Source: Planctomycetota bacterium (GTDB lineage: Bacteria; Planctomycetota; Phycisphaerae; Phycisphaerales; Phycisphaeraceae). Taken from it: 64,000 nt of DNA. Positions 1-64,000 of the stretch are shown here, one piece after another (positions within the stretch are counted from its first letter, which is position 1; every line of letters starts with the position of its first letter). The position numbers and the translations under genes were made by a program. Under the pieces are notes generated by a model that was not told where the DNA came from, made no database searches, and worked only from the letters and a program-made list of their open reading frames with translations. The stretch lies in the NCBI GenBank assembly GCA_016350165.1, contig CP066225.1, forward strand, positions 1,550,001 to 1,614,000, read 5' to 3'.

Positions 1-474
1 GGCGCCATGCAGCTGCTCACCTACGATGAGCTTGAAGGCGTCATGGCCCACGAACTTGCTCACGTTAAAAACCGTGACACACTCACCTCAACCATCGCAG
101 CAACCATCGCCGGTGCAATCTCATTCGTCGTATGGATGTTCTTATGGGATCGTGATGCACACCCACTCGTCAAAATCGGCGTCTTCATCCTCGCTCCAAT
201 TGCCGCTGGAATCATCCAGATGGCCATCTCACGCTCTCGCGAGTTCGTCGCCGACCATGACGGCGCTGAAATTGCAGGCACCCCCAACGGCCTCATCTCC
301 GCCCTACAAAAGCTTGAAGCCTCAGCCAAACGCATTCCTCTCGAAAACGAAACACCCGCCCAAAACCACATGTTCATCGTGCAACCACTCTCAGCAACCA
401 AAGCACTCTCATCACTCTTCGCAACTCACCCAAGCACCGAAGACCGCATCGCCAAACTCTCTCAAATGAGATAA
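1..474 (+). CDS. htpX: HtpX-type M48 zinc metalloprotease, C-terminal part
   Basis: The frame is open to the window edge, so only the C-terminal ~157 residues are present; the first visible Met is internal. The zinc-binding HELAHVKNRD segment carries the HExxH motif, and a downstream SREFVADHDGAEI segment supplies the third ligand region (ExxxD) typical of M48 peptidases. Two hydrophobic stretches lie between them, as in HtpX, which is an inner-membrane protease for misfolded membrane proteins. The tail (THPSTEDRIAKL) matches the family's usual HPPxxxRIxxL ending. A strong hairpin terminator follows. The family is secure; HtpX rather than another M48 member is inferred from the spacing and membrane segments. 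Confidence 0.88.
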   Translation, partial: GAMQLLTYDELEGVMAHELAHVKNRDTLTSTIAATIAGAISFVVWMFLWDRDAHPLVKIGVFILAPIAAGIIQMAISRSREFVADHDGAEIAGTPNGLISALQKLEASAKRIPLENETPAQNHMFIVQPLSATKALSSLFATHPSTEDRIAKLSQMR

Positions 475-515
475 CACCTAATCATTGATTAGAACCGATA
501 TTCAACTCCCCCTCC

Positions 516-545
516 AAGGCTCGCTCCCATCGCGAGCCTTTTTTA
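516..545 (+). terminator. intrinsic terminator of htpX
   Basis: A 9-bp perfect stem AAGGCTCGC / GCGAGCCTT (516-524, 532-540) with a 7-base loop, followed by a T run. Confidence 0.88.
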
Positions 546-701
546 TCATCCACAAACCACTGTCACATTAATCACAATAATCGCAATTTCTCAAAAGCAT
601 TTCCCCTCAATCTCATGAACATACCTGTATGGCCATATAACATCACTTCACCAGATATCTGCACACACCGTCTTACCCCTCTTCTTTCAACGCACCACCT
701 A

Positions 702-736
702 AACCGCGAGGTTTCCTCCTCCTCGCGGTTATTTTT
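702..736 (+). terminator. orphan intrinsic terminator
   Basis: A 10-bp perfect stem AACCGCGAGG / CCTCGCGGTT (702-711, 721-730) and then ATTTTT. No gene precedes it after the htpX terminator, so it may end a small RNA or an unread small gene. Confidence 0.7.
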
Positions 737-1031
737 CGAATCTCGTACTCCTCATTTTCAGCCATCTCCCACCTCTCAACCTCAATCCACCTCATCATCC
801 ACAACCCGACACTCATGCCCATCCACAACACCGTGCCTATAATTTCGCACCTCAAAAATACGTAAGACGTACCACGACTTTTGCACAATTAACTCACCAC
901 CTCACCCGATAACCTTACCCACACACAGCACCCAGACTTACATCAAACCACTCAGCATCGTGATTTACTAACTCGAACTCATTTTGTCGATTAATCACTA
1001 CATGTAAAAGCGGTTATTACTGACAAACACT

Positions 1032-1937
1032 ATGAACCCTGGAGACCTCTTCCTACTCTTTTGGCTCATCATCTCTGCCCTGATCTCAGTCTGGGTATAC
1101 AACGATCTTCCGCGCCGATCCCCCGCACTTCGCCTCATGAAACCCGCATGGATTCTCATCTGCATCTACACCGGTATCTTCGGCCTCCTCGTCTACGAAC
1201 TCACTTGCAAATCAAGCAAACCTCTCATCGAACACTCACGACGCTTCCGCGCTTCAAACTTCCGTAAAGCTTCCGCATCAACTGTCCACTGCGTCACCGG
1301 CGCATCCACCGGCATCATCATCGCTGCAACCATCGCCTCAATCCTCGGCATGCCGACTTGGCTCGAATTCATTCTCGAATATATCCTCTCATTCGCTTTC
1401 GCCATCCTCCTCTTTCACGGCCTCTACCACGCAAACACATACAACTCATACGTCCGTGCAATCAACAAAACGATCCTCTCTGAATGGATTTCACTCAACT
1501 TTGTCCTCGCTGCAATCTTCCCCGTCATCTCAGTCTGCTTCACCGTCATTCCAGAAGCCGATCACCCAACCCTCATCCGCTTCTGGTTCGTCATGCAGCT
1601 CTCAGCAATCGTCGGCTTCCTCGCAGGCTTCCCCATGATCCACTGGCTCGTCGATCACAACCTCAAACCTCTACTTCTCTATCCACCCAAAGACCGCATC
1701 AACCATCCCTACACACGACAAAAAAAAAGCACAACTCACTCTCATCCTCCTGCTTCCGCCATCGGCTCACACTGCAGAATCAGTCACACACCTGAACTTC
1801 TCATCGCTGCGCTTATCTCACTATTCCTCCTCGCCGCAGGCCTCACCATCGCAATCTACCTCACTCCCAAACTCCCAATGCTCGACTTCGGCGACTCATT
1901 CCCCATGAACAACGAATACGCCGACGACCTTCCATAA
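1032..1937 (+). CDS. DUF4396-type integral membrane protein
   Basis: A 301-residue membrane protein. An N-terminal helix is followed by WVYNDLPRR and a second helix. The core holds ASTVHCVTGASTG, which resembles the conserved His-Cys-x-x-Gly segment of DUF4396 proteins, followed by helices at roughly residues 90-110, 118-135, 160-180 and 190-210. A polar loop (about 215-255) and one more helix near the C terminus extend beyond the family core. The function of DUF4396 is unknown; the conserved His/Cys inside the membrane suggests metal or redox chemistry, but that is speculation. No good Shine-Dalgarno is visible before the ATG. It stands alone. Confidence 0.7.
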   Translation: MNPGDLFLLFWLIISALISVWVYNDLPRRSPALRLMKPAWILICIYTGIFGLLVYELTCKSSKPLIEHSRRFRASNFRKASASTVHCVTGASTGIIIAATIASILGMPTWLEFILEYILSFAFAILLFHGLYHANTYNSYVRAINKTILSEWISLNFVLAAIFPVISVCFTVIPEADHPTLIRFWFVMQLSAIVGFLAGFPMIHWLVDHNLKPLLLYPPKDRINHPYTRQKKSTTHSHPPASAIGSHCRISHTPELLIAALISLFLLAAGLTIAIYLTPKLPMLDFGDSFPMNNEYADDLP

Positions 1938-2264
1938 CTCGCCCTCCCTCACACACCTCTACCCAAAAATCATTGCCACTTCTTAACCTTTGATTTAAGA
2001 TAATCTCGTCATTTAGAGCATCCGTTTTCGAACAACGCTCTAAACATTCACAAACCGGGCATGTTCTGGGATTCGTCTCTTTTAGTTTCCGGGCGGGCAG
2101 CAGCCACATACATAGGCTCATTCAGTTTTCTTCCGCTCATTTCTGTAGCAATCCACACATGCAAAACCTGAGCTTCGGGGTCCACAGCTCTTCATGCGTT
2201 TATACAAACATCACGCATCCGCCGCGCCCCTGCCGCTCATTTCTTGATCAAGGGAGTACTTCCT
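1938..2264. other. intergenic leader with a stem-loop
   Basis: 327 bases without a gene. A perfect 8-bp inverted repeat TTTAGAGC / GCTCTAAA (2012-2019, 2037-2044), with a possible inner CGTT/AACG pairing, lies ~220 bases before the barrel-protein gene. It has no T run, so it looks more like a leader structure or operator than a terminator. Confidence 0.4.
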
Positions 2265-2987
2265 ATGCGCCGTATCCTTACCAGCCTCTGTGCTGTCACA
2301 CTTCTTTCAACCGCCGCTCACGCTCAAGATTATCTGTCAGATTACAAAACCGCCTACGATTCACCTGCATACAATGCCGAACTCGATCTCGCTAACACCA
2401 ACGAAGCCGCACCTTTCTTTGACGGCGTCACAACCTACGCTCAAGTCTTCGGCTCCTTCGGCATCACCAACCAATCTGAATTTACCGCAGATTTCCCAGG
2501 CATCGGCACACTCTCAAACGATGAAGTCGATATGGACAACGCCATCGGCGCAGGCTTCGCCTTCGGTCTTCGCAAAGAAAAATGGCGCGCTGAATTCGAA
2601 GCTTCCGTACAGCGCTTCGGCTACTCAGAAACCGTCGGCATCAACGGACTCGACACCGACCTCACAAACTACAACTTCTTCATCAATGCATACTACGACA
2701 TGCCCATCAAGGAAAACATCGACCTATACCTCGGCGGCGGTGCCGGCTGCTCAATCTACCGTGGCGACTTCGACGTCTCCGTCATCGGCAGCGACTTCAA
2801 TGACGTCACACACGACGTCGTCTTCGGCTACCACTTCGACACAGGCCTCAACATCAAACTCAACAAAAAACTCGAAGTCTTCGCAGGTTACCGCCTCTTC
2901 TCAACACAAGACATCGAATTCGACGAAGTCCAAATGGAAGCACCTGTCATCCACACAATCATGACTGGCATCCGTTACAACTTCTAA
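2265..2987 (+). CDS. outer-membrane beta-barrel protein (OmpA/opacity-like)
   Basis: 240 residues from the ATG at 2265, chosen because AAGGGAG lies about 8 bases upstream and the signal peptide (MRRILTSLCAVTLLSTAAHA, then Q) starts there; an in-frame TTG at 2244 would add seven useless residues. The mature part alternates short aromatic/hydrophobic strands with acidic loops and ends in YNF, the C-terminal aromatic signature of outer-membrane barrels recognised by the Bam machinery. The pattern fits a small 8-stranded barrel. Ligand and role are unknown. It is monocistronic, with its own terminator at 3018-3047. Confidence 0.75.
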   Translation: MRRILTSLCAVTLLSTAAHAQDYLSDYKTAYDSPAYNAELDLANTNEAAPFFDGVTTYAQVFGSFGITNQSEFTADFPGIGTLSNDEVDMDNAIGAGFAFGLRKEKWRAEFEASVQRFGYSETVGINGLDTDLTNYNFFINAYYDMPIKENIDLYLGGGAGCSIYRGDFDVSVIGSDFNDVTHDVVFGYHFDTGLNIKLNKKLEVFAGYRLFSTQDIEFDEVQMEAPVIHTIMTGIRYNF

Positions 2988-3017
2988 ATCACAACCCCCC
3001 AGCACGAGATGACTACC

Positions 3018-3047
3018 AAGCCTCGCACGAATCGCGAGGCTTTTTCT
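3018..3047 (+). terminator. intrinsic terminator of the barrel-protein gene
   Basis: A 9-bp perfect stem AAGCCTCGC / GCGAGGCTT (3018-3026, 3034-3042) followed by a T run. Confidence 0.88.
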
Positions 3048-3132
3048 TTACCCATATCCAACCCCACCTGCAACATCTCCCCCCGCTTTACGTCTATATT
3101 AAAACAAGCCGCAATACCCAAACCTCAGAACA

Positions 3133-4533
3133 ATGGACCAAATCACCAAACTACAAAACAACCTCGTCGATCAGTGGGGCGAAATCCAAAACACTTGTGA
3201 CGACTGGGAACAAAAACGCCCATGGTGGTACTGCGCCATCATCAGCCTCATCCTTCCACACGTCGCCATCCGTCGCCTCAATCGACCCTACCTTCGCTGG
3301 TACCAAATCCTCACCCTCCTCGTCATCAACTCCCAACTACTCATGTTCACCAACGTATGCTTCAACGTTGTTCTCAAAGCCACATTTAATACCCATCGCA
3401 GCCAGGAAGGCTTCCTCCTTGAATTTCTCAAACGAATCCAATCCCAGGATTACTTCCTAATCAGCGAACTCATCGTCTTCTCCGCAACTCTCTTCCTCGC
3501 CTTCCTCTTCACAGGCGCTGGCTCACGCGCATACGAACCCATATCCACCGCATTCAAACGCAACGTCACACGTCTTGTCCTTCTGCAAAGCTACTTCATC
3601 ATACGCTTCGGCTTCATGCTCATCATCATGGCTTATCTCGAACGTGTCATCTTCGAACACAACGCAAGTTGGCGTCAAATTTCCATCATCTTCTGGACAC
3701 TCTTCTTCACCTTCATCACCATGCGCATCATTGCCATCATCTCCTGGCGCAACGAACGTCGTGAAATCGGTGGCTACCGCGACGTCTCCTCAGGTGTCTC
3801 CGAAGAAGTCTTCGGCATGGCGTGCGCGTGGCCTCGTATGTGTCAACATTGCGGCTACTCACTACTCGGCCTCGACGACGGTTCAACCTGTCCCGAATGC
3901 GGCAAACGCATGTACGACTCATTCGACGAACAAAAACAACTCTCCGTATGGCGCTACGCCAACCTCAAGCATGAACTCCATCGTTGTTTCATCGGCTGGA
4001 TCAAATGCGGCAGCCTCGGCAACACACTCGCCACACGCATCGCAACCATGCGCGTCGGCGAAAACGTCTTCCGAACATGGACACTCTCATACCTCCTCCT
4101 TCTCCTCGCCATCTACCTCACCCTGCTCACCCACAGCATCATCGCACCTACACAAAACGCACCATCATCACCCGCCAACACATTCTTCTTCTCACCTCTC
4201 TACCAAAGCATCAACCTCGTCACCACCGCCACAGGATTCTATCTCTCGATTAGCCTCCTGCTCTTCTGGATCATCGGCCTCTACTACTCGCACCAAACCA
4301 AACGCAATCTGCTCGGCTTCACCATTCGCGCAGGTCGTTACCTCTCACCATACATCGCCATCGCTGCATACCTCATCGTCATGAGCAGTTTCTGGTTCGC
4401 AGACAAAACAACAAACATCAACATCGAAACCCTCAATTGGCTCGCCGCCTTCACTCTCGCCCTCCCCTTCACTGCTTTATTCACATTCCTCGCAATCCGC
4501 ATCACCCGCGGCGCCCGTTACGTAGGCTACTAA
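3133..4533 (+). CDS. polytopic membrane protein with central zinc ribbon
   Basis: 466 residues. About five hydrophobic helices fill the N-terminal half (roughly residues 30-205). A cytoplasmic-looking zinc ribbon follows at about 237-260 (CQHCGYSLLGL, then CPECGKRM: two CxxC pairs), and then about four more helices to the C terminus. CGYxLxGL...CPECG ribbons recur in Phycisphaerae membrane proteins of unknown function. No enzyme motif was found. A second, smaller ribbon protein is encoded at 22591-23955. Coding is C-ending at third positions, like the rest of this C-rich end of the window. Role unknown. Confidence 0.75.
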   Translation: MDQITKLQNNLVDQWGEIQNTCDDWEQKRPWWYCAIISLILPHVAIRRLNRPYLRWYQILTLLVINSQLLMFTNVCFNVVLKATFNTHRSQEGFLLEFLKRIQSQDYFLISELIVFSATLFLAFLFTGAGSRAYEPISTAFKRNVTRLVLLQSYFIIRFGFMLIIMAYLERVIFEHNASWRQISIIFWTLFFTFITMRIIAIISWRNERREIGGYRDVSSGVSEEVFGMACAWPRMCQHCGYSLLGLDDGSTCPECGKRMYDSFDEQKQLSVWRYANLKHELHRCFIGWIKCGSLGNTLATRIATMRVGENVFRTWTLSYLLLLLAIYLTLLTHSIIAPTQNAPSSPANTFFFSPLYQSINLVTTATGFYLSISLLLFWIIGLYYSHQTKRNLLGFTIRAGRYLSPYIAIAAYLIVMSSFWFADKTTNINIETLNWLAAFTLALPFTALFTFLAIRITRGARYVGY

Positions 4534-4590
4534 AAACCTAAATATCCTTTAATAACAGGTATTTGCGTTCACTCATAACCCTCCACTATC

Positions 4591-5532
4591 ATGTCACACA
4601 TGAATACCAAACACATCGTCATCGCTGGCGGTTCTGGCTTCATGGGACAAAACCTGTCTAATTATCTATTAGACAACCAACACCACGTCACCATCCTCTC
4701 ACGTTCAAAACCCAAAAACCATAACCATTCAAACCTCAACTGGCATCAATGGGACAACCAAACCCTTGGCCCTTGGTCCAGTTCACTCAACAACGCCGAC
4801 GCTATCATCAACCTCGTTGGCCGCACAGTCGATTGCCGAAAAACACCTGAGCAGCGCAAAGAAATCCTTGGCTCTCGCATCGACTCCGTCAACCTTATCG
4901 GCAAGTCTATTCGACAGTTAGACAATCCACCTCCCATTTGGATTCAAGCAGGCACCGCACACATCTTCGGCGACCCAATCCCTCAAGACACCATCATCAC
5001 CGACAACTCTCCCCTCGGCACAGGCTTCGCCCCAGACGTCGGCGCACAATGGGAACAAGCACTCCATAAAAACCTCTTACCCAATCAACGTCACGTCAAT
5101 CTCCGCACCTCTTTCGTCCTCGGCTCAACAGGCGGCGCACTAAAACGCATGGCCACCCTCACACGTCTCGGTCTCGGCGGCAAACTCGGCTCCGGCAAAC
5201 AATATATCTCATGGATTCATGAATCTGACATGACCCAACTCATCGTCAGCGCGATCGACGACCCCACCTACACTGGCACATATCTCATCACCTCACCCAA
5301 CCCCGTCACCAACACGCAATTCATGCAAACGCTTCGCAAAGTTTGCCGTCGCCCCTGGTCACCGCCCGTTCCATCACTCGCCGTCAAATTCGGCGCTCGT
5401 TTCATCATGAACACCGACCCCGAACTCGCCCTCCTAGGCCGCCGCTGCATCCCCACGCGTCTTCAATCCGAAACCCCTTTCAAATTCCAATACCCCAACC
5501 TCCAACCCGCCCTCGAAAACCTACTCCAATAA
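4591..5532 (+). CDS. TIGR01777-family NAD(P)-dependent epimerase (YfcH-like)
   Basis: 313 residues, the normal family length. The N-terminal Rossmann motif is IAGGSGFMGQNL, followed by the LVGRTVDCR segment characteristic of the TIGR01777 branch of extended short-chain dehydrogenases. The C-terminal DUF1731 region is clear (LGRRCIPTRL...FKFQYPNLQPALENLL). The natural substrate of this family is not established. The start is the ATG at 4591; an in-frame ATG at 4600 is equally possible, since neither has a good Shine-Dalgarno. It starts 57 bases after the zinc-ribbon gene with no terminator between, so co-transcription is possible. Confidence 0.88.
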   Translation: MSHMNTKHIVIAGGSGFMGQNLSNYLLDNQHHVTILSRSKPKNHNHSNLNWHQWDNQTLGPWSSSLNNADAIINLVGRTVDCRKTPEQRKEILGSRIDSVNLIGKSIRQLDNPPPIWIQAGTAHIFGDPIPQDTIITDNSPLGTGFAPDVGAQWEQALHKNLLPNQRHVNLRTSFVLGSTGGALKRMATLTRLGLGGKLGSGKQYISWIHESDMTQLIVSAIDDPTYTGTYLITSPNPVTNTQFMQTLRKVCRRPWSPPVPSLAVKFGARFIMNTDPELALLGRRCIPTRLQSETPFKFQYPNLQPALENLLQ

Positions 5533-6129
5533 CCCAACATCGTCCCCACTCATACAACCAGCGATACGCTCTAATAAAACAACTCTTCTTCACTCACTAA
5601 TCAACGATACGTTTTAGTGCAACAACCATACGAGCAACGCTCGCCGCGCCACCCCACAAACCCTTCCACTCACCCCCTCAACACGCACCCCCTTCTTAAA
5701 CCAAATCTTTCGCTCACACCTCAATGGCCAGTTCGACCTCATAAAGGACCCAATCATAAACACACCCTTAGCAAATCCCATACCAAAACCAACCACTCTT
5801 CAAACTGCGCGCACAAAACCGATTTCACCCTTCAAAACCTTCACCATTTCTAACTAAAACCAACGCAAAACGCGCCATTTTTAGCTCATTTCAGGCCAAA
5901 ACCACTCATTTCCGTATACGGGAAAATCACCGAAAATCAATCAACCTTCACATCCGTGCGCACAAAAAACGCGCCTCCACTTTCATAACTCCTTTATTTT
6001 CACTCTAATTTGACAATACCAACCATCAATCAGACTAACACGCGCATAGACGCATTTTCAAAACAGCCTTTTTAAGACCATCTTAAAAACCAATTTCCAA
6101 TCAAAACGTGCGCACAAAACCGAATCCAC
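5533..6129. other. strongly C/A-skewed gene-free island
   Basis: About 600 bases between convergent genes without a credible coding frame. Composition is extreme: by hand count 5641-5760 holds 53 C and 11 G. GCGCACAAAAC recurs (around 5810 and 6110, with a near copy at 5957), along with other GCGC-centred words. An A/T hairpin TTTTTAAGA / TCTTAAAAA (6069-6077, 6081-6089) could be a weak terminator for murD. Confidence 0.5.
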
Positions 6130-7509
6130 TCACCCCAGAACTTCATCCACCAGCCGCATAAACGCTTCCCCGCGCTCCTCATAATTCGCAAACTGATCCC
6201 ACGAAGCGCACCCTGTACTCAACAGCACAACATCCTCATGACCCACGCCTTCAGCAATCGCCTGCACCGCCGCATCCAAATCCCTACACGAAATTACACC
6301 CGCGCCGCCCCCCTTCACAATCCGTTCACTCACCGCCCCAATCGCATACACACCTTTACACCACGCAGCTGCTTCAAACCCCAATCGCTCGTAATCATCA
6401 CCTTTGTCATACCCTCCCACAACCACGTGTACCGTGTCTTTTTCAAAACTGTGCATCCCCAAAATCGCGCCGTCCACCGTCGTGCATTTCGAATCGTTAT
6501 ACACCCTCACTTCATCACCATCACCAACTGCATACGCTCCCACAAACTGCATCCGGTGCGGCAAACCACTGAACCGCGCAACCACATCTTTGCCAACGCT
6601 TTCCCATAACTCATCGACATCGATCGCATCGCACACCGCTTTCACAATACCGCCATTCATGCGGTTGTGTTCGCCCGGCAACACCATCTCAACACCACTC
6701 ACATCCGCTGCACACACCTCAACCAACTCACATTTATCTTTCACCTTAAATCCCGATGCCACAACACCTTCACCCAATATCGCAACACCACCATCCACCA
6801 AACCGTCGAGCAACACACGTTTCGAGTCGCGATATGCTTCGACATGACCGTGCCAATCGAGGTGATTGCTGCCAAAACTTGTGATGATCGCGATACGTTG
6901 TCCGCCCCATGCACTTTGTTTGCCGCGCATGCCTTCGAGCATGAAACTCGACAGCTCCAAAACCACCCAATCATCTTTACTTATCTCGCTTAATTGCCCG
7001 AGAAGTGATCCACCAATATTACCGCCGACCCAACACTTAAATCCATTTACCCCTTTATTTACTATACTTTTCGCTTCACCACCCACTTCGCCCCACTCGG
7101 ATAACACCTCACCCAACATCGCGCATACGGTTGATTTACCTGCTGTACCCGTGACACCAATCACGTTACGTTTATTAGGTAAACGCTCCATCACCAATTC
7201 GATTTCACTTGTAATTACAACGCCGGCTGCATCTGCCGCGCGTACAAATCGATTATTCTCGCGGCTCACCGCCGGGTTCACCACCACCACATCTGCTTTT
7301 GTGAAATCACTCACATTATGCTCACCCAACCGAAACTGTACGTCTAATCCATCCAACGCCGCAACACTGTCTGCTAATGATTCCGCATCACCCATATCCG
7401 TCACAAGTACATCCGCGCCTTGTGCGATCAACCATTTCGTTACGCCTACGCCGCCGCCAAAGCGGCCCAGCCCCATCACGACAACTTGTTTATCTGCGAA
7501 ATCAATCAA
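6130..7509 (-). CDS. murD: UDP-N-acetylmuramoyl-L-alanine--D-glutamate ligase
   Basis: A cytoplasmic Mur ligase adding D-Glu to UDP-MurNAc-L-Ala in peptidoglycan synthesis. 459 residues, close to the usual 440-450. All three domains are visible: an N-terminal Rossmann-like VVVMGLGRFG, a central ATPase with GVTGTAGKST, ELSSF and NHLDWHG, and a C-terminal domain with PHR, NDSK and LSTGCASWDQFANYEERG. The start is TTG at 7509: an in-frame stop lies a short way upstream with no ATG or GTG between, and the first internal Met would cut the first beta strand. A GGAAA stretch precedes it. It sits alone rather than in a dcw cluster. It implies peptidoglycan, as now accepted for planctomycetes. Confidence 0.95.
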   Translation of the reverse strand: MIDFADKQVVVMGLGRFGGGVGVTKWLIAQGADVLVTDMGDAESLADSVAALDGLDVQFRLGEHNVSDFTKADVVVVNPAVSRENNRFVRAADAAGVVITSEIELVMERLPNKRNVIGVTGTAGKSTVCAMLGEVLSEWGEVGGEAKSIVNKGVNGFKCWVGGNIGGSLLGQLSEISKDDWVVLELSSFMLEGMRGKQSAWGGQRIAIITSFGSNHLDWHGHVEAYRDSKRVLLDGLVDGGVAILGEGVVASGFKVKDKCELVEVCAADVSGVEMVLPGEHNRMNGGIVKAVCDAIDVDELWESVGKDVVARFSGLPHRMQFVGAYAVGDGDEVRVYNDSKCTTVDGAILGMHSFEKDTVHVVVGGYDKGDDYERLGFEAAAWCKGVYAIGAVSERIVKGGGAGVISCRDLDAAVQAIAEGVGHEDVVLLSTGCASWDQFANYEERGEAFMRLVDEVLG

Positions 7510-7606
7510 AGCATTTTTCCATATGCAATCACATTCATCGATCCCTCACACTCAATCTCATTGTACTTCATGATACCCCGTCGTGATCGCAATGCATACC
7601 TATGAA

Positions 7607-7639
7607 AAAAGCGTGATGACGATTTGTCATCACGCTTTT
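7607..7639 (-). terminator. bidirectional-type terminator of the CvpA-like gene
   Basis: A 14-bp perfect stem AAAAGCGTGATGAC / GTCATCACGCTTTT (7607-7620, 7626-7639) with a 5-base loop and A/T runs on both sides. It lies just past the stop of the minus-strand gene at 7659. Confidence 0.9.
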
Positions 7640-7658
7640 AATTTTTCATTTCAGCAAT

Positions 7659-9356
7659 TTATTTCTTAGGTGCAGCCTTTGGAACGTCGATGTTCAGTTC
7701 CTGCTCTGAGCTACCGACGATCAATTCCTTGATTACGCGGCCGCGGTTGACCTTGAAGTAAACATAAAGCTTGTCGTCGCTGCCCAATTTATTGATCGGC
7801 AACTGTTTTGCTCTCTGAAGCTCTCTTGCTTCGATAACAGTTCTGCCACTCTTCCTCTGTGACCAGACATAACCAATCGCGTTATGAACATTGCCGTTGC
7901 TGTCTCTCACGCCGAGCAGACCAAGTGCACCGGCTGACGCCATTGCTTTACCAAAGATTGAGCGAGCACGATCTGGTGTGAGCGTGATACGCAACACTGC
8001 TTGGTGAGTTGGGACATAGAAACTGTCGATACGGTTGCTACGACTTGCAGTCTTACCCTTCTCAACAGTTGCTTTACCGCTGAGGATAGCATTGCCGTTA
8101 AGTGTCAGGTTACGAGCAAAGTTCTTGCTGACAGCCTTTGGAAGCTTGTTTGAGATTTCGACCCAAGTGCCGATCGCACCTGAACGTGAACCGGTAGGAT
8201 CACCAACTTCGTTGGAGCTTTCATTGTCATCAGAAGCTGATGCGCTAGCGGCGTCGCCTTCTGAAAGTGCACCGACAATTGAAGCGACAACATCAACATC
8301 CTCTTCCCATGCACTCTTGCGAGGAACTTCGAAACGAAGGTTACGGATGGTGAGGTATTTCACTTCTTCGCTGTTAGCACTTGGCACGACGAAAATGTAA
8401 GCAATGCTGGTATCTCTATCGGAGCCCCATGCCTGATCGCTACGTGATTCGAATGCTTTAAAGAAGCGACGATCACCGTCAGCTTTTGAGAAAGCCTTTG
8501 GTGCGTAGATGCCTTTGTTGGTCATCAGACGAACTTGTGAAGCAGGGATGCGGAATGTGCCATCACCATCGAAGGTGCCGACTGTTTTTCCGCTTGGCTT
8601 CGTAACAGTTGTATCAACGACGATCAGCTGCATGCCGTCGGAGTTGAGTGAATCACCGATAGCGGTGTTGACTGCAGTGCTGAGGCCGGTGTTGTCTGAA
8701 GGACGGTAGTAAACTTTACCGATTGAGATGTCATCGTGAGCAGCAACGATTGACCCATTGTCACTAGCTGTCTGCTTGTTGATCGCGATCATCTTTGGAA
8801 GTTCAGGACGAGCGTTAGCAAGGTTCACATCGCTAAAGGTAGGCGAGAACGCATTGCGTGAGAGGAAACGGAAGAAACCGTATGAGTAATCATCAACTTT
8901 GATCCAGAGGTTAGCACCGTCACTCTTAGTGACGCGGCCGCCGCCTTCGGCTTCCCAAGGCTGATAACCAAAGGTTGTGTAACCGGTAGGAAGAAGACCG
9001 AGGCCCATGACAAGAATGCCAGCGGTGAGGACGGCACTGATGCCACCACAGATTGCACCACCGACGCCACCGAGAATCTGATTGAACTGCATGTTCTTAC
9101 GGATCAGCTTATCGAGGGACATACGGATGATGATCAGAAGTAAGCCGAAGGGAAGCATGAGGCCAACGCTCATCGCGATGGTAGGCTTCCACATCATGAC
9201 CATCCCGGAGAGTGGCTCCCAGAGTGCGAAAGCGAGAGTACCCGCAGCGATTGTCGCACATAGATGGATCAAGGCTGAGAAGAAGCCCTGCACGCTCCAC
9301 ATGTAAATCATCCCGATGATAAAGATGATCAAGAGAATGTTGAGTACATAAAGCAT
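7659..9356 (-). CDS. CvpA-like membrane protein with large C-terminal domain
   Basis: 565 residues. The first ~125 form four hydrophobic helices in the CvpA/colicin-V-production arrangement, with a Gly-rich last pair (ILGGVGGAICGGISAVLTAG). A polar region of about 430 residues follows, rich in beta-prone segments, with an acidic serine-rich stretch near residues 355-375, ending PKAAPKK. Ordinary CvpA is ~160 residues, so most of this protein is an added domain of unknown role, probably outside the cytoplasm. It lies 84 bases after the degenerate ATPase gene, with only a weak hairpin (9394-9410) between, so the three minus-strand genes may be one transcript. Confidence 0.65.
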   Translation of the reverse strand: MLYVLNILLIIFIIGMIYMWSVQGFFSALIHLCATIAAGTLAFALWEPLSGMVMMWKPTIAMSVGLMLPFGLLLIIIRMSLDKLIRKNMQFNQILGGVGGAICGGISAVLTAGILVMGLGLLPTGYTTFGYQPWEAEGGGRVTKSDGANLWIKVDDYSYGFFRFLSRNAFSPTFSDVNLANARPELPKMIAINKQTASDNGSIVAAHDDISIGKVYYRPSDNTGLSTAVNTAIGDSLNSDGMQLIVVDTTVTKPSGKTVGTFDGDGTFRIPASQVRLMTNKGIYAPKAFSKADGDRRFFKAFESRSDQAWGSDRDTSIAYIFVVPSANSEEVKYLTIRNLRFEVPRKSAWEEDVDVVASIVGALSEGDAASASASDDNESSNEVGDPTGSRSGAIGTWVEISNKLPKAVSKNFARNLTLNGNAILSGKATVEKGKTASRSNRIDSFYVPTHQAVLRITLTPDRARSIFGKAMASAGALGLLGVRDSNGNVHNAIGYVWSQRKSGRTVIEARELQRAKQLPINKLGSDDKLYVYFKVNRGRVIKELIVGSSEQELNIDVPKAAPKK

Positions 9357-9440
9357 AATCTATTCGCCAATTAGAAGTTATTTTTTAATCAAGCAGCATG
9401 TTAGATGCTGTGGTTAGTGACACGGAACTAAGTTACTGAG

Positions 9441-11105
9441 TTACGCTTTGACCTTTGCACGTGCTGGTCGCTTGGCAGCGGTACTCTTTTCAGAGAGTGC
9501 ACGTGTGACTTCTTTGATGTCGGTCACGCCTTCAACAACCTTCGCAAGAGCAGCTTCCTGCAACCAGAGCATCTTCTGCTTACGGAGGTGACTCTTGAGT
9601 TTATCCATATCACCCTTAGCGATATGGTGACGCGCCACGTCGTCGATTGGCATCACTTCAAAGACAGCCAAGCGGCCACGGTAACCGATGCCGTGACACA
9701 TAGGACATGTCTGAGCTTTATCTTTGATGACAACCTGACCTGATGCCTTATACAACTTACCAACACGGTTGGCTGGCAAATTCATCTTCTTAAGAACTGC
9801 TGGATCTGGCGTGTAAGCGGTACGGCAAGTATCGCATAGTTTACGCATCAGACGTTGAGTCATGATGCCGCCGATGGCTTCAGCTGCTTTACGCTTGTTG
9901 CCGACTTGATCGACCCAAGTACGCAGTGTTGAGAAAGTATCGTTGCCGGGAACACCGAGGTAGAAACGGATATCTTCGGTGAGGTCAACGATTTCGCCGA
10001 GAGTTGAAGCGTCAGGCACGCGGTTGATCATGACCACATTCGGGTCACTACGCAGCGTCGCACGGAGCTTGTGGTTGAATTCTTCGACGGTCATCTCGGA
10101 TGGGATCTCGTTGTGTGAGACGCCTTCCATTTCGTAGATTTCCTGGTCTTCCATCGTCACGACCATTTGGATGTATGGGTCGTGAACCTGTGTGAGACTA
10201 TAGAGGGTTGTAGTTGAACCCATCTTTGCAGGCGTTGAGACGAGAACTGCACGACCTTGCTGATCGATGATGTCACGAACTTGTTTCGCTTGTGACTCGA
10301 TGAGGCCGAGGTCGTCGAGTGGTAATGTAGCACGACTGTCATCAAGCGTGAGTGTCAAGGTGACGCCACGAGTTGAACCCATGGTGAGGATGGAGACTTC
10401 GTGCTGACCGTAATCATCAAGGTTGAACTTGAGCGTACCGACTTGTTTTTTGCGACGTTCTTCAACATCCATGCCAGCTGCTTCTTTAACGTAGTCGATA
10501 AGCTTGAGCGCGACTTGTGGTTCAAGAGCTGGTTGAGGATATTTGACGCCGTCGATACGAGCGATCATTGCGGCTTTGCTTGCGTCAACAACGAGGTCAA
10601 CCTGCGTTGCACGGCGAGGTACGGCAAAGTCGAGAACGTTTTCGAGTGTTTCGTGAGCAGCCACGTTTGGATGGCCACCACTAGGCACTTCGATGAAGCC
10701 ACCATCTTTTTCGATAAGAGAAAGCGTTGCAGTTTTCTGAGCTTTGGCGTGAGCCTTTTGATCGAAGTGATCGCGGATCGCATCCATAGATAGCGTCCAC
10801 TTTTCTTTCTCAGGAACTTTGGTGTTTCGGTAGTATGCGTAGGCTGCGACACCACCGATCAATGGGAAGAGGCCTAAAACAAAGCCTACAGCAAAGATCG
10901 GGATCAGCAGCATCAGAGCTAGACCGACAATACCCATTCCGATGAGGAATAGGTTTGTCCAGTGACGAGGGAGGTAGTAGAACTCCGCGTCCTTGTCCAG
11001 ATGTGATACCACCCATGCCCAGCAACCCATAGCTATCAGGAATAGCACTGGATTAACCAAGCTCATCAGAAATACATTATCCGCTTGCAACAATGTGTTC
11101 ATCAT
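9441..11105 (-). CDS. membrane-tethered degenerate GspE/PilB-type ATPase
   Basis: 554 residues. Hydrophobic helices at about 11-33 and 50-92 precede a GspE/PilB-like body. The region aligning with Walker A (GPTGSGKTTTLY in the family) reads TPAKMGSTTTLY here, putting Ser297 in place of the Lys. The Walker B GEIRD equivalent is NRVPD, with Arg362 in place of the Glu. The STLHT His is Arg395. The fold is still recognisable: TTTLYSL, MEDQEIYEMEGVSHNEI, LRSDPNVVMI, IMTQRLMRKLC. So is the C-terminal zinc finger (C424, C427, C467, C470). It probably cannot hydrolyse ATP. The frame is intact throughout, so this is a maintained pseudo-ATPase rather than a pseudogene. Its gene follows an intact PilT-like ATPase gene by 94 bases. 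Confidence 0.8.
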   Translation of the reverse strand: MMNTLLQADNVFLMSLVNPVLFLIAMGCWAWVVSHLDKDAEFYYLPRHWTNLFLIGMGIVGLALMLLIPIFAVGFVLGLFPLIGGVAAYAYYRNTKVPEKEKWTLSMDAIRDHFDQKAHAKAQKTATLSLIEKDGGFIEVPSGGHPNVAAHETLENVLDFAVPRRATQVDLVVDASKAAMIARIDGVKYPQPALEPQVALKLIDYVKEAAGMDVEERRKKQVGTLKFNLDDYGQHEVSILTMGSTRGVTLTLTLDDSRATLPLDDLGLIESQAKQVRDIIDQQGRAVLVSTPAKMGSTTTLYSLTQVHDPYIQMVVTMEDQEIYEMEGVSHNEIPSEMTVEEFNHKLRATLRSDPNVVMINRVPDASTLGEIVDLTEDIRFYLGVPGNDTFSTLRTWVDQVGNKRKAAEAIGGIMTQRLMRKLCDTCRTAYTPDPAVLKKMNLPANRVGKLYKASGQVVIKDKAQTCPMCHGIGYRGRLAVFEVMPIDDVARHHIAKGDMDKLKSHLRKQKMLWLQEAALAKVVEGVTDIKEVTRALSEKSTAAKRPARAKVKA

Positions 11106-11199
11106 CGGGTTCGTCTTCTTATAAAGTACACAGTTAGTAACTGTCAGTTTGCACTGACCTTCCCCCCACCGACCCAGCGACCCCCGCCTCTAACTATCT

Positions 11200-12372
11200 T
11201 TATGCATTAATGCCACGCAAACGCATCTTGACCTCTTCAGGCGACGGTGCGACTTCTTGAGCGACACGTGGGTGGATCTTTTCCATATGCACAAGATCAA
11301 TAAGACTGTCAGTGAAGGTCTGCATACCAGCTTCACGGAATTCTTTCATGACCTCAGGAAGTTCATCTTCGCGGCCCTCGATGATGTACTTTCTGGTTGG
11401 TGGTGACTGAAGCAGAATTTCAACTGCAGGCACACGTTGTACATCTTCGAGTAGAGTTGGGAGCAGCTTCTGGTAAATGAAGCCTTGCATCTGGTAAGCG
11501 AGCAAGTTACGGATCGCTTCACGTTCTTCTTGAGGGAAGAGGTCGTAAATACGGCCGAAAGCTTGGGCAGCAGATGACGCGTGAATGGTACCGAAAACGA
11601 GGTGACCAGTTTCAGCAGCACGCAACGCAGATTCGAAAGTTTCTTTGTCACGCATTTCGCCGATGAGGACGACGTCTGGGTTTTCACGAACCAGCGCACG
11701 CAAACCAGTATCAAAGTCAGGAAGGTCGATGCCAACTTCACGTTGGTTGACGATAGACTTTTTATCAGCGAACAGGTACTCGATCGGGTCTTCGATGGTG
11801 AGGATGTGGCAAGCACGATCCTTGTTGATCTGGTCGAGCATCGCAGCGATGGTGGTACTCTTACCAGAACCGGTAACACCAGCGAGGAGAACGAGGCCTT
11901 GATGAAGCTTACACATATTGCCAACGGATTCGGGCAAGTGCAGTTCTTCGAAGTTAAGAATGGTGTTGTTCACACGGCGAGCAGCGAGGCCGCTGATACC
12001 ACGTGTGCGGAAGATATTGATTCTGAAACGGTGGAGTTCAAACTCGCCAGATTTAGGCGTTTTAATGTTGAAGTCAACACCCAAGTCGATTGAGCCCTTG
12101 TCAGCGTATTGCTTCCATTGCTTGGGGCTAAGCGACGCCTCAACTTGTCGTTCAAAATCAGCGACTTCAATAGCGGGAACGTCCAGGTTCTTTAGTGAGC
12201 CTCTTAGACGCAGCTTTGGCACTTGCCCTGCGCGCATCAAAAGGTCCGACGCTTCAAAACGGACAGCCGCTTCGAAATACTTAAAGAAATCCGTATCCGC
12301 CATCGAACGACGATCATCAAGATGATCTGCGCCCACCGCTTCTTCGGCATGCTTCACTTCGCTCAAGAGCAT
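11200..12372 (-). CDS. PilT/PilU-type secretion ATPase
   Basis: 390 residues from the ATG at 12372 (GAGG just upstream; Met at 12303 is an alternative start). The N-terminal ASDLLMRAGQVPKLRLRG segment matches the PilT N-domain. The core has Walker A GVTGSGKST, the Asp-box IEDPIEY, Walker B GEMRD and the His box GTIHASSA, so it should be an active ATPase. No zinc finger is present, which fits PilT/PilU rather than PilB. Its downstream neighbour is the degenerate GspE-like protein. It is not part of the pilus operon at 41.8-47.9 kb, which has its own PilT. It may energise retraction, or work with the pseudo-ATPase in a separate machine. Confidence 0.88.
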   Translation of the reverse strand: MLLSEVKHAEEAVGADHLDDRRSMADTDFFKYFEAAVRFEASDLLMRAGQVPKLRLRGSLKNLDVPAIEVADFERQVEASLSPKQWKQYADKGSIDLGVDFNIKTPKSGEFELHRFRINIFRTRGISGLAARRVNNTILNFEELHLPESVGNMCKLHQGLVLLAGVTGSGKSTTIAAMLDQINKDRACHILTIEDPIEYLFADKKSIVNQREVGIDLPDFDTGLRALVRENPDVVLIGEMRDKETFESALRAAETGHLVFGTIHASSAAQAFGRIYDLFPQEEREAIRNLLAYQMQGFIYQKLLPTLLEDVQRVPAVEILLQSPPTRKYIIEGREDELPEVMKEFREAGMQTFTDSLIDLVHMEKIHPRVAQEVAPSPEEVKMRLRGINA

Positions 12373-13100
12373 CACCTCTTCGTTAACATGGTGTGTTCAT
12401 CAATTGTCAGGGCGATTGCAGCCCGAGTGACTGACGTCACCGGTGTTGTGCTGCATTGTTTGCTTGTCCCATCCCCCTTATCCCCTCAACACGCGTTTCG
12501 GCGTGTTACGCTAGCTTACCATAACCTCCATCAGTTGTTTAGCTTAGTAATCAGAAACAGCACCTTTTTTTCGCATCCTTGCCCATCTTGACACCCCTCT
12601 ACCCCACTCTCAAATGCCCATCCTGAGCGAATGAACCCCGATTATAGCGACTCACGCCCAATTTCCGACATTTTTATCCCTTATTTTGCTCTCAACCTAA
12701 TCGCGACCAGAAAACCACATATAAGGGATCATTCATGTGCTAAGCAATGAACAGCTTTCACAGATCGTCAGCCATGCATCGATTTTGCGTTAACGTTCAG
12801 GTTCAAAAACAGCCCCAACAATTACCTAAATTACCAATTAGTATCAAAAAACATGAAATTCCGACAAACCACTGGATACTAAGTTTCATCTCAATACAAT
12901 CGCTGATAATGCAAAACGTCCTCGAGCACTCCTACGGCTCGTGATGCACTTCCGGGAAGAATTTCAACTCCTGGCTCTCAGCCACACTGATTTTTCGCAA
13001 AAGCTACCCGAAGTATTGAATGCGCAGTTACTAATTGCACATAGACTGAATCTATCGATTATCCAAAAGAGATATATTCCCACACATTTGGGGCATAACA
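12373..13100. other. divergent intergenic region
   Basis: 728 bases between the divergent PilT-like gene and the first giant repeat-protein gene. It must hold promoters in both directions, but I could not fix one with confidence. Short open frames here have no Shine-Dalgarno or family signal and were not called. A small imperfect hairpin occurs near 12924-12942. Confidence 0.45.
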
Positions 13101-16046
13101 ATGAACACATCACACAATTATCGTACAGCCACACTTCTGTCAGCTTTCACGGCTTTAACACTCACAACATCATCGTTTGCTGGTTTTGATCAAATGCCCA
13201 ACGGGCATCAGGTCTTCTTCTACAATGAGAATGGAGCAATGACCCTTGATCTTCCAGCTTCAACATCGCCCTATATCATTGATATCCCAGCATATTCAAA
13301 CGATACGCCTTACAGTATTAATTTAGCTGAAATTGCTCCATCCAATCTGCACTGGATCAATACGGTCACGCCAACGACGATCAATCTTGACGGCAAGGTG
13401 TCATTTATCGTTAATGGCGACACGCTGAACAGTCTGTTCGATAATTCCAAATCAAGCTTCACTAATAGATTCTCGTTGATCAAATCGCATACCGATGGAG
13501 CATTAAATGTAAATGTTGCTCCAAATAGTATTTTGCATCTCACAAGCTATGGCGTAAACGCTGCTTTATTCGACAAGGCTGGTGGTGATTTACACTTTTC
13601 AAACCTTGCTGGCACACTCTCTTTGTCAACCTACAAACATGGTGGCAAAAATCCACTAGCACGAGCAATCTACAACCAAGATCAAAATATTATCATTGAT
13701 AATTTTGCTGGCCATATATCTGTTAGTGGACACAACGGTGAAGATTCAATAAGTGCAACAGGAATGTATGCAAAAGAAACCATTCAAATCAATCACTTCA
13801 CAGATGCAGGTAAAATAACAATCCAAGCTGAAGGTGTAGTGAATGGGTTAAGAGCAAGAAACCTAAATATCAAGAACTACGATGGTGAGATTGATCTATA
13901 CACTAATAACTCATCAATAAGTTTCGGTGGTGGCATGTATGCCGACAACATCAATATTGACACATTCAGCCAAACCGGCATTATAAAACTCAAAAACATT
14001 AAAGATGATTTTGCTGCAATAAATGGGATTATGGGCCTGTCTATCAATGATTCATTTGCTGGAAAAATTCTAATTGATACTAAAGAAGATGCTCGCGAAG
14101 TCAGTGGCATCCAAAGCTTTCATGGCCTCATAAAAATCAATGATTTCGCAGATACAGGCCTTATTAATATTAATGCTACAAATGGCGAAATAACTGGTCT
14201 CAAAGCTATCAACCAAAAAGTTCAAATTGATTCGTTCGCAGGTAATATACACCTATACACACAAGAGAACGGCAACATCCATGGGATACATAGCCAGAAT
14301 GATGATGTAGAAATTAGCACATTCTCTGGAGGTATCAGCCTAGACGGGAGCGGTAGTATGTGCGGAATAAAATCTGCACATGCAATCCATATTGATCATT
14401 TTACTGAAACTGCACAAATCAATATTACAAATGGTGGCGATACATATGAACACGCGTATGGCCTATATGCAGCTGAAACCAATCGTAATGGTAATGGAAT
14501 TTTCTTTAACAATACGTTTGCTGGCGACATTTCAGTACAGAATGGATATGCGGCAATAGCAGCTATCGGAGGAGTTGTTAAGTTCAATAATATATCCGAG
14601 CAATCGACTATTTCGGTCACAGGAAATCAAGGGTCACGCGGCCCCTGCGGCATCGTGGCAGGTATAGATACAAACGGCATCGCAAATTCTGATTCAGATA
14701 TTATTGTTGAAGGTATTTTAGCTGGAGACATTGATGTCACAAACCCAGAAGGTCCAAAAGCAACAGCGATCGCTGCAACACGTGATATTAAAATCAAGAC
14801 AATTGGTCACCAATCTACAATAAGCGTTGAAGCAACCAACTCATATCCTTTCCCAAATGTATTTGGATTATATGCATACAATAAAATTGACATTGAACAT
14901 ATGGCAGGAACAGTCACTTCAACTATTTCCGGTCATGAAGACAAGCATGGTAATGGCCGTGTCTATGGAATTTTTGGCACCAACGGAATAGATATTGACA
15001 ATCTTTCTGGGACTGTAACAGCCAACGCCCAGTCATTGCAGGATAAAGTCTACGCAATTCACTCATTATCCAATTTAAATCTTAAAAACATCACCGGAAC
15101 TATTAAGGTTAACGTTTCTGACAAAGTATTATCCTCAGCTGCTATTACCACTGAGTATCTATATATACCTGAAATTTGGCGAAGCTATATCAGTGATGAT
15201 TTTGTCCACTTGAATTCAGGCGCAAACATCATTGGTGATATTCGTCTCGGGTTCCACCGTACCGATGACCAAGACAATATGATTGAGCAAGGTGATGTGC
15301 TTAAGCTTACAGGTAACGGTGGTTTCAACCATGATCTCTTTGGCATTGACACGATCAATGTCGAATCATACAACGGCGAATCTGGTTTATGGACACTAAA
15401 CCTAGTCTCTGCACCTGATGCTGATGACTATCAACGCAATACTGTCGAGCAGCTGAATATCAACGATGGTTATTTCGCATCTAAGAATCTTCTGGCGAAC
15501 TATCTGAACATTTCAGAAGATGGTGGCTTTTATATTCATATTGATGATGAATTTACACCTTTTGCTGTCACCGAAAACATCACACTTGCTGGCAACTTAT
15601 TGGTTGATGCAGATACTGATGATTTTGTTGATGCAGATCAAACCTACACATTACTTACAGCTGAATCGATCACAGGCACATTCGACAATCTCGATGTTGC
15701 TCTTAATGCTGCCCAAACTTTGATTATTGAATACACTCCAACCTCGGTCATCGGCTTCTCAGCTTACAACGGTGACACCGATCTTTCGGGCCACATTGAT
15801 GATAAAGATTATGCCAACATCGCAGCATCTTATTTCAGCACAGATAACAACTTCACATGGGCGGAAGGCGACTTCAATTATGATGGCCTTGTAAACGATC
15901 AGGACCTCGAACTCATGACAGCCTACACAGGTTACTCACTCTCGGAATTACAGAACATGATCTCTACAATTCCAGAGCCTACAACGTTTACACTATTTTC
16001 ACTTGCTGCAGTTCCGCTACTTCGTCGCCGTAAATATTCAGCTTAA
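13101..16046 (+). CDS. large secreted repeat protein with dockerin-like and PEP-CTERM ends
   Basis: 981 residues. The N-terminal signal peptide runs to about TTSSFA. A long body of degenerate beta-strand repeats follows (IxIxxFAGxIxV...GIxA style). The C-terminal ~80 residues carry two calcium-loop segments (NGDTDLSGHIDDKDY and GDFNYDGLVNDQDLELM) as in type I dockerins. The end is a PEP-CTERM sorting signal: IPEP, a hydrophobic helix, then RRRK. It should be exported and processed by an exosortase such as the one at 52713. The larger neighbour at 16429 is its paralog, nearly identical at signal peptide and C-terminal anchor. Role is probably surface or matrix structure (inference). A strong terminator follows. 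Confidence 0.85.
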   Translation: MNTSHNYRTATLLSAFTALTLTTSSFAGFDQMPNGHQVFFYNENGAMTLDLPASTSPYIIDIPAYSNDTPYSINLAEIAPSNLHWINTVTPTTINLDGKVSFIVNGDTLNSLFDNSKSSFTNRFSLIKSHTDGALNVNVAPNSILHLTSYGVNAALFDKAGGDLHFSNLAGTLSLSTYKHGGKNPLARAIYNQDQNIIIDNFAGHISVSGHNGEDSISATGMYAKETIQINHFTDAGKITIQAEGVVNGLRARNLNIKNYDGEIDLYTNNSSISFGGGMYADNINIDTFSQTGIIKLKNIKDDFAAINGIMGLSINDSFAGKILIDTKEDAREVSGIQSFHGLIKINDFADTGLININATNGEITGLKAINQKVQIDSFAGNIHLYTQENGNIHGIHSQNDDVEISTFSGGISLDGSGSMCGIKSAHAIHIDHFTETAQINITNGGDTYEHAYGLYAAETNRNGNGIFFNNTFAGDISVQNGYAAIAAIGGVVKFNNISEQSTISVTGNQGSRGPCGIVAGIDTNGIANSDSDIIVEGILAGDIDVTNPEGPKATAIAATRDIKIKTIGHQSTISVEATNSYPFPNVFGLYAYNKIDIEHMAGTVTSTISGHEDKHGNGRVYGIFGTNGIDIDNLSGTVTANAQSLQDKVYAIHSLSNLNLKNITGTIKVNVSDKVLSSAAITTEYLYIPEIWRSYISDDFVHLNSGANIIGDIRLGFHRTDDQDNMIEQGDVLKLTGNGGFNHDLFGIDTINVESYNGESGLWTLNLVSAPDADDYQRNTVEQLNINDGYFASKNLLANYLNISEDGGFYIHIDDEFTPFAVTENITLAGNLLVDADTDDFVDADQTYTLLTAESITGTFDNLDVALNAAQTLIIEYTPTSVIGFSAYNGDTDLSGHIDDKDYANIAASYFSTDNNFTWAEGDFNYDGLVNDQDLELMTAYTGYSLSELQNMISTIPEPTTFTLFSLAAVPLLRRRKYSA

Positions 16047-16428
16047 ACAGAGATCGCTGCCATCCTTGGCATATTTGCCTAGATCACAGCCAACTCTCTC
16101 TAAATCTTCTAAATAGCCAAAGCTCACATCATCGGAGAAAATGCATGTAAAAAATGCGTATTTTCTGATGATGTTTTCTTTTCGCTTGGATTTAGTACTA
16201 CATGTATTACAATTATGATTGAACGATTAATATGCCGGCGGCAACGCATTTCTGTTCGCATCTACAACATTAGTTGGCATGAAAAATCGTATTGAAATTA
16301 CGTTTACGATACAGCTTGCGAGTTAAATGCTCTATAGCTTCATCTGTAAATCTTTCGTAAACATACGTCTAGAATCTATCGCATCACCAAGCATTTAATG
16401 CCATAACAGCAACATCACCGAGGCAAAA
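16047..16428. other. intergenic region between the two giant genes
   Basis: 382 bases: the terminator of the upstream gene (16126-16177), then about 250 A/T-rich bases that must hold the promoter of the 2006-residue gene. No clear Shine-Dalgarno precedes its ATG. Confidence 0.5.
16126..16177 (+). terminator. long intrinsic terminator
   Basis: A three-part stem: ACATCATC/GATGATGT, AGAAAAT/ATTTTCT and GCAT/ATGC, with 2-base bulges, followed by TTT. It ends transcription of the 981-residue protein gene and insulates its paralog. Confidence 0.85.
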
Positions 16429-19400
16429 ATGACAACTATATATAGATATCGCACAAACACGCTTCTTACAGCTTTGGCAGCGTTAACACTTACAACGCCA
16501 TCATTTGCTGGCTTCAACGAAACCAGTCCGGGCAGCAATTCATATACATACGATGCATCGAATACGTCGCCGCTTACGTTGACGACTGATGTCACGACGC
16601 TAGATATCCTGAGTCTCATGTCTTCTGGTGATGCCCCAGCGAGCTTCACTGACACCATTTGGCTCAACAATACTTCCGAAGATACAGAGCAGCCTTACGT
16701 AGTAAACTTCTCTGGCCACACATACCTAAATTTTGAATATAACGACCTCGCGCAAGTAGGCGTGAAATTCAATACGCCGGTGTTATCTAATTACCTGCCA
16801 AATAACAAAATCGAGTTCTACCCCGATGTACAGATCAATCTAAATAATGCTGACAGTTCACTCAATTTTGATTTTTCACATTACAAATCCGCCGCGATTA
16901 AAAACAGGGGCATTCTTTCATTTAACAATCTCGCTGGTGATATTGTTGTTACAAATAGCTCGGATGTAAAAGATAGTAACGACATCGTAAATCATGCAGT
17001 GATTGAAGCTGGCCTTGTACGTATGAAAGCGGTCGCAGAAACAAGTCATATTTCGATTACGACAAACAGCGACGATGTAAATGGGATTGATGCAAACCTA
17101 TTACTTATCAGTGATTTTAATGGAAAGATATCGGTAACAGCAGGCGATCCAACGACACATTCACCATTTATCAATAACATCAGAGGCATTCACGCAAGAG
17201 ATATGTATTTAGGTGGTGCAGGAAATACAGCCAGTATCAATGTCAATACATCAGGCTCAAACGTTGCGGGCATACATGCAGATAGACAAGTAAATTTATA
17301 CAATCCTAGTAACTTCAACAATTGGCCTATATCAGAAGGTTTAGATTTTGCAGGTGACATCAACGTAACTGCTGGACATGATAGCGATAATGTTTCAAAC
17401 GCTTCGGGCATTCAATCTGAATCATTCCGTTTCTACTCCATCACAAACGATTCGCACATTTCAGTCAATGCAAGCGGCTCGGATGTCTTTGGTATCAATA
17501 CTGGAACAATCGTTTTTTATTCTGATTTTGAAGTTTCTGAGAAAGTCGTTACGACGACAACGCCATACGTGGTAACGCCACAATTTTCAGGCGACATCAC
17601 TGTAAATGCAGGCAAAAACGGTAACATGGAATCCAATGCCTATGGTATCAAAGCTAACCATATAAGAATGGCGAAAGTTGATTCAGACAGCCACATCAGC
17701 GTCACAGGTACAGGTAGAAACGTATACGGTATCTATGGTGAATCTGAAGTTAAAATTCGCGAGTATTATTTCGAAGATGACCCTAACCATCAGCTCACTG
17801 GCTATGCTGGCGACATAACTGTAAACGCTGATCACGATGACGATAATATCTCCAATGCGGTCGGTATCTATTGCCATGATGCGGATGATTTCATTATCGG
17901 TTCCGTTGCATCTGATAGCCATATCAGTGTGACTGGCACCGGCAGTGATGTATATGGCCTATACACACTTGGCACGTTAGAAATCATACGTGATATGGAT
18001 GACAATCATTATGAGGTGTATATCCCATCTGACGGTTTTTCTGGTGACATCACGGTTCAAGCGGGTCACACAATCCAAAGCTATGACGCATACTCAAATG
18101 CATATGGCATAAAAGCCGATCGTCTTGATATGGAGTCTTTCAACGCTGATGCACATATCAATGTTTCAGGTACAGGATCAAATGTATTCGGCATTCATGC
18201 ATCTGAACTAAATCTATATGAAGAACATGAGTACTATGATCAGCCACCTGAAGAACCAACCAAAGTATTCGCTGGCGACATCACAGTAAATGCAGGACAT
18301 ACCAGATCACAATACCCAGCCCACTTCAATCCTCGTGGTACCTCTGATGCTTACGGCATCTACAGCGACGACGAATTAAGAATCAATGTAAAATCTGTAT
18401 CCAGTGACAGCCACATATCTGTTACCGGCGCAGGCAGCAATGTCTACGGTATATACGCCGACGAAGGTGACGGCGGCATCACCGCCACTGATTTCTTTGC
18501 AGGCGATATTACGATTAATGCTGGTAATAATTACGACAACCAATCAAACGCCTATGGCATTCACGCTGACTTAAACACTTTTAAAGTAGCAAGTGAGAGC
18601 CACATTTCTGTTACAGCAACAGGTAGTGACGTTGCAGCAATTAAAACAGGCACGTTTATAGTGGGGCATAAAAGTTATAGTTCCATACCTGATGAGAAAA
18701 GGACTCAAGAACATCTCGGCTACCACGGTGATATCACTGTCTCGGCTGGCCATAACAATGAGAAGCAATCAAACGCATACGGCATCTATGCTGATTCATT
18801 TATCACGTTATACTCAACTCACGAAGACAGCACTATTTCAGTATCTGGTACAGGATCTGATGTAACTGGTATCTTTGCCAAACACAATGTTTCTATATAT
18901 AGATTCTTCGATCAGTATACTCATCAAGTCACTGACGGTTTTGATGGCGACCTTATCGTTACCGCAGGTCATAATGACGATCATGAATCCAACGCTTTTG
19001 GCATCCACGCACAAGATGGCTGGTTGTCTGTTCGCCAATTAACAGATACCGGTTCGATTTCAGTCACAGGCTCGGGTTCAAACGTACATGCACTCTATGC
19101 ACCAGAATCATCCGTAACACTAAATAACTCTAGCCACGTGACTGTCTCAGCAGGCAAGAATCTTGATAGCATCTCCAATGCGTCAGGTATTACAGGAGAC
19201 ATCTTCATTGGCCTCCTCGATGAAGGTAGCTCAATTTCAGTGACTGGTACAGGCAGCGATGTCTATGGCATTAAAGCCCGTTACATACACAAACAACTCG
19301 GTGCATTTAGCTATTTCGCACATCGTGGCGGTACGATTAATGTAGAAGCAGGCTCAAATAATCTGGGCGAATCCAATGCCTTTGGCTACTACCTCGACGA

Positions 19401-22400
19401 CGGAATTGAGATCGATCAAACGACTGCAGACACCAACCTCATCGTTTCTGGTACAGGTTCAAATATTTATGGCGTCAAAGCTGACGAAATCACAACATAC
19501 AGCTCATACGCTGGCACAATCACAACGTCCGGCGCAAGCAACGTATATGGCTTATACGCATCAGATAAGATCAATATCAATGAAGCTTCTTCAGATCTTC
19601 ATATCTCAGTTACATCAACCAACGCCAACGCTTATGGCATAAAAGCTGGCGAAGAATCCGACAACGAAGACAACATCATCATCGCAGATATTTTTGCTGG
19701 CGATATCACTGTTAATGCTGGCAAAAACTCACAAGGCCAATCATTCGCATACGGCATACATGGCGACATGGACGCTCACGCCTTCACAAGCGATAGTCAC
19801 ATTTCCGTAACCTCAACCGGCAGCGATATCGCAGGCATCTATAGCAACGAGCTAGAGTTCGATACCCACGCAATTTCAGACGAAACCACTCAGGCTGGCA
19901 ACATCGCCTCTGGTTACTACGGCGATATTACAATTGACGCTGGCCAAAATGATCAAGAGCAGTCCAACGCATATGGCATTTACTCAAACCAGAGTATTCA
20001 ACTGGGATTAATTTCTGAAGACAGCGAAATATCTGTCACCAGCACAGGCTCTGACGTTTTCGGCATACATGCTAATCAACATCTAGGTATCGAAGGCAGT
20101 CTCGAATCTCATCTCTCTGGCACCATCACCATTAACGCAGGCAGCAACAGTAATAATGAATCTAATGCCTATGGTTTACATACGAATTCCGGCCAAATAT
20201 ACATCAACAAATTATCAGAATCCGGCTCAATTAACGTTACAGCATCTGGCTCAAACGCTCACGCAATCTACAACCAATACCAAAATCATTACGTTTCGTT
20301 AAACCACTCAGGCAACATCAACGTCTCTGCAGGTCACAATGCAGACGGCTCCTCAAACGCATCAGCAATCACCGCAGGCAGCTTCGAAGGATCTATAAAC
20401 GCAGGCAGTACCATTCAAGTCACCGGTACAGGCTCCGATGTGTATGGCATCAATACAAAACAAGCTACACCAACCAATCTTGACAATAATGGCGGCTCAA
20501 TCATCATCAACGCAGGCAGCAATAACTTAAATCAATCTAATACTGCAGCCATACAATCTACTGGCTCAATTAATTATGACACAACAAACGATAACGCATT
20601 CATCCAAGTAACTGGTACCGGCTCGCATGTTTATGGTTTTAATGCAGAGAAGAATTTCAGCTCAAACGGCCAACTCTCCGGTTCTGTGTTGGTTTCCGGA
20701 TTACACAATGCCTACGGCATAAAAAGTAATTACATCAACATAGATAATCTTGATGCAAATATCAGTGTCACAGCAGATCACTCACTTGAAGCAGATCAAA
20801 ATGGCGACTCTCATGCTTATGGCATGAAGGGTACTGGCAGTATTCATTTCCAATCTGTCTCCAGTGATACCCACATCCAAGTGACTGCAACAGGCTCACG
20901 TGTCTATGGTATTCACACCAGTAGTGAAGATATTAATTCTGAAATTAGCACGCTTTATGGTTTCGCAGGCGATATTACAGTAGATGCTGGAAAAGACTTC
21001 GATGGTAACTCCTATGCAGCAGGCATGTACGCCGAAGATGCGATTTACTTGAATTCAGTCACAAGCGATTCACAGATCAATGTGACAGGCTACCGCTATT
21101 TAAGAGGCATAGGTTCAAGATACATCCAGGTGGATGAAGGTTATGCTGGCCAAATCAACATTATTGGAAAAAATAACGGTTATAGTGGTAGCAATTCCGG
21201 CATTGTTGGTTTAGATCACATATACATAAATGGTTTTGCCGAAGACGCTCACATTAACGTGCAAGGCAACGGCAATTCACAAGTTGGCATTTACTCAAAA
21301 GATTTAGATATCGTAGATAGCTTCGCAGGCTCAATAAATGTTCAAGGTGATGAACGCATTTATGGCATCACAGCATACGACTGCGAAATCGAAAACTTCT
21401 CCGGTAGCATCACAGCATCCGGCTCCAACTACGTCTACGGTTTATACGTTCATGATCAACCGCTTGACATGAGAAATATCACAGGCACAATCTCTGCAAC
21501 CGCTTCACAACCGAACGCAATCGCTGCTGCAATCACAACTCAACGCTACGATACTAGTATCAACGACTGGGTCGAAACAAACGAAAACAGCGACATAGTT
21601 GAGCTCAAAACCGATGCGAATATCATCGGCGATATCCGTCTCGGCAATCTTGGCTTTGATACGCTATACCTCTCAGGTGCTGGTTCATTCAACGATAACC
21701 TTCACGGCATAGATTCTGTATTTATTCGCTCAGACCCCGCTAACTCAACAAACCAGAACACATGGTATCTCAACCTCAAAAATGCACCAGACATCAACGA
21801 CCATGCTCGTAATGTGACTCAAAGACTTATCGTTACAGACGGCTTCCTGCAAACCACCAATCTAGCAACAGAAATACTCGCAGTAGGTAACAATGGTGGC
21901 CTCACATTTGATCTGAACAATTTCCAAACCATTCACGCATCAGAGAGAGCGTCTACTTTTGGCACAGCACGATTTACAAATCTCGACTCAATAGATTTCA
22001 ACGAAGGCGATGAATTAACACTTATTGATTCAAACCTACTCATCAACGCATTCAGAACAACCGAGAACGCAATCATCGATGAAACCCTCGCCCTCGCTAT
22101 TTATCACGATTACGAACTTGCCGACGTCATCGCCAGAGTTACTCTCATCGGCGACACAAACTTCGACAGCGTCATCAATGACCTCGATTTTACATATATT
22201 GCTGAAAACTACCTCTCATCAATTACCTACCCAACTCACGAAGAAACACCTGATTTCTTCTCAGCGTGGCAATTAGGTGACTTCAACAGCGATGGTACAG
22301 TCAACGATGACGACCTCTTACTCATGACCCACAACACCGGCCTCACCCTCACCGAACTACAAAACAAACTCATCCCCGAACCCACAACCCTCACCCTCTT

Positions 22401-22449
22401 CTCACTCGCAGCTATCCCATTCCTACGTCGTCGCAAGCATACAGCCTAA
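16429..22449 (+). CDS. giant secreted repeat protein with dockerin-like and PEP-CTERM ends
   Basis: 2006 residues. The signal peptide (ALTLTTPSFA) is followed by a unique ~180-residue head and then a long array of units of about 75 residues. Each unit pairs SHISVTGTGSDVYGI with FAGDITVNAGHN and SNAYGI; I count roughly twenty by eye. After the array come NIIGDIRLG and GIDS segments shared with the 13101 protein, a dockerin-like pair (GDTNFDSVINDLDFTYI, GDFNSDGTVNDDDLLLM) and the PEP-CTERM tail IPEPTTLTLFSL...LRRRK. The alternating short strands suggest a beta-solenoid fibre, by analogy with other repeat adhesins. It is probably a long fibre or matrix scaffold. It has its own terminator and is the longest gene in the window. 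Confidence 0.88.
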   Translation: MTTIYRYRTNTLLTALAALTLTTPSFAGFNETSPGSNSYTYDASNTSPLTLTTDVTTLDILSLMSSGDAPASFTDTIWLNNTSEDTEQPYVVNFSGHTYLNFEYNDLAQVGVKFNTPVLSNYLPNNKIEFYPDVQINLNNADSSLNFDFSHYKSAAIKNRGILSFNNLAGDIVVTNSSDVKDSNDIVNHAVIEAGLVRMKAVAETSHISITTNSDDVNGIDANLLLISDFNGKISVTAGDPTTHSPFINNIRGIHARDMYLGGAGNTASINVNTSGSNVAGIHADRQVNLYNPSNFNNWPISEGLDFAGDINVTAGHDSDNVSNASGIQSESFRFYSITNDSHISVNASGSDVFGINTGTIVFYSDFEVSEKVVTTTTPYVVTPQFSGDITVNAGKNGNMESNAYGIKANHIRMAKVDSDSHISVTGTGRNVYGIYGESEVKIREYYFEDDPNHQLTGYAGDITVNADHDDDNISNAVGIYCHDADDFIIGSVASDSHISVTGTGSDVYGLYTLGTLEIIRDMDDNHYEVYIPSDGFSGDITVQAGHTIQSYDAYSNAYGIKADRLDMESFNADAHINVSGTGSNVFGIHASELNLYEEHEYYDQPPEEPTKVFAGDITVNAGHTRSQYPAHFNPRGTSDAYGIYSDDELRINVKSVSSDSHISVTGAGSNVYGIYADEGDGGITATDFFAGDITINAGNNYDNQSNAYGIHADLNTFKVASESHISVTATGSDVAAIKTGTFIVGHKSYSSIPDEKRTQEHLGYHGDITVSAGHNNEKQSNAYGIYADSFITLYSTHEDSTISVSGTGSDVTGIFAKHNVSIYRFFDQYTHQVTDGFDGDLIVTAGHNDDHESNAFGIHAQDGWLSVRQLTDTGSISVTGSGSNVHALYAPESSVTLNNSSHVTVSAGKNLDSISNASGITGDIFIGLLDEGSSISVTGTGSDVYGIKARYIHKQLGAFSYFAHRGGTINVEAGSNNLGESNAFGYYLDDGIEIDQTTADTNLIVSGTGSNIYGVKADEITTYSSYAGTITTSGASNVYGLYASDKININEASSDLHISVTSTNANAYGIKAGEESDNEDNIIIADIFAGDITVNAGKNSQGQSFAYGIHGDMDAHAFTSDSHISVTSTGSDIAGIYSNELEFDTHAISDETTQAGNIASGYYGDITIDAGQNDQEQSNAYGIYSNQSIQLGLISEDSEISVTSTGSDVFGIHANQHLGIEGSLESHLSGTITINAGSNSNNESNAYGLHTNSGQIYINKLSESGSINVTASGSNAHAIYNQYQNHYVSLNHSGNINVSAGHNADGSSNASAITAGSFEGSINAGSTIQVTGTGSDVYGINTKQATPTNLDNNGGSIIINAGSNNLNQSNTAAIQSTGSINYDTTNDNAFIQVTGTGSHVYGFNAEKNFSSNGQLSGSVLVSGLHNAYGIKSNYINIDNLDANISVTADHSLEADQNGDSHAYGMKGTGSIHFQSVSSDTHIQVTATGSRVYGIHTSSEDINSEISTLYGFAGDITVDAGKDFDGNSYAAGMYAEDAIYLNSVTSDSQINVTGYRYLRGIGSRYIQVDEGYAGQINIIGKNNGYSGSNSGIVGLDHIYINGFAEDAHINVQGNGNSQVGIYSKDLDIVDSFAGSINVQGDERIYGITAYDCEIENFSGSITASGSNYVYGLYVHDQPLDMRNITGTISATASQPNAIAAAITTQRYDTSINDWVETNENSDIVELKTDANIIGDIRLGNLGFDTLYLSGAGSFNDNLHGIDSVFIRSDPANSTNQNTWYLNLKNAPDINDHARNVTQRLIVTDGFLQTTNLATEILAVGNNGGLTFDLNNFQTIHASERASTFGTARFTNLDSIDFNEGDELTLIDSNLLINAFRTTENAIIDETLALAIYHDYELADVIARVTLIGDTNFDSVINDLDFTYIAENYLSSITYPTHEETPDFFSAWQLGDFNSDGTVNDDDLLLMTHNTGLTLTELQNKLIPEPTTLTLFSLAAIPFLRRRKHTA
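17035..21090 (+). repeat. ~225-bp coding tandem repeats
   Basis: The repeat array inside the giant gene. Successive copies of the S-H-I-S-V-T-G-T-G-S-D-V-Y-G-I segment begin about 225-240 bases apart in the regular part (for example near 17687, 17911 and 18148). Copies differ at most third positions, so they are old or diversifying rather than recently duplicated. Some linkers vary in length. Confidence 0.75.
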
Positions 22450-22477
22450 TCAACGATTAGCCATACATTACAAACAC

Positions 22478-22508
22478 AAAGCTCGAACACTTCTGTTCGA
22501 GCTTTTTT
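22478..22508 (+). terminator. intrinsic terminator of the giant gene
   Basis: An 11-bp perfect stem AAAGCTCGAAC / GTTCGAGCTTT (22478-22488, 22495-22505) with a 6-base loop and a T run. Confidence 0.9.
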
Positions 22509-22590
22509 AATAACACACTGAAACGCTTTCCATTAAGATGCGTCTATCTAATACAACAGAAACATCATTAGCATCTTTCGGGTTCATTCA

Positions 22591-23955
22591 ATGTTGCCAC
22601 TATCACTTATCATTGCCATCATAACCGCCAGCCTCATTATTACATTCCTTATGTTTTGGTTGGGTATCAAAGGCAAAACACTCGACGATCATCCCGTCTG
22701 CAAGAAATGCAAATACGATCTATCCGGCTTCAACCACCCCCTCCCCTCACCATCACTCAAATGCCCTGAATGTGGCCACCCACTCACTTCCCAATCAAAC
22801 ATCCAAGTCGGCAACAAACACAAAAACAAACCGCTCATCATCAGCAGTATTATTATCCTCATCGCAATCATCGCCCTGCCTGTCTGGGCTTCATTCAACT
22901 ACGACTGGACCGCACAAAAACCCATTTGGCTTCTACGTTTTGAAGCTAAACATCCCGATCAATTCAAAACATCCAGAAAATCGCTTTTGCAATTAATAGG
23001 CTACATCAGCATTGATCAGACATCACACGCGCAAACACTTGCAGCTTTTGATGATGCAATCGAGATGATCCGCAACGATGATGTGCTTTACGACAATTTA
23101 TGGAGTGATGTCATCGCTCATGTGTTTGAAAAGAATCTCGCTTCAACTGAAGAAGCAGAGCAATATGCTCAAGCATTTTTGGATTCACTGATTGTTAAAT
23201 GTCGCAAAACGGTTTTGCAGGACCATGTCATCGCGATTTCAATTCGCTCGAACAAAGATCGTGGTCACATTGAAAGTGCTGCGATTTACCTACCAATCGA
23301 AGTCACCGCCGCAGCTGGAAACAATAAACCACATAACTTTGGGGAGATCGCGGGGGTGGAGCATGTGGGTTTTTATATGAATCTGCATCTGAGCGATCAA
23401 TGGCTAGGCAAGTTGCCGCTGGGTGAACATGATCTGAAACTGAATCTGAAGTTTTCGCCCTCGCTTTATGATGGCGAAAATAAACCCTTCGCAATTGTGC
23501 ATCGTGAACTCAATTTCAAAGTCAACGTCATATCACCTGACCAAATCGACACTTACACCAGCACAGTCAAAGGCGCAGAGCATAAAGCGGCTGCGGAAAA
23601 TGCGGCGAAGCGAATCAAAATCACCCGCCAAGCAAGTGATGATGAGGAAGAAAACCCCGAATACGTCAGTTTGGTTACGACTATCAACTTCAATGAGCTA
23701 CCAGCGGGGTTGGCTCACGATGTCTACCTTTCCAATGGCGAGCAGGAGAAACGCATCGGCGCTTATACGGTCAGCAAGAAGGGTAAAGCGGGGCATATGT
23801 ATCATGAGGAAGTGCCAGCGTCTTTTGTCGGGGAACGTGAGAAACTGGACATCATTCTCCGGCCACATGTGAAAATCATCTTCGAATCAACCGATCAAAA
23901 TGATTTTCTCGATGAAACCCTTATCCTCAAAGATATTAAAATCACCGAGCGTTAA
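22591..23955 (+). CDS. zinc-ribbon membrane-anchored protein
   Basis: 454 residues. A hydrophobic helix (about 5-26) is followed by a zinc ribbon (CKKCKYDLSGF, then CPECGHPL, about 34-68), a second helix (about 80-103) and a long polar domain of about 350 residues. That domain is rich in charged and beta-prone segments and matches no family I know. The ribbon is of the same type as in the 3133 gene, but the rest is unrelated. The second helix probably places the large domain outside the cytoplasm. Composition changes within the gene: the first third is C-rich, while around 23340-23460 it becomes G-rich, marking the window's skew transition. Function unknown. Confidence 0.7.
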   Translation: MLPLSLIIAIITASLIITFLMFWLGIKGKTLDDHPVCKKCKYDLSGFNHPLPSPSLKCPECGHPLTSQSNIQVGNKHKNKPLIISSIIILIAIIALPVWASFNYDWTAQKPIWLLRFEAKHPDQFKTSRKSLLQLIGYISIDQTSHAQTLAAFDDAIEMIRNDDVLYDNLWSDVIAHVFEKNLASTEEAEQYAQAFLDSLIVKCRKTVLQDHVIAISIRSNKDRGHIESAAIYLPIEVTAAAGNNKPHNFGEIAGVEHVGFYMNLHLSDQWLGKLPLGEHDLKLNLKFSPSLYDGENKPFAIVHRELNFKVNVISPDQIDTYTSTVKGAEHKAAAENAAKRIKITRQASDDEEENPEYVSLVTTINFNELPAGLAHDVYLSNGEQEKRIGAYTVSKKGKAGHMYHEEVPASFVGEREKLDIILRPHVKIIFESTDQNDFLDETLILKDIKITER

Positions 23956-24134
23956 CTTATTAAATTACAAACAGTTGCGGATTACAGCACAATATAGCAA
24001 TACCTGTAATTCACCTAGGATCAACAGCATATTATTGAAACTGACTGGCTATTTTCGCGCTCCAGCTGGGTAGATTCTGACTGAAAGCAAGTCATGTGGT
24101 GTATCAGTCGTAAGGTGGTAGAATAGACGACCTT

Positions 24135-24980
24135 ATGATTACGAACAGAATAATTCCGTGCCTGGATGTGAATGAAGGGCGAGTTGTTAAGGGCGTGAAC
24201 TTTGTACAGTTGCGCGACGCGGGCGATCCCGTGGAAGTGGCGAAAAAGTACGATGAACAAGGCGCTGATGAGTTAGTGTTTTTGGACATTACTGCGAGCC
24301 ATGAGGGGCGAGATATTACGCTGGACATGGTGAAGCGGGTTGCTGAAGAGTGCTTTATGCCGTTCACCGTCGGCGGTGGCATCCGTACAATCGACGATGT
24401 GACCCGCTTGATTCAAGCTGGTGCTGAGAAGGTCAGTATCAATACGGCTGCGGTTGTGAACCCAAAGATTGTGGAGCAGACAGCCCGCCGCTTTGGTCGC
24501 TGCGCAACGGTCGTGAATATTGATCCAAAGCGCGTTCCTATGGAAGAATTACGTGCTCGATGCACGAATACTGATAGCCCGGTTGAGTCGCAACTCAAGC
24601 CTGGGTATGGATTTGAGATTCATACACACGGCGGTCGTAAGCCTGTCGGCCTGGACCCGGTCGCGTTTGCGAAGTACGTCGTTGAGCTTGGTGCTGGTGA
24701 AATCATCCTGACGAGTATGGATGGTGACGGCACGAAGGATGGATATGACATCGAGATCACGAAGTTGATCGGCGATGCGGTGAATGTGCCTGTGGTGGCT
24801 TCTGGCGGCTGCGGCAGCCCTGAACATATGCGTCAGGTATTGACTGAGACACGTGCAGATGCGGCACTGGCTGCAAGCATCTTCCACTACGGTGAGTACA
24901 CGATCCAAGAAACCAAGGAATACTTAGCGAAAGCCGGCTTGCCGATGCGTATGATGCCTGCTGATCCGCTGACTGTCTAA
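24135..24980 (+). CDS. hisF: imidazole glycerol phosphate synthase cyclase subunit
   Basis: Converts PRFAR plus ammonia (from HisH) to IGP and AICAR in histidine synthesis. The (beta/alpha)8 signatures are clear: [16 protein letters not shown] with the catalytic Asp, [40 protein letters not shown] with the second catalytic Asp, [26 protein letters not shown] and [10 protein letters not shown]. At 281 residues it is about 25 longer than usual; the extra lies just after DPKRV ([20 protein letters not shown]) before EIHTHGG. No other his gene is next to it. A terminator lies about 100 bases downstream. Confidence 0.96.
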
Positions 24981-25082
24981 ATTAATTTCTGGTTGCTTTA
25001 AGGTTGTGCGTTCACACACCTGATTGCTTTAAAGGTTGTTAAACGCAGCTGTTAGCAATGGTAAAAATTTAAAATACATGCG

Positions 25083-25113
25083 AGCTCGCAGACATATGTT
25101 TGCGAGCTTTTTA
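25083..25113 (+). terminator. intrinsic terminator downstream of hisF
   Basis: Stem AGCTCGCA / TGCGAGCT (25083-25090, 25101-25108) with an inner ACA/TGT pairing, followed by TTTTTAT. Confidence 0.85.
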
Positions 25114-26660
25114 TATAGCTTGATTCAAAGCGGTTCTGACTCAATTTCAACTGTGTTGATAGGCTATATTTTGAGTTGGTTGGTTGGTTGGGTGGGTGGA
25201 TATGAAAGGATGAATTGAGAATGGATATGATTGAAAGAGAGGGATTGAGAAAGGTGGGGGGTGAGGGGGGTGAGGAGGGGGAGGAAGGAATGTTAGTCGG
25301 TTGGTTGATTTACTGGTTGATGGTTAGCGGGTGATTAGATTGGCCAGTCGGAGAATGATGGCGGGCAAGTGACCAGGTATATGAATGTGGGACGATGGCA
25401 ATTTAAGAGATGAGAAGGAAGGAATGCGTTTAGCTAATGGACGTGAACGGCGCGCATGAAAAGATATGAGAATCGACATGAGCAGCGCGCATGATTTTGG
25501 ATCACTGCGAACGAATTTTGAAAATGGTTTGAGCGCGCACGAAAGTAGTGAATGCAAGCTGTAATTGCGGTAAGTGTTTGATATATCTGAAGTAAACGCG
25601 AAAAATCAAAAAGGTTTTAAAACGGCTAAGAATGGTTAGAAACAGCGTGAAATGGTAAAGAAATGGCGCGCTTTGGATTGAAAAGAGCTAAAAACACAGC
25701 GTATCCACAACGAAATTTGCGCACGAATGCGCGCCTGCGTTTTTTTTCGTGCGCAAAAAGCCGACGCGGGCACATGAGTGAGATGCAATTTCAATTGGAG
25801 GCGATATCAAAAGGAAATCAGAAAAGTGATGGTTGATCCATGGATATTGATGTTGCTTCAATTTCACATCGCTCTAGAGCGAAAAACTAGCTGATGAGTT
25901 GATGAAGTAAATGGCAATGAACCTGCGATATAATGCGCAAAAAATAAGAAATAACTGACAGCGTTTTCTGGGGTTCATATTTGGCCTAATGTTCAAGATT
26001 TGAGATTCAAATTAAAAACAAGACTGTCTTTAAATTGACAGAACATTGAATCACTTTTTGTTAGTAGAAACATGCATTGTTATGTAATTTATCCAAATGA
26101 TAATTATGCGCAATTTTTATATATGGTTTTAATAAACATATTTGCTGTTGGGATTTCATTCGCGAAAATAAAAATTATCAAGCAACAACTAAGTGGCCAA
26201 TACAGTGATTGATTAGACGAACAAATATCCTATTTTTACAGTACTTTTTTTTACGCTACATCGCTTCACCATCTCGAAGCAGATTATGTGATGTAGTAGA
26301 ATCTTATCTACAAAAAAAATGATATATTATAAAAAAACTATTTCCTCTTTAGTAAAACACTTAGATGAACACGCTTGACATAAATTCACACCATGATACA
26401 TTTGGCGCAACACTTCTCTGGGAGGAGAAGTAGGACTCACCTGTTGAGATGACAAGCAAACACACCGGGCGGCAAACCTATGAGTTTGTTCAATGCTATA
26501 TATTGATGCATTGAACGTGTTTGTGGTATTGCAATTCGTTCCGCGATATTTCAATTTAAAACAGAAGAAAAGAGAGGCGTAGCTGATGCTATTGCCTTTA
26601 TACACCACCCCATTCCGTGGCGCTTGTGTTGAACCGTCACTAAAGAAGAGGAGATTATTT
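25114..26660. other. 1.5 kb gene-free island, G-skewed then A/T-rich
   Basis: No frame here has coding character. 25200-25560 is almost free of C on the plus strand (25201-25320: 54 G, 2 C by hand count). 25440-25760 carries repeated GCGCGCA/GCGCAC words and a 12-bp perfect inverted repeat. From about 25850 the sequence is A/T-rich, and the last part must hold the promoter of the first PEP-CTERM gene. Frames extending from 26586 into that gene are only upstream read-through. Confidence 0.5.
25716..25757. repeat. 12-bp perfect inverted repeat in gene-free DNA
   Basis: TTTGCGCACGAA (25716-25727) and TTCGTGCGCAAA (25746-25757) pair perfectly across 18 bases that include a T run. Neither side has a terminator-like tail after the stem. 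It lies more than 500 bases from the nearest gene. Confidence 0.7.
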
Positions 26661-27311
26661 ATGCGTAAGGCAATTACATTTGCAGCTGCGATTGCAGCAA
26701 CAGGTTTGACCGCGGCGACAGCGTCTGCGGCATTGATTGATGATTCTGCACCATTTGCATTCCCACTGTCACCTGCGACACAGACTGTAGCACTTGATCA
26801 GTTTGATCCTGCATTGGGTACATTAATCAGTGTAACGATTGAGATTGAAGGTGAAGTGACTGCAGATATTACTGCAGAGAACGATTCAGTTTTGGATGCA
26901 CCGGGTTACCAGATCAGCTTGACTGCAAACTTTGAAGCAGTTGCACCTGGTACATCAGCAGTGGTAGCATTGAACGATGCATGGGCACAGGCACTGGTCG
27001 CTACAGACGGTGTTCCTGGTTCAGGTGCTGACTTCCATGATTTCGGCACATTGTCAGATGACAACAGCAACAGCAACTCAATCGTCAGCGGCTTGGCACC
27101 ATATATTGGTACAGGCACGATTGATGTTGATGTTAATGGTAGTGCTGGTTTCTCATTCAGCGGCACGACTGACTCATCATTGGACATTTCAAACCTCGCT
27201 GGTGAGGGCGAAGTGACTGTGATTTACAATTACATTCCCATTCCAGAGCCTGCATCAATGGCTTTGCTGGGTTTGGGTGGCGTAGCGATTTTGGCTCGCC
27301 GCAAAAAGTAA
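26661..27311 (+). CDS. PEP-CTERM protein, choice-of-anchor E type (copy 1)
   Basis: 216 residues from the ATG at 26661, preceded by AAGAGGAG at good spacing; longer upstream frames lack both. The signal peptide ends near TASA. The body carries FPLSPATQTVALDQFDPALGT and VTIEIEGEV, matching the choice-of-anchor E style of short beta-domain proteins, and ends with IPEPASMALLGLGG...ARRKK, a full PEP-CTERM sorting signal. It is the first of three tandem paralogs (26661, 27661, 28614), each with its own Shine-Dalgarno and terminator. Likely exported and processed by the exosortase. The function of the beta domain is unknown. Confidence 0.88.
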   Translation: MRKAITFAAAIAATGLTAATASAALIDDSAPFAFPLSPATQTVALDQFDPALGTLISVTIEIEGEVTADITAENDSVLDAPGYQISLTANFEAVAPGTSAVVALNDAWAQALVATDGVPGSGADFHDFGTLSDDNSNSNSIVSGLAPYIGTGTIDVDVNGSAGFSFSGTTDSSLDISNLAGEGEVTVIYNYIPIPEPASMALLGLGGVAILARRKK

Positions 27312-27341
27312 GCTGAAATAGTTGCTAAATCGAAAGATAAG

Positions 27342-27375
27342 AAAAAGCTGGCACGATGCGTGTCAGCTTTTTTTT
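27342..27375 (+). terminator. intrinsic terminator after PEP-CTERM copy 1
   Basis: Stem AAAGCTGGCAC / GTGTCAGCTTT (one G-T pair), then a long T run. The remaining bases to the next gene (up to 27660) hold only its presumed promoter and Shine-Dalgarno. Confidence 0.85.
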
Positions 27376-27660
27376 GTGCGCATACAAGGCTTTTAAAACA
27401 GGGATCATGGATAGGCTAAATCCGGTTTTGTTGAAATTACCTATTTTACATATGTGGTAAAGGTGCTGTGATCCTGCAAGGTGATCGTGGTCAGGGGGAA
27501 TGGAATGAAAATTGTATGTTTTCTTTTTGCGAGGTGTGATCTGTGGGGTACTTTTCATGCACACGTCGGGAATGGGGCGTGGGATCATGTTAAAACTATA
27601 GACAACGATATTGGTCGCTGACTTGTAGGAATGTTGGCGGGTAATGTGCAGAGGAGAAAG

Positions 27661-28302
27661 ATGATGAAAAAGATTACAACACTTGTAGCGGCACTTGCTT
27701 TGACTGGTATGGCTTCAGCGGCACAGATTACTGATGTTGCGAGCTTTGGCTTCCCACTGTCGCCGGGTACTGAGACAGTCCAGTTGGATCAGTTTGATGA
27801 TTCACTAGGTACTTTGAATTGGATCAAGATTGAGATTACCGGCAAGGTTCAGTCGAACGTTACGGTTGAGAATGATTCGGTGTTGGCTGCTCCTGATGCT
27901 GCATTGGAAATCACTTCGAACTTTAGTGCGGCGGCACCTTCAAGTACGAATGTTGTTGTTGCGATGAATGATAGTTTGTCAGCAAGTCTTGATCCGACTG
28001 ATGGAACTAAAGGTTCAGGCAGTGACTTCCATGATTATGGTTTGATTGATATTGAAGATACGAACAGCAGTGTTATTGTGATGAATTTTGCACCTTTTGT
28101 TGGTACGGGCGAGTTTGATGTTGATGTCATAGGTAGTGCTGGGTTTGTGGTATCGGGCACGACGGATTCATCGCTGAAGGTATCGAACTTAAACGGTATG
28201 GGTGAAGTGAAGGTGACTTATGATTACGTGGTTCCGGAGCCAGCATCAATGGCATTGATAGGTTTGGGCGGTATGCTGATGATTGGTCGCAGGAAGAAAT
28301 AA
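27661..28302 (+). CDS. PEP-CTERM protein, choice-of-anchor E type (copy 2)
   Basis: 213 residues. The ATG at 27661 follows GAGGAGAAAG directly and opens a signal peptide (MMKKITTLVAALALTGMASA); an ATG at 27631 is in frame but has no Shine-Dalgarno. The body is clearly paralogous to copy 1: FPLSPGTETVQLDQFDDSLGTL, SGTTDSSLKVSNLNG and GSGSDFHDYG align with ALDQFDPALGTL, SGTTDSSLDISNLAG and GSGADFHDFG. It ends VPEPASMALIGLGG...GRRKK. Exported exosortase substrate; role unknown. Confidence 0.88.
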   Translation: MMKKITTLVAALALTGMASAAQITDVASFGFPLSPGTETVQLDQFDDSLGTLNWIKIEITGKVQSNVTVENDSVLAAPDAALEITSNFSAAAPSSTNVVVAMNDSLSASLDPTDGTKGSGSDFHDYGLIDIEDTNSSVIVMNFAPFVGTGEFDVDVIGSAGFVVSGTTDSSLKVSNLNGMGEVKVTYDYVVPEPASMALIGLGGMLMIGRRKK

Positions 28303-28613
28303 AACGAAATGGATTCAAACGCTACCATGCGAAAGCCGAGACGGAGGAGTCTCGGCTTCTTTTATGCGCTTTGTTAATGCGGCAAGTTAGGGTGTGACAT
28401 GGCTATGCTTAATTCAGTTTGAGCTTTTGAAATTCAAATCATGGGAATCTACCAGCTCAAAAGAATAATTCGCGAATTAACGAATTAAGCAAGAAAACGA
28501 CTTCGGTTTGCACACACAACAAATTACATTGTGGCAACGAAGTCACGAAAAACACACAAATAGCCAGAAGAGTAATTCAACTCAACCCCCAGCCTATGAC
28601 ATAGGAGAAAACT
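28303..28613. other. intergenic region between PEP-CTERM copies 2 and 3
   Basis: 311 bases: a terminator at 28333-28363, then A/T-rich DNA presumably containing the promoter of copy 3. No other structure seen. Confidence 0.45.
28333..28363 (+). terminator. intrinsic terminator after PEP-CTERM copy 2
   Basis: A 10-bp perfect stem AAGCCGAGAC / GTCTCGGCTT (28333-28342, 28349-28358) with a 6-base loop, then CTTTT. Confidence 0.88.
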
Positions 28614-29339
28614 ATGAAGGCAAAGATTGTTCTCATGGCGGCTGCACTCACTTCCGCGAGCATTATCACAACAACGACTCACGCTGCAGAGGTAACTTAC
28701 AATTCTGGTTATTCGCTATCTGCGACAAGTGGAACATTGGACGGTGGGGTGCCGATTTTATTACCACAGTTTGACAAATCATTGGGTGAGTTGGATTCAG
28801 CGATCGTAACGATTACTGGAAGTTTGTCGGCAGAGATTGAAGTTGAGAATAACTCATCGTTTGCGTTGAGTTTGAATGAGTTATTGTTGACGGGAAGCGT
28901 GAGATTGCTTGGGCCTTATACGCAGGCGAACTCACCTCAGATAACGATGACTAGCTCGACAGCGGCACCATTGGGAGCGTCTGACGGTGTTGCAGGTTCT
29001 GGTTCGGACTATGGTGAATTTACGATTTCGACTATAGAACAAGAGGCATCGGAGTACATTTCAGGTGTCGTTGTGACGCCACGCGTACCCGGTGCGAGTG
29101 GATTGGAAACATACATTGGTGATGGAAACATCTCATTACTCGCGCATGGAAGTGGCGGCGTTGCTTATAACGGTCCTGTATACAGTGAAGGCACACCTGA
29201 TTTTTCACTGGATACGATTGGGCTGAAGGCAACGGGTATTGCTTCGATCACGTACAACTATACGGCAGTACCTGAGCCAGCATCAATGGCGATGATGGGT
29301 CTTGGCGGTTTGATGTTACTCAAACGTCGCAGAAATTAA
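28614..29339 (+). CDS. PEP-CTERM protein, choice-of-anchor E type (copy 3)
   Basis: 241 residues with AGGAG upstream of the ATG. The signal peptide ends near TTHA. The family core is recognisable (LLPQFDKSLGEL, VTITGSLSAEIEVENNS) but more diverged than copies 1 and 2, with an extra loop near residue 145-160. It ends VPEPASMAMMGLGG...KRRRN. Same expected fate as its paralogs: export and exosortase processing. Confidence 0.86.
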   Translation: MKAKIVLMAAALTSASIITTTTHAAEVTYNSGYSLSATSGTLDGGVPILLPQFDKSLGELDSAIVTITGSLSAEIEVENNSSFALSLNELLLTGSVRLLGPYTQANSPQITMTSSTAAPLGASDGVAGSGSDYGEFTISTIEQEASEYISGVVVTPRVPGASGLETYIGDGNISLLAHGSGGVAYNGPVYSEGTPDFSLDTIGLKATGIASITYNYTAVPEPASMAMMGLGGLMLLKRRRN

Positions 29340-29916
29340 TGTAAACATGATGTAGATAAAAACTCACTAACATTTGTAAATTGAGTTGAATGTATCGTTA
29401 GTGAATTAATACGGCTATAGGAACTGAAGCACGATGATGTGCTTCAGTTTTTTTATAGCTAAATGGAATTGGGGGTAAGAAAAGGAGGTTTCCAAAATAT
29501 TAGGTGTAGTGGGTTATGCTCAGGGGGAACTCTCCTAAACCCTAAGCATGAGGATTTATTAACCCTGATGATTTGTTGCGTATTTCCCAGTGGTCAGATA
29601 GTAATTTCCGTCCAATAGTTATGTGTTGAAAAGGTGGATGGGGCGGATAGCGAGAATAAAACCGGGATTTAAGAAGTTTAATCGGTAGACAAGAACATTG
29701 AGTGTGTGTATTGAGCGTAGCACGTGAGGCAAACGTGCTGAGTTATTGCATGGATGCATGACGCGAATGGCGTTAGTTTTCTATGCGTGTTAGTCGATTT
29801 TCGGGCTATTCAGTGCATAGGATAGTTGTATGAATCAGCAGTCGGATTTGAAGATTTACATGTTGCTGATGCATTGACAAGTTCGTGGCACAAACACAAA
29901 TTAGGGTTCAAGCAAA
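29340..29916. other. gene-free stretch with hairpins
   Basis: 577 bases. After the terminator (29422-29456) there is an imperfect stem AGGAG-TTCC / GGAA-CTCCT (29483-29536) and a 7-bp inverted repeat AGCACGT / ACGTGCT (29719-29725, 29733-29739) about 180 bases before the acetyltransferase gene. No coding frame is supported. Confidence 0.45.
29422..29456 (+). terminator. intrinsic terminator after PEP-CTERM copy 3
   Basis: An 11-bp perfect stem AACTGAAGCAC / GTGCTTCAGTT (29422-29432, 29439-29449) followed by a T run. Confidence 0.9.
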
Positions 29917-30609
29917 ATGAGAGCATCAAAGACTTCGTCAAATCGGATGAAACAGGGAGAGGAATCACCTTTAAGGTCAAGAACGCATAATACGTCGCCG
30001 CATCGGTTGTCTGAATATTTGGATGATCGTTTTACGCAGTTGTCGCCGTTGCGTCCGAGGAAGGTCTCGAAGGTATCAACGATGCCTGTGATCTCGACGG
30101 AAGATTATGTGCTGCGTCCACAGAATCAAGATGACTTACCTCACATTGTTGCGTTTCAAAGAGATCCTGTGTTGATGAGATATTTTGGTGGGCCGGTAAC
30201 ACCTGAACGTGCGCGGCATCGATTTAACTTGGCGAGATGGCATTACCATGCGTTTGGTTATTCGGTGTTTACTGTGTTACGAAGTAGTGACAAGGAATTT
30301 GCAGGATTTGCGGGGCTAGTGCATTTAAATTTTGATTTCTCTGCGGCTGATACTGAGTTAGTGATTTGTTTAACGCAGCCAAATTGGAATCATCATATGG
30401 CGCGTGAGTTGGGCAATCGTTTGATGCGATATGCGTTTGAGGAATTGGAGAAGGATCGAATCTTTTTGAAGTTTGAGAAGCGTGATTATCCTTTGGGTCC
30501 AGTGATAAAGAGGGATTTTCATTTAAAGGGGATGCCACAGGCTGATGTGAAGAATTTTGATGGACGGACGTATGAGGTGATTGAAATTTTGCCGGGCTTG
30601 GTTGCTTAG
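29917..30609 (+). CDS. GNAT-family N-acetyltransferase (RimJ/RimL-like)
   Basis: 230 residues. From about residue 60 the protein follows the RimJ/RimL-type GNAT plan: YVLRPQNQDD, HIVAFQRDPVLMRYFGGPVTPERAR, YSVFTVLRSSDKEFAGFAGLVHL and a final helix region NRLMRYAFEELEKDRIFLK. The canonical Q/RxxGxG/A acetyl-CoA loop is weak (HMARELGNRL). The first ~55 residues are basic and Ser/Arg-rich with no domain. An alternative ATG at 30082 would give 175 residues, the usual family length, but the upstream codons look like the local coding style, so the longer start is kept. Substrate unknown. Confidence 0.8.
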   Translation: MRASKTSSNRMKQGEESPLRSRTHNTSPHRLSEYLDDRFTQLSPLRPRKVSKVSTMPVISTEDYVLRPQNQDDLPHIVAFQRDPVLMRYFGGPVTPERARHRFNLARWHYHAFGYSVFTVLRSSDKEFAGFAGLVHLNFDFSAADTELVICLTQPNWNHHMARELGNRLMRYAFEELEKDRIFLKFEKRDYPLGPVIKRDFHLKGMPQADVKNFDGRTYEVIEILPGLVA

Positions 30610-30627
30610 AATGAAATGAATAGAAAT

Positions 30628-30667
30628 AAAAACAGGCAGACGTACTGAAGTGCGCCTGCCTGTTTTT
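30628..30667 (+). terminator. intrinsic terminator of the GNAT gene
   Basis: A 12-bp stem AAAAACAGGCAG / CTGCCTGTTTTT (30628-30639, 30656-30667). Confidence 0.88.
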
Positions 30668-31490
30668 GATTTTGGATTCAATCGTATGTTGTTTTGTTTG
30701 ATTCAAATTTTGCTACGTGCTTGAGGCTTGTAGCTGCTGGTTATGTGATTTTGAATCAAATTGAGTCGTTGGTTGAGTCACGTTTAATACTGTGTACCTT
30801 TGCCCTGGATACATCGTTGCGTGCTACCAATTTCTCAACGCGTTGATGGGGTTGATGCTGTCTTGCGAACCCGGAAGTAATGACAGTATGCCTCATCAAC
30901 AACAACGGCTTGAGTGCGGTTCACCCTGGATCTGAATGAATCGAGCCCAATCTGGATTCTGTCTGCAAGCAGACGACGATTGAATCCATGTCCCACGGAA
31001 ACCTTTGCCCCGGAATCAAAGCCCCGGAATTTGCCCCCGATTATTATGCCTCCGGAAGGCTGGTTCCCCGGAATGTAATATCGACTTCAGCAAAGGGTGG
31101 AGTGCCCCACGGAGAAGCTGAAGAAGCAGCACAGACGGTACGGATTAGAGTCCCCTTCCCGACCCACGGAAACCCACGGAAAGAAATACGATCGTGAATG
31201 GAACGAACTTCTGTCGCATGTTTGTTTGAGTTGAACGGTCGTGGTTCAAAACTGGAAGCTATGCGACGAGTTTTACATCGTCTAAGGATAACCCTGTCTT
31301 TAATGTCACGTAAGTTTTATATGTCGCACATAAGATTTATCGGACAATTTAAGTAAAGATGCGAAATAGGAAATTGGTTGGAACTAAGTAGGCAATTCAA
31401 ACGTCTTACAAGAAATCGGGGTAGGTAACCTACAAAATAATGGATTGGGAACACGAAAGAGATCAATACATTTGATATTGGAGTTTTGAT
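30668..31490. other. 823-bp stretch without a supported gene
   Basis: It holds the hairpin-rich CCGGAA island described as a candidate RNA at 30842-31181. On either side (30668-30840 and 31182-31490) nothing further was recognised. The last part must carry the promoter of the coiled-coil protein gene. Confidence 0.45.
30842..31181. ncRNA. candidate structured RNA or decayed repeat element
   Basis: Several nested pairings lie close together. GTTGATG+CTGTC pairs with GACAG+CATCAAC (30851-30862 with 30882-30900, one bulge). TGGATTC and GTCTG pair with CAGAC and GAATCCA (30953-30965 with 30970-30988), closed by a CAAG loop. CTTTG/CAAAG encloses CCCCGGAAT just after 31002. The words CCCACGGA or CCGGAA occur nine times (30869, 30992, 31008, 31022, 31051, 31066, 31106, 31163, 31173), five of them at roughly 15-base steps. 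The stretch is C-rich inside otherwise G/T-rich DNA. It matches no RNA family I know; strand is undetermined. Confidence 0.3.
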
Positions 31491-32249
31491 ATGGCGTATC
31501 GCGTGAGTAATCTGATCGGTAGCTGTGTGGTGGTATTTGCGATGGGTGGTATTAGCGGACTTAGTTTTGCGGCTGAGGAAGTTGGTGCGACTCAGTTGGT
31601 ACAGCAGAGTGCGGAGGTCAATGAAGCACAGCTGGCTGAAGAAGAAGGCAATGCACAGGCCAATCGTCGCGTGCACATGCTGAGTATACAGGTGGAAGAT
31701 TTAAAGCGTGAGAATACGAACCTGAAGAAAGAGATGCTGCAGATGAAAAAGGAGCTTGAGCGTTTGCAGTCATTGGAGTCGAGGTTGATTGTGCTTGAAA
31801 CGTTGGTTGGTGATGGGAAGGTTACTGAGGGTGGCGAGGTTGCAGTGACGGATGGGAATGTTGTTGAGAAGCCGAAGTATCAGTACAAGTATGATTTGGT
31901 GTGGGATCGTAAGAAAGTAAAAGTGCGTAACCCTGATGATGATGGTGGTATTTATCGTGAAGATCGTACGATAACTGATCCATCACGTGTTGGTGTGCGT
32001 GTGTTGTTTAAGAATAATGATTCGGTGCCGATGCGGTTTACGATACCGATGAAGGTGTATAGTAAGGAACGTGTTGGTGGTCGGCCTGACTCGAGAGATG
32101 AGTTGGGATCGGGGATTGAGAGTACACCTGTGCTACAGCCGGGCGAGTTGTATGAGTTTACGAAATGGATTCGTATGGATCATTCAACACGAGCGAAGTT
32201 TGTTGAGGTGGTTGATGTGAAAGGTTATACAACACCTATGGGTCAATGA
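31491..32249 (+). CDS. secreted coiled-coil protein, family shared with 34186 gene
   Basis: 252 residues. The signal peptide ends near SFA. A heptad-type coiled coil follows at about 58-105 (HMLSIQVEDLKRENTNLKKE, continuing MLQMKKELERL). The C-terminal domain carries VGVRVLFKNNDSVPMRF, a GGRPDSRDELGSG loop and LQPGELYEFTKWIRM, then FVEVVDV. The last domain aligns with that of the protein at 34186 (VGVRSMFQN, APGETCEFTKW, SVKVVGV), so the two are paralogs around an MFS transporter gene. Probably periplasmic and oligomeric through the coiled coil. I know no named family for the C-terminal domain. It has its own terminator, so it is not obligately co-transcribed with the transporter. Confidence 0.7.
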   Translation: MAYRVSNLIGSCVVVFAMGGISGLSFAAEEVGATQLVQQSAEVNEAQLAEEEGNAQANRRVHMLSIQVEDLKRENTNLKKEMLQMKKELERLQSLESRLIVLETLVGDGKVTEGGEVAVTDGNVVEKPKYQYKYDLVWDRKKVKVRNPDDDGGIYREDRTITDPSRVGVRVLFKNNDSVPMRFTIPMKVYSKERVGGRPDSRDELGSGIESTPVLQPGELYEFTKWIRMDHSTRAKFVEVVDVKGYTTPMGQ

Positions 32250-32302
32250 GCGGTAAGTGGTTGAGCGACGACTGAAGGTGTTATGAAATTAAGATGATAA
32301 AG

Positions 32303-32330
32303 GCTGCGAATCGAGGTTCGCAGCTTTTTT
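32303..32330 (+). terminator. intrinsic terminator
   Basis: An 8-bp perfect stem GCTGCGAA / TTCGCAGC (32303-32310, 32317-32324) with a 6-base loop and a T run. Confidence 0.88.
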
Positions 32331-32440
32331 TATAGGCCCAGTCAGGAGACTCGTTCGTCGCTTGGCGCTATTGTCCTATTGATTGGGGTGGGAGCTCTCT
32401 TGAAACCGATAAAGAATCGGGGTTATAGCGGATAATAAAG

Positions 32441-33844
32441 ATGGCTGATCAAAAAAGCGGATCGTTCTGGTGGTGGATCAAATCAGCGAAAGCAAAACCT
32501 ATTACGCGTGATGTTGGGAAGATCAGGAGCCAATATTTTTTCTGGCGTAATGAGATTTTGATCACGAGTATGATGGGGTATGCGGTCTTTTATTTTGTGA
32601 GGAAGAATATCAGCGCAGCGATGCCTGGGATTGAATCTGATCTTGGGATTTCAAAGACACAGCTGGGTTTGTTTTTGACGATGCATGGGTTGTTGTATGG
32701 CACGTCAAAGTTGGTAAACGGCTATCTTGCGGATAGAGCGAACCCGAGGATCTTCATGGCGTTGGGTTTGATCTTGTGTGCGATCATGAATTTTGGATTT
32801 GGGATGAGTAGTGCGGTTTGGTTGATGGGTTTATTCTGGATGGTGAATGGGTGGACGCAAGGGATGGGATTCCCGCCTTGCGTGAAGATGTTGACACACT
32901 GGTTTACGCTGAAGGAACGTGCGACGAAGTTTTCAATTTGGAATATTGGGCATTCGCTGGGTGCTGCGATTATCGTGGTTTTTGCGGCATGGCTGACGAC
33001 GACTTATGGATGGCGATATGCGTTTTATGTGCCGGGGGTGATCGCGATTGGGTATGCGGTATTGTTGTTGATAGGCCTGAGAGATGTACCAGAGACGGTG
33101 GGGCTACCTCCGGTGGATGTCTATGAGAAGGTTAGACGAGGCGAGATTGATAGTTTGGATGATGTGAGTGAGGAGGAAGAGGAAGCGTTGGAGAAAGCGG
33201 ATGAGGATTTAAGTCCGAAAGAACATAATGCGTACATTATGAAGCATGTGTTTAAGAATCCATGGGTATGGATGGTGAGTACCGCGATGTTTTTTGTATA
33301 CATTATGCGGTACGCGATTTTGGATTGGGGGCCAACGTTTTTGAAGCAGAATAGTGGTTTTGATTTGAGTGCTGCGGCTGGGTTAACTGCGTTATTTGAA
33401 GTCATGGGGATTATTGGGGTGGTGGCGAGTGGTTATATTACGGACTTGATTTTCAAGGGACATGCTTCACGAACGTGCCTGGTTTATATGGTTTTTTGTG
33501 GGGTGGCGTTGTTGTTATTCTGGCAGTTGCCGAGCGAGATGATTGGGGTGAAGGTTGGATTTTTGATTGCATCGGGGTTCTTCATTTATGGGCCTCAATG
33601 TTTGGTGTCGGTTATTGCTGCGAACTTGGCGACGAAACGTGCTGCGAGTACGGCTGTGGGTATGACGGGATTCTTTGCTTATCTTTCAACGATTATTTCG
33701 GGCGTTTTCTTAGGATGGATGGTTGAGAAGTATGGATGGAACATCGCGTTTGCGATGATGTTTATTGCAGCGGTCGCAGCGGCGGTGCTTTTCCTTGTTG
33801 GTTGCTTTACGGATGATAGCGGACAGAGTCTGCATTCGGAATGA
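32441..33844 (+). CDS. MFS transporter, organophosphate:phosphate antiporter (GlpT/UhpC) type
   Basis: 467 residues and twelve predicted membrane helices in two halves joined by an acidic loop (about 225-260, SLDDVSEEEEEALEKADEDL). Segments typical of the OPA family are visible: AVFYFVRKNISAAMPGIESD, SKTQLGLFLTMHGLLYG, NGWTQGMGFPPCVKMLTHWF and NIGHSLGAA. Such proteins exchange sugar phosphates or glycerol-3-phosphate for phosphate, or sense them (UhpC). The substrate cannot be read from sequence. It lies between two paralogous secreted coiled-coil genes. Coding is strongly G/T-ending (TTG, GTG, GCG), the reverse of genes at both ends of the window. Confidence 0.87.
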   Translation: MADQKSGSFWWWIKSAKAKPITRDVGKIRSQYFFWRNEILITSMMGYAVFYFVRKNISAAMPGIESDLGISKTQLGLFLTMHGLLYGTSKLVNGYLADRANPRIFMALGLILCAIMNFGFGMSSAVWLMGLFWMVNGWTQGMGFPPCVKMLTHWFTLKERATKFSIWNIGHSLGAAIIVVFAAWLTTTYGWRYAFYVPGVIAIGYAVLLLIGLRDVPETVGLPPVDVYEKVRRGEIDSLDDVSEEEEEALEKADEDLSPKEHNAYIMKHVFKNPWVWMVSTAMFFVYIMRYAILDWGPTFLKQNSGFDLSAAAGLTALFEVMGIIGVVASGYITDLIFKGHASRTCLVYMVFCGVALLLFWQLPSEMIGVKVGFLIASGFFIYGPQCLVSVIAANLATKRAASTAVGMTGFFAYLSTIISGVFLGWMVEKYGWNIAFAMMFIAAVAAAVLFLVGCFTDDSGQSLHSE

Positions 33845-34185
33845 TGTTTTATCGATAGCACGTGATAGATATGTTGTGCGGCAAGCTCAGTTTGAATGTA
33901 AAAAAATCTGGTTTTATTTGACGGGTTATGTTACAAACATAGATGGTTTTCGTGCGCCGTACGAAAACGATAAGTAGGTGAGATGATAAGGGATGTCAGG
34001 GTGTGGTTGCAGGTTGAGGTGATGGTTGGGCCGGGCGCGTTTCAATGCGTTTGAATTGAATTCTCAATGTTAAGACCAGTTGTAGGTCTGAAATATGATT
34101 GCAGACGTCTTAAGTGTTAGCTGTAATGATTTCGGGGCATTGAGAAGAGCGATGACGCAGACAGCTAAGACATTGAAAGGAGATA
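33845..34185. other. intergenic region with an inverted repeat
   Basis: 341 bases. A perfect 8-bp inverted repeat GTTTTCGT / ACGAAAAC (33946-33953, 33961-33968) around GCGCCGT lacks a T tail, so it is an operator or weak terminator candidate. AAGGAG directly precedes the next gene. Nothing else seen. Confidence 0.45.
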
Positions 34186-35133
34186 ATGATGGTGCAAAGC
34201 ATGCAAGAAACAGGCTTAAAGGCGATCGTGTGTGTGATGGTAGCTGTGATTGGGTTGAGTTTTTCAATGGGGATGGCAGAAGAAAAGAATCCGGGTATCT
34301 CGGTTGGCGGTGATACATCGAGGACCCCTGTGAAATATGGAGATAAAGAAAAAGAGAAGAAAAAGGAAGATGATAAAAAGAAGGAAAATGCTGATTTTAT
34401 CATCAAGTTGCCTAACCGAACATCGACGGTGACTTACGATTCGGATAGTCGGAGGGTGAGGCATTTAGAAAATGAGGTTGATGATTTAGAGGATGATAAT
34501 GATCGCTTACGTCGAAAGGTTAATGATCTACAAAGTCAGTTAAGCAATCAAGAAAATATCAACAAACAAATTGTTGACAAAGTTAAGTCGATGGATCGTG
34601 AGATCAAGAATTCACAAAATGAGAAGGATGATGAACTTGAGAAAATGCGTGAGCAGATGCTGAACATGACCCGGTCGGCAAAACAGTCTGGTGAATCGGC
34701 AGCACGCCAAAGTGTGGCAGCACTCAGGATGGCGATGGATTCAGAATGGGAGTGGGGATATGACCTGATGAGAGACGAGCAGATGGGTGAAATGTACTTC
34801 CAGCATGAAGATGGGAAGACGAGCACACAGCGGTTTTGGAGTGTCAATCGGAAGAAGATTGGTGTGCGATCAATGTTCCAGAATACAAGTGAGAGAACGG
34901 GGAAATTTTTCCTGAAGTTTGCTGTGGTGGGTAAGGAAGAGGTTGAGGGGATACCGGAGACTGGAACGCTGCTTGGTACGACTGTTTATACGACGCCTGA
35001 GCTGGCACCGGGTGAGACTTGTGAGTTTACCAAGTGGGTGCCTGTGAAGAATTCGAACGATGTGAGGAGTGTGAAGGTTGTGGGCGTGATGAGGCGGTTT
35101 GAAGTTAAGAATGCGAAGCCGAACCCTTGGTGA
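34186..35133 (+). CDS. secreted coiled-coil protein, paralog of 31491 gene
   Basis: 315 residues with AAGGAG ahead of the ATG. The signal peptide ends near GMA. A Lys/Asp/Glu-rich linker (about 45-70) is followed by a long coiled coil (about 85-165, RHLENEVDDLEDDNDRLRRK and on) and a C-terminal beta domain with VGVRS-type start, TGKFFLKFAVVG, APGETCEFTKWVPV and VRSVKVVGV. The last ~100 residues align with the 31491 protein, while the coiled coil is about twice as long. Presumably periplasmic. A stepped terminator follows. Function unknown. Confidence 0.7.
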   Translation: MMVQSMQETGLKAIVCVMVAVIGLSFSMGMAEEKNPGISVGGDTSRTPVKYGDKEKEKKKEDDKKKENADFIIKLPNRTSTVTYDSDSRRVRHLENEVDDLEDDNDRLRRKVNDLQSQLSNQENINKQIVDKVKSMDREIKNSQNEKDDELEKMREQMLNMTRSAKQSGESAARQSVAALRMAMDSEWEWGYDLMRDEQMGEMYFQHEDGKTSTQRFWSVNRKKIGVRSMFQNTSERTGKFFLKFAVVGKEEVEGIPETGTLLGTTVYTTPELAPGETCEFTKWVPVKNSNDVRSVKVVGVMRRFEVKNAKPNPW

Positions 35134-35712
35134 GAAGATTGATGTTGTAAAGAGGGGAATAGAGGGGGGGGGATGCCCTGCTCTACGATGGAATAATTGA
35201 GCTGATATTAGGTTTGATGAGAAGGCTGCGACCTAGCAGAAATCTAGGGAGCAGCCTTTTGATTTATGGAGAGAAAGGCTTGATGGGGGAAATATGACGT
35301 ATGTCTTTATTTGATAGGGAGATGTGGGACCAGGCTGATAGGGGGTAAAAAGAGTGGTATCGGTAAGGTTTCAGGAGGAGCAAGGGAAAGCCTGTAGATA
35401 GCAAAAAATAGGGATGAGATAATCTTCAGTAAGTGTGGAGAGATTTACCAAAAAGAGCGTGGATTGGCTACAATGTGACGCGAACAGATGTATGAAGCTG
35501 ACACAGGGGACAGTGGTGAGGGGGAGTGGCTGTCAGCGGCTCGAAAAACTCAAAGCGCATGGATATGGATTGGAGCGGGTCGTGGGTCGAGCGATTTGAG
35601 TTGAGCGTAAAAATGAGACGAATCGGCAGCGGAATAAAAGGTATTCTGCAGCTGACGATTGTATGAGTGCAGTGAACAACGAAGAAGTTGAGACTGTTGG
35701 AACAGGAATGAT
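35134..35712. other. gene-free stretch before the ketosynthase operon
   Basis: 579 bases. A terminator sits at 35222-35260. The remainder is G-rich on the plus strand and must contain the promoter for the ketosynthase genes. No coding frame or further structure is supported. Confidence 0.45.
35222..35260 (+). terminator. intrinsic terminator with stepped stem
   Basis: AAGGCTGC / GCAGCCTT (35222-35229, 35251-35258) plus inner CCTAG / CTAGG across a 2x2 internal loop, then TT. Confidence 0.85.
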
Positions 35713-37047
35713 ATGAGTAGACGTGTTCTGATAACAGGTCTTGGACCGGTAAGCGGTCTGGGATTAGGCATTGATGAAAACTGGTCAGCGGCGACGGAAG
35801 GTCGCGGGGCCGTTAGACGGATAAAGAATTTTGATCCGAGTGGTTTTGCATGCCATGTAGCGGCAGAAGTAGCAGAACTGAAGGTGAAAAAATTTGTGCC
35901 CAAGAGTTACCGCAAGGCAACAAAGGTGATGGCACGTGATATTGAGATGGCGGTTGTGGCTGCGGACTTTGCGGCAAAGGATGCGGGACTGGCAACGCCT
36001 GGCACGTTGGATAATGGCGATGAATGTTCGTATGATCCGGCGCGTGTTGGCGCTCAGATTGGTGCTGGTTTGATTGCTGCGGATATCAATGAATTGACGA
36101 TGGCGTTGGCGGAATCGAAAGATGCTGACGGCAAGTTTGATATTCATAAATGGGGCGAAGAGGGGATGCAGCATTTGACGCCGTTGTGGTTGCTGAAGTA
36201 CTTGCCGAATATGCTGGCGAGTCATGTGGCGATTATTCATGACACACAGGGGCCGAGCAATACGATTACTTGTGGTGATTCATCAAGCGGCTTGAGCATT
36301 GGCGAGAGCATGCGTGTGATTCAACGTGGTAGCGCGGATGCTGGTTTCTGCGGTGGTGCTGAATCGAAGATCAACCTGATGGCGTTTATGCGTCAGGAAA
36401 TCAGTGATCGTTTGTGTAATGATCTGAATGAGATTGATGGTGGTGTTGCGAAGGTATTCGACGAAGCATCAACTGGTATGGTGCTTGGTGAAGGCGGAGG
36501 GATTGTGATTCTTGAAGCACTGGAAACCTATGAAGAGCGCGTGAAGTCAGAAGGCCACGAGCCTTATTGCGAGCTTGCAGGTTTTGGTGCGTCACAGACG
36601 GTGCATCGTGAGAGTCGTAACTGGAAGACTGATCCGAAAGGACGTTCGATTGCCAGTGCGATCAAGATGGCTATGCGTGAAGGTGGTGTTGAAGCAGACG
36701 AAATTGACGTGATTTACCCATACGGCAGCGGCATGCCAGATTATGATGCTGGTGAAGCTGCGGCCCTGAAGGCTGTGTTCGGCGAGCGTTTATCAGAGAT
36801 CCCAGTGGTGGCGATGAAGTCATTATTGGGAAGCTGTGGCGCTGGTGGCGGCGCGTTGGATGTATGTATTGCGGCGAAGAGCGTTAAGGAAGGCATAATA
36901 CCAGCGGTCGTAGGCCGCGAGAATCCGATTGCCGGTGTTAAGGGTAGTAATGCGAGCGAATCGAAAGAGATTGGTTGCGCATTGGTGCTGAGCACGGGTG
37001 TTGGTGGACAGAACACAGCGATTTTACTCAAGAAACACAGGGCTTAA
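35713..37047 (+). CDS. beta-ketoacyl synthase homolog lacking catalytic residues (KS-beta/CLF-like)
   Basis: 444 residues with a complete thiolase/KAS fold pattern: VLITGLGPVSGLG at the start, VLGEGGGIVILE, and GGQNTAILLKK at the end. The catalytic triad is missing. Ungapped alignment of TITCGDSSSGLSIGES with the FabF elbow puts Asp189 at the nucleophile Cys (a Cys sits two residues earlier). AHGTGT is replaced by PYGSGM (Tyr337 for His). GHxxAAAG is replaced by GSCGAGGG (Ser374 for His). Lys369 of the KS motif is kept. This is the pattern of chain-length-factor subunits that pair with a catalytic KS in type II polyketide synthases. The catalytic partner is encoded at 37424. Confidence 0.82.
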   Translation: MSRRVLITGLGPVSGLGLGIDENWSAATEGRGAVRRIKNFDPSGFACHVAAEVAELKVKKFVPKSYRKATKVMARDIEMAVVAADFAAKDAGLATPGTLDNGDECSYDPARVGAQIGAGLIAADINELTMALAESKDADGKFDIHKWGEEGMQHLTPLWLLKYLPNMLASHVAIIHDTQGPSNTITCGDSSSGLSIGESMRVIQRGSADAGFCGGAESKINLMAFMRQEISDRLCNDLNEIDGGVAKVFDEASTGMVLGEGGGIVILEALETYEERVKSEGHEPYCELAGFGASQTVHRESRNWKTDPKGRSIASAIKMAMREGGVEADEIDVIYPYGSGMPDYDAGEAAALKAVFGERLSEIPVVAMKSLLGSCGAGGGALDVCIAAKSVKEGIIPAVVGRENPIAGVKGSNASESKEIGCALVLSTGVGGQNTAILLKKHRA

Positions 37048-37071
37048 AAATAGCCTGGAAAGGAGCTTCCA

Positions 37072-37431
37072 TTGGGCAGAGACCATCGCAAATTAAGAGC
37101 ATTCGAGGCAGCAGACACACTCGCTCAGGTCGTGTACAAGGAAACAGCGGATTACCCAGAAGAAGGTTTGAAGACCATTCTTCGTAATGCAGCGATTCGC
37201 GTTCCTACAAACATTGTTGACGGTTGCGCTCGTTCAACAATGCGTGAGTACATCAATTGCCTGACGGTTGCGTTTGGTGCATTGCGTGAAGTTGGCTACC
37301 TCGTCGAGCTTTCCGAGAAGTTGGAATACATTGACGAAGAACGTTACGAAGTGATGAACGATGCGTATGACGAGTCAGCAAAGCTGCTGGCTGGGCTGAT
37401 CCGTTCTCTGAAGGAACGCAAGAGTGAGTAG
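37072..37431 (+). CDS. four-helix-bundle protein (23S rRNA intervening-sequence protein family)
   Basis: 119 residues with a TTG start supported by AAAGGAG 7 bases upstream. The pattern follows the S23/IVP four-helix-bundle family: FEAADTLAQVVYKETADYP, an NAAIRVPTNIVDGCARST turn in place of the common AAxSIxxNIAEG, YINCLTVAFGALREVGYLVE, and a last helix KLLAGLIRSL. These proteins were first met inside 23S rRNA intervening sequences, but most copies stand elsewhere and their role is unknown. Here it sits between two ketosynthase genes, and its stop overlaps the next GTG start by 8 bases, so it is translationally coupled. It could be an assembly or docking factor (inference). Confidence 0.82.
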   Translation: MGRDHRKLRAFEAADTLAQVVYKETADYPEEGLKTILRNAAIRVPTNIVDGCARSTMREYINCLTVAFGALREVGYLVELSEKLEYIDEERYEVMNDAYDESAKLLAGLIRSLKERKSE

Positions 37432-38734
37432 AAGAAAAGCGAGTGAGCGTGTGGTTGTGACCGGCATCGGCTGGATCACGCCACTCGGTCACAGTATTGA
37501 AGAAGTATGGGGGAACCTGCTGGCAGGTAAGAGTGGTATTGGGAAGACGAAGCATTTCGATGCGAGTACGTTCCCAACGACTTTTTCTGCGCAGGTGAAG
37601 GATTATGACTATCGCCAGTATGTAAAGCATCCTGAAGTGCATGAGGGTGTTGGTTTAAATACGGCGTACGCACTTGGTGCAGCTGGTCAGGCTTGGAAAT
37701 GTGCAGGCCTTGATGAGTTTGAAGCTGAGGGCAAGTTGAACCCTGAACGTCTTGGAATTTATCTTGGTTCAGGCGAGGGATCGCTGGACTTTGATAATTA
37801 TGTTGGTTCGAACCTCCAAGCTTGGTCGGCTGATGATCGTGAGATCGAGTCAGTTAGCTGGGCAGAGATGGCGAAGAAGCGATTCGAGACGGTCTGTGAA
37901 AATGAGCAGGAACCTAATATGCCACTGACGCACTTGGCGTTGGAGTTTGGCGCGATGGGCCCTGCGTATAACTGTTTGACTGCATGTGCTGCATCAGTAC
38001 AAGCGATTGGTGAAGCGACAGATATTTTGCGTCGTGGTGATGCTGACGTGATGATCACTGGTGGTGCCCACTCGATGATTCATCCGTTTGGTGTTACTGG
38101 TTTCAACCGCTTGACTGCATTGTCGAATCGTAACGATGATCCGACGACAGCTAGTCGGCCTTTCAGTCTTGACCGTGATGGTTTTGTGTTAGGTGAAGGT
38201 GCAGGGATCATGATCCTTGAAACACTTGAGCATGCAGAAGCACGCGGCGCAACGATTTTGGCTGAGATTGCTGGTTACGGCTCAACTGCCGATGCTTATC
38301 GTATTACGGATATGCATCCAGAAGGTCGTGGTGCAGGAGGTGCGATGACAGGTGCACTCACTGATGCAGCCCGAAGTGTTGCTGAAGTGGACTATATTTC
38401 AGCACACGGCACAGGTACGAAAGAAAACGACTCGATCGAGACGAAAGGTATTAAGGCGGTGTTTGGTGAACATGCACCGAACGTGCCGATCAGCTCGGTG
38501 AAGTCGATGATGGGCCACTTGATTGCAGCAGCAGGTGTTTGCGAAGCAATCGTTTGTGTGCTTGGTATTCGTGACCAGAAGTTGCCACCAACGATCAACT
38601 TAAACAATCCGGACCCAGAATGTGATCTTGATTACATTCCCAATGTATTCCGTGAGAAGAAGGTTGAAGTGTGTCTGACAAACAGCTTTGGTTTTGGCGG
38701 TCAAAATGACACGCTAATTATCGAAAAAGTCTGA
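37424..38734 (+). CDS. beta-ketoacyl-ACP synthase II-type, catalytic (KS-alpha)
   Basis: 436 residues. All FabF catalytic elements are present: Cys188 in LTACAASVQAIGE, His328 in SAHGTGT, Lys360 and His365 in SVKSMMGHLIAAAG, and the C-terminal NSFGFGGQNDTLI. It condenses malonyl-ACP with an acyl chain in fatty-acid or polyketide synthesis. The start is GTG at 37424, overlapping the previous gene. The three-gene order (non-catalytic KS, bundle, catalytic KS) suggests a heterodimer similar to type II PKS KS-alpha/KS-beta. No ACP, ketoreductase or cyclase gene is adjacent, so the product cannot be deduced. A clear terminator closes the operon. Confidence 0.9.
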   Translation: MSRRKASERVVVTGIGWITPLGHSIEEVWGNLLAGKSGIGKTKHFDASTFPTTFSAQVKDYDYRQYVKHPEVHEGVGLNTAYALGAAGQAWKCAGLDEFEAEGKLNPERLGIYLGSGEGSLDFDNYVGSNLQAWSADDREIESVSWAEMAKKRFETVCENEQEPNMPLTHLALEFGAMGPAYNCLTACAASVQAIGEATDILRRGDADVMITGGAHSMIHPFGVTGFNRLTALSNRNDDPTTASRPFSLDRDGFVLGEGAGIMILETLEHAEARGATILAEIAGYGSTADAYRITDMHPEGRGAGGAMTGALTDAARSVAEVDYISAHGTGTKENDSIETKGIKAVFGEHAPNVPISSVKSMMGHLIAAAGVCEAIVCVLGIRDQKLPPTINLNNPDPECDLDYIPNVFREKKVEVCLTNSFGFGGQNDTLIIEKV

Positions 38735-38762
38735 TTGACTCACAGCATTGATTATTGACGAT

Positions 38763-38792
38763 AAGAGCAGTCAGAAGGCTGCTCTTTTTTTA
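38763..38792 (+). terminator. intrinsic terminator of the ketosynthase operon
   Basis: An 8-bp perfect stem AAGAGCAG / CTGCTCTT (38763-38770, 38779-38786) and a T run. Confidence 0.88.
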
Positions 38793-38899
38793 ATTGAATA
38801 AGTGATCACCAGAGGCTGTTTGGGAATAATATGCACTAACGGCCGATTAGAATTGTTTACAGATGACGTGAATCACTAAAAGGGATAACGAGAAACGTT

Positions 38900-40690
38900 A
38901 TGACGTGGGAAGCCTGGTTTGTTGTAAGTGTAATTATTGTGACGCTAATCATGTTGGCTCGAAATATCGGGCCAGCAGACATTGTGTTATTGGGTGGCTT
39001 AACTGTGATAATGGTCATCGGGTCGGTAAGTGGAAGTTATATGCTGCCGAACTATAAGGAGGCAGTGCTTGGTTTTGGGAATCCGGGAATGATTACTGTG
39101 GGCGTGTTGTTTGTTGTGGTGGAAGGTTTAACGCAGACAGGCGCAATGGCGAGATTGACGGGGCCGTTACTTGGGCTGCCTAAGACGCCATTGAGTGCAC
39201 AGGCGAGAATGATTTTCCCTGTCGCAGGGATGAGTGCGTTTTTGAATAATACACCGATCGTTGCGATGTTTATGCCGGTGATTGACGATTGGTGTAAGAA
39301 GGTAAAACTCAACCCATCGAAGCTTTTCATTCCTCTTAGCTATGCGTCGATCTTTGGCGGAGCATGTACGCTAATTGGGACGAGTACGAATCTAATTGTC
39401 TATGGGATGATGGCTGAAAAGCCTGAGTTGCCAATGCTTCGGATGTTTGATTTAGCATGGGTGGGTGTGCCTTGCGCGATTTTAGGGTTGGCTTACATTT
39501 TAATTGCAGGACGATGGATGTTGCCTGACCGCGTGCCGGCTGTTTCGCTTGATGATGATCCGAGACAGTATACGGTTGAAATGTTAGTTGATCCGAATGG
39601 GCCAATGGTTGGCAAGACGATTGCCCAAGCGGGATTACGGCATTTGAGCGGTTTGTATCTAGCGGAGATAGACCGTGGCGATCGGCTTATGTGTGCAGTA
39701 TCATCGAGTGTTGTATTAGAGGCTAATGACCGGCTGATTTTTGCGGGTGTTGTTGAATCTGTTGTTGAATTAAGAAAAATGCGTGGATTGGTGCCGGCTA
39801 CAGATCAGGTATTTAAGCTCGATCATGAAGCGGCTAACCGTCAGTTAGTTGAAGCTGTTGTTTCGAATCGATGCCCACTCATTGGCAAAACGATTCGTGA
39901 TGCGAAATTTCGTACGAGTTATGGTGCAGCGGTTATTGCTGTGGGGCGTGCTGGCGAGCGAGTTGCACAGAAAATTGGCGATATTAAATTACGTCCCGGT
40001 GACACATTACTACTTGAAGGTTCACAGTCGTTTGTTGATTCGCAACGAAATTCAAAAGATTTTTTCCTTGTCAGTGCTGTTGAAGGATCGAATCCTGTTC
40101 GGCACAACAAGGCATGGATCGCGATTGTTATTTTAATCGGCATGATTATTGCAGTAACCGCAGGCTGGTTGAATATGTTAACGAGTGCGCTACTAGCAAG
40201 CGCTTTGATGATTGCATCTCGTTGCTGCACGGCAAGTGAAGCAAGAAGAAGTATTAACTGGCAGGTTCTAATTACGATTGGAGCGGCGTTGGGGCTGGGC
40301 ATGGCGATGAGCAAGAGTGGTGCGGCTGAGTATATTGCGAATGAAATCATAACAGTGATTGGCAACGAGCCAATTTTTGTACTCGCAGCCGTGTACTTTG
40401 TGACCATGCTTTTCACAGAAATCATTACCAACAATGCTGCAGCAGTTCTTGTATTTCCAATTGCATACGCTGCGGCTGGAACGTTAAATGTCGATTTCAT
40501 GCCGTTTGCGATTGTGATTATGCTTGCGGCCAGTGCGAGTTTTGCAACACCAATCGGCTATCAAACCAACCTGATGGTCTATGGCCCGGGCGGATACAAG
40601 TTTACTGACTATATGCGGTTTGGCATTCCGTTGAACCTGATGTTTATGACCATGTCTGTCATATTGACGCCAATTGTTTGGCCGTTTTAA
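38900..40690 (+). CDS. SLC13/DASS-type permease with two TrkA-C domains
   Basis: 596 residues. The N-terminal membrane half carries NPGMITVGVLFVVVEGL, FLNNTPIVAMFMPV and TLIGTSTNLIVYGMM. Two RCK_C/TrkA-C domains follow at about 215-290 and 310-385 (GPMVGKTIAQAGLRHLSGLY and RCPLIGKTIRDAKFRTSYGA). The C-terminal membrane half has TNNAAAVLVFPIA and ATPIGYQTNLMVYGPGGY. This SLC13 layout with a central TrkA-C pair is common in bacteria; members take up sulfate, dicarboxylates or related anions with sodium. The substrate is not readable here. It starts 165 bases after the ketosynthase operon, behind a terminator, so it is separate. Confidence 0.9.
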   Translation: MTWEAWFVVSVIIVTLIMLARNIGPADIVLLGGLTVIMVIGSVSGSYMLPNYKEAVLGFGNPGMITVGVLFVVVEGLTQTGAMARLTGPLLGLPKTPLSAQARMIFPVAGMSAFLNNTPIVAMFMPVIDDWCKKVKLNPSKLFIPLSYASIFGGACTLIGTSTNLIVYGMMAEKPELPMLRMFDLAWVGVPCAILGLAYILIAGRWMLPDRVPAVSLDDDPRQYTVEMLVDPNGPMVGKTIAQAGLRHLSGLYLAEIDRGDRLMCAVSSSVVLEANDRLIFAGVVESVVELRKMRGLVPATDQVFKLDHEAANRQLVEAVVSNRCPLIGKTIRDAKFRTSYGAAVIAVGRAGERVAQKIGDIKLRPGDTLLLEGSQSFVDSQRNSKDFFLVSAVEGSNPVRHNKAWIAIVILIGMIIAVTAGWLNMLTSALLASALMIASRCCTASEARRSINWQVLITIGAALGLGMAMSKSGAAEYIANEIITVIGNEPIFVLAAVYFVTMLFTEIITNNAAAVLVFPIAYAAAGTLNVDFMPFAIVIMLAASASFATPIGYQTNLMVYGPGGYKFTDYMRFGIPLNLMFMTMSVILTPIVWPF

Positions 40691-40698
40691 TGATGCAT

Positions 40699-40732
40699 AA
40701 AAAACACTGCAATGGGGCTAAGCATTGCAGTG
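40699..40732 (-). terminator. intrinsic terminator of the fibro-slime gene
   Basis: A 10-bp perfect stem CACTGCAATG / CATTGCAGTG (40705-40714, 40723-40732). The A run on its left is the T tail for the minus strand. On the plus strand the SLC13 gene gets no T tail from it. Confidence 0.8.
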
Positions 40733-40821
40733 CAGAAACAGATCAGTCGGTCCGTCATCATCTGTAGCTCGAACCTTTGAACCGACAAGGTATACAGTTC
40801 GTGCCACCCACTCTTGTTCTA

Positions 40822-41643
40822 TTAGTCATACAGCGGGCTAACGGTTGTTGGTGGGACTTCTTCAAGTTGAAGTGTCGTATCGATGCGGAAGTTTGATTCA
40901 TCGGTATGACGTTCGGCCATGAATACATCTAATGTGTATTCGTTACCCGGCTTTAAGCCAAGTTTTTTGGCTTTTGAATCAAGGTTAATTGAACCTGATG
41001 CTTGCGGGTGAATTGAGCCGAGATCGACCGCGAGTTTACCGTTGATAAAGACCCATACATCGTCGTCACCGGTGAACTTAAAGACCATTGCATAGTCACG
41101 CTCGTTGGGATCGGTGTATGTAAACTTTGTACGAACTTCGAAAGTCCAGTGGAAGTTATGCTGCTTACCATCTTTAGCGCGACCTGAATTTCCAAAGCCT
41201 TGCTTATCGATTGGGAAGAAATAGGTAGGACGTTCCTTTGCGAAGGTATAAACACCGCCTGGCGTATCCTGCTTATTATCAAGCGTAATCTTCACTGGGA
41301 TGGCGATATTGACACCCGGTGTATTCTTAAACCATTGGTCAAAATTTTCTGGTGAAGAGAACGGTACTTTACGATATGGATCGTTAAAGTAATTCATGTT
41401 CAGATGTGGAACACCATCTTCACCTAATGTTTGTTCAACTAGATTTTTGTAAACATATCGTGATGGGCCTGACTGCACATACCACTGTGAGAATTGCCAG
41501 TGACCAAACGATTCGAAGTCTGGGTGTGATGATTTAAAATCTCGCACAACACCATGCAATTCGATTTGGTCTGCATTTGCTGTCGTTGCAGCACCAACCA
41601 ATAATGTCGTGGCAACGGCCAAAGAGCTTATTTTTTTATACAT
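40822..41643 (-). CDS. secreted fibro-slime domain protein
   Basis: 273 residues from the ATG at 41643, preceded by GAAAGGG; the longer frame to 41682 lacks support. The signal peptide ends near TANA. The remaining sequence is almost entirely one fibro-slime domain (TIGR02148 type): VVRDFKSSHPDF, NFDQWFKNTPGVN, YFFPIDKQGFGN, FKFTGDDDVWVFINGKLAVD, GSINLDSKAKKLGLKPG and AERHTDESNFRIDTTL. The domain is known from large secreted proteins of fibre and slime formers. No PEP-CTERM or other anchor is present, so it is probably released. It follows the pilus operon on the same strand by ~200 bases. Confidence 0.9.
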   Translation of the reverse strand: MYKKISSLAVATTLLVGAATTANADQIELHGVVRDFKSSHPDFESFGHWQFSQWYVQSGPSRYVYKNLVEQTLGEDGVPHLNMNYFNDPYRKVPFSSPENFDQWFKNTPGVNIAIPVKITLDNKQDTPGGVYTFAKERPTYFFPIDKQGFGNSGRAKDGKQHNFHWTFEVRTKFTYTDPNERDYAMVFKFTGDDDVWVFINGKLAVDLGSIHPQASGSINLDSKAKKLGLKPGNEYTLDVFMAERHTDESNFRIDTTLQLEEVPPTTVSPLYD

Positions 41644-41845
41644 ACGATACCCTTTCGGTGCCTCCGATAGGGTTAGCCTCATTCCTTTGATTTATGTTTG
41701 GCCTGTACCTGAATCATGCCAACGTTACTGAATTGAAAGTTACGAAATAACAACTTTGCTGGCTAGTGATATTTGGTAATTTAGAGAATTGCATTTTTAC
41801 CTAACCACTACACGTGCTATGTTTTTACATCAGCTGTATTACGTT

Positions 41846-42481
41846 TTAGCGTTCAACACGTCGCGGCATTGTTGAGGCAATGACTCGTATTTCAGATTGC
41901 TCCGCTGATTCGATCGATAGCGTATTATCGCGATCCGGCATGACTGTCAGATCGATTGAGCCTCTTTCAAGCACTAGAACGCCTTGCCTATCGATACGAT
42001 GCCTTACATGAAAGACTGCTTGCGTAACTCCACCTAGTAGTGGTTGATATGTTTCATCTGAATCGAAAATGAAGTTACCATTATCATCCAAACGAACGTA
42101 TAGTTGCTGCTCATCTTTGTTGTATTCAATTCTAACGAGACGTCCTTTGGAATCGAGCATTTCAAGGTAATTGCAGCTTATGGTGCTATCGCTTTCAGTG
42201 GCATCAGCATCAATTGAACGCGCACTAGTTAATGTTAGTGGGCCATGTGCAGTCGAGTTGCGCACCATCATAAGAAGACGGTTAATCACCATACGTGTTG
42301 CTGCTTGTGTTGATGCAGATTCAGCAGCCGATGCATATGCACGAAATGACGTATCGATAGCGACCATCGTTGCAGTAAGAAGCATTGCAGTGATTGCTAA
42401 AGAGAGAAGCATTTCAACAAGAGAAAGGCCTCTTTGGCGATGTATCACTGCTCGATTTTTTAAACGTTTATTATGCATCAT
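41846..42481 (-). CDS. type IV pilin-like minor pilin (PulJ/PilW-like)
   Basis: 211 residues. A class III prepilin leader (basic, RQRG) is followed by LSLVEMLLSLAITAMLLTAT with Glu at +5 of the mature protein, the standard pilin helix and peptidase site. The globular part has no named domain and ends in MPRRVER. It is the last gene of a five-gene minus-strand operon (PilT, PilC, two pseudopilins, this gene), starting 18 bases after its neighbour's stop. Probably a minor pilin at the tip or in the initiation complex. Confidence 0.82.
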   Translation of the reverse strand: MMHNKRLKNRAVIHRQRGLSLVEMLLSLAITAMLLTATMVAIDTSFRAYASAAESASTQAATRMVINRLLMMVRNSTAHGPLTLTSARSIDADATESDSTISCNYLEMLDSKGRLVRIEYNKDEQQLYVRLDDNGNFIFDSDETYQPLLGGVTQAVFHVRHRIDRQGVLVLERGSIDLTVMPDRDNTLSIESAEQSEIRVIASTMPRRVER

Positions 42482-42499
42482 GCTACTTTGTAATGAGAT

Positions 42500-44788
42500 T
42501 TACCATGTTGTCACACCACCCTCGGTGTAGGTTGCGTAATGAGGTTTCAATTCAACAGGGCCTAGGATTCCATCTGGAAGTGGAATGGTTGGATCATAGG
42601 TTACTTGAATGACGCCAACACCATTTGGCGGGACTTCAGCTTCTAAATCGCCGTTCACTGAGGAAAAGTAACCAAGTGTTGTATTAAACTGCGGTGAAGT
42701 ATCGCCCAATACAGGGCCTGTATTTGATTGGGGCGCAAAGGTTGTGATTACTGAACCAGTAACTTTTACCTGACCACGCATATCAATCAGGCCAGCAACA
42801 ATTGTGCCTGAAAGTTCAATGGTTTCATTAGAGTCTGAAGGAGCGACAAATGTCCCCATTTCGATTGAGAAATTAGGTGCAAGAATAGCTGAGCGTTTAA
42901 AGAGTTTCTTCTCGCTTTCGGTAAGGTATGTCGAGTCATCAATTTTAAATTGTGTAAAGCCTGTGAAAGCAATTTTGTTGCGTGTGTGAGTATATTGTTT
43001 GGGTGAATCTGAGACGACAGCACCTTCAAAAAGGCAGTTTTCAAAGCGTAGATTATTTGCAGTTGTTTTTGATCCTTGCTCTGAATCAATTTCAACGCCA
43101 TTAACTGTGACTGTTTTATCTGGGTGTTTGTAGTCTTTGTTATTTTCCTGCATACCTGCATAGTTGTAGTTGGGGTCTACATTAACAGTTGCGGTTTCAA
43201 CAAATGTTACGCCACGGAATGTGCAGCCTTTAAAGAGTGCATTGGTTCCTTTTGGGATACGTACATTAGTGAAAAGCATATTTTCATAGACTGGACGTTC
43301 GAAATAATCGTATGGGTGAGCTGCACCATAAGGAACAGCTTCGAAGACGCCATCTGAGTTATATATCGCTTTATCAGGATCATGCGATGGGTTTGAGTTT
43401 ACTTGTTGAAGCATTTGAGATTGGAGATCGCCGGTTGCTTTATTCCTAAACACTGTCACATCAAAACTATCTGCATCGAATTGATATGCATCATTTTCCG
43501 ATGCATTAAATGTGAGTGGTGATTCCTGGTAGTCCGGAGTGATGGAACCCTGGAAATAATCTTGATATTCAGTATCTGCACCATCGGGACTAGCAGCACC
43601 GTCATTCCAATTATCACGATTGGCGGTAATGTAAACTTCGCCACGGATCTTGGTATAACGATCGCGTGTATCTATGACGCCATCGTTATAACCTTCACGA
43701 TTTTGGACTCCGAACGTATCAATGAGTTCTATCAACTGAAGTGCATCGACTGTAACTACTCCATCTGATTCCATTCCTGACTGCGAGACTGTTACTAGAC
43801 CAGTATTAGAGTCAATGCTGCCGAACTGCTTTAAAAACAAGTCAAACTCATCAATGTAGCCATCGCCATTTATATCCAGGTCTTTATCAAGATCGCCGAG
43901 TTCGGTTGGGTTATTTATATTGATCCGATTATCGCCATCTGTATCGTGGTTATCATCATCACCTATCAATGACCCTACGAGCGCATCAAGTTTTGCATCA
44001 AGGGCAGCATTTAAACCACGAAAATCTGAAACCATTTGAATTGGATGACCATTATCGAGATTTGTTTCATTAAATCTTGAGCCAATTGGACCGTCGATCA
44101 TAACATTACGACCAACCATTATTCGAGAACGAGAAAGAATCGCGTAACGAATTTTTTTATCCATCTTCAGATCAATTTTGACTGATCGCGTTACACGTGT
44201 TGGACCTTCAGGACCATCGTGCGCTTTGACGGTTAAACGAATCCATGTGTTATCTAGTGGATTTGCTTTTGAAACAGGCGTTGCCATTGTTGAGAATGGC
44301 GGCCTCTGGTAATAGTTGGAATTATAGTCTTCATTCGCGAGTGGATGCTGTGCAAATGAAGTTTGGAATGTAGGAGCACCTGGCGCTGTTGCGATTTCAC
44401 CAAAAAAGACGCTGTTTGATTGACCAAACCCCCAACTCTTCGATTGATATTGATAATCATGAACGATTGAGTTTACTAGTTCATCACGCACTGCAATCCA
44501 AAGATCGCTTGCATTACTGTCATCAATAATACCGTCACGTGTTTGAACGATTTTTGCGGCATGATCCAAACGGTAGAGCATGTAGTTCATACCGGTTTCG
44601 GCTGCAGCCAATGCACGGCTAATTTTTAGATGCGAGTCAGCAGTCGATAAATTTCCTTGGGAAAGAATTGCCATCGCTGCTGTTAAAGAACCAAAGATCA
44701 CAAGAAACATCATCGCTAAAACAACTGCAGCACCACGTTGGCAATGAAGTTTATTTTTATACGAATTAGTATGTTTATATTGATACAT
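42500..44788 (-). CDS. PilX-like minor pilin with embedded calcium-loop segment
   Basis: 762 residues, several times longer than usual PilX. The N-terminal RGAAVVLAMMFLVIFGSL segment and SRALAAAETGMNYMLYRLD are typical of the PilX/pilus-assembly class that lacks the Glu5 motif. Around residues 270-320 are dockerin/EF-hand-like acidic loops (DTDGDNRININNP, DINGDGYIDEFDLFL). After that a beta-rich region (about 480-700, FKGCTFRGVTF, LRFENCLFEGAVV) looks like a right-handed helix of short strands. It is a large surface-exposed pilus component, perhaps a tip adhesin stabilised by calcium (inference). It lies within the pilus operon. Confidence 0.78.
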   Translation of the reverse strand: MYQYKHTNSYKNKLHCQRGAAVVLAMMFLVIFGSLTAAMAILSQGNLSTADSHLKISRALAAAETGMNYMLYRLDHAAKIVQTRDGIIDDSNASDLWIAVRDELVNSIVHDYQYQSKSWGFGQSNSVFFGEIATAPGAPTFQTSFAQHPLANEDYNSNYYQRPPFSTMATPVSKANPLDNTWIRLTVKAHDGPEGPTRVTRSVKIDLKMDKKIRYAILSRSRIMVGRNVMIDGPIGSRFNETNLDNGHPIQMVSDFRGLNAALDAKLDALVGSLIGDDDNHDTDGDNRININNPTELGDLDKDLDINGDGYIDEFDLFLKQFGSIDSNTGLVTVSQSGMESDGVVTVDALQLIELIDTFGVQNREGYNDGVIDTRDRYTKIRGEVYITANRDNWNDGAASPDGADTEYQDYFQGSITPDYQESPLTFNASENDAYQFDADSFDVTVFRNKATGDLQSQMLQQVNSNPSHDPDKAIYNSDGVFEAVPYGAAHPYDYFERPVYENMLFTNVRIPKGTNALFKGCTFRGVTFVETATVNVDPNYNYAGMQENNKDYKHPDKTVTVNGVEIDSEQGSKTTANNLRFENCLFEGAVVSDSPKQYTHTRNKIAFTGFTQFKIDDSTYLTESEKKLFKRSAILAPNFSIEMGTFVAPSDSNETIELSGTIVAGLIDMRGQVKVTGSVITTFAPQSNTGPVLGDTSPQFNTTLGYFSSVNGDLEAEVPPNGVGVIQVTYDPTIPLPDGILGPVELKPHYATYTEGGVTTW

Positions 44789-44824
44789 TGGTTAAAACCT
44801 AAAGCCTCCGATTATTAAAAGCTG

Positions 44825-45445
44825 TCACTTACGCGTTACTATCCAATTCAGATTGGATACGTTGACCTGATTCTTTGTGTTTGGATCAGTGTATAAGACA
44901 TCAACGGTTACACGTAATATGTCGGAATCCACTGTAAAAGGTAGTGGTATTGATGAACCAATATTATCTTCACGAACTTTTACAACTTTAACGACCTGCG
45001 ACCAGTTCCCCATATCCGGAATCGTTTGACGCAGTGCGTTTATTGGTGGAGAAAATACCACCCCCTCGCCCTGCTGACCTAAGCCATTCACAGCAATCAT
45101 TTTCCCTGCAAAATCATCCAAATCATCCATACGTTGGATGTTTGGTTTGCCATTTGAAAGTAGTTCGTTTGATTCAGGACCAAGTATCGCATCACCGGTA
45201 ATCGGATCATGTATAGGCAAACTCAAAGTCAGTTCACGTACTTCATTTGCAAGTAACATTGCAGTGCCTGATTTTGCAGCCCAATCATTTTTTTGATGAT
45301 ATGCTTGTTGAGCAGCAACGATCGCGAGCACACCTGTACCTACAATGACAGTTGTTAACGCAGCTTCAATGAGCGTGAAGCCGGCACTTCTGTGTGAGTG
45401 TCGGCGTTTAACGCTTCTATGAGATTGTGTTGCTGCTCGGGTCAA
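44825..45445 (-). CDS. type IV pilin-like minor pilin (PilV/PulI-like)
   Basis: 206 residues. After a long basic leader rich in Arg/His/Ser (about 26 residues), the prepilin site AGFTLIEAALTTVIVGTGVLA has Gly-1 and Glu+5. The globular domain includes LLANEVRELTLSLP and a VKVVKV strand, and ends LNWIVTRK. It probably acts as a minor pilin or pseudopilin. Its start lies 38 bases after the PilC stop in the minus-strand operon. Confidence 0.82.
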   Translation of the reverse strand: MTRAATQSHRSVKRRHSHRSAGFTLIEAALTTVIVGTGVLAIVAAQQAYHQKNDWAAKSGTAMLLANEVRELTLSLPIHDPITGDAILGPESNELLSNGKPNIQRMDDLDDFAGKMIAVNGLGQQGEGVVFSPPINALRQTIPDMGNWSQVVKVVKVREDNIGSSIPLPFTVDSDILRVTVDVLYTDPNTKNQVNVSNLNWIVTRK

Positions 45446-45483
45446 ATTAAATCCAATTCAAGTTTCCACATTCAGCTACTTGC

Positions 45484-46710
45484 TTATTTCACCAGCGTTG
45501 AGAGCTTGAAGATTGGCAGGATAATTGCCATTGCGATAAAACCAACAACCGAACCCATGAGAATAATCATGACGGGTTCGATCATGCTGGTTACAGTTTT
45601 GATGACTTCTTTGAGTTGGCGACCGTAATATGAAGAAACTTCATCTAATACTTCGCCGAGCTTACCTGACTCTTCACCTGCGGAAACCATTTGCACAACG
45701 GATTTTGGCAAATGTGGTGTTTTTTGCAGAGGATGAGCAATTTTTTTACCTTGTTTTACTGAGCCATGCACGGCATTCCAAAGTTTTCGGAAATGCCGGT
45801 TGCCTGAAATCTCACCTGTAATTGCGAGCGTATCAAGCATCGGTACACCTGCGTTCACAAGTTCACCCATAGTTTGTAGTGAACGTGAGATATAAAGCGC
45901 TTTGAACATTTTTTTGAAAATTGGAATACGCAATTTCATAGAGTCCCACCACCATCCACCTGGTTCTGTTTTTACAAAGAAAAGCAGAGAAACAAGACCG
46001 CCGATCATGGCGAGAATAACAGCCCACCACCATTCAACCATAAATTCTGAGAGATTCATCAGAAAGATGGTTGGCCAAGGCATTGCGGCTTCTTTACCTT
46101 CAAATACTGCTGCAAAACGAGGCAAAACGAATGTAAGCAGAAAAATTGTAACTGATACAGCAAGGCCACCAATCACGGATGGATAGATCATTGCGCCGAT
46201 GACCATTGCACGTGTTTCAATTTGTTGTTGCAAATAAGCTGCGATACGTTCGAGCATTTGAGAGAATGAGCCAGACATTTCAGATGCGCGAACCATGTTA
46301 ATGTACAACGGACCAAAAAGTTTTGGATGCTTCGATAATGCTTCTGAAAATTGTTTACCGGATTCTACATCCTGCTTGATTTCGTGAAGGATATTCTTAA
46401 ATTTTTGATTTTCAACTTGATCAGCAATACCTTCGAGAGCAGCACGGATAGAAATACCCGCACGAATCATAACGGCGAGTTGTGTCGTGAAGTTAAGAAC
46501 ATCACGCTGGGTTGGACCAGATTGATAATTGAGCGCTTTGAGACGATCACCAAGTGAAGCGGTAGATTTGTTCGAAACTGGCGTCAGTTGGAGAACAATA
46601 TTGCCTTGGTTACGCAACTGCTGAGCAGCAGTAAGCGCATTGTCCGAAGTCATGATACCGACGGAAGTTTCGCCGGTTGAGTTCTTCATTTGGTATCGGT
46701 AGGTTGGCAT
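45484..46710 (-). CDS. pilC: type IV pilus/type II secretion platform protein
   Basis: 408 residues, the usual family length. Two T2SSF domains each end in helical pairs: the first with FTTQLAVMIRAGISIRAALE and YPSVIGGLAVSVTIFLLTFV, the second with YISRSLQTMGELVNAGVPML and MIEPVMIILMGSVVGFIAMA. This is the inner-membrane platform that the assembly ATPase turns. PilC and GspF cannot be told apart by sequence alone; the PilT gene upstream favours a pilus. No assembly ATPase (PilB) is in the operon. Confidence 0.92.
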   Translation of the reverse strand: MPTYRYQMKNSTGETSVGIMTSDNALTAAQQLRNQGNIVLQLTPVSNKSTASLGDRLKALNYQSGPTQRDVLNFTTQLAVMIRAGISIRAALEGIADQVENQKFKNILHEIKQDVESGKQFSEALSKHPKLFGPLYINMVRASEMSGSFSQMLERIAAYLQQQIETRAMVIGAMIYPSVIGGLAVSVTIFLLTFVLPRFAAVFEGKEAAMPWPTIFLMNLSEFMVEWWWAVILAMIGGLVSLLFFVKTEPGGWWWDSMKLRIPIFKKMFKALYISRSLQTMGELVNAGVPMLDTLAITGEISGNRHFRKLWNAVHGSVKQGKKIAHPLQKTPHLPKSVVQMVSAGEESGKLGEVLDEVSSYYGRQLKEVIKTVTSMIEPVMIILMGSVVGFIAMAIILPIFKLSTLVK

Positions 46711-46796
46711 CTATCCACTATTCCGTTGACTGATCTGTATTAATTCATATACAACGATGATTCATGTTTAACTGACAGCAGCTAATCGATGATTAG

Positions 46797-47852
46797 TTAT
46801 GCCGCTAATGCGCGTTCGAGTTTTTCAGGGTATGCAGCTTGTGCGATTGCGTCTTCACGTGAGATCATGCCGTTGAAGTAGAGTTCAGCAATAGCATTAT
46901 CAAGTGAAGTCATGCCAAGTGAACGGTTGGTTTCAATCACATTAGGAATTTCAAACGCACGATTTTCACGAATCAGGTTACGAACAGCTGGTGTACATAG
47001 CATCACTTCGACAGCTGGAACCATACCTTTTTTATCAATACGTTTAAAGAGAGTTTGCGAAACAACTGCTTGCAATGTGTTCGCTAACATTGAGCGGATT
47101 TGGTTTTGCTCATCAGCTGGATACATATCGATAATACGTTCGACGGTTTGCGATGCATTGACTGTGTGCAAGGTAGAGAAAACTAAGTGACCGGTTTCTG
47201 CAGCAGTGATTGCTGCAGCGGTTGTTTCCAAATCACGCATTTCGCCGACGAGAATAATGTCAGGGTCTTGACGAAGAACATGACGTAAGCCTGATGCGAA
47301 CGAAGGTGTATCTTCACCTAACTCACGTTGCTCAATCATGCAACGATCAGAAGTTAGCGTGTATTCAACGGGGTCTTCAAGTGTGATGATGTGTTTTTGA
47401 TAACGATGATTCATCGCATCAATCATCGCGGCTAGCGAAGTAGATTTACCTGAACCAGTGTCACCGGTTACTAAAACGAGTCCACGCGGTAAGTATGTAA
47501 GCCTCGTGATTACTTCTGGCAAGTTAAGAAGCGAAAGTTCTGGAATATCTGTTTTGATTGAACGCAATGAAATGCCAACGGTACTACGTTGGTAGTGAGC
47601 ATTAACACGAAAACGGCCGGTGTCTTTGATTGCATATGAGAAGTCAACGTCTTTAACTTTTGCGAAGACTTTCATGTTCTCTTCTGTTGCCATATGTTCG
47701 AGCATGGCCATGGTAGATTGAGGTGTGAGGATTGGATAATCCATAGGCATCATGACGGTGTGCACACGAGCCATGGGTGGATGACCGGCTACCAAATGAA
47801 TGTCTGAAGCATCGTGTTCAAGTGCTGTCGTGAGGATGTTGTCGAGATCCAT
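46797..47852 (-). CDS. pilT: type IV pilus retraction ATPase PilT
   Basis: 351 residues from the ATG at 47852, where the typical MDLDNILTTALEHDASDIHL start lies; the frame runs further up without a better start. Walker A is GDTGSGKST, Walker B GEMRD, Asp box LEDPVEYTL and His box STLHTVNA, all intact. PilT hexamers power pilus retraction. First gene of the five-gene pilus operon. The separate PilT-like gene at 11200 makes two such ATPases in this window. Confidence 0.93.
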   Translation of the reverse strand: MDLDNILTTALEHDASDIHLVAGHPPMARVHTVMMPMDYPILTPQSTMAMLEHMATEENMKVFAKVKDVDFSYAIKDTGRFRVNAHYQRSTVGISLRSIKTDIPELSLLNLPEVITRLTYLPRGLVLVTGDTGSGKSTSLAAMIDAMNHRYQKHIITLEDPVEYTLTSDRCMIEQRELGEDTPSFASGLRHVLRQDPDIILVGEMRDLETTAAAITAAETGHLVFSTLHTVNASQTVERIIDMYPADEQNQIRSMLANTLQAVVSQTLFKRIDKKGMVPAVEVMLCTPAVRNLIRENRAFEIPNVIETNRSLGMTSLDNAIAELYFNGMISREDAIAQAAYPEKLERALAA

Positions 47853-48171
47853 TCTTTGCTCTCTACCTAAGGCGTTAATGATCGGGCACACAGCACACAT
47901 ATGGGCGCACTATGCACCGTTCACTGAAACGAATATCGGCCCCAGCCAAAGAACGAATAAGATCAACCTCAAGTCAAGCGTCATTACCTGAACAAGCTAG
48001 TTTGTATAGGTATTATGTCTGCTAGAATCGCCACAACCGTTACAACCCAATCAGCAAAAACGTGAAAACATCTTCAGCCAACATCCAGTTACACAAATCT
48101 ATTCATAATCATTGCGCAAAAAAAAGCAGCCCATTGAGCTGCTTAATATCAATTCTAATGCTATATAGCTT
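47853..48171. other. promoter region of the pilus operon
   Basis: 319 bases between two minus-strand genes. It contains the terminator of the upstream PEP-CTERM gene (48118-48144) and, nearer 47853, what must be the pilus operon promoter, not pinpointed. Confidence 0.45.
48118..48144 (-). terminator. intrinsic terminator of PEP-CTERM gene
   Basis: Stem AAGCAGC / GCTGCTT (48124-48130, 48138-48144). The left-hand A run gives the T tail for minus-strand transcription. Confidence 0.85.
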
Positions 48172-48762
48172 TTAGCCTTTGCGGCGTTTTGCCAAACAGA
48201 GGGCACCCGCTGCAAAAAGAATCAGGCTTGCAGGCTCTGGGACTGGATTAACTGGGCTACCAGTTCGAGGTTGCTGCGGCTCTGGTGGCTGCGGCAATGT
48301 AAAACTATAGTCAGGTCGAGCATTTGGCGTTGCACCTACACTCGTTGGGCCACCAACATTGACTGGACGATAAGCATTTTGCGCTTGCCCAAGGAATCGG
48401 CTGTTGATGTAAACAGGTGTTTCATTGACACCTAAAAGCGTAGCTGTACGTACCGATCCGAGTTTATCGAAAATTGCATAAACTTCGGCAACACCATTTG
48501 AAAGCTCATCAATACGAATAAGCTGACCTAGTGGTGTATGACTTTCTGATGCACTTCCCAGAACGCCGTAATTTGCACCTACAGTTACAGGCTCCAGATA
48601 TTGTCTTGGTACTGAACCAAGCAAATTCTGAACAGACTGGAACTGGTAAGTCGTGCCATTGACAGCGACATCAGCTGCAAACGGTGCTGCTTGTAGAGAA
48701 GTGGTACCCAAGCCGACAGTCATAATAACTGCGGCCCCCATTAATCCTGTGATCTTTTTCAT
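48172..48762 (-). CDS. PEP-CTERM exported protein
   Basis: 196 residues from the ATG at 48762, chosen for the GGAGAG upstream and the signal peptide MKKITGLMGAAVIM...SLQA. The body (FAADVAVNGTTYQFQSVQNL...) has no family I recognise. A proline-rich linker (QPPEPQQPRTG) leads to VPEPASLILFAAGALCLAKRRKG, a PEP-CTERM signal. It is unrelated in body to the three PEP-CTERM paralogs at 26-29 kb. Probably an exosortase substrate of the locus 4 kb away. Confidence 0.85.
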   Translation of the reverse strand: MKKITGLMGAAVIMTVGLGTTSLQAAPFAADVAVNGTTYQFQSVQNLLGSVPRQYLEPVTVGANYGVLGSASESHTPLGQLIRIDELSNGVAEVYAIFDKLGSVRTATLLGVNETPVYINSRFLGQAQNAYRPVNVGGPTSVGATPNARPDYSFTLPQPPEPQQPRTGSPVNPVPEPASLILFAAGALCLAKRRKG

Positions 48763-49271
48763 TGTGTCTCTCCGAATCGACTTCCCATGATTACTATGTC
48801 GTCTCAGAGCAACAGCAACGCTCAAGAAATGACAAACCACGCACCGAAAGTTATCCCGCAACATTATCGGCACCGACAATGCAGCAATCCCGTCCCCTAA
48901 ACTTCCAAGGGTTTGAACATGGAAAGTAAAACCGATTTTGTGCTAAATGCAAGCCTCTCTTAATCACATTATACATCTTGCGAGGCCCTAAGAGTAGTTT
49001 TATTGATACAACTAGCGTAAACATATCTAATCACTACATAGATTGCTGGAAAAATCGTTACAAACCTTACACGCCGAATATTCTCACACTTACCAATATT
49101 ACCTTATTTAACATTTTGGCAAATAATCTTCATTCACTTCAAATTACGTGTAGGTCCGATTTTGTGAAGACAACAATAAAACTTGACAGCCAACAGCAGG
49201 AAACAAAAAGCACACGGCGATTAATTGCCGTGTGCTTTTAGATTTTTAACGGCCTTGGAATTTTAGAATGA
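48763..49271. other. intergenic region
   Basis: 509 bases between minus-strand genes, containing the gpsA terminator and presumably the PEP-CTERM gene promoter. Otherwise A/T-rich without recognised features. Confidence 0.45.
49206..49239 (-). terminator. intrinsic terminator of gpsA
   Basis: A 13-bp perfect stem AAAAGCACACGGC / GCCGTGTGCTTTT (49206-49218, 49227-49239), A/T runs on both sides. Confidence 0.9.
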
Positions 49272-50288
49272 TTAGCTGATCTGTTCTGCCTTCAAACCTC
49301 GGCTCATCAATTTTGTAATACCTTCTAGTGGATCAAGCCCTTCGAACAGGACTGCATTAAGTGCCTGAGTGATCGGCATCTCAACTTCATACTTGGTTGA
49401 TAGCTCAAGCACTGATTTGGTTGTAGGTACACCTTCAACAATACCGGGGATAGATTCGAGAACTTCTTCTAGTTTTCGCCCTCGACCAAGCTGCTCGCCA
49501 CATGTACGGTTACGACCTGTTGGTGAAAAGCAAGTTGTTGCCAAATCACCTACGCCAGAAATCCCGAAGAAAGTCTCGCGACTTGCGCCCATCGCTAAAC
49601 CCAAACGTGTGATTTCAGCCAAACCCCTTGAGAGGAGAGCTGATTTTGCGTTAATTCCTGCCTGCAACCCATCTAACATACCTGCTGCTAATGCGATGAC
49701 ATTCTTAGTTGCTCCGGCAAGCTCAACGCCAAGTAAATCATTGTTGGTATAGACACGGAACCAATGTGTATTGAACATCGTTTGAAGTTCTACGGCAAAG
49801 GCTTCGTCCTTTGAGGCAGCGCAAACTGTTGCTGGCAAACACTTTGCTAATTCATCTGCCACTGATGGGCCGGAAATGCATGCCAATGAACGATCTTGTT
49901 TTCCAACCTGAGTGAGCACATCTTCAATGATTTGAGTTGGACGAAGAAGTGTCTCGGTCTCTACACCTTTTGAAAGTGACGCGATTGGCACTCCAGTGGG
50001 AACATATTTTTGCAAACGAGTCCAGACACTACGCACAAACTGTGTTGGTACCGCACTGATGATCACATCTGCATCCGCAAATGCTTTGTCATCCTCAGCA
50101 GTGAGCTTAATCGTGTCAGGTAGCTTATAGCCTGGCAGGTAACGCGAGTTCTCACGTGTCTGAATCATTTCAGCGGTGTAATTCGCAAATGCTCCCCAGA
50201 TAGTTACGTTATATTCTTTATTGACAAGGAGTAACGCCGACACTGTCGCCATTGCTCCATCGCCAATGATGGTAATATTTTTGGTCAT
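49272..50288 (-). CDS. gpsA: glycerol-3-phosphate dehydrogenase [NAD(P)+]
   Basis: Reduces dihydroxyacetone phosphate to sn-glycerol-3-phosphate for phospholipid synthesis. 338 residues from the ATG at 50288, the usual length. Motifs: ITIIGDGAMATVSALLL (the family has GxGxxG; here GDGAMA), a YLPGYKLPDTI segment, SLSKGVE, ISGPSVADEL, LAGATKNVIALAAGMLDG with the catalytic Lys, GISGVGDLATTCFSPTGRNR and PGIVEGVPT. Downstream direction leads to its own terminator. It is divergent from the exopolysaccharide locus. Confidence 0.94.
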   Translation of the reverse strand: MTKNITIIGDGAMATVSALLLVNKEYNVTIWGAFANYTAEMIQTRENSRYLPGYKLPDTIKLTAEDDKAFADADVIISAVPTQFVRSVWTRLQKYVPTGVPIASLSKGVETETLLRPTQIIEDVLTQVGKQDRSLACISGPSVADELAKCLPATVCAASKDEAFAVELQTMFNTHWFRVYTNNDLLGVELAGATKNVIALAAGMLDGLQAGINAKSALLSRGLAEITRLGLAMGASRETFFGISGVGDLATTCFSPTGRNRTCGEQLGRGRKLEEVLESIPGIVEGVPTTKSVLELSTKYEVEMPITQALNAVLFEGLDPLEGITKLMSRGLKAEQIS

Positions 50289-50865
50289 ATCAACTCTTTT
50301 CGCTTGGGCTCTCGATATCTCTATGTCTCTTCGACGATCCGCACAGCATCTCACACAGATTTATAGAGCAGCTACCCTCGGCGGCAAGCTGCTGGGTGTA
50401 AGACTATGTCATTCTGATAGTTTCGAGGGATACTGGCAAGCTGTGTGGAAGATTACGATCTGATAAATTGACGCAAATTATATGAACCACTACCCATATA
50501 TCTTTCGTATCATGTCTACCAACTCATTCGACTGAGAATTTATGTTTAAATCTCAGGCGCGTTTAGGGCTGTTAATCGCCTGAATATGAGAGATTTATAA
50601 AAGTAGAAATAGAGCGACCAGCTTTAATTGCCGAGAAATGCAGAGACAACGTTCTCATGGCGAACGTATTTGAGTTTTGTAGCAGGTGCACGAGTGCCAT
50701 TTAGTTAACTAAAGCCACATAAACTCAAACATTTTTTACTTACTTGGTCGCAAGATTTAGGTGCGTTAATCTGGGTTATTTATTAAGATAGGCGCACATA
50801 TCCATGGGGTGAGCAATATTTTCCACCCGTGAGGACACAAAGTCAGGAACAACCGATTCAGGAGC
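50289..50865. other. divergent promoter region, gpsA / exopolysaccharide locus
   Basis: 577 bases. It must contain promoters for gpsA (leftward) and for the export operon (rightward). AGGAGC directly precedes the ATG at 50866. No promoter pair or operator could be fixed by eye. Confidence 0.45.
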
Positions 50866-52332
50866 ATGACGTTGACAAATAGTCGAGACTTGAAGATTCG
50901 GAGAGGCGTACAGTTTGCAATTTTGGGAATTGCGATGATTGTGACCTTCCTGAGCGGGTGCGAGACGGATTCATTTTTCAATCCGGCAGTCGTAGGTCGC
51001 TGGGAGCACACTCCCGTCTCATTACCAATTTTAGAGAGACTGGATGTTATTGAGGGCGAGGATACTTCTTCACTTGCTGTCACTTCTGTCCGTCCAGAAG
51101 ACCTCATACCAGACGTTCGCGAATACGTCATCGGCCCGGGCGACTTGCTCACCGTAACCGTATTCGAACTCGTCTCACCAGGCGTCGAGTCTGTACAGAC
51201 ACGTCGTGTCGATGAAACCGGCATGATCCGTCTGCCAATCATCGGCCCTGTCCGTGCTGCAGGTCTTAGCTCCAGTGAGCTTGAAAAAACCATCGGTAAA
51301 ATCCTTGAAGAGAAGAACATTCTTCGCAACGCAACAGTCAGCGTTATTCTTCAGGAATCCCGCCAGAACACTTTCAGCGTCATCGGCGAACCACTTCAGG
51401 GTGGTACCGCGATCGGCACGTACGTGATTCCAAAACCTGACTTCCGTCTCTTGGATGCTCTGGCTTTGGCACGTGGTGTACCCGGCCGTACAAAGCGTCT
51501 GCGTATTTTCCGCCAAACTCCACTTACAGCTGAAGTCGCTGGCGAAATTGATATGCAGAAAAATGAAATGACTGAGCAGCAACCCGTTGCTCCAGCACCA
51601 AGCAATCCGTCGAAGCTCATTGATGAACTTCTTGAAGGCATCGATGATAATTCTGCAACCGAAACTGCTGCACCCAAAGCTCCTTTAAAAGAAGCACCCG
51701 CAGCAATCGAAGGTGGTCTCGACAGCAGCAACAACAGCCCACAATGGGTGTTCGCTGGTGGAAAGTGGATCAAAGTAGGCGAAACAGTTGCTGACGGTGC
51801 GACAACCGAACAAATTAAAGAAGCGGATGCACTCGGCGAGTTGATCACGCAACGTATCATCGAAATCCCATACGATCAGCTTCTAGAAGGTGACATGCGT
51901 TACAACATCGTCATCCGTCGTGGTGACGTCATCCGCGTTCCAGACCCAACTGCTGGTTTCGTCTACATCATGGGTGAAATTGCACGTCCCGGTGCATACA
52001 CCGTTCCTGGTGAAAGAGACCTCACGGTGAAGCAACTCATCGCTTCTGCTGGCGGCCTTTCACAGCTCGCAATCCCTGAACGTGTAGACCTCGTTCGACG
52101 TATTGCTGATAGCGAAGAAGCAACCATTCGTATGAATGTTCGCTCAATTTTCGAAGGCACAGAGCCTGACCTTTACCTCAAGCCAAATGACTTGATCAAT
52201 GTGGGCACCAACTTCGTTGCGACGCCACTTGCAGTCTTCCGTAACGGCTTCCGTATGACTTACGGCTTCGGTTTCATCCTTGACCGTAACTTCGGCCCAG
52301 ACGTCTTTGGCCCAATTGACACAGTTCAATAA
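50866..52332 (+). CDS. Wza-type polysaccharide export lipoprotein with SLBB domain
   Basis: 488 residues. The N-terminal signal ends in a lipobox (FLSGC), so it is a lipoprotein. A Poly_export domain follows at about 85-185 (YVIGPGDLLTVTVFE, LPIIGPVRAAGLS, VSVILQESR). SLBB-type repeats include VYIMGEIARPGAYTVPGERD, LKQLIASAGGLS-like sequence and a last DLINVGTNF. An insertion of about 110 residues (about 230-340, Ala/Pro-rich then NNSPQWVFAGGKWIKVGE) splits the second SLBB. This is the outer-membrane export channel of a capsule or exopolysaccharide system. First gene of the locus. AGGAGC precedes the ATG. Confidence 0.9.
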   Translation: MTLTNSRDLKIRRGVQFAILGIAMIVTFLSGCETDSFFNPAVVGRWEHTPVSLPILERLDVIEGEDTSSLAVTSVRPEDLIPDVREYVIGPGDLLTVTVFELVSPGVESVQTRRVDETGMIRLPIIGPVRAAGLSSSELEKTIGKILEEKNILRNATVSVILQESRQNTFSVIGEPLQGGTAIGTYVIPKPDFRLLDALALARGVPGRTKRLRIFRQTPLTAEVAGEIDMQKNEMTEQQPVAPAPSNPSKLIDELLEGIDDNSATETAAPKAPLKEAPAAIEGGLDSSNNSPQWVFAGGKWIKVGETVADGATTEQIKEADALGELITQRIIEIPYDQLLEGDMRYNIVIRRGDVIRVPDPTAGFVYIMGEIARPGAYTVPGERDLTVKQLIASAGGLSQLAIPERVDLVRRIADSEEATIRMNVRSIFEGTEPDLYLKPNDLINVGTNFVATPLAVFRNGFRMTYGFGFILDRNFGPDVFGPIDTVQ

Positions 52333-52366
52333 TTTCTAACTAAGATAGTTAGCAAAACAATTAGTG

Positions 52367-52568
52367 CGGCAAGATTTAACGATCTTGCCGTCACATTCGA
52401 AATTTGAATCAGTCTTCAAGGTGCCATCTGAGGTGGGAACGAACTTAAACAAGTTCAATTTTCAGATGGCACGTAGGGCACGGATCGCCCAGTGCGGGGC
52501 AGGATGCATTCTTTTCCGCACCAACAAGACAACATCCAAGGAAGGTTTACGACTGCAGCGTGTGCTGT
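52367..52568 (+). ncRNA. cluster of stable hairpins, candidate cis-regulatory RNA
   Basis: Within the 380 bases between the export gene and the exosortase gene. CGGCAAGAT / ATCTTGCCG (52367-52375, 52382-52390). GTGCCATCTGA / TCAGATGGCAC (52421-52431, 52462-52472) with an inner GAACTT / AAGTTC. GGGC / GCCC (52476-52490). GTGCGG / CCGCAC (52492-52497, 52516-52521). CAGC / GCTG near 52556-52567. None has a T tail. The rest of the gap (52333-52366, 52569-52712) shows nothing. I do not recognise a known riboswitch; cyclic-di-GMP classes were considered and their conserved cores are not visible. Confidence 0.4.
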
Positions 52569-52712
52569 AGCCGAAGGTTTATTTTTGAACCCGTATCAAT
52601 ACGATCTCGTAAAGATCAGAGGGTCAATCAAACACTGAAACCCAAATAGCCTCAGATGACTTTCATGCATTTTCTTAAGCATCATATGAGGAACGAGTAG
52701 AGCAGTCAGAGG

Positions 52713-54782
52713 ATGGACAACCCGATCCAAACACAAACACCCAAATCAGTTTCACTAGCTAACGCTTCGCTGATTCCCAATGAATTTAAGCCTTGGGCCA
52801 TAGCGATTGCCATCAGCTTTATTGCGCTACATTGGGCATTCCTTTGGCGTATGTATCTGATCGCTCGTTCAGATAACAACTGGTCACACGCATTAATCGT
52901 GCCAGTCATCTCACTCTATTATATATTCCAACATCGTAACCGACTCATGGCCACCCAAGCACGCGTCTGCCTGTGGGGCCTGCCCTTCCTTATCCTTGGC
53001 ATCTTTAGTTATATCTTTGGTGTTAATCCAATTCGTAATTTCATGCTCCAAGGATACGGCATGATTCTTGGCCTTTTTGGCCTCGTGCTATTCCTACTCG
53101 GCCCCAAAATAATGCGGGTACTTTGGTTCCCCATTTTCTATCTAGGCTTTGGCGTTAAGGTATCTCAACGAATCTGGGAAGAAATCGCAGTACAACTCCA
53201 GTGGATCGCCGCCAACTGTGCGACAGTAACATTGAAGTTTTTCTCTATCTTCATGGATTTTGAAGTCACAAACAGTGGCACGACTATTAGCCTGACTCAA
53301 AACAAAATTGATCCTTATAGCGGTATGCTCAGGCCATTTACAGAAAGCCTCAATGTTGCTGAGGCTTGTGCAGGCTTACGCATGCTCATGGCTTTCCTCG
53401 CCCTCGGTGTCGCAACCGCTTTTCTTTGGAAACGCCCAACGTGGCAACGCATCATCATGGTCCTCATGACCGTTCCAATTGCAGTCGCCGTAAACGTTGG
53501 CCGTGTCGCTGCTCTTGGCTTACTGACACTTATAAATCCTGAGCTAGCTAAAGGTGACTTCCACCTTTTCATCGGCATGCTCATGCTTGTTCCTGCTCTC
53601 GGCCTCTACCTGCTTCTTGGCTGGATCATGGACCACATCGTCATACAAGAAAAGCCTGCGGAAGATCCTGAAGAAACCTATAAACGTCAAGCCGCACAAC
53701 TCGCTTCCGAGCGTGTTCCACTTGACAAAATCAACATTGCTAAATTGGCAACATGGTTAGTAACTGGCGTCATCAGTATCGCAGCAGCCAGTGGCCTATA
53801 TCTGTTAATGATTGGAATCACCCCTCCAGCATTGCCATTAAGTGGTGCTGCAGGCCTTTTGGCTGGCGCCCTGGTAAAACTTTGCTGGACATTACTACCA
53901 CCAACTTTTGTTGCTTTAGGCATTGGCATTATCGCATACCGCTTCCTCTCCACAAATAGTGACAACAACATCCGCAATATTAAGCTTGCAAATACTGCTG
54001 CATACATCACAGGTGTTCTCGTAGTTGCGTTCATTGGTTTGGAAAGCATCAATGCATACACAGATTCAGTCTTGTTTAAAGAAGCTGTTCCACCACGTCA
54101 TCAACTGATGGTCGTACCTCGTAACCTTGCTGATTGGAAACTCAAACATGAAGACCCGCCACTCAGCAAAGAAATTCTGAGCGAACTTGGCACTAAAAAT
54201 TATGTCAGCCGCAATTACGAAAACACATCACTAGGTATTGATGACCCACAACGTTATGTACGCTTCCACTCTGCCTATTACACAGGCACAGTCGATACAG
54301 TGCCGCACGTCCCTGATCGTTGTTATGTCGCAGGTGGTGCACAAGCAAATAAAAGAGGAATCGCAAAGTTATCTATCAGCAATATGGATTACTTCAAAGA
54401 TGAAGACATCCCCGGTGGAACGCTTGCATACAGTACGATTCACAAAGGTGAAGTCCGAATCCCACAAACCAAAGACATTCCTGCATCATACATGATTTTC
54501 ACGCCTGCGAACCAACCGAAAGGGCAGGAACGCAAAGCAACTGTCATGTACTTCTTTGCGGCCAACGGTAAGTTCTTGGCCACCCCTGATGCAGTGCGTC
54601 TTAAAGGTACAGAAACAAGCGATAAATATAGCTACTACTGCAAGATCGAAGTCTTGGTGCAAACCGGCGACCTTGATCGTGCCAAAGAAGCTGCTGAGTC
54701 ATTCTTATCAGATTACATGCCTGAAATCATGGCCTGCCTTCCAGATTGGAAGGATGTTAAAGATGATAAATGGCCCAAATAA
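52713..54782 (+). CDS. exosortase fused to EpsI-type domain
   Basis: 689 residues. The N-terminal ~300 are an exosortase/archaeosortase: multiple membrane helices and the catalytic triad Cys219 in [15 protein letters not shown], Arg264 in [11 protein letters not shown] and His284 in [10 protein letters not shown]. After two or three further helices (about 345-465), the C-terminal ~220 residues form an EpsI (DUF3485) domain ([44 protein letters not shown]). Exosortases cleave PEP-CTERM signals and probably transfer substrates to an envelope acceptor; EpsI is a regular partner, here fused. Six PEP-CTERM substrates are encoded in the window. Confidence 0.92.
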
Positions 54783-54852
54783 CGATTATTCATAATCATT
54801 GATTTTAATCTTCGTAATAAACGAAGTTGAGGATACAAAGAGGAGTCGGTTA

Positions 54853-57800
54853 ATGGCCGGTCGCGTAAATACAAAGTTCGTCTTCATGCTCAGTGCTATC
54901 ATCATATTCATGGTGCTCGCACTCGCTGGTGTCTATTACAAAACTGTTCTCAAAAGCGCTTCTAACTTAGCAGCAAAAGGTGATCAGCTTGTTGAAGAAA
55001 ACCAGTTATTCCTTGCGCTAAAAGAATATGGCAAAGCTGTTCACAAAGAACCAACTAATAAAGAATACATCGAAAAATACATCGCTCTTTTCCCAAAATT
55101 GCAAATCGATCTCACTGCTGATGCTCGCTTGTATCTAAACCAAGAAAGATCATTCAAGAAGCAGCTCGCTGAGATTACGCACGATACAACTGAAAAACAG
55201 ATCGATTACTACGAACTGCTTTTCAGCTATAGCAATCTTTACAACTCCGCTACAGCTGCAAACATTCTGTTCACTGAAACTGATGAATGGCTAAACAGTG
55301 TCCCTGATGACATTGTCGCCATAAAATATCGTGGTATCGCCCAAACAATGCAGTTCAATCTCAACACACCTGAACGCGATCGTATTCAGGCTCTCGAAGA
55401 TCTAACCGCCGCAGCCAAAGCATTCCCTGAAGATGCTGATATTCCTTACTTCTTATCAAGCCTTAAACTATTCGAATGCTCGCTTCTAGACAGTGACCAA
55501 GGCAATCGTGAGCTAGCCGCTCAATACCGCCACGAAGCACAACAGTACACCGATCAACTTCATGATCTCGCTGGCGACAATCCGAAGCATCTCATCCGTT
55601 ATGCAAATCAAATCATCAACCCCAATTTCATTCCTCGTATCTCAGCCATGGCTAATCAAAGCACCATCGATGCCGCAAACAAGCTTTACGCTGAACGTAT
55701 CGAAATGGCTAAACCTGTCATCGCTAACCTCGTCGAAAAAGCCAATGCAAATCAAATCATCAGCCAATACGATTTGATTAAGATCACAAACCTCTTACGT
55801 CGCACCCATCCTGAAACAGTCAAGGTTGATGATCGTCAAATTCCACAAGGCATCGTGACCTCAGTACAGCTTCTTGAAAGCGCACTCGCAAGCAAGCCAA
55901 ACAATATCATGATTCTTCATGAACTCGGTAACCTATACCGCATGCAAGGACAGATTGATTCTTCATTGCCATTCTTTGAAAAAGCAATGAACCTTCCGAA
56001 CATAAATACAGCAATGAATTTCCTGCGAGACCAAAGATACCAACTCAACGCGGCTAAGAATGTCGCTGAACTACTTATCGCAAAATCCGCATCAGCTAAG
56101 GATGAATCTGAAAAAGATAAGGTCTTTGCTTCAGTTGAAAAGACAATTGACTACATCAACAAACGTGCAGATTCACCTTCATTAGGTGAAATTCTCAAAG
56201 CAAAACTTCTCTACGCACAAAACAAATTTGAAGAAGCAACACCACTTCTCGAAAAAGCATATAAACAAACTCGTAACACAGATCCGCAGCTTATGCAGAT
56301 GACTGCTGAAGCACGCCTCAAGCAAAACAACTGGGGGGCCGCGATTCAAATTTACGAGGATTACCTCACAGTTCGCCCAACCGACACACGTATTGCATTG
56401 AAGCTTGCAAGCCTCTACACAACACACAAACAGAGTGAAAAAGCTAGACCAATCATTAACAAGCTACTCGAAATCGACAACACAAACCGCACTTTCCTAC
56501 TGCTACACGCAACCGTGCTCGCATACGAAAATCAGATCGACAAAGCGATTGAAATCTATAAGTCACTCGATCCTGAAAAAACACCAGCGTTCTATGACAT
56601 GCTCACCCAACTATATCTTGCCAAGAAAGATACAGCCAGCGCAAGAGAATCTGCATACAAATACTTTGAAGCAGAACCAACTAACCTCAACGCACTGCAA
56701 AAAGCCCTCTCATTGACCGATACTCAAGATGAAAAAAATCTGCTCATTCAAATCGCGAAAGATGCGGGCGCTGAAGAGCGTACTCTCAACCTGATTGCAG
56801 ACAAGCAACAAGGTAAACTTGAGAACCTTGATCCAACCCAACTCGCTTCACGCATAAACGAAGGCGTCGATGATCCTTTCACTAAGTTGATCAATGAAAT
56901 CCAAGTCTACGCACGCAGCAACGACCTAGATTCTTTAAGAACAGCCATTGCAAAAGCTGCAGAGTTGGAGCCTAAGCACCCTGATGTTCTGAAGCTTCAG
57001 TTCAACATCGCAATTACTGACAAAAAATATGATGCTGCTGAACAACTCTTGCCAGACATCATTGAACAAAACATCGACAAAGCACAAGGCAACACATACA
57101 GAGCTAGACTTGCAACAGCTAAAGGTGAATTCGAACTCGCTGAAGCAGCATATGATCGGGCACTAGCCACTGTCGAAGTTAACTCAGATCTTTGGGTTAA
57201 ATACGGCCAAGTTCTTGTCTACAACAAGAAACTCAATGAAGCTGAATCTGCATTCAAAAAAGCGGTTCAACAAAAACCAGACAATGTCAATGCTCATCGC
57301 GGCTTGGCGACTGTCTACCTCCAGCTTAACCGTGGTGCTGATGCACTAAACCAGATCAAAACGGCTCGCCGCTATGCTCCACGTAGCGTTGATATTCTCA
57401 ACATCTACCTACAGCTTGAACAGCAATTCGGCAACAAAGAAACTGCTACCGAAATCAGAGAAAAGATCGCCACAGCAAACCCAACTGATATTACAAATCG
57501 TCGCGCTCTTGCAGGTCTTTATGCTGAACAGGAACGCTTCAACGATGCGATCGAATTAGCACACCAACTCATCAAAGATGAAGGTGAAAACAGAACAAAC
57601 ATCTCAATCCTTGCAGGTGTTTATGCTCTGAGCGGCAAACCTGATCAAGGTGAAACCGCAATCCGTCAATACATCGCAGGTCTCATCGACAAAGACACAA
57701 TCGCAGATCATCTCGTTTTGGCTCGCTACCTTACTCAGCAAAATGGTAACATCCAGGCAACCCTCGCTGCTTACCAGAATGCTATCGACATCGAAGATGC

Positions 57801-59397
57801 TGAAACAAGAGTCGCCAGCCGTGAACTCGCTGACTTGCTATTCTCAAGAGGCCAGTACCCACAAGCTGCTGAAATCTACAAGGCTATTTCTGAAGGCAAG
57901 CCCGATGATGTCAGAGTTGCACTTCGCTTGGCTGAAACCTACATCAAGAGCAATAACTTCGATAAAGCTTCTGAAGTACTTTCAAAAGCGGATCCAGACA
58001 AACTTGAAGTCGGCGTATCTGAAAGTCTCAACCTTCAAGCAATTATTCTTCTCAACCAGAATAAATCTGAAGAAGCAATCCGCCTCATGACACAAGCGAT
58101 AAGAAACGACCGCGAAAACGGCCGCCTTCACTATCAACTCGCAAGAATGCTCAGCACACTCCCTGATCGCACTTCAGATGCAATCAAGTCATACAACAAT
58201 GCGATTCAATACGCACCAAACTTAATGATCGCACGCCGCGAATTGGCAGCATTGCAGCAAAGACGTGGCCGTCCAGACGAAGCTATTCGTGAACTGCAAA
58301 ATCTCTTATCAATCAATCCAAAAGATGCTTCTGCAAGACGTCAGTTACTCGTAGTTCTACGTGATGAAAAGAAAATTCTCGAGGCAAAGACCGTTGCACA
58401 GGAAGCGATCGAACTCACTCCTGAAGACCCACGTTGGTATTCAATGCTCGGCGACTTGGAAGCAGTCAACGGCAATTATAAAGCTGCTGTTGAAGCCAAA
58501 ATGGTCTCATTTGACCTAGCACCAAGCGATCAAGCTATGACACGTATTGGCGAACTGCTTTTCCAAGCGAATCGTCCAGACAAACTCATCGAAATCTATG
58601 ACTCGAACAACGAATACTCAACCAACATCCTTGCCAAAGCACATCGTGGCCGCGCATTGGTACTTCTCAATGATGCCGAGTCAGGCACCAAACTTCTCGA
58701 TCAGGCTTTCGATGATTGCCAAAACTTCGGCCAACTCATGGCTATCAGCGCACAAGTAAAAGCAGCACTCGGCCAAGAGTATCTCTTCCAAAAACTCACA
58801 AACCAAGATAATGCTGAAAAAGCTGCTTGGGGCCAGATCATCATTGGTGAAACTCTCCTTAGCCAAAGAGATTTCGATCAAGCTATCGAGCTCTCAAATA
58901 GCGTCCTGCCACTTGTCACAGACGCTCTCAAGCTTCGCGCACTACGTACTATTGCGACAGCTCACTACATGAAGGAAGATTTCACCGCCTCTAAAAACGC
59001 TTATGAAACAATTTTAGAGGCATATCCTGATGATCTTGGTACACTAAACAACCTCGCCTACCTACTAGCTGACGACCTCAAAACCCCTGAACCCGCACTG
59101 CCTCTCGCCAAACGTGCATACGAATTGGCACCACAAAACGAACAAATCCTTGATACCTATGGCTGGGTATTGTTCTCCGCAGGTCAGCACGAAGAAGCCA
59201 AATCGATTCTCGAGAAGAGTGTCGCAATCAAGCCGATTGCTCCAGGCTATTTACACTTGGGCATGGCTTACAAAGAACTCGGCCGCTTGAACGATGCAAT
59301 AAACACATTAAATCAAGCTGTTGAATTCGCAAATAAAAATGGTTCCGAAGAAATCGCTCAGGAAGCCAATGAGCTCCTGAAACAATTGGGTCAGTAA
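54853..59397 (+). CDS. large TPR-repeat protein of the exosortase/exopolysaccharide locus
   Basis: 1514 residues from the ATG at 54853, chosen for AGAGGAG at good spacing and because it places the membrane helix (about 12-30) at the N terminus; an upstream ATG at 54799 lacks this. The remainder is a long run of tetratricopeptide-type helix pairs (for example LNEAESAFKKAVQQKPDNVN and VYLQLNRGADALNQI). TPR proteins such as PrsT accompany PEP-CTERM/EPS clusters; this one is longer and is membrane-anchored by a helix rather than a lipobox. It probably organises the synthesis/export complex in the periplasm. Confidence 0.87.
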   Translation: MAGRVNTKFVFMLSAIIIFMVLALAGVYYKTVLKSASNLAAKGDQLVEENQLFLALKEYGKAVHKEPTNKEYIEKYIALFPKLQIDLTADARLYLNQERSFKKQLAEITHDTTEKQIDYYELLFSYSNLYNSATAANILFTETDEWLNSVPDDIVAIKYRGIAQTMQFNLNTPERDRIQALEDLTAAAKAFPEDADIPYFLSSLKLFECSLLDSDQGNRELAAQYRHEAQQYTDQLHDLAGDNPKHLIRYANQIINPNFIPRISAMANQSTIDAANKLYAERIEMAKPVIANLVEKANANQIISQYDLIKITNLLRRTHPETVKVDDRQIPQGIVTSVQLLESALASKPNNIMILHELGNLYRMQGQIDSSLPFFEKAMNLPNINTAMNFLRDQRYQLNAAKNVAELLIAKSASAKDESEKDKVFASVEKTIDYINKRADSPSLGEILKAKLLYAQNKFEEATPLLEKAYKQTRNTDPQLMQMTAEARLKQNNWGAAIQIYEDYLTVRPTDTRIALKLASLYTTHKQSEKARPIINKLLEIDNTNRTFLLLHATVLAYENQIDKAIEIYKSLDPEKTPAFYDMLTQLYLAKKDTASARESAYKYFEAEPTNLNALQKALSLTDTQDEKNLLIQIAKDAGAEERTLNLIADKQQGKLENLDPTQLASRINEGVDDPFTKLINEIQVYARSNDLDSLRTAIAKAAELEPKHPDVLKLQFNIAITDKKYDAAEQLLPDIIEQNIDKAQGNTYRARLATAKGEFELAEAAYDRALATVEVNSDLWVKYGQVLVYNKKLNEAESAFKKAVQQKPDNVNAHRGLATVYLQLNRGADALNQIKTARRYAPRSVDILNIYLQLEQQFGNKETATEIREKIATANPTDITNRRALAGLYAEQERFNDAIELAHQLIKDEGENRTNISILAGVYALSGKPDQGETAIRQYIAGLIDKDTIADHLVLARYLTQQNGNIQATLAAYQNAIDIEDAETRVASRELADLLFSRGQYPQAAEIYKAISEGKPDDVRVALRLAETYIKSNNFDKASEVLSKADPDKLEVGVSESLNLQAIILLNQNKSEEAIRLMTQAIRNDRENGRLHYQLARMLSTLPDRTSDAIKSYNNAIQYAPNLMIARRELAALQQRRGRPDEAIRELQNLLSINPKDASARRQLLVVLRDEKKILEAKTVAQEAIELTPEDPRWYSMLGDLEAVNGNYKAAVEAKMVSFDLAPSDQAMTRIGELLFQANRPDKLIEIYDSNNEYSTNILAKAHRGRALVLLNDAESGTKLLDQAFDDCQNFGQLMAISAQVKAALGQEYLFQKLTNQDNAEKAAWGQIIIGETLLSQRDFDQAIELSNSVLPLVTDALKLRALRTIATAHYMKEDFTASKNAYETILEAYPDDLGTLNNLAYLLADDLKTPEPALPLAKRAYELAPQNEQILDTYGWVLFSAGQHEEAKSILEKSVAIKPIAPGYLHLGMAYKELGRLNDAINTLNQAVEFANKNGSEEIAQEANELLKQLGQ

Positions 59398-59450
59398 ATA
59401 ACCGAAATAACTGCAACTTTTGCAATATATAAACTTATCGCTGAGGGCTT

Positions 59451-61682
59451 ATGGGAATGAATGCTGTGATAAACAACAATAGCTCTAACGTTCCAACCAA
59501 TGCGGCTAATCCGCTTGGCAACAAATTCAAACCGGTCGATCCTGTTAAACTTCTTAGACAGTATCTCTGGCTACTGATCCCCGTGTGCTTATTAAGCCCA
59601 ATCATTGGTGGCGGGGTGTGGTTCACATGGATGACGGTGAAGCCAAAATGGACGAGCCAGCAAATGTTTGAAGTACAAGCTGGTGGTGGTGATGTACGTG
59701 ATACAAACATCAACCCGTTCACTGGTAGCCAAATAAATATCGTCGAAGCTTACATGAAAACGCAAGCAATGCGTATGAAGTCTGAGCAAATTTTCTCTAG
59801 TGCTCTAAATTCGCGTGATATCAAACAAACGAAATGGTATCAAAGCTTCAATGAAAATCGGCCAAAAATGATTGAATCATTGGAGGAAGATGTCATCAAC
59901 GCTTTTGTACCGCGTGATTCACTCTATATCGCAATGTTAGCCAATACAAAAGATAAAGATGACAGCCGCATTATTCTTGCAGCGGTTCGAGATGCATACC
60001 TTCGTAGTATTAGATCAAGTAATGAAAATAATCAACTTGAATCCGAAGCTGCATTTGTTGAAGAACTTAAGCTAGCTAACCAAACTATCGACAGGCTCAA
60101 CAAAAACATTAAAGCATATGCTATTGACGAAAGCCTCGTTATTAAGCGTCAATCTACTGCTGACCTAGAAATTAAAAATTATACAGAGCAAATCGTACAG
60201 CTTGAATCTGGCTTAGCCATGATGAAAAAGAGCTACGACTTGCTGATCTCTCAGCAATTAACTGGTGATTATTCACCTGAAGATAAATCGACTGTTGAAC
60301 AAGATCCGCTTATCTTAGGCCTTACGCAGCAAGCTAATTATCTTGAAAGTGATCTTAAAGCTCACTTGCAAATGTACCCCAAAAACCATCAAACCTCACG
60401 CTATAAGCAACATCAATACGACGAGATGCTCGCTAAATTGAACATTGAGCGTGATCAAAAACTACGCGAACTCCAAGATGCATCTATCTCAGCAACTTCC
60501 AATCAGATAGAAACCCTGCAAAATCAATTGGCTGAGTTACGTCCTATGCTTGAAGCAGCCGAGAAAAAGCTAGCTGACCTCAGTGCAAATATTCAGATTT
60601 ACGAGAATTTGCTCACAGAACGTGACACCGAAAATGCAAACAAAGAACTGACCAAGCAAGCTCTCAGTAATCTTCGCCTTGCCAAGAGCCGCAAAGACTT
60701 GAATCGAATTGATGCTGTTGGCGACGTAACTGAGCCAGAAATGACGTCACCTAAATTACTGGTCGTCGTTCCGGGCGTTACTTTCTTACTTGTAGGCCTC
60801 ACAGTTGGTCTAATCTTCCTCAAAGAAATGCTCGATCAGCATGTCAAGAGCCCAGGCGACGTTAAGCTTATTGCCAACGCTGAACTCCTAAGCGTCATTC
60901 CAAACTCAACTGAAGACAAGAAAAGCAATGCAGCGGTTGAACGTATCGTTTCCACACAACCTACCAGCCTTCTCGCTGAAAGCTATCGTCAGACACGCAC
61001 AAATATTCTCCGCAAAATGGAACGCAGCGGCTACAAATCACTGATGATCGTAGCAACTCAGCCCGGTAGTGGAGCTTCAGTCAATACGCACAACATTGCT
61101 TGCAGCCTCAGCGCCAACGGTAAAAACGTCGTCATTCTAGACGCCAACATCCGTAAAGCTTCACAGCACATTCTTTGCGATACAAACTGTGATCTTGGCT
61201 GGACAGATATCCTCACCGGTCACGCAGACATTTCAACTGCGATCGTAGATGGCCAAGCTGGCGATCCAAGTCTTCTCGCTCTTGGTTCAGGCAACATCAA
61301 ACCTGAAATGCTCGAAAGCAAAGCTTTCCGTAAACTGATCACAGACCTTGAAGCTCGTTATGACTACGTCATCATCGATGCTCCACCACTACTCCTGACT
61401 TCTGAAAGTCAGATCCTTTGTAAGTACGTGGATGCTGTTGCAATCGTTGTGCATGCTTCACAGGATAAACGTGGCATGGTTGAACGCCTACAAAACAAAG
61501 TACGTGGCAATCGTGCAGAATTGCTTGGCATCATCCTCAACGCTGTTGAATCAAGTGTCGGTGGCTACTTCAAGAAGAACTACGAAGCATTCCATCGCTA
61601 TAGCTCTGATTCTCAGACATCCAACGTTAGCCGTGCGGCTGCCGTTACAGCGATGCAGGATCAAACCGACAACAATGCCTAA
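59451..61682 (+). CDS. Wzz/BY-kinase-like chain-length protein with degenerate Walker A
   Basis: 743 residues. A first helix (about 42-62) and second helix (about 435-455) enclose a long coiled coil (about 190-420), the co-polymerase (Wzz/GumC) plan. A cytoplasmic BY-kinase-like domain follows. At its Walker A position, where the family reads PGEGKS, it reads PGSGAS, so Ala542 replaces the Lys. The Walker A' is DANIRKASQH; Walker B VIIDAPPLLL is kept. The C-terminal tail carries a few Tyr (GGYFKKNYEAFHRYS), as in tyrosine autokinases. It probably controls chain length but may not be a kinase. Confidence 0.86.
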   Translation: MGMNAVINNNSSNVPTNAANPLGNKFKPVDPVKLLRQYLWLLIPVCLLSPIIGGGVWFTWMTVKPKWTSQQMFEVQAGGGDVRDTNINPFTGSQINIVEAYMKTQAMRMKSEQIFSSALNSRDIKQTKWYQSFNENRPKMIESLEEDVINAFVPRDSLYIAMLANTKDKDDSRIILAAVRDAYLRSIRSSNENNQLESEAAFVEELKLANQTIDRLNKNIKAYAIDESLVIKRQSTADLEIKNYTEQIVQLESGLAMMKKSYDLLISQQLTGDYSPEDKSTVEQDPLILGLTQQANYLESDLKAHLQMYPKNHQTSRYKQHQYDEMLAKLNIERDQKLRELQDASISATSNQIETLQNQLAELRPMLEAAEKKLADLSANIQIYENLLTERDTENANKELTKQALSNLRLAKSRKDLNRIDAVGDVTEPEMTSPKLLVVVPGVTFLLVGLTVGLIFLKEMLDQHVKSPGDVKLIANAELLSVIPNSTEDKKSNAAVERIVSTQPTSLLAESYRQTRTNILRKMERSGYKSLMIVATQPGSGASVNTHNIACSLSANGKNVVILDANIRKASQHILCDTNCDLGWTDILTGHADISTAIVDGQAGDPSLLALGSGNIKPEMLESKAFRKLITDLEARYDYVIIDAPPLLLTSESQILCKYVDAVAIVVHASQDKRGMVERLQNKVRGNRAELLGIILNAVESSVGGYFKKNYEAFHRYSSDSQTSNVSRAAAVTAMQDQTDNNA

Positions 61683-61732
61683 TTTAGGCTGATATCTTCG
61701 ACATTATTCAGTACTCATGATCGAGGTGTTTA

Positions 61733-62719
61733 GTGAGTTGTAAAACAATCATTACTGGCGGTGCAGGATTCATCGGTTCGCACCTGACCGAGCGACTTAA
61801 AGCTCAAGGTCGCAACCTGATCCTCATCGACAACTTGTCGACAGGCAGACGCTCAAACGTCGAAGCACTGCTTGATGACAAGTGCAAGCTCATCGTTCAG
61901 GATGTTAGCGAAGCCTTCAAAGACGAATCCATCATGGATAACGTCGAAGAAGTCTATCACCTCGCTGCATCCGTCGGTGTCAAGCGCGTTGTCGATGACC
62001 CCACTGGAATGATCCAAACCAATATTCACGATACCACCCTCGTTCTTGAAGCTGCTGCAAAAGCAAACGCTGCTGTACTCGTGACCTCATCCTCCGAAGT
62101 CTATGGCAAGTGCCCTATCCTTCCACTTCGTGAAGACATGGAACTTGTCTACGGCCCAACCACCGCTTCACGTTGGTCTTATGGCATGAGCAAAGCCATC
62201 GACGAACATCTCGCGATTGATCTCCACCGTAATCGTGGCCTCAAATCAGTCACCGTTCGTCTCTTCAACACCATCGGCCCACGCCAAGTCGGCATGTATG
62301 GCATGGTTGTTCCAAACTTTGTTCAGCGTGCAGTTCGCAAGCAAACCATCAACGTTTATGGTGATGGCAAACAAACTCGCGCTTTCTGCAACGTTCGCGA
62401 CATCACTCGCGCAATGACCGAACTCATGGCATCAAAAAAATGCTACGGCGAAGTCTACAACCTTGGCTCTACCGTCGAGATCACCATGAATGATCTCGCT
62501 GATATGGTCAACACAATTGCCGACAGCGATCAAGGCAAGCAGCACATTCCTTACGAAGAAATCTACGGCAAAAACTTTGAAGACCCAATGCATCGTCTAC
62601 CCGACACATCCAAAGTCGAAGACGCAATCAGCTTCAAACCTCAATACTCACTCGAAGACACGATCAAAGAGCTCGTCGCTCTTGAGCAGAAGTCTCTCGA
62701 GGAAGAACTCGTCAGCTAA
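61733..62719 (+). CDS. NAD-dependent sugar-nucleotide epimerase/dehydratase
   Basis: 328 residues with a GTG start and GAGG six bases before. Rossmann motif TGGAGFIGSHLTERL, DNLSTGR, HLAASVGVKRVVDDP, catalytic SSSEVYG and Tyr/Lys in YGMSKAIDEHL; later FNTIGPRQVGMYGMVVPNF and VYGDGKQTRAF(C)NVRD. This is an extended short-chain dehydrogenase acting on a nucleotide sugar (UDP-glucose epimerase, UDP-glucuronate decarboxylase or similar). The exact reaction cannot be fixed. It lies in the exopolysaccharide operon. Confidence 0.9.
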   Translation: MSCKTIITGGAGFIGSHLTERLKAQGRNLILIDNLSTGRRSNVEALLDDKCKLIVQDVSEAFKDESIMDNVEEVYHLAASVGVKRVVDDPTGMIQTNIHDTTLVLEAAAKANAAVLVTSSSEVYGKCPILPLREDMELVYGPTTASRWSYGMSKAIDEHLAIDLHRNRGLKSVTVRLFNTIGPRQVGMYGMVVPNFVQRAVRKQTINVYGDGKQTRAFCNVRDITRAMTELMASKKCYGEVYNLGSTVEITMNDLADMVNTIADSDQGKQHIPYEEIYGKNFEDPMHRLPDTSKVEDAISFKPQYSLEDTIKELVALEQKSLEEELVS

Positions 62720-62735
62720 CCACTAAGGACACAAC

Positions 62736-63992
62736 TTGAGCATAACAGCACTGGCACAATCCAACATCGACGGCGATACCACCATGAACATATTGGCTAC
62801 TCTCAAGCCATTCATGGGTGTGTTCTTCATCGCCTTCTTTGGTGCATTGATTGCCACCCCGCTCATGCGTTTACTCGCACTCAAGAACGGCATTGTCGAT
62901 TGGCCTGACTTACATCGCAAAAACCACATCGAGCCCATCGCCTATCTCGGCGGCATCGGCATCTTCTTCGGTTGGTTCGCAGGCGTTGCTTTCTGTTACA
63001 TCACTCAAGCTTCAGAAAACGCACACCTCGACCTCGGCATGCTCATTAGCATCATCCTTGGTGCACTCGCAATCACACTCACAGGTCTCTTCGACGACGT
63101 CTATGGCATCAGCCCACGCGTCAAAGTCGGTGGCCAACTCTTCGCCGCCGCTGCTCTCGCTCATCAAAAAATCGGTATCCACCTCGTCGAAAACACATGG
63201 GCCATCTTCGGCCTCCCCGACTTTACCGGTGCATACCACATTCAATACATCCTTGGAACAGCCGTCATCGCGATCTTCGTCGTCGGTGGCTGTAACGCTC
63301 TCAACCTCATCGACGGTCTCGACGGCCTCGCCGGTGGTGTCACCGCAATCTCTGCTGTAGGTTTCCTCATTCTTGCAGGTCTCTCCGCAAACGACGCCGT
63401 TGAATTCAGCCTCATCCTCGTCATGTGTCTCGCTATCATCGGCGCAACACTTGGCTACCTCCCATACAACTTCAACCCCGCATCCATATTCATGGGAGAC
63501 GCCGGCTCCCTCTTACTCGGCTTCCTCTGCATCTCCACAATCCTCCTCTTCTCAAAGACAGGCGACCAAGCTCTTAAGCTCGTCACTGCCTCACTCATCA
63601 TCTTCGCACTCCCCATCACAGACACATCACTCGCCATCTTCCGACGCAAGATGCGTGGCAAACCAATCATGTCTCCTGACAACGAGCACATGCACCACCT
63701 CTTCCGTCGTTCAGGCCTCTCTGTCAAAAAATCGGTCCTTGCAATGTACGCCATCGCCACAATGTTCGCCGTCATCGGCTGCGGCATGGTCTACCTCCAA
63801 TTCGCTTGGACTTACATGCTCGTCGTCGCAACACTCATCTACACATACATCCTCGTCATGTCCTACAAATACGGCCACAAGCTCGCTCTCCTCGACAAAA
63901 TGCGCAAAGAACAGGAAGCCGCAGAACAAGCTGCACAACCTATCCCTGCAACTGCTGAGTCTGCTTCCACTCCTGCCGAACCAGAAGTCTAA
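62736..63992 (+). CDS. polyprenol-phosphate N-acetylglucosaminyl-1-phosphate transferase (WecA/GT4 family)
   Basis: 418 residues with a TTG start supported by AAGGA at good spacing; an ATG at 62784 is an alternative that would drop 16 residues before the first helix. About ten membrane helices. MraY/WecA motifs: HIEPIAYLGG, GLFDDVYGISPRVK, NALNLIDGLDGLAGG, PASIFMGDAGSLLLGF and DNEHMHHLFRRSGLS. It starts glycan assembly by moving a sugar-1-phosphate onto undecaprenyl phosphate. Start lies 17 bases after the epimerase stop, so the two are co-transcribed. The window ends 8 bases past its stop; the locus probably continues. Confidence 0.9.
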   Translation: MSITALAQSNIDGDTTMNILATLKPFMGVFFIAFFGALIATPLMRLLALKNGIVDWPDLHRKNHIEPIAYLGGIGIFFGWFAGVAFCYITQASENAHLDLGMLISIILGALAITLTGLFDDVYGISPRVKVGGQLFAAAALAHQKIGIHLVENTWAIFGLPDFTGAYHIQYILGTAVIAIFVVGGCNALNLIDGLDGLAGGVTAISAVGFLILAGLSANDAVEFSLILVMCLAIIGATLGYLPYNFNPASIFMGDAGSLLLGFLCISTILLFSKTGDQALKLVTASLIIFALPITDTSLAIFRRKMRGKPIMSPDNEHMHHLFRRSGLSVKKSVLAMYAIATMFAVIGCGMVYLQFAWTYMLVVATLIYTYILVMSYKYGHKLALLDKMRKEQEAAEQAAQPIPATAESASTPAEPEV

Positions 63993-64000
63993 TCCTTCCC

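Follow-up and report, generated by a model that had tools for sequence, protein, structure and literature searches.

The -10 element of SigW promoters is CGTA, sigma-54 promoters follow the -24/-12 pattern TGGCACG-N4-TTGC, and EAR is the antitermination RNA of Bacillus exopolysaccharide operons. According to the accessible part of a 2006 survey, proteobacterial PEP-CTERM genes are preceded by a sigma-54/PrsR motif that was found only in proteobacteria (Haft 2006, PMC1569441); in the same portion of the text the authors expect more regulatory proteins and DNA motifs still to be found, and exosortase regulation outside the proteobacteria is left open (PMC1569441). The epsC motif RNA lies in exopolysaccharide operons of Bacillus, as excerpts of its description have it (PMC2864571). 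For extracytoplasmic-function (ECF) sigma factors, the -35 elements are given as GGAACTT for RpoE and TGAAAC for SigW, with htrA/degP as a classical target of RpoE (sigma-E), in the available sections of PMC8103513.

Here we describe the stretch separating the polysaccharide export and exosortase genes of a planctomycete, which resembles each of these systems in part. As far as the PrsR/sigma-54 motif is described in the excerpted source, both are conserved cis-regulatory sequences that serve a PEP-CTERM/exosortase system within a large noncoding gap, whereas the PrsR motif precedes the substrates and the motif found here precedes the exosortase gene and is ECF-like; the sigma-54 pattern, with up to two mismatches allowed, has no match in 52333-52712. 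The likeness to EAR/epsC, again on the partial description of that motif, is of a probable structured RNA on the coding strand of an exopolysaccharide operon, but here there is no Rfam match, a putative promoter follows and there is no sign of antitermination; the covariance model of EAR gave no match in the Rfam scans. With sigma-E/sigma-W promoters the motif has in common its GAAC-type -35 element, its CGTA -10 element and its presence at htrA/degP, and it differs from the sigma-E regulon in preceding an exosortase operon in planctomycetes, where the sigma factor that reads it is only a candidate. In the parts available of the literature on exosortase together with ECF sigma factors, and on ECF promoter motifs in Planctomycetes, we found no report of such a promoter.

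The window, a stretch of 64,000 nucleotides, carries on its + strand the gene of a PEP-CTERM-type polysaccharide export protein (Poly_export/SLBB; Pfam PF02563 and PF10531; 50866..52332), which the NCBIfam EpsE/pepcterm_export models score below their cut-offs, and an exosortase gene of the EpsH family with DUF3485 (52713..54782, + strand; Pfam PF09721 and PF11984; NCBIfam 8TM_EpsH above cut-off), downstream of which lie a TPR gene, a tyrosine-kinase-type gene and sugar genes. The two genes are separated by 380 nt (52333-52712), against 16, 53, 50 and 16 nt for the later gaps of the locus, and the preliminary description of this stretch as the only large gap inside the locus is thus correct from the export gene onward. 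The gap sequence is single-copy in its own genome and has no tandem repeat and no plasmid match, and a 22-base piece of it has no exact match among viral contigs.

The closely packed stems that had been reported between the two genes are present, including one of 11+6 bp (52421-52472 enclosing 52441-52456), and they do lack T tails: the + strand of the gap has no GC-rich stem followed by a T run, as an intrinsic terminator would, and the terminator-like site that does occur is on the minus strand (52655-52635). All of the following lie on the + strand. Stem H1 (CTAACTA/TAGTTAG, 7 bp, 52336..52352), just 3' of the export stop codon, has a mean pair probability of 0.90, and its position is occupied in Poriferisphaera corsica (G001) by a stem of other sequence, judged by eye only. 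Stem H2 (3+9 bp, no T tail, 52364..52394; 9-bp arms CGGCAAGAT/ATCTTGCCG at 52367-52390) is predicted to form in both species, with four pairs altered on both sides yet kept and one lost. The fold, the two-species alignments and covariance model R1 suggest a possible multibranch RNA domain at 52408..52533, which can be shut by a closing helix (GTCTT, 52412-52416, with AAGAC, 52526-52530) that does not vary between the species and pairs weakly in P. corsica (mean probability 0.20). Within it, the stem listing gives H4 (11 bp, GTGCCATCTGA/TCAGATGGCAC, 52421-52431/52462-52472) with its inner 6-bp stem (GAACTT/AAGTTC, 52441-52446/52451-52456), H5 (GGGC/GCCC, 52476-52479/52487-52490) and H6 (GTGCGG/CCGCAC, 52492-52497/52516-52521). 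Downstream of the possible domain the gap has stem H7 (CTGCAGC/GCTGTAG, 52553..52570), which figures in the structural alignment and the pair probabilities as well. The inner 6-bp stem is absent from the window's minimum-energy fold (0/6 pairs, mean probability 0.19), in which the remaining named stems are all formed. For the whole gap the folding energy is -119.9 kcal/mol (z -5.6), a value reached by none of 100 shuffles. Its minus strand is also well folded (z -5.0), so that energy by itself cannot tell the strands apart. The 254 nt upstream of the promoter motif described below have a z of -6.8, the 101 nt downstream one of -1.1.

Comparison within the genus is between two sequences only, P. 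corsica being the sole other member compared. Its homologous gap is 374 nt long, and a noncoding block at 52474..52563 on the + strand is 82-95% identical between the species in 40-nt windows, compared with 76% for the export gene (54% at third codon positions), 64% for the exosortase gene and 33-42%, again in 40-nt windows, from 52594 on. An ATG frame at 52505 common to both species was rejected as coding, as 5 of its 18 codons differ and all the differences are nonsynonymous. Among 20 neighbouring intergenic stretches, taken between the genes of a hand-picked list, only two others contain 60 bases that are at least 92% identical; the first overlaps an open frame at 37072-37431 and the second adjoins the export gene upstream. 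The noncoding stretch just upstream of the export gene (50721-50811) is 95% identical to P. corsica over 60 bases and holds a long hairpin; the stretch belongs to no Rfam family, and of 51 genomes only those of the two genus members match it strongly.

In a hand structural alignment, which was fitted to the structure, 47 of 50 pairs are kept: 36 are identical in the two species, 3 differ on one side and 8 on both, while the other 3 are lost; the pairs with both sides changed still pair in 8 of 9 cases (P 0.002 under random pairing). When the 126-nt core is aligned by MAFFT, without fitting, three pairs are changed on both sides, a number reached in 54 of 500 shuffles. Because the first alignment was fitted and the second is matched by this many shuffles, the two-sequence covariation is suggestive and falls short of decisive. 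Counts of G-U against A-C (3 vs 2) leave the strand unsettled in this pair. The upstream segment of P. corsica has a z of only -1.9 and its whole-gap fold is without H4, which forms with 10/10 pairs (mean probability 0.96) when the segment before the -35 element is folded alone.

To extend the comparison beyond the genus, the exosortase query, which matched in 61 of 61 genomes, was used to read the best 30 loci, and 80 named loci were taken from a second collection. An export gene lies upstream at 30/30 and 70/80 of these, respectively, giving 100 junctions with gaps of 0 to 881 nt; removal of 16 duplicates and of 4 gaps no longer than 60 nt left 80 distinct gaps, with start codons at the junctions guessed by script. 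Six gaps of another genus (g8) have a common structured element, a three-way junction plus hairpins, in which 94.8% of cells are paired (21-39% in slid controls) and 8 pairs are changed on both sides; on each of five measures, none of 500 shuffles reached it, the structure having been derived from the same six sequences. Its 19 G-U cells against 1 A-C cell point to the + strand. Covariation of the same gap in relatives had been proposed as the check on the stems, and compensatory changes are indeed found, in the second species and in g8; their existence makes a selected RNA structure likely, and the gap hairpins are likely to be a real, conserved, folded RNA stretch.

A single RNA family across all genera was considered and rejected. 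Covariance model R1, built on the RNA of the present genus, has strong matches only in the two genus members among 51 genomes, and R1 and R2, the models of the two elements, each strongly match their own genus only, once per genome, at the export/exosortase junction; weak extra matches occur in G018 (R2, E 0.004) and in G022 and G039 (R1, E about 0.4). By sequence comparison, then, the structured stretch kept at this junction differs from genus to genus. Rfam assigns no known family to the window, to the element upstream of the export gene or to 10 related loci, the last judged at gathering score. In the window every Rfam model stays below its gathering score, and the gap has only chance matches to snoRNAs (E 3.7 and 4.1).

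What many of these gaps do have in common was noticed by reading them side by side. In the window it consists of a putative -35 element, TGAACC (52586..52591, + strand, with GAACC at 52587-52591), and, 16 nt after GAACC, a putative -10 element, CGTA (52608..52611, + strand), both assigned by motif comparison. The pattern GAAC-N16..18-CGTA occurs in 61 of the 80 distinct gaps and is absent from 19, while dinucleotide shuffles contain it in 0.4 on average and in 3 at most (n=200). Spacers of 16, 17 and 18 nt after GAAC account for 14, 41 and 6 gaps, and spacers of 10-15 and 19-25 nt for 2 in all; matches on the + strand number 61 and on the - strand 1, and the density on the + strand of the gaps is 2.71 per kb vs 0.043 outside. 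CGTA lies 13-343 nt upstream of the start codon. The motif therefore has what marks an ECF promoter of the sigma-E/W type, AAC in the -35 and CGT in the -10 element at a fixed spacing, and it lies on the expected strand, ahead of the gene. Taken in a single genome, the motif is not rare (window 2 vs 1.2 expected; genome 18 vs 40 in a reversed control), and the evidence for a promoter is the motif's fixed place across species rather than rarity within a genome. Comparison thus establishes the motif, its strand, its spacing and its place, and gives good support to its assignment as the exosortase promoter, as which it would function.

The putative exosortase leader (52612..52712, + strand), whose start point would be a few nucleotides past 52611, is weakly folded and unconserved, and the strong stems, being upstream of the motif, would be absent from an exosortase mRNA started there. 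A similar division is seen in the related gaps: where 60 nt or more precede the motif (41 gaps), that part has a median z of -1.5 (17 below -2), the 51 leaders have a median z of -0.5 (9 below -2), and of the 35 gaps with both, 26 are more structured upstream. In loci L105, L106 and L116, and in L090, L095, L102 and L115, conserved alignable stretches extend past the motif into the exosortase leader.

The motif also occurs elsewhere. One of the 18 matches of the strict pattern in the own genome precedes a gene for an HtrA/DegP protease, orthologs of which were found in 28 of 31 genomes. Thirty such loci were fetched, the 11 weakest were left out, and 17 of the 19 counted (L203-L221) have the motif upstream, compared with 128 of 4000 random 350-nt windows (3.2%), the HtrA/DegP stretches searched being somewhat longer. 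The motif is accordingly common to the exosortase gene and a known envelope-stress target, as expected for this type of ECF promoter. A candidate reader is a SigW/RpoE-like sigma factor gene with an anti-sigma-like neighbour (G000:C1:1281268), which has the motif upstream, as do only 6 of 26 of its orthologs. Upstream of the export gene the motif is found in 9 of 50 cases, and an ECF-like site before the export gene at 50484 was discarded, as it is not conserved in P. corsica. Membership of the PEP-CTERM substrates in the same regulon was likewise rejected, with the motif within 400 nt in 0 of 30 loci examined among the at least 150 matches listed. These substrates are very numerous in the own genome, where the PEP-CTERM model has at least 150 matches over its cut-off.

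We put at roughly 60% the probability that the gap is the boundary of two transcription units, a genus-specific RNA ending the export transcript and the envelope-stress-type promoter of the exosortase operon following it. The first ~250 nt would be a strongly folded RNA at the 3' end of the export mRNA. We infer that its transcription comes from the export side and that it most likely shields or sets the end of that message, or is excised as a stable RNA. The last part would be the operon's own promoter, TGAACC-N16-CGTA, read by a sigma-E/sigma-W-type ECF sigma factor, so that the exosortase and the downstream genes would be switched on alongside envelope-stress genes such as that of the HtrA/DegP protease. 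Canonical terminator-like sites, found in 17 of the 80 gaps, lie between export gene and motif in 5, in motif-less gaps in 6 and after the motif in 6, and those before the motif or in motif-less gaps fit separate transcription units. Four long conserved gaps (L017, L043, L045 and L055; 570-717 nt) have an intrinsic terminator after the export gene and no GAAC-CGTA.

A doubtful alternative is that the element regulates read-through in cis, an attenuator, antitermination element or ligand sensor gating the exosortase operon, with the ECF promoter as a bypass. The flanking genes are on the same strand and the window's gap is without an intrinsic terminator, which makes read-through possible; the loops as well as the helices of 52474-52563 are more conserved than coding DNA; and in four related loci, L086, L109, L112 and L114, a terminator hairpin (GATCCCTGCC..GGCAGGGATC, T run) begins directly after CGTA, an arrangement that resembles a promoter-proximal attenuator. 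Such a regulator would nevertheless be dispensable given the promoter motif downstream, it would be single-copy, genus-limited and without an Rfam match, and no terminator/antiterminator pair was found in the window.

It is unlikely that the element is a small RNA acting in trans, whether transcribed from a promoter of its own or processed out of the export 3' UTR. The folded unit is compact, ends before the promoter motif and has strongly conserved unpaired stretches, but a consensus scan found no promoter of its own and there is no terminator at its end. Quite unlikely, too, is that the conserved block consists of DNA sites for activators of the ECF promoter, its hairpins being incidental. 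The most conserved stretch does lie ~25-110 nt upstream of the -35 element, where activators bind, and H5 and H6, being invariant, provide no evidence for RNA; against this, pairing survives in nearly all the pairs changed on both sides, and in group B pairs vary via G-U, not A-C.

The preliminary description had put forward a riboswitch, an RNA thermometer or an mRNA-stability element setting exosortase expression. A thermometer or riboswitch in the exosortase leader is very improbable: stems are present in the gap, but the ECF-type motif separates the strong ones from the gene, leaving a leader of low structure (z -1.1) and 33-42% identity, so that, if that promoter is the one used, the strong stems are not placed as an aptamer in a 5' leader would be. 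The lack of an Rfam family, the single copy and a model strong in only two genus members speak against a riboswitch, and the exosortase start showed no conserved pairing of the kind a thermometer would have; nothing supports either. A stability or boundary role survives as a possibility for the export transcript and falls for that of the exosortase. Chance folding, for which the two sequences in the genus leave some room, is next to excluded by the shuffles and by the conservation of the block above coding DNA.

More speculatively, and in our view rather improbably, the Poriferisphaera and g8 elements could belong to a fast-evolving class of riboregulators, found only at the export/exosortase junction and linking the export of exopolysaccharide to expression of the exosortase; alongside it, exosortase and HtrA/DegP would be joined in an ECF envelope-stress regulon spanning the order. 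The conserved RNA beside the promoter is a good candidate for a new noncoding RNA. An ECF-type exosortase promoter in common with HtrA/DegP raises the question of whether surface protein sorting in these bacteria may be part of the envelope-stress response, which would be testable in a cultured planctomycete.
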